The notes below the pieces were generated by a model, which worked only from the letters and a program-made list of their open reading frames with translations, had not been told where the DNA came from and made no database searches. From NCBI GenBank assembly GCA_013362385.1, contig JABFWC010000214.1, forward strand, positions 1 through 17,619: 17,619 nt of DNA. Reading direction: 5' to 3'. Both the position numbers and the translations under genes were made by a program. Origin of the DNA: Pseudarthrobacter sp. (lineage in GTDB: Bacteria > Actinomycetota > Actinomycetes > Actinomycetales > Micrococcaceae). The stretch's first letter is position 1, and the number at the start of each line of letters is the position of its first letter. Positions 1 through 17,619 of this stretch are shown here, piece by piece.

Positions 1-762
1 CGTTTCACCTCGCTGGTGCCCACGCAGCTGCAGCGCCTGCTCGCGGACCCGTCGGCGGACACGCTCGCCGTGCTGCGCCGCTTCAACGGCATCCTGCTCG
101 GCGGGGCGCCGGCTTCGGCCGAGCTCCTGGCGTCCGCCCGCGACGCAGGCCTCCGGGTGGTCACCACCTACGGCGCGGCCGAAACCTGCGGCGGCTGTGT
201 CTACGACGGCTATCCGCTCGAGGGCGTGGCCCTGCGGCTCGGCGAGGACGGCCGGATCCACCTCGGCGGAGCCACCCTCGCGGCGGGCTACCTGGACGCG
301 CCGGGGCTCACGGCCGAGGCCTTCATCGAGGAGGACGGCAACCGCTGGTACCGGACCAACGACCTTGGCGCCCTGGACGCCGACGGCCGGCTCACCGTGC
401 TGGGCCGCGCCGACGACGTGATCATCACCGGCGGCGTCAAGGTCTCCGCCGCGCAGGTGCAGGCTGAGCTGGAAAAGTCCGACGCCGTGAGCGCGGCGTT
501 CGTGGCGGGTGTCCCGTCGGCGGAATGGGGCCAGGCTGTGGCGGCGTACGTCGCGCTGGCCGGCGGCGCGCTTCCCGGCGGCGGACCGGGGCAGGCAGCC
601 GGGGACGCCGCCGTCGTCCTTCAACGGCACTGGCGGGCCACGCTGGGGGTGCTGGCCCCCAAAACGGTCCTCACCGCGCCCGCCCTCCGGATGCTGCCGA
701 ACGGCAAACCCGACCGCCTGGCGATGACCGCCGAACTCAGTGCCCTGCACGAGGGAAAGTAA
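1..762 (+). CDS. menE: o-succinylbenzoate--CoA ligase MenE, 3' part (5' end outside window)
   Basis: Acyl-CoA synthetase that activates o-succinylbenzoate to its CoA ester in menaquinone synthesis. The frame is open from base 1, so the gene enters from the left; 253 residues are visible and the N-terminal part, with the P-loop-like Ser/Thr/Gly motif, is missing. ANL-superfamily motifs are visible: TTYGAAET (about residue 55), then YRTNDLGALDADG and GRADDVIITGG (about 117-146), and the C-terminal PNGKPDR (about 234), whose Lys is the catalytic lysine of the half-reaction. The short C-terminal domain, lacking long insertions, suits MenE. The assignment among ANL enzymes rests mainly on menA starting 75 bases downstream in the same direction. 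Another small-acid CoA ligase is possible but unlikely in this context. Confidence 0.9.
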   Translation, partial: RFTSLVPTQLQRLLADPSADTLAVLRRFNGILLGGAPASAELLASARDAGLRVVTTYGAAETCGGCVYDGYPLEGVALRLGEDGRIHLGGATLAAGYLDAPGLTAEAFIEEDGNRWYRTNDLGALDADGRLTVLGRADDVIITGGVKVSAAQVQAELEKSDAVSAAFVAGVPSAEWGQAVAAYVALAGGALPGGGPGQAAGDAAVVLQRHWRATLGVLAPKTVLTAPALRMLPNGKPDRLAMTAELSALHEGK

Positions 763-771
763 AGTGGACAT

Positions 772-790
772 GCACCCCCGCTGCGGGTGC
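772..790 (+). other. Hairpin between menE and menA
   Basis: GCACCC (772-777) and GGGTGC (785-790) are perfect inverted arms around a 7-base loop, in the 75-base gap between the menE stop and the menA start. No T-run follows, so a classical intrinsic terminator is not supported. It could be a partial terminator, an mRNA processing or stability element, or chance in GC-rich DNA. Confidence 0.3.
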
Positions 791-837
791 GGATGTTCCA
801 TCCTGCCGTCCGACCGAAACAACACGAGGTACTGACC

Positions 838-1719
838 GTGGCCACAGCCACCCAATGGATCCAAGGCGCCCGGCTCCGGACGCTGCCCGCAGCGATCGCG
901 CCGGTGCTGATCGGCTCTGCCGCCGCCTACGAGATGGATTCGTTCCTTCTGCCCAACGCCATCCTCGCGGCACTGGTGGCGCTCCTGCTCCAAGTGGGCG
1001 TGAACTTCGCGAACGACTACTCCGACGGCATCCGCGGCACCGACGACGACCGGGTGGGTCCGCTGCGGCTGGTGGGCTCCGGCGCCGCCAAGCCTGAACA
1101 CGTCAAGTGGGCCGCGTTCGGCGCGTTCGCCCTTGCCATGGTGTTCGGCCTGGTCCTGGTGATCCTGACCCAGGCCTGGTGGCTGGTCCTGGTGGGCCTC
1201 GGCTGCGTCATGGCCGCCTGGGGTTACACGGGCGGCAAGAACCCCTACGGCTACATGGGGCTGGGCGACGTCTTCGTGTTCGTGTTCTTCGGCCTGGTGG
1301 CCACGCTCGGCACCACCTACACGCAGGCCGGGCACATCAACCTGTCGGCCGTGATCGGCGCCATCGGCACGGGGCTGATCGCCACCGCGCTGCTGATGGC
1401 CAACAACGTCCGGGACATCCCCACCGACATGCAGGCCGGCAAGAAGACCCTGGCCGTGCGGCTGGGCGACAAGCACGCGCGCGAAAGCTATGTCCTGATG
1501 CTCGCCGTCGCGATCCTGCTGGTGGTCATCCTCGCGCCGGGCCGGCCGTGGATCCTCATTGTGCTGCTGCTCATCCCGGCATGCCTCATGCCGGCATGGC
1601 TGATGATCAACGGCCGGAAGCGCAAGAGCCTGATCCCGGTCCTGAAGCAGACCGGCCTGATCAACCTCGGCTACAGCCTGCTGTTCTCACTGGGCCTGGT
1701 GCTCAGCCACGGGTTCTAG
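838..1719 (+). CDS. menA: 1,4-dihydroxy-2-naphthoate polyprenyltransferase MenA
   Basis: UbiA-family integral membrane prenyltransferase that joins a polyprenyl chain to 1,4-dihydroxy-2-naphthoate, the membrane step of menaquinone synthesis. With the chosen start the protein has 293 residues, normal for MenA. The first Asp-rich motif is NFANDYSDGIRGTDDD (about 56-71) and the second is NNVRDIPTD (about 189-197); both bind Mg-diphosphate in this family. Hydrophobic helices occur throughout, about eight to nine in all. The GTG at 838 is preferred over in-frame GTG/ATG codons at 787 and 793 because GAGG (826-829) sits 8 bases before it and the family-like N-terminus, ATQWIQGARLRTLPAA, starts there. 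It follows menE on the same strand. Its stop overlaps the stop of the convergent DUF4229 gene. Confidence 0.95.
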   Translation: MATATQWIQGARLRTLPAAIAPVLIGSAAAYEMDSFLLPNAILAALVALLLQVGVNFANDYSDGIRGTDDDRVGPLRLVGSGAAKPEHVKWAAFGAFALAMVFGLVLVILTQAWWLVLVGLGCVMAAWGYTGGKNPYGYMGLGDVFVFVFFGLVATLGTTYTQAGHINLSAVIGAIGTGLIATALLMANNVRDIPTDMQAGKKTLAVRLGDKHARESYVLMLAVAILLVVILAPGRPWILIVLLLIPACLMPAWLMINGRKRKSLIPVLKQTGLINLGYSLLFSLGLVLSHGF

Positions 1720-2021
1720 TTCTTCTTGCCCTTGGCGTTGTTGATGGTGATGTCCGGGTTGGCGTCGAGCAGGGCGTCCTCGGCGTTCGCGTCCTGGACC
1801 TCGGCCGCTGACCGCAGGGGCTTTGCCTTGCCGGAGAAGCGGTGCTGCAGGGCGGCCGTGGCGGCATCCCGCTGCTTCTGGAAGAACAGGTAGCTGATGG
1901 CAAAAGCGATCAGCGCGGCGCAGATCACGGACATCAGGGCCCCGAGCTGCAGGAGTGCGAACAGCACGAACAGGGGCACAAAGAGCGCCAGCCGGATCAG
2001 GGAATATTTCAAAAAGGCCAC
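1716..2021 (-). CDS. DUF4229 family small membrane protein
   Basis: A 101-residue protein with two adjacent hydrophobic helices (about residues 6-25 and 27-46) followed by a charged tail: KQRDAATAALQHRF, then a D/A/N-rich region and a Lys-rich end. This layout, and its place facing menA, match the DUF4229 family known from actinobacterial men neighbourhoods; no biochemical role is known to me. The start codon appears to be GTG and no good Shine-Dalgarno is visible. Its stop lies in the tetranucleotide CTAG (1716-1719), which also carries the menA stop on the other strand, so the two genes converge with no spacer. A regulatory or structural role near membrane-bound MenA is conceivable but is inference from position only. 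Confidence 0.8.
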   Translation of the reverse strand: MAFLKYSLIRLALFVPLFVLFALLQLGALMSVICAALIAFAISYLFFQKQRDAATAALQHRFSGKAKPLRSAAEVQDANAEDALLDANPDITINNAKGKKN

Positions 2022-2069
2022 TATCCAAGTTTAGCCGTCCCCGCCGGGGGCCCCTGCCCGTCCTGACGA

Positions 2070-2075
2070 TAGACT
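2070..2075 (+). promoter_or_regulatory. Candidate -10 box (TAGACT) of a leaderless transcript
   Basis: TAGACT fits the actinobacterial TANNNT -10 pattern and ends 7 bases before the ATG at 2083. Transcription would then start at or next to the start codon. No purine-rich ribosome-binding site precedes that ATG, which agrees with a leaderless mRNA, a common arrangement in actinobacteria. No clear -35 box is visible. Confidence 0.5.
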
Positions 2076-2082
2076 TAATGCC

Positions 2083-2472
2083 ATGCTCTTCCGTGTGGCA
2101 TTGGCCGTGGCAGTCCTCGTCATCTTTGTGTATGGCCTGGTGGACGTGATCCGCACCGAAGGCCGCCTCACCCGGGGGATTTCAAAACCCGCCTGGATCA
2201 TCGTGATGATTATCCTGCCCGTCCTGGGCGCCATTTTGTGGCTGCTGATCGGCCGTCCGAGGGGCACCGGTCCCGTGCCGCAGGCCTATCCGCACCCCAG
2301 CGCGCCGGATGATGACCCGGACTTCCTCCGCAACCTTGAGGCCCGCCGCCGCAACCAGGCCGAGGCCGAGCGCCTGCGGAAACTCAAGGAGGACCTGGAT
2401 GCCAAGTCCCGGGAGAACGACCGCAAGGGCCGGCGCGGGACTGACGAACACGATGCCGACGGACTGAAATAG
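2083..2472 (+). CDS. PLDc_N domain membrane protein
   Basis: A 129-residue protein. Two hydrophobic helices (about 3-22 and 38-57) flank a short loop, VDVIRTEGRLTRGISKPAW, and the second ends in LWLLIGRPRG. This is the layout of the phospholipase D-nuclease N-terminal (PLDc_N) domain, a membrane anchor that often stands alone in actinobacteria. There are no HKD catalytic motifs, so no phospholipase activity is implied. The C-terminal 65 residues are highly charged (ARRRNQAEAERLRKLKEDLDAK) and probably form a cytoplasmic helix or coiled coil. The ATG at 2083 has no Shine-Dalgarno but a well-placed -10 box. The next gene starts 5 bases after the stop, so the two are probably co-transcribed. Confidence 0.85.
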   Translation: MLFRVALAVAVLVIFVYGLVDVIRTEGRLTRGISKPAWIIVMIILPVLGAILWLLIGRPRGTGPVPQAYPHPSAPDDDPDFLRNLEARRRNQAEAERLRKLKEDLDAKSRENDRKGRRGTDEHDADGLK

Positions 2473-2477
2473 TTCCC

Positions 2478-3047
2478 ATGGCGTCCCCACCCGGCGGTGA
2501 AGAGCGGCCGGTGTCCGCTGCCCCGCTGCGGCCCGGCCCGTCCTATTCCGCCCCGCCGCCCATTCCGGTGGTCCCGCCGGCGCCCCGCGCCGTGCGTCTC
2601 GCCCAAAGGCTGTGGCTGGCCAGCTTCGTTACCGGCCTTGCCGTGCTGGCCGGTTCGTTCCTGACCCGCGATTCCCACCTGCAGCGGCTCCACCAGGTGG
2701 TGGCGGACATGGCACCGGGCAGCGCGGCAGAGGCCGTGGGTGCCGCTGCGGGCACCGTCTTCTGGGGAAGCCTCGCCGCCCTGCTGCTGTTCATCGTCCT
2801 CGAGGCCGCGGTGTTGACCGTGGTGACGGGGCGCCGGAAGTGGGCCCGCTGGGCCCTCATTCCCTTGCTGGCCGGCCATGCGCTGGCCCTCCTGGTGGCA
2901 TCCGACTTTCTGGTCCCGCAGGGCGACGCCGGCCGCCACGTGGTGCTGCTGTGGGCCGGTGCGCTGGTCCTGGCGTGCGCCGGCCTGGTGCTCCTGTTCC
3001 TGCCCTCCGCGGGCGCCTGGCTGACGTCCCGCAGAAGCCGGGTGTAG
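2478..3047 (+). CDS. Hypothetical four-helix membrane protein
   Basis: I do not recognise a named family. The 189-residue product has a Pro-rich, probably cytoplasmic N-terminus (about residues 1-44) and four hydrophobic segments at roughly 47-65, 94-116, 125-146 and 153-182, ending in a basic tail (SRRSRV). The loop between helices 1 and 2 (about 66-93) contains DSHLQRLHQVVADMAPGSAAE. Codon usage matches its neighbours and it starts 5 bases after the PLDc_N gene, so it looks like a real second gene of that unit. It converges on the iniC-like gene with only 12 bases between stops and no visible terminator. Function unknown. Confidence 0.75.
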   Translation: MASPPGGEERPVSAAPLRPGPSYSAPPPIPVVPPAPRAVRLAQRLWLASFVTGLAVLAGSFLTRDSHLQRLHQVVADMAPGSAAEAVGAAAGTVFWGSLAALLLFIVLEAAVLTVVTGRRKWARWALIPLLAGHALALLVASDFLVPQGDAGRHVVLLWAGALVLACAGLVLLFLPSAGAWLTSRRSRV

Positions 3048-3059
3048 GCCGCGCTCTTT

Positions 3060-4541
3060 TCAGGCCACCTTCACGCCGGACAGATCGGCAAGCATGCCCT
3101 CACAGCTGCGGACCACCACGCGGCAGGCTTCCAGGGCCGAACGGTCAATCAGCGGGTTAGCGGCCACTACACGCCACCGCGCAAGGCAGGCCCGGGCAAT
3201 GGCCGCCAGTTCGGCGGCACCCGCATCAGGGGCCAGCCCCAGCCGGAGCGGCACAGCCGTGCCCCGGCCGCCGATGAGCCGCTCTGCCTCCGCTGCCAGC
3301 TCCGCGCGCATGTCCACTCCGCCGGTCCGCAGATCCGCCAACAACCGGAGTTCGCGGAACTCGTGGGCGCCGGCCTGCAGCCGTTCCAGCGCGGCAGCCA
3401 GGGCCTCGGTATCCGGCCTGGGCCGGCTCCGCAGCAGGTTCTCTACGGCCGCCACCGCCGTGCGGGCCTTCAGTGCCTCCGCACGGGCAAGGAACTGGCG
3501 GTCCAGGAGCTCCAGCAGGGGGTTGAGGCCGCTGCGGCGTGCGAGCTCGTGCGCCAGCGGGGTGGGGTCCGCGAAGCCATTGTTGATCAGGACCGCTGCC
3601 AGGCGGATGCCGAAGAGCCCGTAGCGCTCCAGCAGGGAGGCCCTGGCCTCTTCGGTCAACCCTTGAGTGTCGCTGGAGCGGCGGAACCGGTCCGCGGAAA
3701 GCATCATCCGCTCGCGGGCGGCCCGGTCCATGCGTGCCAGCAGTTCCAGGGACTCGAAGTCGGACTGGCGCAGGGTCCGTGCGCTCTGGGCCAGGAGGCC
3801 GGCCACCGGGACCACCCCCAGAGCCAGCTTGCGCAGGTTGGGATCCTGGCTGTACCTCCCGGCGATGTCAGCGGCCGAGATCAGGGAATCTATCCGGCCG
3901 GCGCCCACTTCATCGGCACGGGACAGCACCGCGATCGCGTTCACCGTGCCGGAGCGGGCTGCGCCGTCGTCGCGGAAGGACTCGAGGAACCGCACATCGG
4001 AGGCGTGCATGTGGCGCATCAGGTAGATGACGGCGTCCGCCTCAGACGGCGCATCCCCGGGGATCAGGAAGCCGCTAGACCTCGCGGACACGTCCTGGGA
4101 CAGTGAGGCGATTCCGGGAGTATCGATAAGGGTCATGGCGTGCAGGGCGGGGGACGGCCATTCGACGTCGAGCCGGTCCACGTCCTCAGCCCGCGCCCCG
4201 TCCAGGACGAAGGCCAGGCGGCCGGCGGTCCGCTTGAGGGGCAGGATCCGCGGGTCGCCTGCCTTCGGGTACAAGGTGATCCGCGGAGTGTGTCCGTGCC
4301 GGTACCAGGTGACGATCCGCGTGCATTCCCCGGTATCGGTAGGGGCGATCTCTTCCCCCACGATGGCGTTCAGGAGCGTGGACTTGCCTGCCTTGACCAT
4401 GCCCGCGATCGCAACCCGAAGCGGTTCCGCGAGCCGCCGCTGGTACCGCTGCAGTGCCTCCACCGCCCCTGGCTCGTCCCGGTAGGCGTCCAGCGCTTCC
4501 TGCAGCAGTTCCGCGGCCCGGGCCGTGGTGGACGGCGTCAT
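3060..4541 (-). CDS. iniC: IniC-like dynamin-family GTPase
   Basis: A 493-residue dynamin-like GTPase, a length equal to my recollection of mycobacterial IniC. The G1 P-loop GMVKAGKS is at about 47-54, a G2-like Thr lies in DTGECTRIV (about 69-77), G3 DTPG is at about 140-143, and G4 appears as LSRADE (about 206-211), a deviation from NKxD. The C-terminal half is mostly helical and lacks the glycine-rich hydrophobic segment seen in the upstream partner, so it may be the non-inserting member of a pair. The ATG overlaps the iniA-like stop in ATGA (4538-4541), giving translational coupling and probably fixed stoichiometry. It is the last gene of the unit. By analogy with iniBAC it should act at the inner face of the cell membrane in envelope-stress tolerance; that role is inferred. 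Confidence 0.85.
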   Translation of the reverse strand: MTPSTTARAAELLQEALDAYRDEPGAVEALQRYQRRLAEPLRVAIAGMVKAGKSTLLNAIVGEEIAPTDTGECTRIVTWYRHGHTPRITLYPKAGDPRILPLKRTAGRLAFVLDGARAEDVDRLDVEWPSPALHAMTLIDTPGIASLSQDVSARSSGFLIPGDAPSEADAVIYLMRHMHASDVRFLESFRDDGAARSGTVNAIAVLSRADEVGAGRIDSLISAADIAGRYSQDPNLRKLALGVVPVAGLLAQSARTLRQSDFESLELLARMDRAARERMMLSADRFRRSSDTQGLTEEARASLLERYGLFGIRLAAVLINNGFADPTPLAHELARRSGLNPLLELLDRQFLARAEALKARTAVAAVENLLRSRPRPDTEALAAALERLQAGAHEFRELRLLADLRTGGVDMRAELAAEAERLIGGRGTAVPLRLGLAPDAGAAELAAIARACLARWRVVAANPLIDRSALEACRVVVRSCEGMLADLSGVKVA

Positions 4542-6421
4542 GCCACCCCCGCTGCCGTGCGGGCCCCGGGCGCGGCGTCGGCGGCTACAGCTTCCGCCGC
4601 CCGGTGGAGGGCATCCACCTTGTGGAGTTCGGCCTTGATCTCGCGGATCCGCCCTTCCTTCTCCCGTGCGTAGGAGTTGGCCGCCTTCTGCGCTGCGGAG
4701 ACCGAGTCAGCCAGCGACCGGTGGTATTCGTCCGCGATCCCCGTGAAGTGGTCCCGGATGGTCCGCTGCACCAGCCGCAGCCGGTCCTTCAGCTGCTTTC
4801 CCACCTGGAAGGTGACGTCGTCCAGCTGGCGCCGCACCAAGGTCTTTGCGTCGCCCTGGCGGCGCTTCAGCCGCGCCTCCCTGTCCTCCCGGTAGGCCTT
4901 GCGTCCGAGCAGCAGGCCGGCGCCCACGGAGAGGGGGTTGATCAGCGACATGCCGAAGATGCCGGTCAGGAGCCCGAACATCAACACCCCGCCGTACGAG
5001 CCGCGCATGCCGATCAGGACCTTCTGCACGGGGTTTACGCGGCCGGGGTCCAGCCCCGGCATCTGGTCCACGGGATCCATGGCGTCTCCCGAATCGGCAA
5101 CGTGCAGGACGGGCAGCGACACCTCGTCGGCGGCGAAGTGTTCGGCAACCTGGGCGGCCAGCCACTGGGACCGCTCACTGGTCCACACGAAGGTGTCGGA
5201 GATGGCCGCGGCCACGGACTCTTCAAGCCACTGTGAGAACTGGGGCCAGACCGGACCGGGGTCGCCTTGGTCGATGGCCGCTTCGGCCTCCCGTTGGATC
5301 CGGCGGAGGCGGTCCCGAAGGTCGTATTCCATGTCCGCAATGAGGTCGTTGATGCCGTCACTGAGCGTAAGCTGCCACCGGGCGGACCGTTTCCGCAGCT
5401 CATCGGCCTCTGACTTCGCGTGTTCCAGGGCGGCCACCATGTGCGGCGTTTCCTCCGGCTTTTCCATAGCCTCGAGCTCCGACTGCAGGGACAGCCGCAG
5501 GTTGCCGGTGACGGACAGCAGGTCCTGGCTGACGGACCGGCGCTGGAGCCGCTGCGCCTTTCCGACGATCTCGTTGCGTAGGTGGGCCACCAGCGCGGGA
5601 AAGCCGGACTCGATGTTGAGCTCGCTGTCCTGCAGCCGGGACGCCTCGAGGCGGAGGTCTGCGGACAGCGGAAACAGCGGGATGTCCGGCGCCACCGCTT
5701 TCAGGTGTTCCCGGTCCAGTTCCTCCACCCTGCGCCAGTCCGGGTAGAGGTCCGTCTTGGACAGCACCGCAGCGACGCTTGGGGTGATCCGCAGGGCCTG
5801 GCGGAGGAACCGCAGTTCCGGCTCGGTATATTCTTGGGAGGCGTCCGAGACCAACAGCATGGCGTCGGCCGTGGGCAGGGCCGTGAGCGTGGTCAATGTA
5901 TGGGCCGAGCCCATCCCGCCCACTCCGGGCGTATCGATGATGGTGAGTCCGCCGGTCAGCATCCTGCGGGGCAGGCAGACTTCCGCCGCCGCGACCTTCC
6001 TGCGGTTTCCGGGATTGCCTTGCTCGGAAACGAACACCGGGAGCTCTGCCAGGTCGATCGGTTGGCGCTCAATGGTGTTGGGATTCCCGCCGGCGTTGTC
6101 GGCCACAGGAACCAGGATCGCGGCGGACGCCGGCTCGCCATACCGGACCACTGTGGGGGCGGAGGTTGCAATGTCGTCATCAACAGGGCACACCGGAGCG
6201 TTGACCAGGGCATTGATGAGCTTGCTCTTGCCCTGCTTGAACTCCCCCACCACGACTACCCGGATACTGGGATCCTGCAGCCGGACCAGGGCCTGCTCAA
6301 GGCGTTTGCTGAGGTCGGCCCGGTCCCCGGTTCCCACCAGCTGGAGGCCTTGCTCCACGAGCCTCGCCAGCTGTCCCGCTGTTGCGGGAGCCGGCGGCCT
6401 CGCAGGTCCTGCTTCTGCCAC
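4538..6421 (-). CDS. iniA: IniA-like dynamin-family GTPase
   Basis: A 627-residue bacterial dynamin-like protein. G1 is GEFKQGKS (about 59-66), Thr at about 87-90 (TSAPT) fits G2, G3 is DTPGVG (about 163-168) and G4 is SKTD (about 221-224). A long helical stalk follows (about 290-430). At about 465-505 a Gly-rich hydrophobic stretch (LMFGLLTGIFGMSLINPLSVGAG, split here by function) resembles the membrane-inserting tip of bacterial dynamins, and it is followed by a very basic helix (EDREARLKRRQ) and C-terminal coiled coil. M. tuberculosis IniA is about 640 residues and its homologue is reported to remodel membranes. The GTG start has a strong AGGAGAGG site 7 bases upstream. The gene lies 63 bases after iniB-like and overlaps iniC-like by 4 bases, reproducing the iniB-iniA-iniC order. 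Confidence 0.88.
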   Translation of the reverse strand: MAEAGPARPPAPATAGQLARLVEQGLQLVGTGDRADLSKRLEQALVRLQDPSIRVVVVGEFKQGKSKLINALVNAPVCPVDDDIATSAPTVVRYGEPASAAILVPVADNAGGNPNTIERQPIDLAELPVFVSEQGNPGNRRKVAAAEVCLPRRMLTGGLTIIDTPGVGGMGSAHTLTTLTALPTADAMLLVSDASQEYTEPELRFLRQALRITPSVAAVLSKTDLYPDWRRVEELDREHLKAVAPDIPLFPLSADLRLEASRLQDSELNIESGFPALVAHLRNEIVGKAQRLQRRSVSQDLLSVTGNLRLSLQSELEAMEKPEETPHMVAALEHAKSEADELRKRSARWQLTLSDGINDLIADMEYDLRDRLRRIQREAEAAIDQGDPGPVWPQFSQWLEESVAAAISDTFVWTSERSQWLAAQVAEHFAADEVSLPVLHVADSGDAMDPVDQMPGLDPGRVNPVQKVLIGMRGSYGGVLMFGLLTGIFGMSLINPLSVGAGLLLGRKAYREDREARLKRRQGDAKTLVRRQLDDVTFQVGKQLKDRLRLVQRTIRDHFTGIADEYHRSLADSVSAAQKAANSYAREKEGRIREIKAELHKVDALHRAAEAVAADAAPGARTAAGVA

Positions 6422-6464
6422 AGACTGTCCTCTCCTGCCGGCGCGTCCCTTCCGGGAGCAAGCA

Positions 6465-6478
6465 TGTTCGACGGAACA
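6465..6478. repeat. GTTC-N4-GAAC palindrome between iniB-like and iniA-like
   Basis: TGTTC (6465-6469) and GAACA (6474-6478) are perfect inverted arms around GACG, in the 63-base gap between iniB-like and iniA-like. As RNA it could form a small hairpin ahead of the iniA-like ribosome-binding site. It shares the GTTC-N4-GAAC layout with the palindrome upstream of the hsp70-like gene (11900-11911), which raises the possibility of a common regulator. The site is short and could be chance. Confidence 0.35.
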
Positions 6479-6484
6479 AGCGTG

Positions 6485-7405
6485 TTACAGCGCGGTGGAG
6501 TCGTCAACCGCCGAATCGTCGATGGCCGGATGGCTGTCTGCGCCGGCATCGGTATGGCTGGAGGCGTCGTCGTTGAATTCGAAGTGGCTGTCGGCAGCCA
6601 GCGCGTTGTCTGCAAGGACGCCGGTGCCCGGGTCGTCCTGGAAGGAGTCCTCCTGGTTGAAGGAGTCCGCCACGGGGACCGGGTTGCCGGTGGAGTAGTC
6701 CTCATCGACGGGGTTGTCCGCCTCCACCAAGTCCGCCTCCACCATGACGGAGTGGTCGGGGCTGTCCCAGGTACCGGAATCGTCGTTGAGGGCATCGTCC
6801 ACGTCGAGGGCCAGATCGGTGTTGTAGGTGTCGGTGACGCTATGGGAGCCCCCGGGGTCCGCAGCATCGCCGGCAGCGGCGGACTGGTCCCCCGGAGCTA
6901 CCACCGCGGCGTTGTCGAACCACTGTTCCACGTCCCCGTCTGCCCAGATGTTCTGGCTCACGGACTGGTCGGTGAGGGCGTGGCGGTCGTCCACGATACT
7001 GGCACCTGCCGTGTAGGAGTAGTGGTTCACCACCTGGTGCAGTTGTTGGACGGCGTAAGTGTGGTCCTGGTCGTGGGCGCCGCCGAAGCCGGCAAAGCCG
7101 CCAGGGCCGCCTGCACCGCCGTCACTGCCGCTTCCCGCTGCAGCGACCGGTCCGCTCCAGCCCGGGTGGCCACTGCCGGCGACGTTGCTGCCGGTGTGGT
7201 CATCCCGGTCGAGGGAGGCGTTGACGCTGATGGGAGCATAGTCGAGGACAACAGGCATTGCAGCGTCGACGTCGGCCGGGCTGACATGGCCCAGTCCGTG
7301 GTCCGCCAGAACCCGCTCCGGGTCCTCCAGGAAGTCGCGGGTCGCCTGCGCATCGCCAAAGAGGTGCATCAGGAACTGCACAAGGTCGTTTGCGAGTGTT
7401 GGCAT
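6485..7405 (-). CDS. iniB: IniB-like acidic protein with IniB N-terminal domain
   Basis: A 306-residue protein. Residues 1-55 (LVQFLMHLFGDAQATRDFLEDPERVLADHGL and following) resemble the N-terminal domain of mycobacterial IniB, two to three amphipathic helices. Residues about 90-110 are Gly-rich. The rest is Asp-rich with little hydrophobic content and is likely disordered. I count no lysine at all and four arginines, the last at residue 141, so residues 142-306 carry no Lys or Arg. No convincing signal peptide or membrane helix is visible. The ATG at 7405 is preferred over upstream starts because GAGG lies 9 bases before it and the domain starts there. It is the first gene of the iniBAC-like unit. 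IniB's biochemical role is unknown; an adaptor for the two dynamin-like GTPases is inference. Confidence 0.8.
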   Translation of the reverse strand: MPTLANDLVQFLMHLFGDAQATRDFLEDPERVLADHGLGHVSPADVDAAMPVVLDYAPISVNASLDRDDHTGSNVAGSGHPGWSGPVAAAGSGSDGGAGGPGGFAGFGGAHDQDHTYAVQQLHQVVNHYSYTAGASIVDDRHALTDQSVSQNIWADGDVEQWFDNAAVVAPGDQSAAAGDAADPGGSHSVTDTYNTDLALDVDDALNDDSGTWDSPDHSVMVEADLVEADNPVDEDYSTGNPVPVADSFNQEDSFQDDPGTGVLADNALAADSHFEFNDDASSHTDAGADSHPAIDDSAVDDSTAL

Positions 7406-7566
7406 GTGCGTGGTCCTCACATTTTCTCGTTGGCTACGCCGGGCGCCGGTACCTGGTTGTTTCAAACCTAGGGTCGGTGCCGGGCACGGACATCGGGTCC
7501 TTCCCCCTTACCCGAAGGTGCGCTCCCGGGGCGCGCAGCCTCCTGCCGGTAGGGGCATTAGGGGCT
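7406..7566 (-). promoter_or_regulatory. Control region upstream of iniB-like gene
   Basis: This 161-base gap separates the luxR-type stop from the iniB-like start. It holds two direct copies of TAGGGG (7550-7555 and 7559-7564, 9-base period), an imperfect inverted repeat around GTTTCAAAC (core 7459-7467, arms about 7452-7472), and a hairpin with TGCGC/GCGCA arms (7519-7537). Direct repeats with a period near one helical turn are typical of sites for large LuxR regulators such as MalT. No clear -10/-35 pair was found. It is the most plausible place for an inducible iniBAC-type promoter, but that is inferred from position. Confidence 0.45.
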
Positions 7567-9711
7567 TCATTCCTGCTGGTGGTGGTCCGGGCCGAGGGCA
7601 AGGCGCAGCCGGGCCAGCAGGTCGGACCGGTTTTCCGCGCCGAGGCGGCGGCGGATCCGTGCGATGTGGTGCTCTGCTGTCCGGGGAGAGATGTAGATGG
7701 CCTCCCCGATCTCCCGGTAGGTCTTCCCCTCAAGCACCAGCCGGGCCACTTCCTTCTCCCGCTCACTCAAGCCCGACGCGTCCTGCTGTCCGCTGCTTCC
7801 AGCGGCGTCCACCGCCGCACTCCCCCGGGCAGCGGCCGTGCGCGTCCCCGCACTCGCCGGATTGCCTTGCGGGTGGAGCTCCCTGGCGCAGGAGAGCAGG
7901 CGCATCATGTCCCTGCGCTCGTCGGCGCGGGCAGCGGCGTGCCCTGCCAGCCGCGCACCTTCCCACGGCATTCCCACGGCCGCCAGCCCGCGCGCTGCCG
8001 CTTCCACGTCGGCCGGCCTGAGCCGCCCGGCGAGCACCGAAACCCAGGCCTTGCCCGCGGCGGCAAAAACCGCGGCCAGATGGTTGTGTGCCGAGGCCCT
8101 CGCCAGCGCCGCCGCGTGCGGGGCGAGCTCTGCCGGGCTTTCACCCAGGAGCGCGGCCTGGACGGCGGCCCAGTGCAGCGGGACTGACCACAGCAAAGGC
8201 TCGCCCAGCCGGCCGAGCAGCCGCCAGGCCTCTTCGATGTGGTGCGCCACGCGGCGGGTGTCACGCAACCGGGCGGCGGCGATCATCAGCTCGCCCCAGG
8301 GCAGCAGGCCGTAGAGGTCCACCGAGGTATGCAGCATGGCCTCCCGCGCGCGCTCCCACGAGCGGAGGAGCTCGGGGACATCGCCGTTCCTGCGGGCCAG
8401 TCCGACCTCCAGGGCAGCGCACAGGATCTCGTCCCGAGGGACCAGCGGCCAGTGGTTCGTCTTGGCTGCCTCGGTGGCCGCGAGCCGGGCGTCCTCGAGC
8501 TTGTCCTGCATCATGGATGCCCAGCCCTGCAGCAGGAGGAGCCTGGGCTGGGCCGCATTGCCACCCTGGTTGGCGGCAGCCGCAGCCCGGCAGACGGTTT
8601 CCGCCAGGTGCGGCTCACCGCTGTGCATGGCCAGCAGGGCTGCCAGCGCGGCGGGAGTGTCAGCCAGCGGCAGCGCCACGGCCGCCGAGTTCAGCATGTC
8701 CGAGGCATGGATCAGCACCGGAATGCCCTCCTGCGGATGATCGCCCAGGGAAGCCAGGACACCCCGGCCTGTCTGCGCCAGGGCAGCTGCCAGCAATGTG
8801 GGCGAGGCAGGCGGCGCATCCGGCCGGAAGAATGCAGCCGCGCCTTCCCGGTCGCCGGAACCGGCCAAGGCGACGACGGCGAGCGGCGCGGATGATCCGA
8901 TCCGCTCGGCGCCGAGCCATCTGTAGACGTCCGCTGCGCGCGCCAGCATGCCGCGCTGGGCCCAGACGGAGGCGGCCACGTCCGCGCCGCGGCCCAGGTC
9001 GGGTGGGTTGGTACGGACCAGGAGGCTGTCGATGATCCGGGCGGCGCCGTCCAGGTCACCTTCCCCGGACGCGGCCTGTGCGCGCCGCGCCGCGGTCCGT
9101 ACGGGATCCGCACCGGCCAGCAGCGCCTCATCGTAAAGCTGGAGGGCCAGCGCGGGGTCATACTCCAGCACGCCGTCACCGGCTTCTTCAAGCTCGGCCG
9201 CGACGCGGGGATCGGCGAGACCGCCCCTGGCGAGCTCACGGGCAAGGCTGCCCAGCGGCTGACCGGCCGAAGCAAAGACCGATACAAGCTCGCGCTCAAG
9301 GGCGTGTTTCTTGGCCACCGGCGTGACGGCGAGCAAGGCATGCCGTACGGTGCCCACCACGGTGCCGTCCGGCCTGAGGAGGCCGGTCGCCTCGGCGCGT
9401 TCCACGAGCTCGTCAAGGCTCTCCACCGAGCCGTTGCTGATCCTGTTTTGCAGGTCAGCGGGCAGCGGCCCGGGCAGGGCGAACCCGACAGAGAGGGCCA
9501 GGAGCAGCTCCCGCAACGCGGCGCTGACACCCTTCAACTGCCGGGACATCAGCTCGGCAGTGTGCGGCGGCTGCCCGTAGCGGTCCAGCTCCCCGTGATG
9601 GTCCAACTCCCCGTGGCCGTCCAGGTCACGGCGACGGTCCAGTTGCCCGTGGCGGTCCAGGTCATTGCGCAACGATGCGGCTTGGTTCGGGGGCTGGAGA
9701 TGCCCGTCCAT
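7567..9711 (-). CDS. LuxR-family transcriptional regulator with TPR-like body
   Basis: A 714-residue regulator. The C-terminus (about 648-707) is a LuxR/NarL helix-turn-helix: LSEREKEVARLVLEGKTY, then REIGEAIYISPRTAEHH and the recognition helix IARIRRRLGA. The body (about 55-620) is Ala/Leu-rich helical repeat sequence like the TPR region of MalT/LAL regulators, but I see no Walker A (GxxGxGKT) or Walker B, so the STAND ATPase module appears to be absent. Residues about 15-46 form a hexapeptide repeat. The ATG at 9711 follows the hsp70-like stop as TGACATG, suggesting coupling; an alternative ATG at 9549 would remove the repeat. In mycobacteria iniBAC is controlled by IniR (Rv0339c), a larger LuxR-type STAND protein, so this is a plausible regulator of the genes downstream. 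Confidence 0.85.
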   Translation of the reverse strand: MDGHLQPPNQAASLRNDLDRHGQLDRRRDLDGHGELDHHGELDRYGQPPHTAELMSRQLKGVSAALRELLLALSVGFALPGPLPADLQNRISNGSVESLDELVERAEATGLLRPDGTVVGTVRHALLAVTPVAKKHALERELVSVFASAGQPLGSLARELARGGLADPRVAAELEEAGDGVLEYDPALALQLYDEALLAGADPVRTAARRAQAASGEGDLDGAARIIDSLLVRTNPPDLGRGADVAASVWAQRGMLARAADVYRWLGAERIGSSAPLAVVALAGSGDREGAAAFFRPDAPPASPTLLAAALAQTGRGVLASLGDHPQEGIPVLIHASDMLNSAAVALPLADTPAALAALLAMHSGEPHLAETVCRAAAAANQGGNAAQPRLLLLQGWASMMQDKLEDARLAATEAAKTNHWPLVPRDEILCAALEVGLARRNGDVPELLRSWERAREAMLHTSVDLYGLLPWGELMIAAARLRDTRRVAHHIEEAWRLLGRLGEPLLWSVPLHWAAVQAALLGESPAELAPHAAALARASAHNHLAAVFAAAGKAWVSVLAGRLRPADVEAAARGLAAVGMPWEGARLAGHAAARADERRDMMRLLSCARELHPQGNPASAGTRTAAARGSAAVDAAGSSGQQDASGLSEREKEVARLVLEGKTYREIGEAIYISPRTAEHHIARIRRRLGAENRSDLLARLRLALGPDHHQQE
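9577..9666 (-). repeat. Five 18-bp tandem repeats coding xxLDxx hexapeptides
   Basis: Five imperfect 18-base units at 9577-9594, 9595-9612, 9613-9630, 9631-9648 and 9649-9666 share the core GTCCA. On the - strand they encode NDLDRH, GQLDRR, RDLDGH, GELDHH and GELDRY, each with central Leu-Asp. The repeat is in frame with the LuxR-type gene near its N-terminus. Copy number could vary between strains without a frameshift. Confidence 0.85.
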
Positions 9712-9712
9712 G

Positions 9713-11824
9713 TCAGGCCGCCGGAATGGTGGTCAGGGCCGTGTCACTGGCGGTCGCGGTGGATGCGGGGACGGAGGATTGCTCCGGGGTGGGCGTAGCC
9801 GTCGGGCCGCTGGTGGGCTCGGGGGCCGGTTCCGGGGACGTGGCCGGGTCCGTGGGGGCCGGGTCGGTGGCGGCCGGATCGGTCGGGGCCGGCGACGCTG
9901 TGGCAGGGTCGGTTGTGGTGGCCGGCTCAGGAGTTGCCGTGTCGGTGCCGGTCGTCGTCCCGCCCGGCGTCGCTTCAGGCGTACCGGAGTCGGTTGGCCC
10001 GGGCTGGCTGGCGCCGGCGGTTGGGGTACCGGGCCCCGTGGTGCCGGTGTCCGTGGGCGTGGCGGCATCCGTACCGCCCGACCCGCCCTGGGCGGAGTCG
10101 AGGACGACGCCGGTTCCCGTCCCGGCGGACCCGCCCGGCGAACCGGAGGCGCCGGTTCCGTCCGTCACGGCTCCGGCGGCCACGGCTCCGGCGGCGACGG
10201 CACCCTTTTCCGGGACGGATGCCTCGACCCCTGCCGGGACGTCTACCCGGTTCCGGCTGGCGCTGGCTTCGATGCCCGCCAGCGGCAGCGGCGCCAAGTT
10301 GCTAACGGCGGCAACCGGCCCGGCGGCGCCGTCCGCCTCGGCACTGGGCACGGTGGGATCCGCGGTGGGCCCGCCGTCGGACACGTCTGAGCCGCCGGTG
10401 GTGCTGGCACCCGCCTGCGGCACGAACACCGCGGTGAGATTGCCGAAGCCGTCCGGACTCTGCGCCGCGGTGGCGGTAAGGACCGTCAAGAGGGCCGCGG
10501 CAGCGGCGACGGCAGTCAGTCGCACGGTGGGCGTGGGGGCGTGGGCGCCCCGCTGCCGGTGCGCCCCGGCGGAAAGGCCTGCAAGGCTGACCGGTATTCC
10601 CGCCGGCGCCGAGGTCCGGCGGGACAAGCCGGGGCGCAGCGGGATCTCCGGTCCCGGCGCAGCCCCGGAAAGTCCGACGCCGGATCGGGTGCCTTCCCCG
10701 GCAGCCCCGGGTTCCGTCCCCGATGCGAGGGCGGCTGCTGCCTCGTGCTCGAGGAGGGCGGCCACAGCCGCCCCAAGGCAGATGGAGGACTTGGGGTCGG
10801 CGTCGACGGCGGTGGGCCGGTCCAGCTGTTCCGACACGAGCTGCGCCACCAGGGGGATGCGGGAGGACCCGCCAATCAGCAGCACCGCCGAGAGGTCTGC
10901 CGGCTCCAGCTGCAGCTGGGACAGCGATTGTTCCACGGCGTCCACGGTCTCGCGGAGCGGTTCCTCGATAAGTGCCTCGAAGTCGGCGCGGACCAGGCGG
11001 ACCTGCTGCTGGATTCCGGGGAGGAGCACCTGGATGCTGGCCTCACTGTCCGCGGACAGCGCCTCCTTGGCTTCCACGCACTCGCGTTGCAGCCTGCTCA
11101 GCGCGGACAGGACCGCAGGGTCCTGCAGGTCCAGGCCGGCAATGGCGTCGCCGGTGTGGCTGGCGACGTAGCGGAAGACTGCGGCGTCGAAATCCGCGCC
11201 GCCGAGGTCTTCGATCCCGTCGGGCCGCCCTGCCAGTTCGAAGCGGCTGCTGCCGGTCTTCCGGAGCACGGCAGTGTCGAAGGTGCCCCCGCCGAGGTCG
11301 TACACGGCGATGGTGCTGCCGTCCTCCACCCGCACCTGCGAGGCGTAGTGCAGTGCGGCGGCAACGGGCTCGGAAAGGAGGGTGACCTCTGCCAGGCCGT
11401 GGGCGGCGAGGGCGTCCCGGATGACGGAGAGCCGGTGGTTGCCCCAGGCCGCGGGGTGGGTCAGGTAGATGGCCGACGCGGGTTCACCCTCGCGTTCGGC
11501 CGCGCGGTCGGCCACCCAGCGCGCCATGGTGGCGAAAACGTCCTCGGGGGAAACGGTTAGCCGGCCGAGGGAGAAGGGAACGTCGTCACCGATCCGGCGC
11601 TTGAATTCGCGTACCACCCGGGTTGGTGCATCCAGCCAGCGGCGTTCGGCAGCTTCCCCCACGAGGACGGGACCCTCCTCCGGGTAGTACACCACGGACG
11701 GCACAGAGGTTCCCCGGAGGCCCAGCGGCAGGCACTCCGGAACAGGTGAAGCTCCCTGGTTGAAACGCACTACGGCGGCCGCCGTGAAACTGGTCCCGAC
11801 GTCAACGGCGAGAACGTAGCTCAT
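9713..11824 (-). CDS. Membrane-anchored Hsp70-type ATPase with extracytoplasmic tail
   Basis: A 703-residue protein. Residues 1-360 form an actin/Hsp70 ATPase fold: phosphate-1 VDVGTSFTAA (about 7-16), phosphate-2 VYDLGGGTFD (about 174-183), and the adenosine motif LLIGGSSRIPLV (about 315-326). The usual DnaK linker and beta-sandwich substrate domain are missing. A basic linker (about 398-435) leads to one hydrophobic helix (about 434-454), then about 240 residues rich in Pro, Thr, Ala, Ser, Gly and Asp. Basic residues before the helix predict the ATPase inside and the tail outside. The ATG at 11824 has GAGG 5 bases upstream; an ATG at 11869 is in frame but lacks that support. One base separates it from the luxR-type gene. 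It is not a general DnaK; a sensor role is inferred. Confidence 0.88.
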   Translation of the reverse strand: MSYVLAVDVGTSFTAAAVVRFNQGASPVPECLPLGLRGTSVPSVVYYPEEGPVLVGEAAERRWLDAPTRVVREFKRRIGDDVPFSLGRLTVSPEDVFATMARWVADRAAEREGEPASAIYLTHPAAWGNHRLSVIRDALAAHGLAEVTLLSEPVAAALHYASQVRVEDGSTIAVYDLGGGTFDTAVLRKTGSSRFELAGRPDGIEDLGGADFDAAVFRYVASHTGDAIAGLDLQDPAVLSALSRLQRECVEAKEALSADSEASIQVLLPGIQQQVRLVRADFEALIEEPLRETVDAVEQSLSQLQLEPADLSAVLLIGGSSRIPLVAQLVSEQLDRPTAVDADPKSSICLGAAVAALLEHEAAAALASGTEPGAAGEGTRSGVGLSGAAPGPEIPLRPGLSRRTSAPAGIPVSLAGLSAGAHRQRGAHAPTPTVRLTAVAAAAALLTVLTATAAQSPDGFGNLTAVFVPQAGASTTGGSDVSDGGPTADPTVPSAEADGAAGPVAAVSNLAPLPLAGIEASASRNRVDVPAGVEASVPEKGAVAAGAVAAGAVTDGTGASGSPGGSAGTGTGVVLDSAQGGSGGTDAATPTDTGTTGPGTPTAGASQPGPTDSGTPEATPGGTTTGTDTATPEPATTTDPATASPAPTDPAATDPAPTDPATSPEPAPEPTSGPTATPTPEQSSVPASTATASDTALTTIPAA
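9843..9902 (-). repeat. Four 15-bp repeats coding TDPAx pentapeptides
   Basis: Units at 9843-9857, 9858-9872, 9873-9887 and 9888-9902 are imperfect copies beginning GCCGG. On the - strand they encode a run of TDPA-type pentapeptides in the predicted outside tail of the hsp70-like protein, the last unit being degenerate. Such Pro/Thr repeats typically form extended wall-spanning stalks. Confidence 0.7.
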
Positions 11825-11886
11825 GGGTACCTCGGAAAAGGCTGGTGTTTCGCCTGCAAGCTTCATCACAGGGGAACGTCACCAAC

Positions 11887-11925
11887 GTAGCATTACCGGG
11901 TTCCCGGGAACACCCCTGTTGCTAC
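11887..11925. promoter_or_regulatory. Nested palindrome upstream of the hsp70-like gene
   Basis: GTTCCCGGGAAC (11900-11911) is a perfect 12-base palindrome. It is nested within a second pair of arms, GTAGCA (11887-11892) and TGCTAC (11920-11925), with almost the same centre. It lies 63-101 bases upstream of the hsp70-like start, where an operator would be expected for the block at 3060-11824. On the coding (-) strand, GGTAATGCTACG just downstream of the core offers a weak -10-like sequence. No -35 is clear. Confidence 0.5.
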
Positions 11926-11947
11926 ATCGAATGGTTTTTTGTGGGCG

Positions 11948-11968
11948 CCGCCGTGCCGTGTGCGGCGG
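11948..11968 (-). terminator. Candidate hairpin terminator after ccsB
   Basis: CCGCCG (11948-11953) and CGGCGG (11963-11968) form a 6-bp GC stem with a 9-base loop, about 50 bases beyond the ccsB stop in its direction of transcription. A smaller hairpin with GCCCTG/CAGGGC arms is at 11993-12006. Neither is followed by a T-run on the - strand, so termination is only suggested by position between two - strand units. Confidence 0.3.
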
Positions 11969-12015
11969 TCCGCATCATCCGGGCTGCAGGAAGCCCTGTC
12001 CAGGGCCCGACCGGC

Positions 12016-13086
12016 TTAGAGGCCGGAGTAGGAGTGCAGGCCGTTGAAGAACGTGTTCACGATGGTGAAGTTGAAAATCACGCACAGGTAGCCGACGATC
12101 GACAACCAGGCAGCGCGCGTTCCCGTCCAGCCGCGGGTTGCACGGGCGTGCAGGTAGCCGGCGTAGACCACCCAGATGACGAAGGTCCAGACTTCCTTGG
12201 TGTCCCAGCCCCAGAACCGCCCCCAGGCCTTTTCCGCCCAGATGGCGCCGAACATCAGGGTGAAGGTCCACCCTATGAAGGCGATCGCGTTGATGCGGTA
12301 GGACAGGTTCTCCAGGCTCAGCGCGGACGGTACCAGGCGCATGAAGCCGAGCTTGTCCGTGCCGCCGGCAGCAACCGTCTTCTGCCGGTGCGACTGGACC
12401 AGCTGCAGGGCGGACATGGCGAACGTCAGGGTAAACAGTGCCGAGGACAGCACGGCGATGGAAACGTGGATGACCAGCCAGTAGCTCTGCAGCGCGGGCA
12501 CCAGGTGCCCGACGGGGGTCCAGAAGGCCACTGATGCGGCCACCAGCATGATGATCACCAGGCCGACGACGAACGTGCCGAGGAAGCGCAGGTCGCGGCG
12601 GACGAGTGAAAGCAGGAAGACGACCGCCACCAGGAACGCGCCGGTGGTCAGGAATTCGTACATGTTGCCCCACGGCACGCGGCCGGCGCCAACCGCGCGG
12701 GTGACCACTCCGGCCCCGTGGATGGCGGCAGCCAGCACCGTCAGCGCAACGGCAACGCGGGCCGGAACCCTGCGCTCGGCTGCGTACTTCATGTCTCCGT
12801 CTGCCGTCGCGGCACCTCCGGCGCCGGGACCTGCCTTGCTGGACGACGACGGACGTTCGGCACGGTCGGCAGGCCCGGCGAGGCGGGACCCGGCAGAGCC
12901 CGCGGCCACCGGGACCCTGGCTGCGGATACGGCCTGTGCCGCCTTAAGGTCCACCGCGCGCAGCGCCTTGCTGCTCTTGGCCAGGTCCCAGGCGAAGGCG
13001 ATGAAGGCCACCGTGTAGGTCCCTGCCGCCAGCAGCATGAAGAGTTCGCTGTACTGGCCCATGGTTTCGTTGATTCCGAATGGCAT
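12016..13086 (-). CDS. ccsB: Cytochrome c biogenesis protein CcsB (CcsA/ResC family)
   Basis: Integral membrane haem-handling subunit of System II cytochrome c maturation, which presents haem to apocytochrome on the outer face. It has 356 residues. The tryptophan-rich WWD signature, WGRFWGWDTKEVWTF, is at about 288-302. Candidate haem-ligand histidines flank it: His207 (LVIHVSIAVLS) and His351 (NGLHSYSG), with His123 and His313 in helices. Helix 1 (about 14-34) is separated from the rest by a roughly 75-residue low-complexity loop rich in Ala, Ser, Pro and Gly (about 50-105), which is longer than the function needs. The ATG overlaps the resB stop in TAATG (13084-13088). It is the last gene of the operon and works as a complex with ResB. 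Names CcsA, CcsB and ResC are used interchangeably in different genomes. Confidence 0.95.
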   Translation of the reverse strand: MPFGINETMGQYSELFMLLAAGTYTVAFIAFAWDLAKSSKALRAVDLKAAQAVSAARVPVAAGSAGSRLAGPADRAERPSSSSKAGPGAGGAATADGDMKYAAERRVPARVAVALTVLAAAIHGAGVVTRAVGAGRVPWGNMYEFLTTGAFLVAVVFLLSLVRRDLRFLGTFVVGLVIIMLVAASVAFWTPVGHLVPALQSYWLVIHVSIAVLSSALFTLTFAMSALQLVQSHRQKTVAAGGTDKLGFMRLVPSALSLENLSYRINAIAFIGWTFTLMFGAIWAEKAWGRFWGWDTKEVWTFVIWVVYAGYLHARATRGWTGTRAAWLSIVGYLCVIFNFTIVNTFFNGLHSYSGL

Positions 13087-14837
13087 TACTGGTCCTTTTC
13101 GGGCCCGGCGGGGCCTGCTGGGGTGGTGACGGAGCCTGGCGCGTTATCGGCGGAGCCTGCGACATTATGGCCCGTCGGGCTGGGAGTTTGCTGGGACGGG
13201 CCAGTACCTTCGGCTGCGAGCTGCCACTCTTCGGAGAGCAGCTTCCGCAAGGCTGCCGCTTCCCCGGCGAGCCGGTGATCCTCGCCGCGGGCCAGGAGTC
13301 CGTATTCCACCATCGTGCGCCCGTCATCGGCGGTGCCGGTGCGTACCCAGGCGCGCCTGCGGTTGACGTAGAGCGAGAGGATCAGTCCGGCCACCGCGAT
13401 GAGGGCGAACACCAGGGCGGACACTTGTCCGGGGTTGTGGTGGATGTCCACGCCGATGTAGCGCTTGACGCCGTCGAAGCTGATGGTGCCCTTGCCGTCC
13501 GGCAGCGTGTACGTGGCGCCCGGAGTCAGGGTGATGCCCTTGGTCGGCAGGTTGCGCGCGTTCAGCGGGGTGAGCTTCTTGATGTCCAGTTCGAAGACGT
13601 TCTGCGGGGACCCGGCGTCCAGGCCGAGGTCGCCGTAGTACGAGTTCAGGGACAGCTGGGGGTTGAAGAGCTCCGGATCCGCACTGAAGGACACGCCCTG
13701 CTCGGTGACGAACGCCGTGGGAAGGAAGAACCCGGCGAATCCGAGCTGGTCGGGCTTGGCATCGGGGACCTTGATGACCACCGAAGAGTAGTAGTTCTGG
13801 CCCTGCAGCTTGGCCACCACCGGCCCCTGCATGGCTACGTTGCCGTTGCCGTCGCGGATGGTCACCACCGGGGCATACCCGTTTCCGGTGAGGTAGATGC
13901 TGGTCCCGCCCAGGGTCACGGGATCGTTGACCTTCAGGATCTCCTGCTTCGCCGGAGCGTCCGGGTTTTCCTTCGTGGTCACCGTGGCGGCGAAATCGAT
14001 GGGCTGGCCGAACTTGCCTTTGGATTCGCGGTCGAAGGTGATGTTGAACTTGTCCAGCTGGAGCGAGTACGGCTGCAACTGGCTGGACTGGAAATTGGTG
14101 CCCGGATTGAACTGGTCGTAGCCCACCAGGGTGTTTACGAAGGTGTCGCCTTCCACCAGGATGCGCTGGCCGCTGTAGCCGAACAGGCCGCCGATGGCTA
14201 CTGACACCAGCACGCCGATGAGGGACGTGTGGAAGACGAGGTTGCCCACTTCCTTGAGGAAGCCGCGTTCGGCACCCAGGGACGGGAGGGCGCCGTCGGC
14301 GTCCCTGACCTCCACGCGGTAGCCGCGTTTCCGCAGCACCCCGGCGGCACTGTTGATGGCCTCCGACGCCGGGATCCCGGCGTCGGACGGAATCACCAGG
14401 GTGCCGTATTCGGGAACCCGGGAGAGGCGCTGGGGCGTACGCGGCGGCTGGGAGCGCATGGCCTTGTAGTGCGCGATGGCGCGCGGCACCACGCAGCCGA
14501 TTAGCGAAATGAAGAGCAGGAGGTAGATCGCGGAGAACCACGCGGAGGAGTAGACGTCGTAGAGCTGCACGGAATCGAGGAGCTTGCCGTAGTCCGGGTG
14601 GTCCTTGATGTACTGGGTCACCGTGGCCGGGTTGGCGGGCCGCTGCGGGAACAGCGAGCCGGGGACCGCGGCGACGGCCAGGAGCAGCAGCAGGAAAAGC
14701 GCCGTGCGCATGCTGGTCAGCTGGGTCCAGGCCCAGCGCAGCATGCCCCTGGCGCCGAGGGCGGGCAGGGCCGCGCCGGCTTTCGCCTCCGCGACCGGGG
14801 CGGATTGCTTCTTCTTTACCTTCACACGCTCGCTCAT
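13086..14837 (-). CDS. resB: Cytochrome c biogenesis protein ResB
   Basis: The second System II core subunit, 583 residues. Two helices near the N-terminus (about 45-63 and 99-117) are followed by a third at about 197-217 (GNLVFHTSLIGVLVSVAIGG) with a conserved-type His. A large outside domain follows (about 225-475), then a last helix (LVFALIAVAGLILSLYV) preceded by GVDIHHNPGQ, whose histidines are candidate haem ligands. The C-terminal 70 residues are a Pro/Gly/Thr-rich tail. The frame stays open far upstream into ccdA, but the start is placed at the ATG at 14837: it overlaps the ccdA stop as TGATG, and the protein then begins with a basic MSERVKVKKKQ segment. It forms the membrane complex with CcsB. 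Confidence 0.93.
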   Translation of the reverse strand: MSERVKVKKKQSAPVAEAKAGAALPALGARGMLRWAWTQLTSMRTALFLLLLLAVAAVPGSLFPQRPANPATVTQYIKDHPDYGKLLDSVQLYDVYSSAWFSAIYLLLFISLIGCVVPRAIAHYKAMRSQPPRTPQRLSRVPEYGTLVIPSDAGIPASEAINSAAGVLRKRGYRVEVRDADGALPSLGAERGFLKEVGNLVFHTSLIGVLVSVAIGGLFGYSGQRILVEGDTFVNTLVGYDQFNPGTNFQSSQLQPYSLQLDKFNITFDRESKGKFGQPIDFAATVTTKENPDAPAKQEILKVNDPVTLGGTSIYLTGNGYAPVVTIRDGNGNVAMQGPVVAKLQGQNYYSSVVIKVPDAKPDQLGFAGFFLPTAFVTEQGVSFSADPELFNPQLSLNSYYGDLGLDAGSPQNVFELDIKKLTPLNARNLPTKGITLTPGATYTLPDGKGTISFDGVKRYIGVDIHHNPGQVSALVFALIAVAGLILSLYVNRRRAWVRTGTADDGRTMVEYGLLARGEDHRLAGEAAALRKLLSEEWQLAAEGTGPSQQTPSPTGHNVAGSADNAPGSVTTPAGPAGPEKDQ

Positions 14838-15592
14838 CAGATCGGCAACTTCACGTCGGTTTGGAACCAGTACTGCAGCCCGGTGACCCAGGCCCCCCAC
14901 ACTCCGGTGGCCATCAGCAGCCCGAGCACCACCAGGATGCCGCCGCCGGTCCGCTGGATGGCGAGGCGGTGCTTGCGGAAGAACGCCATGACGCCCATCC
15001 CGCGGCGCACGGCCAGGGCGATCAGCAGGAACGGGATGCCTAGCCCCAGGCTGTAGACGAAGGCCAGGAAGGCGCCTTTGGCGGCGGAGGATCCGCCGGA
15101 GAGGCTCAGCAGCTGCACGGCGGAATAGGTGGGACCGATGCAGGGCGCCCAGCCCAGCCCGAAGGTCAGTCCCAGCAGCGGCGCGCCCCAGAGCCCGGCC
15201 GGCGGCCTGGCGTGGATCTTGGCATCGCGCTGCAGCCAGCTGAACCCACCCATGAAGACGATGCCCATGATGATCACCAGGACGCCCAGGAGCTGGGTGA
15301 TCCAGGCATTCTGGCCACCGCCGATCAGGGTGCCCAGCTGCCCGAATGCGCCGCCAAGCAGGACGAAGATCACGGAAAAACCCAGGACGAACAGCCCGAT
15401 GCCGGCCAGCATGCGGCCGCGCTTTTGCTTCTGCAGGTCCACGCCACTGAGCCCGGTGACGTATCCAAGGTACCCGGGGACAAGGGGCAGGACGCACGGG
15501 GACAGGAAGGAAACGAGTCCGGCCAGCAGCGCCACGGGAATGGCGAGCAGGATCGAGCCGTTCAGGATGGCTTCGGCGAAGGGGCTGTTCAC
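14837..15592 (-). CDS. ccdA: Thiol-disulfide carrier CcdA
   Basis: A 251-residue member of the CcdA/DsbD membrane family, which carries reducing electrons from cytoplasmic thioredoxin across the membrane to extracytoplasmic thiol-reducing proteins such as ResA/TlpA. Six hydrophobic helices are visible. The two paired cysteines lie in the family's expected settings: SFLSPCVLPLVPGYLG (about residues 28-43) and GWAPCIGPTYS (about 147-157). The start is GTG at 15592, 13 bases after the tlpA stop, with only a weak GGCGGG-type ribosome-binding site. Its stop overlaps the resB start. In this operon it should keep the TlpA/ResA-like lipoprotein reduced so that apocytochrome CxxCH cysteines are free for haem attachment. 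Confidence 0.95.
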   Translation of the reverse strand: MNSPFAEAILNGSILLAIPVALLAGLVSFLSPCVLPLVPGYLGYVTGLSGVDLQKQKRGRMLAGIGLFVLGFSVIFVLLGGAFGQLGTLIGGGQNAWITQLLGVLVIIMGIVFMGGFSWLQRDAKIHARPPAGLWGAPLLGLTFGLGWAPCIGPTYSAVQLLSLSGGSSAAKGAFLAFVYSLGLGIPFLLIALAVRRGMGVMAFFRKHRLAIQRTGGGILVVLGLLMATGVWGAWVTGLQYWFQTDVKLPI

Positions 15593-15605
15593 GGTCCGGG
15601 CCCGC

Positions 15606-16217
15606 CTACTCGGCCACGGCTGCCGTGATGAGGGCCTTCAGGGTGCCCTTTTCAATCTCGCCAAGGACTCGCGAGGCCACCCGTCCCTGCTTGTCCAGGA
15701 CCAGGGTGGTGGGCACGGCCCCCGGGGGCACCAGGCCGGACACGGACAGCAGGACGCCGCCGTCCTTGTCGTCGAAGCTGGGGTAGGTCAGGTTGAAGGT
15801 CTTCTCGAACGCTTCGGCGGTGGCCTTCTCGTCCCGGAGGTTGACCCCGAGGAACTGGACGCCCTGGTCCTTGAAATCCTGGTGCAGGCCCTCGAGGATG
15901 GGCGCCTCCACCCGGCAGGGTGCGCACGCGGCGAACCAGAAGTTCAGCACCGTCACTTTGCCTTGGAAATCGGCGGGCGTGACCGCGGTGCCGCTAAAAA
16001 GGGTGCCCTTGACCTGCACGGCTTCCTTGCGGTCGGCGGCAGCGAATTCGGTGACGGAGCCGTCGCCGGCCACGTAGTTCTTGTTGTCCCCTGCCTTGGC
16101 CTGCTTGGCCAGCGCGTCCTCCTGTGCGCAGCCGGACAGGCCCAGCGCCAACGCGGTAAGCGCCAGGCCGCCGGCGGCGAGCACGCTGCGGCGCGAGGTC
16201 AGGTTGTTGTAGGTCAC
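15606..16217 (-). CDS. TlpA/ResA-like thioredoxin lipoprotein
   Basis: Extracytoplasmic thioredoxin-fold protein, 203 residues from the chosen GTG at 16217, likely to reduce apocytochrome c cysteines. The N-terminus TSRRSVLAAGG (about 7-17) has twin arginines, and a hydrophobic stretch ends in the lipobox LSGC (27-30), giving a mature lipidated Cys30. The active site is WFAACAPCRVEAP (Cys98 and Cys101), with the cis-Pro loop in GAVPTTLV (about 167-174). The GTG is chosen because GGAG lies 7 bases upstream and the signal peptide starts there; the open frame continues upstream only as a shadow of the phosphatase gene. The preceding stop ends 2 bases before it (TAGCAGTG). It stands next to its probable electron donor, CcdA. 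Confidence 0.93.
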   Translation of the reverse strand: MTYNNLTSRRSVLAAGGLALTALALGLSGCAQEDALAKQAKAGDNKNYVAGDGSVTEFAAADRKEAVQVKGTLFSGTAVTPADFQGKVTVLNFWFAACAPCRVEAPILEGLHQDFKDQGVQFLGVNLRDEKATAEAFEKTFNLTYPSFDDKDGGVLLSVSGLVPPGAVPTTLVLDKQGRVASRVLGEIEKGTLKALITAAVAE

Positions 16218-16219
16218 TG

Positions 16220-16900
16220 CTAGGCTCCAGGGGTGCTGGCGGCACCGGGAAGAAGGGACGCCGCAGGTTCGGTGTACTCGACGCGCACCAGCGCGCCGGC
16301 GTCGTCGAACACCAGGGACGTGACGGATGTCAGCGTGCATTCACGCTTGCGCGGATCATGCCAAAGCGGCCGGCCCTCGGCGCTCAGCCGGGCAGCCCAG
16401 ATGGGAAGCTGGTGGCTGACCAGGATGGCCTCGGGCCCTTCGGCGCCGAAGTCGCCGGCGGCCAGTTCTATCGCCTGCCGGCGTGCGTCCTGCACCGCGG
16501 CGGCAACGCGAGCCGCCTGCTGTTTATACGGCTCGCCCCAGGACGGGCGGAGCGGGTTGACCAGCCGCGGCCAGTGCTTGGGCCGGCGAAGTTCAGCCTT
16601 GGTGACCTTCATGCCTTCGAAGTAGTTTTCGGCTTCGATGATGCGCTCGTCGGTGTGGATCTGCAGGTGCAGGGCTTCCGACGTCGGCCGTGCAGTTTCC
16701 TGTGCGCGGTCCAGCGGCGAGGCGGCCAGGTAGGTGAACCGGGCACCCCGCTCGGCCCGCTGCCGGAAGTGCTCGGCGAGGGTGCGGGCCATTTCCTGCC
16801 CCAGCTCGGAGAGGTGGAATTCGGGGAGCCGTCCGTAAAGAACGCCGTCCGGATTATGGACCTCGCCATGGCGGAGCAGATGGACAGTGGCTTGGGGCAT
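16220..16900 (-). CDS. Histidine phosphatase (phosphoglycerate mutase-like)
   Basis: A 226-residue histidine-phosphatase superfamily protein. The catalytic LLRHGEVHNP lies at residues 8-17, with His11 as the predicted phospho-acceptor; the second His is in ILVSHQLP (about 180-187). SPLDRAQETA (about residue 60) and the acid/phosphate-pocket region EAENYFEG fit the fold. The length and the loss of mutase-specific inserts point to a phosphatase rather than a glycolytic mutase; the substrate is unknown. The ATG at 16900 is used because the RHG motif should lie near the N-terminus; 33 further in-frame codons upstream run into AT-rich intergenic DNA. It is the first gene of the cytochrome c maturation operon, in the position of Rv0525 in M. 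tuberculosis as I recall it. Confidence 0.9.
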   Translation of the reverse strand: MPQATVHLLRHGEVHNPDGVLYGRLPEFHLSELGQEMARTLAEHFRQRAERGARFTYLAASPLDRAQETARPTSEALHLQIHTDERIIEAENYFEGMKVTKAELRRPKHWPRLVNPLRPSWGEPYKQQAARVAAAVQDARRQAIELAAGDFGAEGPEAILVSHQLPIWAARLSAEGRPLWHDPRKRECTLTSVTSLVFDDAGALVRVEYTEPAASLLPGAASTPGA

Positions 16901-16939
16901 GTTTACCAGTTTCTCAAAGATGGCGTGCGATCCGAAATC

Positions 16940-16956
16940 TTCTACCTCAAGTAGAA
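16940..16956. promoter_or_regulatory. Inverted repeat in the divergent control region, proximal to the phosphatase gene
   Basis: TTCTAC (16940-16945) and GTAGAA (16951-16956) flank CTCAA. On the - strand this contains TACTTGAGG, which nearly matches TAGTTGAGG found on the + strand at 17032-17040. The site lies about 40 bases upstream of the phosphatase start and could be an operator for the cytochrome c maturation operon. Confidence 0.4.
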
Positions 16957-17012
16957 CTGAAGTTTTTGAAGAAATGTTCCGAAGGCGGGAACAAAACATG
17001 CAAATGCATGCT

Positions 17013-17018
17013 TATATT
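17013..17018 (+). promoter_or_regulatory. Candidate -10 box (TATATT) of yceI
   Basis: TATATT lies in the AT-rich gap between the divergent phosphatase and yceI genes, 82 bases before the yceI ATG. It is the best -10-like sequence in the gap. The -35 region at the usual distance is not recognisable, and the - strand reading TATAAG at almost the same place could serve the divergent operon instead. Confidence 0.4.
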
Positions 17019-17033
17019 GGATGCAGCAAGTTA

Positions 17034-17061
17034 GTTGAGGCTTCAACAGATGAAGCTTCAA
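17034..17061. promoter_or_regulatory. Paired palindromes, candidate operator of yceI
   Basis: GTTGAGGCTTCAAC (17034-17047) has GTTGA/TCAAC arms, and TGAAGCTTCA (17051-17060) is a perfect palindrome; their centres are 15 bases apart. Together, TTGAGGCTTCA (17035-17045) and TGAAGCTTCAA (17051-17061) form an 11-base inverted repeat with one mismatch. The pair lies between the candidate -10 box and the ribosome-binding site, the classic place for a repressor. The sequence style resembles MarR-family sites; no MarR gene is inside the window. Confidence 0.55.
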
Positions 17062-17100
17062 CACCATACAACAGCAGACACAGCACAAAGGAGCAACATC

Positions 17101-17619
17101 ATGGCACTTCCCGCAGACGTCACCACCGGCACCTGGACCCTCGACAACTCGCACAGCGAGATCGGCTTCACCGTCCGCCACGCCGGCATCAGCAAGGTCC
17201 GGGGCCAGTTCACCGAAGCCGCTGCCACCTTGGACCTCGCGGAGGACGTTGCCGACTCGAAGATCAACGCCACCATCCAGACCGCGAGCTTCGACTCCGG
17301 CGATGCCAACCGCGACGGCCACGTGAAGGGCGAGGACTTCTTCGATGTGGAGAAGTTCCCGGAGATCTCCTTCGTCTCCAACGGCCTGGTGGCCAAGGGC
17401 AACAGCTACGAACTCACGGGCGACCTGACGATCAAGGGCGTCACCCGCCCGGTGACTCTCGAAACCGAGTTCAACGGCGTTGCAGTGGACCCGTTCGGCA
17501 ACACCCGCGCCGGCGTCTCCGCCGAGACCACCATCAGCCGCAAGGACTTCGGCCTCACGTGGAACGCGGTCCTGGAAACCGGCGGCGTCCTGGTCAGCGA
17601 CAAGGTTGCCATCAACCTG
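17101..17619 (+). CDS. YceI family protein, 3' end outside window
   Basis: A YceI-like lipocalin-type beta-barrel protein; family members bind polyisoprenoid or other amphiphilic ligands. The frame is open from the ATG to the window edge, 173 codons, with no stop, so only a few C-terminal residues are probably missing. Family features visible are the N-terminal WTLDNSHSEIGFTVRHAGISKVRGQF (split: TLDNSHSEIGF and VRHAGISKVRG), then DANRDGHVKGEDFFDVEKFPEISF (DxxRDxHxxxxxFFDxxxFP pattern), GDLTIKGVTRPVTL, and RKDFGLTWN. There is no signal peptide, so it is predicted cytoplasmic, as in many actinobacterial members. AAAGGAG (17088-17094) sits well placed upstream. It is transcribed away from the cytochrome c operon and may share its control region. 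Confidence 0.93.
   Translation, partial: MALPADVTTGTWTLDNSHSEIGFTVRHAGISKVRGQFTEAAATLDLAEDVADSKINATIQTASFDSGDANRDGHVKGEDFFDVEKFPEISFVSNGLVAKGNSYELTGDLTIKGVTRPVTLETEFNGVAVDPFGNTRAGVSAETTISRKDFGLTWNAVLETGGVLVSDKVAINL

Follow-up and report, generated by a model that had tools for sequence, protein, structure and literature searches.

An IniR-iniBAC variant in Pseudarthrobacter sp. with an ATPase-less IniR homologue and a conserved Hsp70-like neighbour

Genes at the locus

We analyzed a 17,619-nucleotide stretch of DNA from Pseudarthrobacter sp. (GCA_013362385.1, contig JABFWC010000214.1), hereafter called the window. Between menA and the ccs genes, five open reading frames lie in a row on the - strand: an hsp70-like gene (9713..11824, 703 aa; PF00012 Hsp70, 3e-46), an iniR-like regulator gene (7567..9711, 714 aa), an iniB-like gene (6485..7405, 306 aa), and the iniA-like (4538..6421, 627 aa) and iniC-like (3060..4541, 493 aa) genes for dynamin-family GTPases. 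The gene order and spacing given in an earlier note on this DNA, namely gaps of 1, 161 and 63 bases followed by a 4-base overlap of iniA and iniC, agreed exactly with the ORF coordinates. A sixth gene (2478..3047, + strand), convergent to iniC, encodes a 189-aa membrane protein as judged from hydrophobicity, and belongs to the set by family co-occurrence; the earlier note overlooked this gene, as well as the kinship of the luxR gene to IniR and its missing ATPase domain. The six-gene set probably senses cell-envelope damage and turns on membrane-cutting proteins.

The iniBAC genes are the classic mycobacterial response to cell-wall inhibitors, and the hallmarks of their regulator IniR are binding to the iniBAC promoter and a response to trehalose. 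The window regulator matched the IniR profile NF038181 (374.6 bits, E 1e-111), which is below the equivalog cut-off of 750 bits. It differs from Mycobacterium IniR in that the AAA+ ATPase domain with its Walker A motif is missing (only profile positions 218-825 of 827 were matched), as it is in the main copies of the genus relatives. In the predicted model, a disordered start is followed by a fold that begins at residue 49 and is all helical at first, with a helical superhelix at about 155-616 and a LuxR-type HTH at 647-698. The best solved-structure match of the sensor part was MalT domain III, so that the protein has the MalT-domain-III-like sensor and LuxR HTH typical of IniR; it differs from MalT-type STAND regulators in having no P-loop NTPase domain. 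By its sequence, the luxR gene is an IniR homologue without the N-terminal AAA+ ATPase domain, the counterpart of the regulator in the studied system and not an additional part as the earlier note had taken it to be. Note that an alternative start at residue 55 is possible, giving a protein of 660 aa (P0001). According to the available text of PMC5760070, Mycobacterium IniR is Rv0339c/MMAR_0612; in M. tuberculosis it binds to the promoter of iniBAC, induction depends on it, and iniBAC is its only target.

The Hsp70-like protein consists of a nucleotide-binding domain (NBD, about 1-370), a predicted membrane helix (about 433-455) and a tail of about 250 aa rich in Pro/Thr/Ala/Gly. Its catalytic residues are intact when compared with the DnaK NBD. 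No substrate-binding domain was found in the protein, the Pfam match ending at profile position 372 of 599, and folding in the model is confined to the NBD and one helix, after which comes a disordered tail. The tail probably lies outside the membrane. Upstream of the gene, the region 11825..12015 (- strand) holds a stretch (ATTCGATGTAGCAAC...AATGCTACGTTGGT) that is conserved in the genus as examined by comparison of 24 loci, L083 and L085 not sharing it; this stretch is perhaps a separate promoter.

The iniB-like protein matched IniB_NTERM (NF038175) with 62.4 bits against a cut-off of 40, and its composition is strongly acidic (58 acidic and 4 basic residues of 306). The iniA-like protein matched the solved IniA structure 6j72 over residues 16-602 (1.5e-143), and Dynamin_N (PF00350) was matched by both GTPases (iniC-like protein, 2.4e-13), indicating that the locus has the makeup of an iniBAC operon, in which a protein with the IniB N-terminal domain is followed by IniA and IniC. 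A defence system of the LeoABC type was also considered and not adopted: the LeoA/LeoBC matches of the GTPases (PADLOC models) were weak (1.8e-7 to 3.5e-15), IniA 6j72 was far closer, and the regulator is an IniR relative. The sixth protein is Pro-rich at its N-terminus, has some four hydrophobic stretches, and found no match in Pfam or NCBIfam profile searches. Its family was present in 95 of 189 iniR loci versus none of 15 empty-site loci, pointing to an uncharacterised component of the system.

Conservation of the hsp70-iniR pair

We then compared the block across related loci. The 189 loci collected were reduced to a non-redundant set of 175 by removal of 7 duplicates and then of rows with contig ends or broken frames (L134, L135, L082, L079, L205, L242 and L246). 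Fragments G463, G499 and G562 were left out of the collection, 40 of 174 positive genomes were newly taken for spread over genera beside those already included, and one locus batch comprised the best 80 of 398. When adjacency was defined as an hsp70 on the same strand no more than 900 bases from the IniR domain, 155 of the 175 loci had an Hsp70-like gene immediately upstream of iniR, so that the two genes are as a rule paired. Somewhere in the stretch, 169 loci gave an Hsp70 match that was at least partial, and both iniA and iniC were present in 160. The earlier note had made its grouping depend on hsp70 and luxR being kept beside iniBAC in related genomes, and these counts show that they are. 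The count of 155 is slightly low because L239 (Arthrobacter sp. Br18) was scored as not adjacent. Its 1448-aa frame, the only one to hold both Hsp70 and IniR domains, was not accepted as an hsp70-iniR fusion, since it crosses undetermined bases (N) of the draft record and since a stop/start overlap precedes the IniR part.

Within the genus of the window, 21 of 36 other genomes have iniR, iniA and hsp70, and the same 15 are without all three. The whole block, sixth gene included, is missing from these 15, and no Hsp70, IniR or sixth-gene match was detected in 15 empty-site loci (243 kb). These results support that the block is a unit that is present or absent together within the genus; the earlier grouping of the five genes holds in this respect, with the correction that the unit counts six. 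Note that genome G033 bears a second copy of the block (L083), and that G030, among the 21 genomes with the block, has broken frames in several genes. The placement beside the ccs genes, which the earlier note regarded as a difference, is common to the genus; it is absent at other copies (L083, L085-L090) and says little.

The hsp70-like gene had likewise been read as a departure from the studied version. It is in fact the usual neighbour of iniR, and in the Mycobacterium-type genus g34 it was found at 17 of 21 loci. M. tuberculosis is not known to have an Hsp70 beside iniR, yet IniR works there; one Mycobacterium-type locus (L129) also had no Hsp70 in its stretch. The window and Mycobacterium IniR-iniBAC have in common the IniR sensor and HTH, the IniB N-terminal domain and the dynamin-like IniA and IniC. 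On the other hand, hsp70-iniR and iniB-iniA-iniC diverge in g34 loci whereas all window genes run in one direction, and the window adds an Hsp70 with intact catalytic residues, the sixth gene and the menA/ccs placement. Among the papers listed in literature searches, with subscription journals mostly outside them, Hsp70 as a partner of IniR appeared only in one sentence of the available text of PMC5760070, where a dnaK-like gene near iniR in M. smegmatis is mentioned and not analyzed. That gene is also an Hsp70 relative linked to iniR; it is said to lie downstream, whereas the window hsp70 lies upstream and has intact catalytic residues. We regard the window as holding a variant of a known system whose Hsp70 partner is well supported and has barely been described.

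CCCCTA boxes upstream of iniB

The intergenic region upstream of iniB contains two CCCCTA boxes on the - strand, box 1 at 7559..7564, an exact match to a motif that several families keep ahead of iniB, and box 2 at 7550..7555, 9 bases after box 1. A weakened, inverted third box, TAAGGGG, is at 7504..7510 (- strand), where 19 of 23 compared relatives read TAGGGG. With expected counts derived from the remainder of the same loci, we found 149 boxes in 56 upstream regions of Micrococcaceae (1.7 expected), 128 in 51 of f22, the family that holds the Mycobacterium-type genus (1.2 expected), 64 in 30 of f58/Pseudonocardiaceae (0.3 expected) and 23 in 27 of Microbacteriaceae/f19 (0.5 expected); boxes were scarce in f31 (2 in 8 regions). 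The enrichment over the rest of the same loci was 87 to 196 times for the Micrococcaceae, Mycobacterium-type and Pseudonocardiaceae-type loci. Over the whole window CCCCTA was not enriched (4 found, 4.59 expected), and a repeat search of two intergenic stretches reported nothing. The same boxes accompany ATPase-bearing and ATPase-less IniRs, and Mycobacterium-type loci carry them upstream of iniB as the window does. We predict from this pattern that the boxes before iniB are the IniR operator, to which IniR would bind; none of the papers listed in literature searches, with most subscription journals outside them, was seen to describe a CCCCTA operator. These shared boxes make the regulon directly testable.

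The tandem pair of boxes occurs once in 2.46 Mb of the window genome, and was present in 17 of 22 iniR-bearing versus 2 of 15 iniR-lacking genus genomes, with 14 of 33 matches located at iniB. A reversed-pattern control matched as frequently as the tandem pair (0 to 4 times per genome, once in G000); over whole genomes the pair is therefore no rarity, and its position rather than its mere presence carries weight. CCCCTA...TAGGGG spaced over 30-48 bases had no match in the window genome, where the third box is weakened. Note that a site (CCCCTAACTCCCCTA) recurring in five iniR-bearing genomes was considered as a second regulon target; it adjoins what by eye resembles a LysR-type gene and, with its ATAGGGGAT...TCCCCTAT-like pattern, was read as the operator of that gene itself. 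Boxes precede iniB and only rarely hsp70 (4 of 27 hsp70 genes in a subset of Micrococcaceae loci); thus iniBAC is likely the induced unit, and we do not expect the five genes to rise together.

Possible roles of the Hsp70-like protein

Our preferred reading, towards which we lean modestly, is that the window encodes a variant of the IniR-iniBAC envelope-stress system with a membrane Hsp70, IniR on CCCCTA boxes and damage-triggered iniBAC expression. Here hsp70-iniR, with its 1-base gap, would form the regulator unit, the Hsp70-like protein sitting in the membrane with the NBD inside and the tail in the wall, and the IniR-like protein on the boxes that precede iniB. Damage to the envelope, as a wall or sugar signal, would shift the Hsp70 domain to another nucleotide state, act on the MalT-like sensor domain, or do both; IniR would be released or activated, iniB-iniA-iniC would be switched on, and the two dynamin-like GTPases would then remodel or repair the membrane. 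The topology, the Hsp70-IniR contact, the nature of the signal, the direction of control, the binding of IniR to the boxes and the role of Hsp70 in the system are what we infer. The conserved Hsp70-like protein offers a tangible candidate for the sensor ahead of IniR, and it occurs in soil bacteria whose regulator is simpler and has no ATPase. The outside-sensing topology suggested in the earlier note agrees with the predicted helix and the tail behind it, and would not extend to all partners: the helix was not seen in 25 of the 155 adjacent Hsp70s. In f22 and f58, moreover, all adjacent Hsp70s carry changed NBD residues, so that anchoring and ATP turnover are not universal.

Alternatively, the Hsp70-like protein could be an effector, a nucleotide switch at the membrane that builds up or takes apart the IniA/IniC dynamin coats, with IniR acting alone through its MalT-like sensor. 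This is somewhat unlikely. It would suit six loci in which Hsp70 lies beside iniC or beyond iniA and not beside iniR (starting 6 bases past the end of iniC in L101, tail to tail with iniC in L127 and L130, beyond iniA in L093, L094 and L133). It would also suit the six loci outside the window's class that have Hsp70 in the stretch, not next to iniR, five of which hold iniA, iniC and Hsp70 together. According to the available text of PMC5760070, IniR of M. tuberculosis assembles into multimers when neither trehalose nor ATP is added, which fits as well. However, 155 of 175 loci have hsp70 immediately before iniR on the same strand, often a few bases apart or overlapping, whereas iniA and iniC vary in strand and position. 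Note that the sixth locus outside the class (L311) has an Hsp70 fragment and no iniA or iniC match. It is unlikely, too, that in the window lineage the Hsp70 domain has taken over the function of the AAA+ ATPase that IniR lost, so that one nucleotide switch stands in for another. The raw counts for this look strong: as judged on six core positions of Hsp70, 46 adjacent pairs lack Walker A and have an intact Hsp70 (45 Micrococcaceae and 1 Compostimonas), 73 have Walker A and an altered Hsp70, 29 have both intact, and 5 lack Walker A with an altered Hsp70. Moreover, Compostimonas suwonensis (L236) is without Walker A while its nearest tree rows have it, and in G033 the main copy is ATPase-less with an intact Hsp70 and the second copy is the opposite. 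Against this, an independent-pairs test gave it no support: five independent pairs in the IniR tree differ in Walker A, with Hsp70 unchanged in 4.8, changed oppositely in 0.2 and in the same sense in 0 on average, and when any Hsp70 of the locus was counted, eight pairs gave 1.8 same, 0.6 other and 5.6 no difference, numbers of pairs too few for the test to reach significance. In addition, L096, L097, L192 and L194 have neither Walker A nor an intact Hsp70. Compensation was accordingly not taken as the main reading and is kept as a rival only. A fifth such row, L244, has NBD profile positions 219-286 unmatched, perhaps through a sequence fault.

A dedicated chaperone of IniR or IniB, as family membership and gene order might suggest, is very unlikely given that the window Hsp70 has no substrate-binding domain, that its model folds the NBD and one helix only, and that the NBD is altered in many partners. 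More improbable still is hitchhiking, in which the genes would be inherited or transferred together and yet share no function. For it, the block apparently comes and goes whole, and G033 has a second copy. Against it, the hsp70-iniR pairing persists from one family to another whereas menA and ccs do not stay at its flanks, and the block is jointly absent from 15 genus genomes.

Returning to the signalling reading, we tentatively extend it to actinobacteria at large, where an NBD-only, mostly membrane-tied Hsp70 might be the dedicated signalling partner or gate of IniR, with the ATPase kept by either protein, by both or by neither, depending on the lineage. A signalling switch instead of a chaperone would be an unusual role for the Hsp70 family. 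In the available text of PMC7159879, NTP-dependent conflict systems use other GTPase families and effectors, IniR/iniBAC not being among them; like the window, they combine GTPases and an Hsp70 without a peptide-binding domain in one neighbourhood.

The gene block between menA and the ccs genes

The window comprises the entire contig G000:C28 of an incomplete (64% complete) genome, whose closest proteins carry names that place it in the Arthrobacter/Pseudarthrobacter group. As the earlier note had described, five minus-strand genes were confirmed in a row, namely an hsp70-like gene (9713-11824), the gene read there as luxR, which encodes a homologue of the mycobacterial iniBAC regulator IniR (7567-9711), iniB (6485-7405), iniA (4538-6421) and iniC (3060-4541), and their spacing, with gaps of 1, 161 and 63 bases followed by a 4-base overlap, held as well. 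The island is real and conserved. It is a variant IniR-iniBAC system whose IniR lacks the ATPase and has a membrane partner carrying an Hsp70 nucleotide-binding domain (NBD); it also includes a sixth gene and a predicted operator that is shared. The IniR-iniBAC system itself is already known; a general Hsp70 partnership of IniR, the ATPase-less IniR form and a CCCCTA operator were not found in the literature searched. The mechanism of the Hsp70 in the block is one that we infer.

An IniR match over most of the length was obtained in 21 of the 36 other genomes of the genus, and iniA and the hsp70 of the block (at least 63% identity) were found in the same 21. A second Hsp70, ~29% identical and probably the housekeeping DnaK, was present in all 36. 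In the stretches examined from the 15 genomes without the block, none of the block genes was found; ccsB was found in all 15 and the PLDc_N gene that flanks the block in 13, with two stretches ending at contig ends. The sixth gene (2478-3047, plus strand), encoding a 189-aa membrane protein that no Pfam or NCBIfam model matched, was likewise absent from these 15 loci, and it accompanies the block where menA and the ccs genes do not (L083 and L085-L090). L073 is the single main-copy locus of the genus that lacks it, and the block is a unit of six genes in the genus. The sixth-gene family occurs at 95 of the 189 iniR loci, and because it was not found in the loci of f58 or of f22, the family containing a Mycobacterium-type genus (g34), the gene does not belong to the system in every lineage.

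In the gap between iniB and iniA, a strong hairpin (GCCCGGCAGGAGG...CCTCCTGCCGGGC), perhaps a partial terminator, was seen in many of the loci L063-L084, and seemingly one hairpin arm is left in the window (6422-6484).

Pairing of hsp70 with iniR and their ATPase states

Overlapping genome samples were surveyed for IniR relatives with a threshold of E <= 1e-20. The class sample yielded them in 38 of 394 genomes, the order sample in 20 of 396, the sample from the order to which genome G315 belongs in 174 of 397 and the phylum sample in 16 of 396. The 189 iniR loci, a non-random sample drawn from profile hits and one scan biased to relatives of a Microbacterium IniR, were reduced to 182 non-redundant loci, and to 175 once seven cut or broken ones were dropped. 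In 155 of the 175, iniR has an Hsp70-like gene upstream of it, at most 900 bases away and in the same orientation; hsp70 beside iniR is the rule. At least a partial Hsp70 match occurs somewhere in the stretch in 169, and iniA and iniC are both present in 160. In g34, which we take to be Mycobacterium and whose IniRs exceed the IniR profile cut-off, an Hsp70-like gene adjoins iniR upstream in 17 of 21 loci. Five g34 loci (L098, L099, L118, L119 and L124) carry an extra Hsp70 copy downstream of iniR, in agreement with the one sentence in the published text that reports a dnaK-like gene downstream of M. smegmatis iniR (PMC5760070).

A hydrophobic helix follows the NBD in 130 of the 155 adjacent Hsp70s; the 25 in which none was found belong to f58/Pseudonocardiaceae (19), f53 (4), Micromonosporaceae (1) and f19 (1). 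One Hsp70-like protein, adjoining iniC (L101:934-3393), has a beta-propeller (Vgb_lyase/YNCE-like) after the NBD. L095, L100 and L191 (genus g61) hold two or more IniR-like or Hsp70-like frames in tandem.

We scored Hsp70 as intact by six core positions (D8, K75, E152, D176, G178 and T181). Of the adjacent pairs, 73 combine Walker A in IniR with an altered Hsp70 and 29 combine it with an intact one. Where Walker A is absent, Hsp70 is intact in 46 pairs (45 Micrococcaceae and Compostimonas suwonensis, L236) and altered in 5; the 2 pairs in which Walker A has decayed have an altered Hsp70, and an adjacent Hsp70 is lacking in the other 20 of the 175 loci. It is tempting to see Hsp70 as standing in for the ATPase missing from IniR, but a tree test gave this no support: among five independent pairs with a difference in Walker A, an accompanying difference in Hsp70 state is almost never seen, and such pairs are too few to decide. 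Two Micrococcaceae loci (L219 and L227) keep both Walker A and an intact Hsp70. At L096, L097, L192 and L194, an IniR without Walker A adjoins an Hsp70 with altered catalytic residues, and both nucleotide switches have apparently been lost. Genome G033 holds a second full block copy (L083, G033:C1:144000-162000), away from menA and the ccs genes, in which the arrangement of the main copy is reversed: IniR has the ATPase (GVRGSGKT) and the phosphate-2 motif of Hsp70 is altered.

In two IniR relatives from Microbacterium oleivorans (L216 and L221) Walker A is altered (GPAGSDKT/S), and neither stretch gave an hsp70 or an iniA/iniC pair; these relatives are perhaps orphaned regulators. In Arthrobacter sp. 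H41 (L230), iniR is followed by two short frames whose matches are confined to the HTH end of IniR, which gives the impression of a duplicated DNA-binding part.

A predicted operator upstream of iniB

IniB N-terminal domains, found in 170 of the 182 loci, defined 200 upstream regions that were scanned for boxes. CCCCTA or its complement occurred at least once in 173 and at least twice in 143. Compared with counts expected from the remainder of the same loci, there were 149 boxes versus 1.7 in Micrococcaceae, 128 versus 1.2 in f22, 64 versus 0.3 in f58/Pseudonocardiaceae, 23 versus 0.5 in Microbacteriaceae/f19 and only 2 versus 0.1 in f31. In the first three groups, spacings of 8 or 9 bases between directly repeated boxes were some of the most frequent. 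The boxes in the window lie at 7559-7564 and 7550-7555; the tandem pair occurred once in the available part of its genome, as did a reversed control pattern. M. tuberculosis IniR binds the iniBAC promoter and has iniBAC as its only target of action (PMC5760070). A keyword search of the main text of that paper led to no operator, and a later paper (PMC13413693) reports a different site, that of HpoR.

Within at most 300 bases upstream of hsp70, counted in a subset of loci, boxes were present in 25 of 26 f22 loci and 20 of 21 f58 loci, and hsp70 and iniB are often divergent in both families. Since boxes precede iniB and, in the same subset, only 4 of 27 hsp70 genes in Micrococcaceae (f1), we would expect iniBAC in the window's family to be induced separately from hsp70-iniR expression. 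Five genomes that carry iniR (L283, L286, L287, L300 and L306) share a further conserved site, CCCCTAACTCCCCTA, next to a gene that looks like a LysR type, and this site is probably the operator of the adjoining gene.
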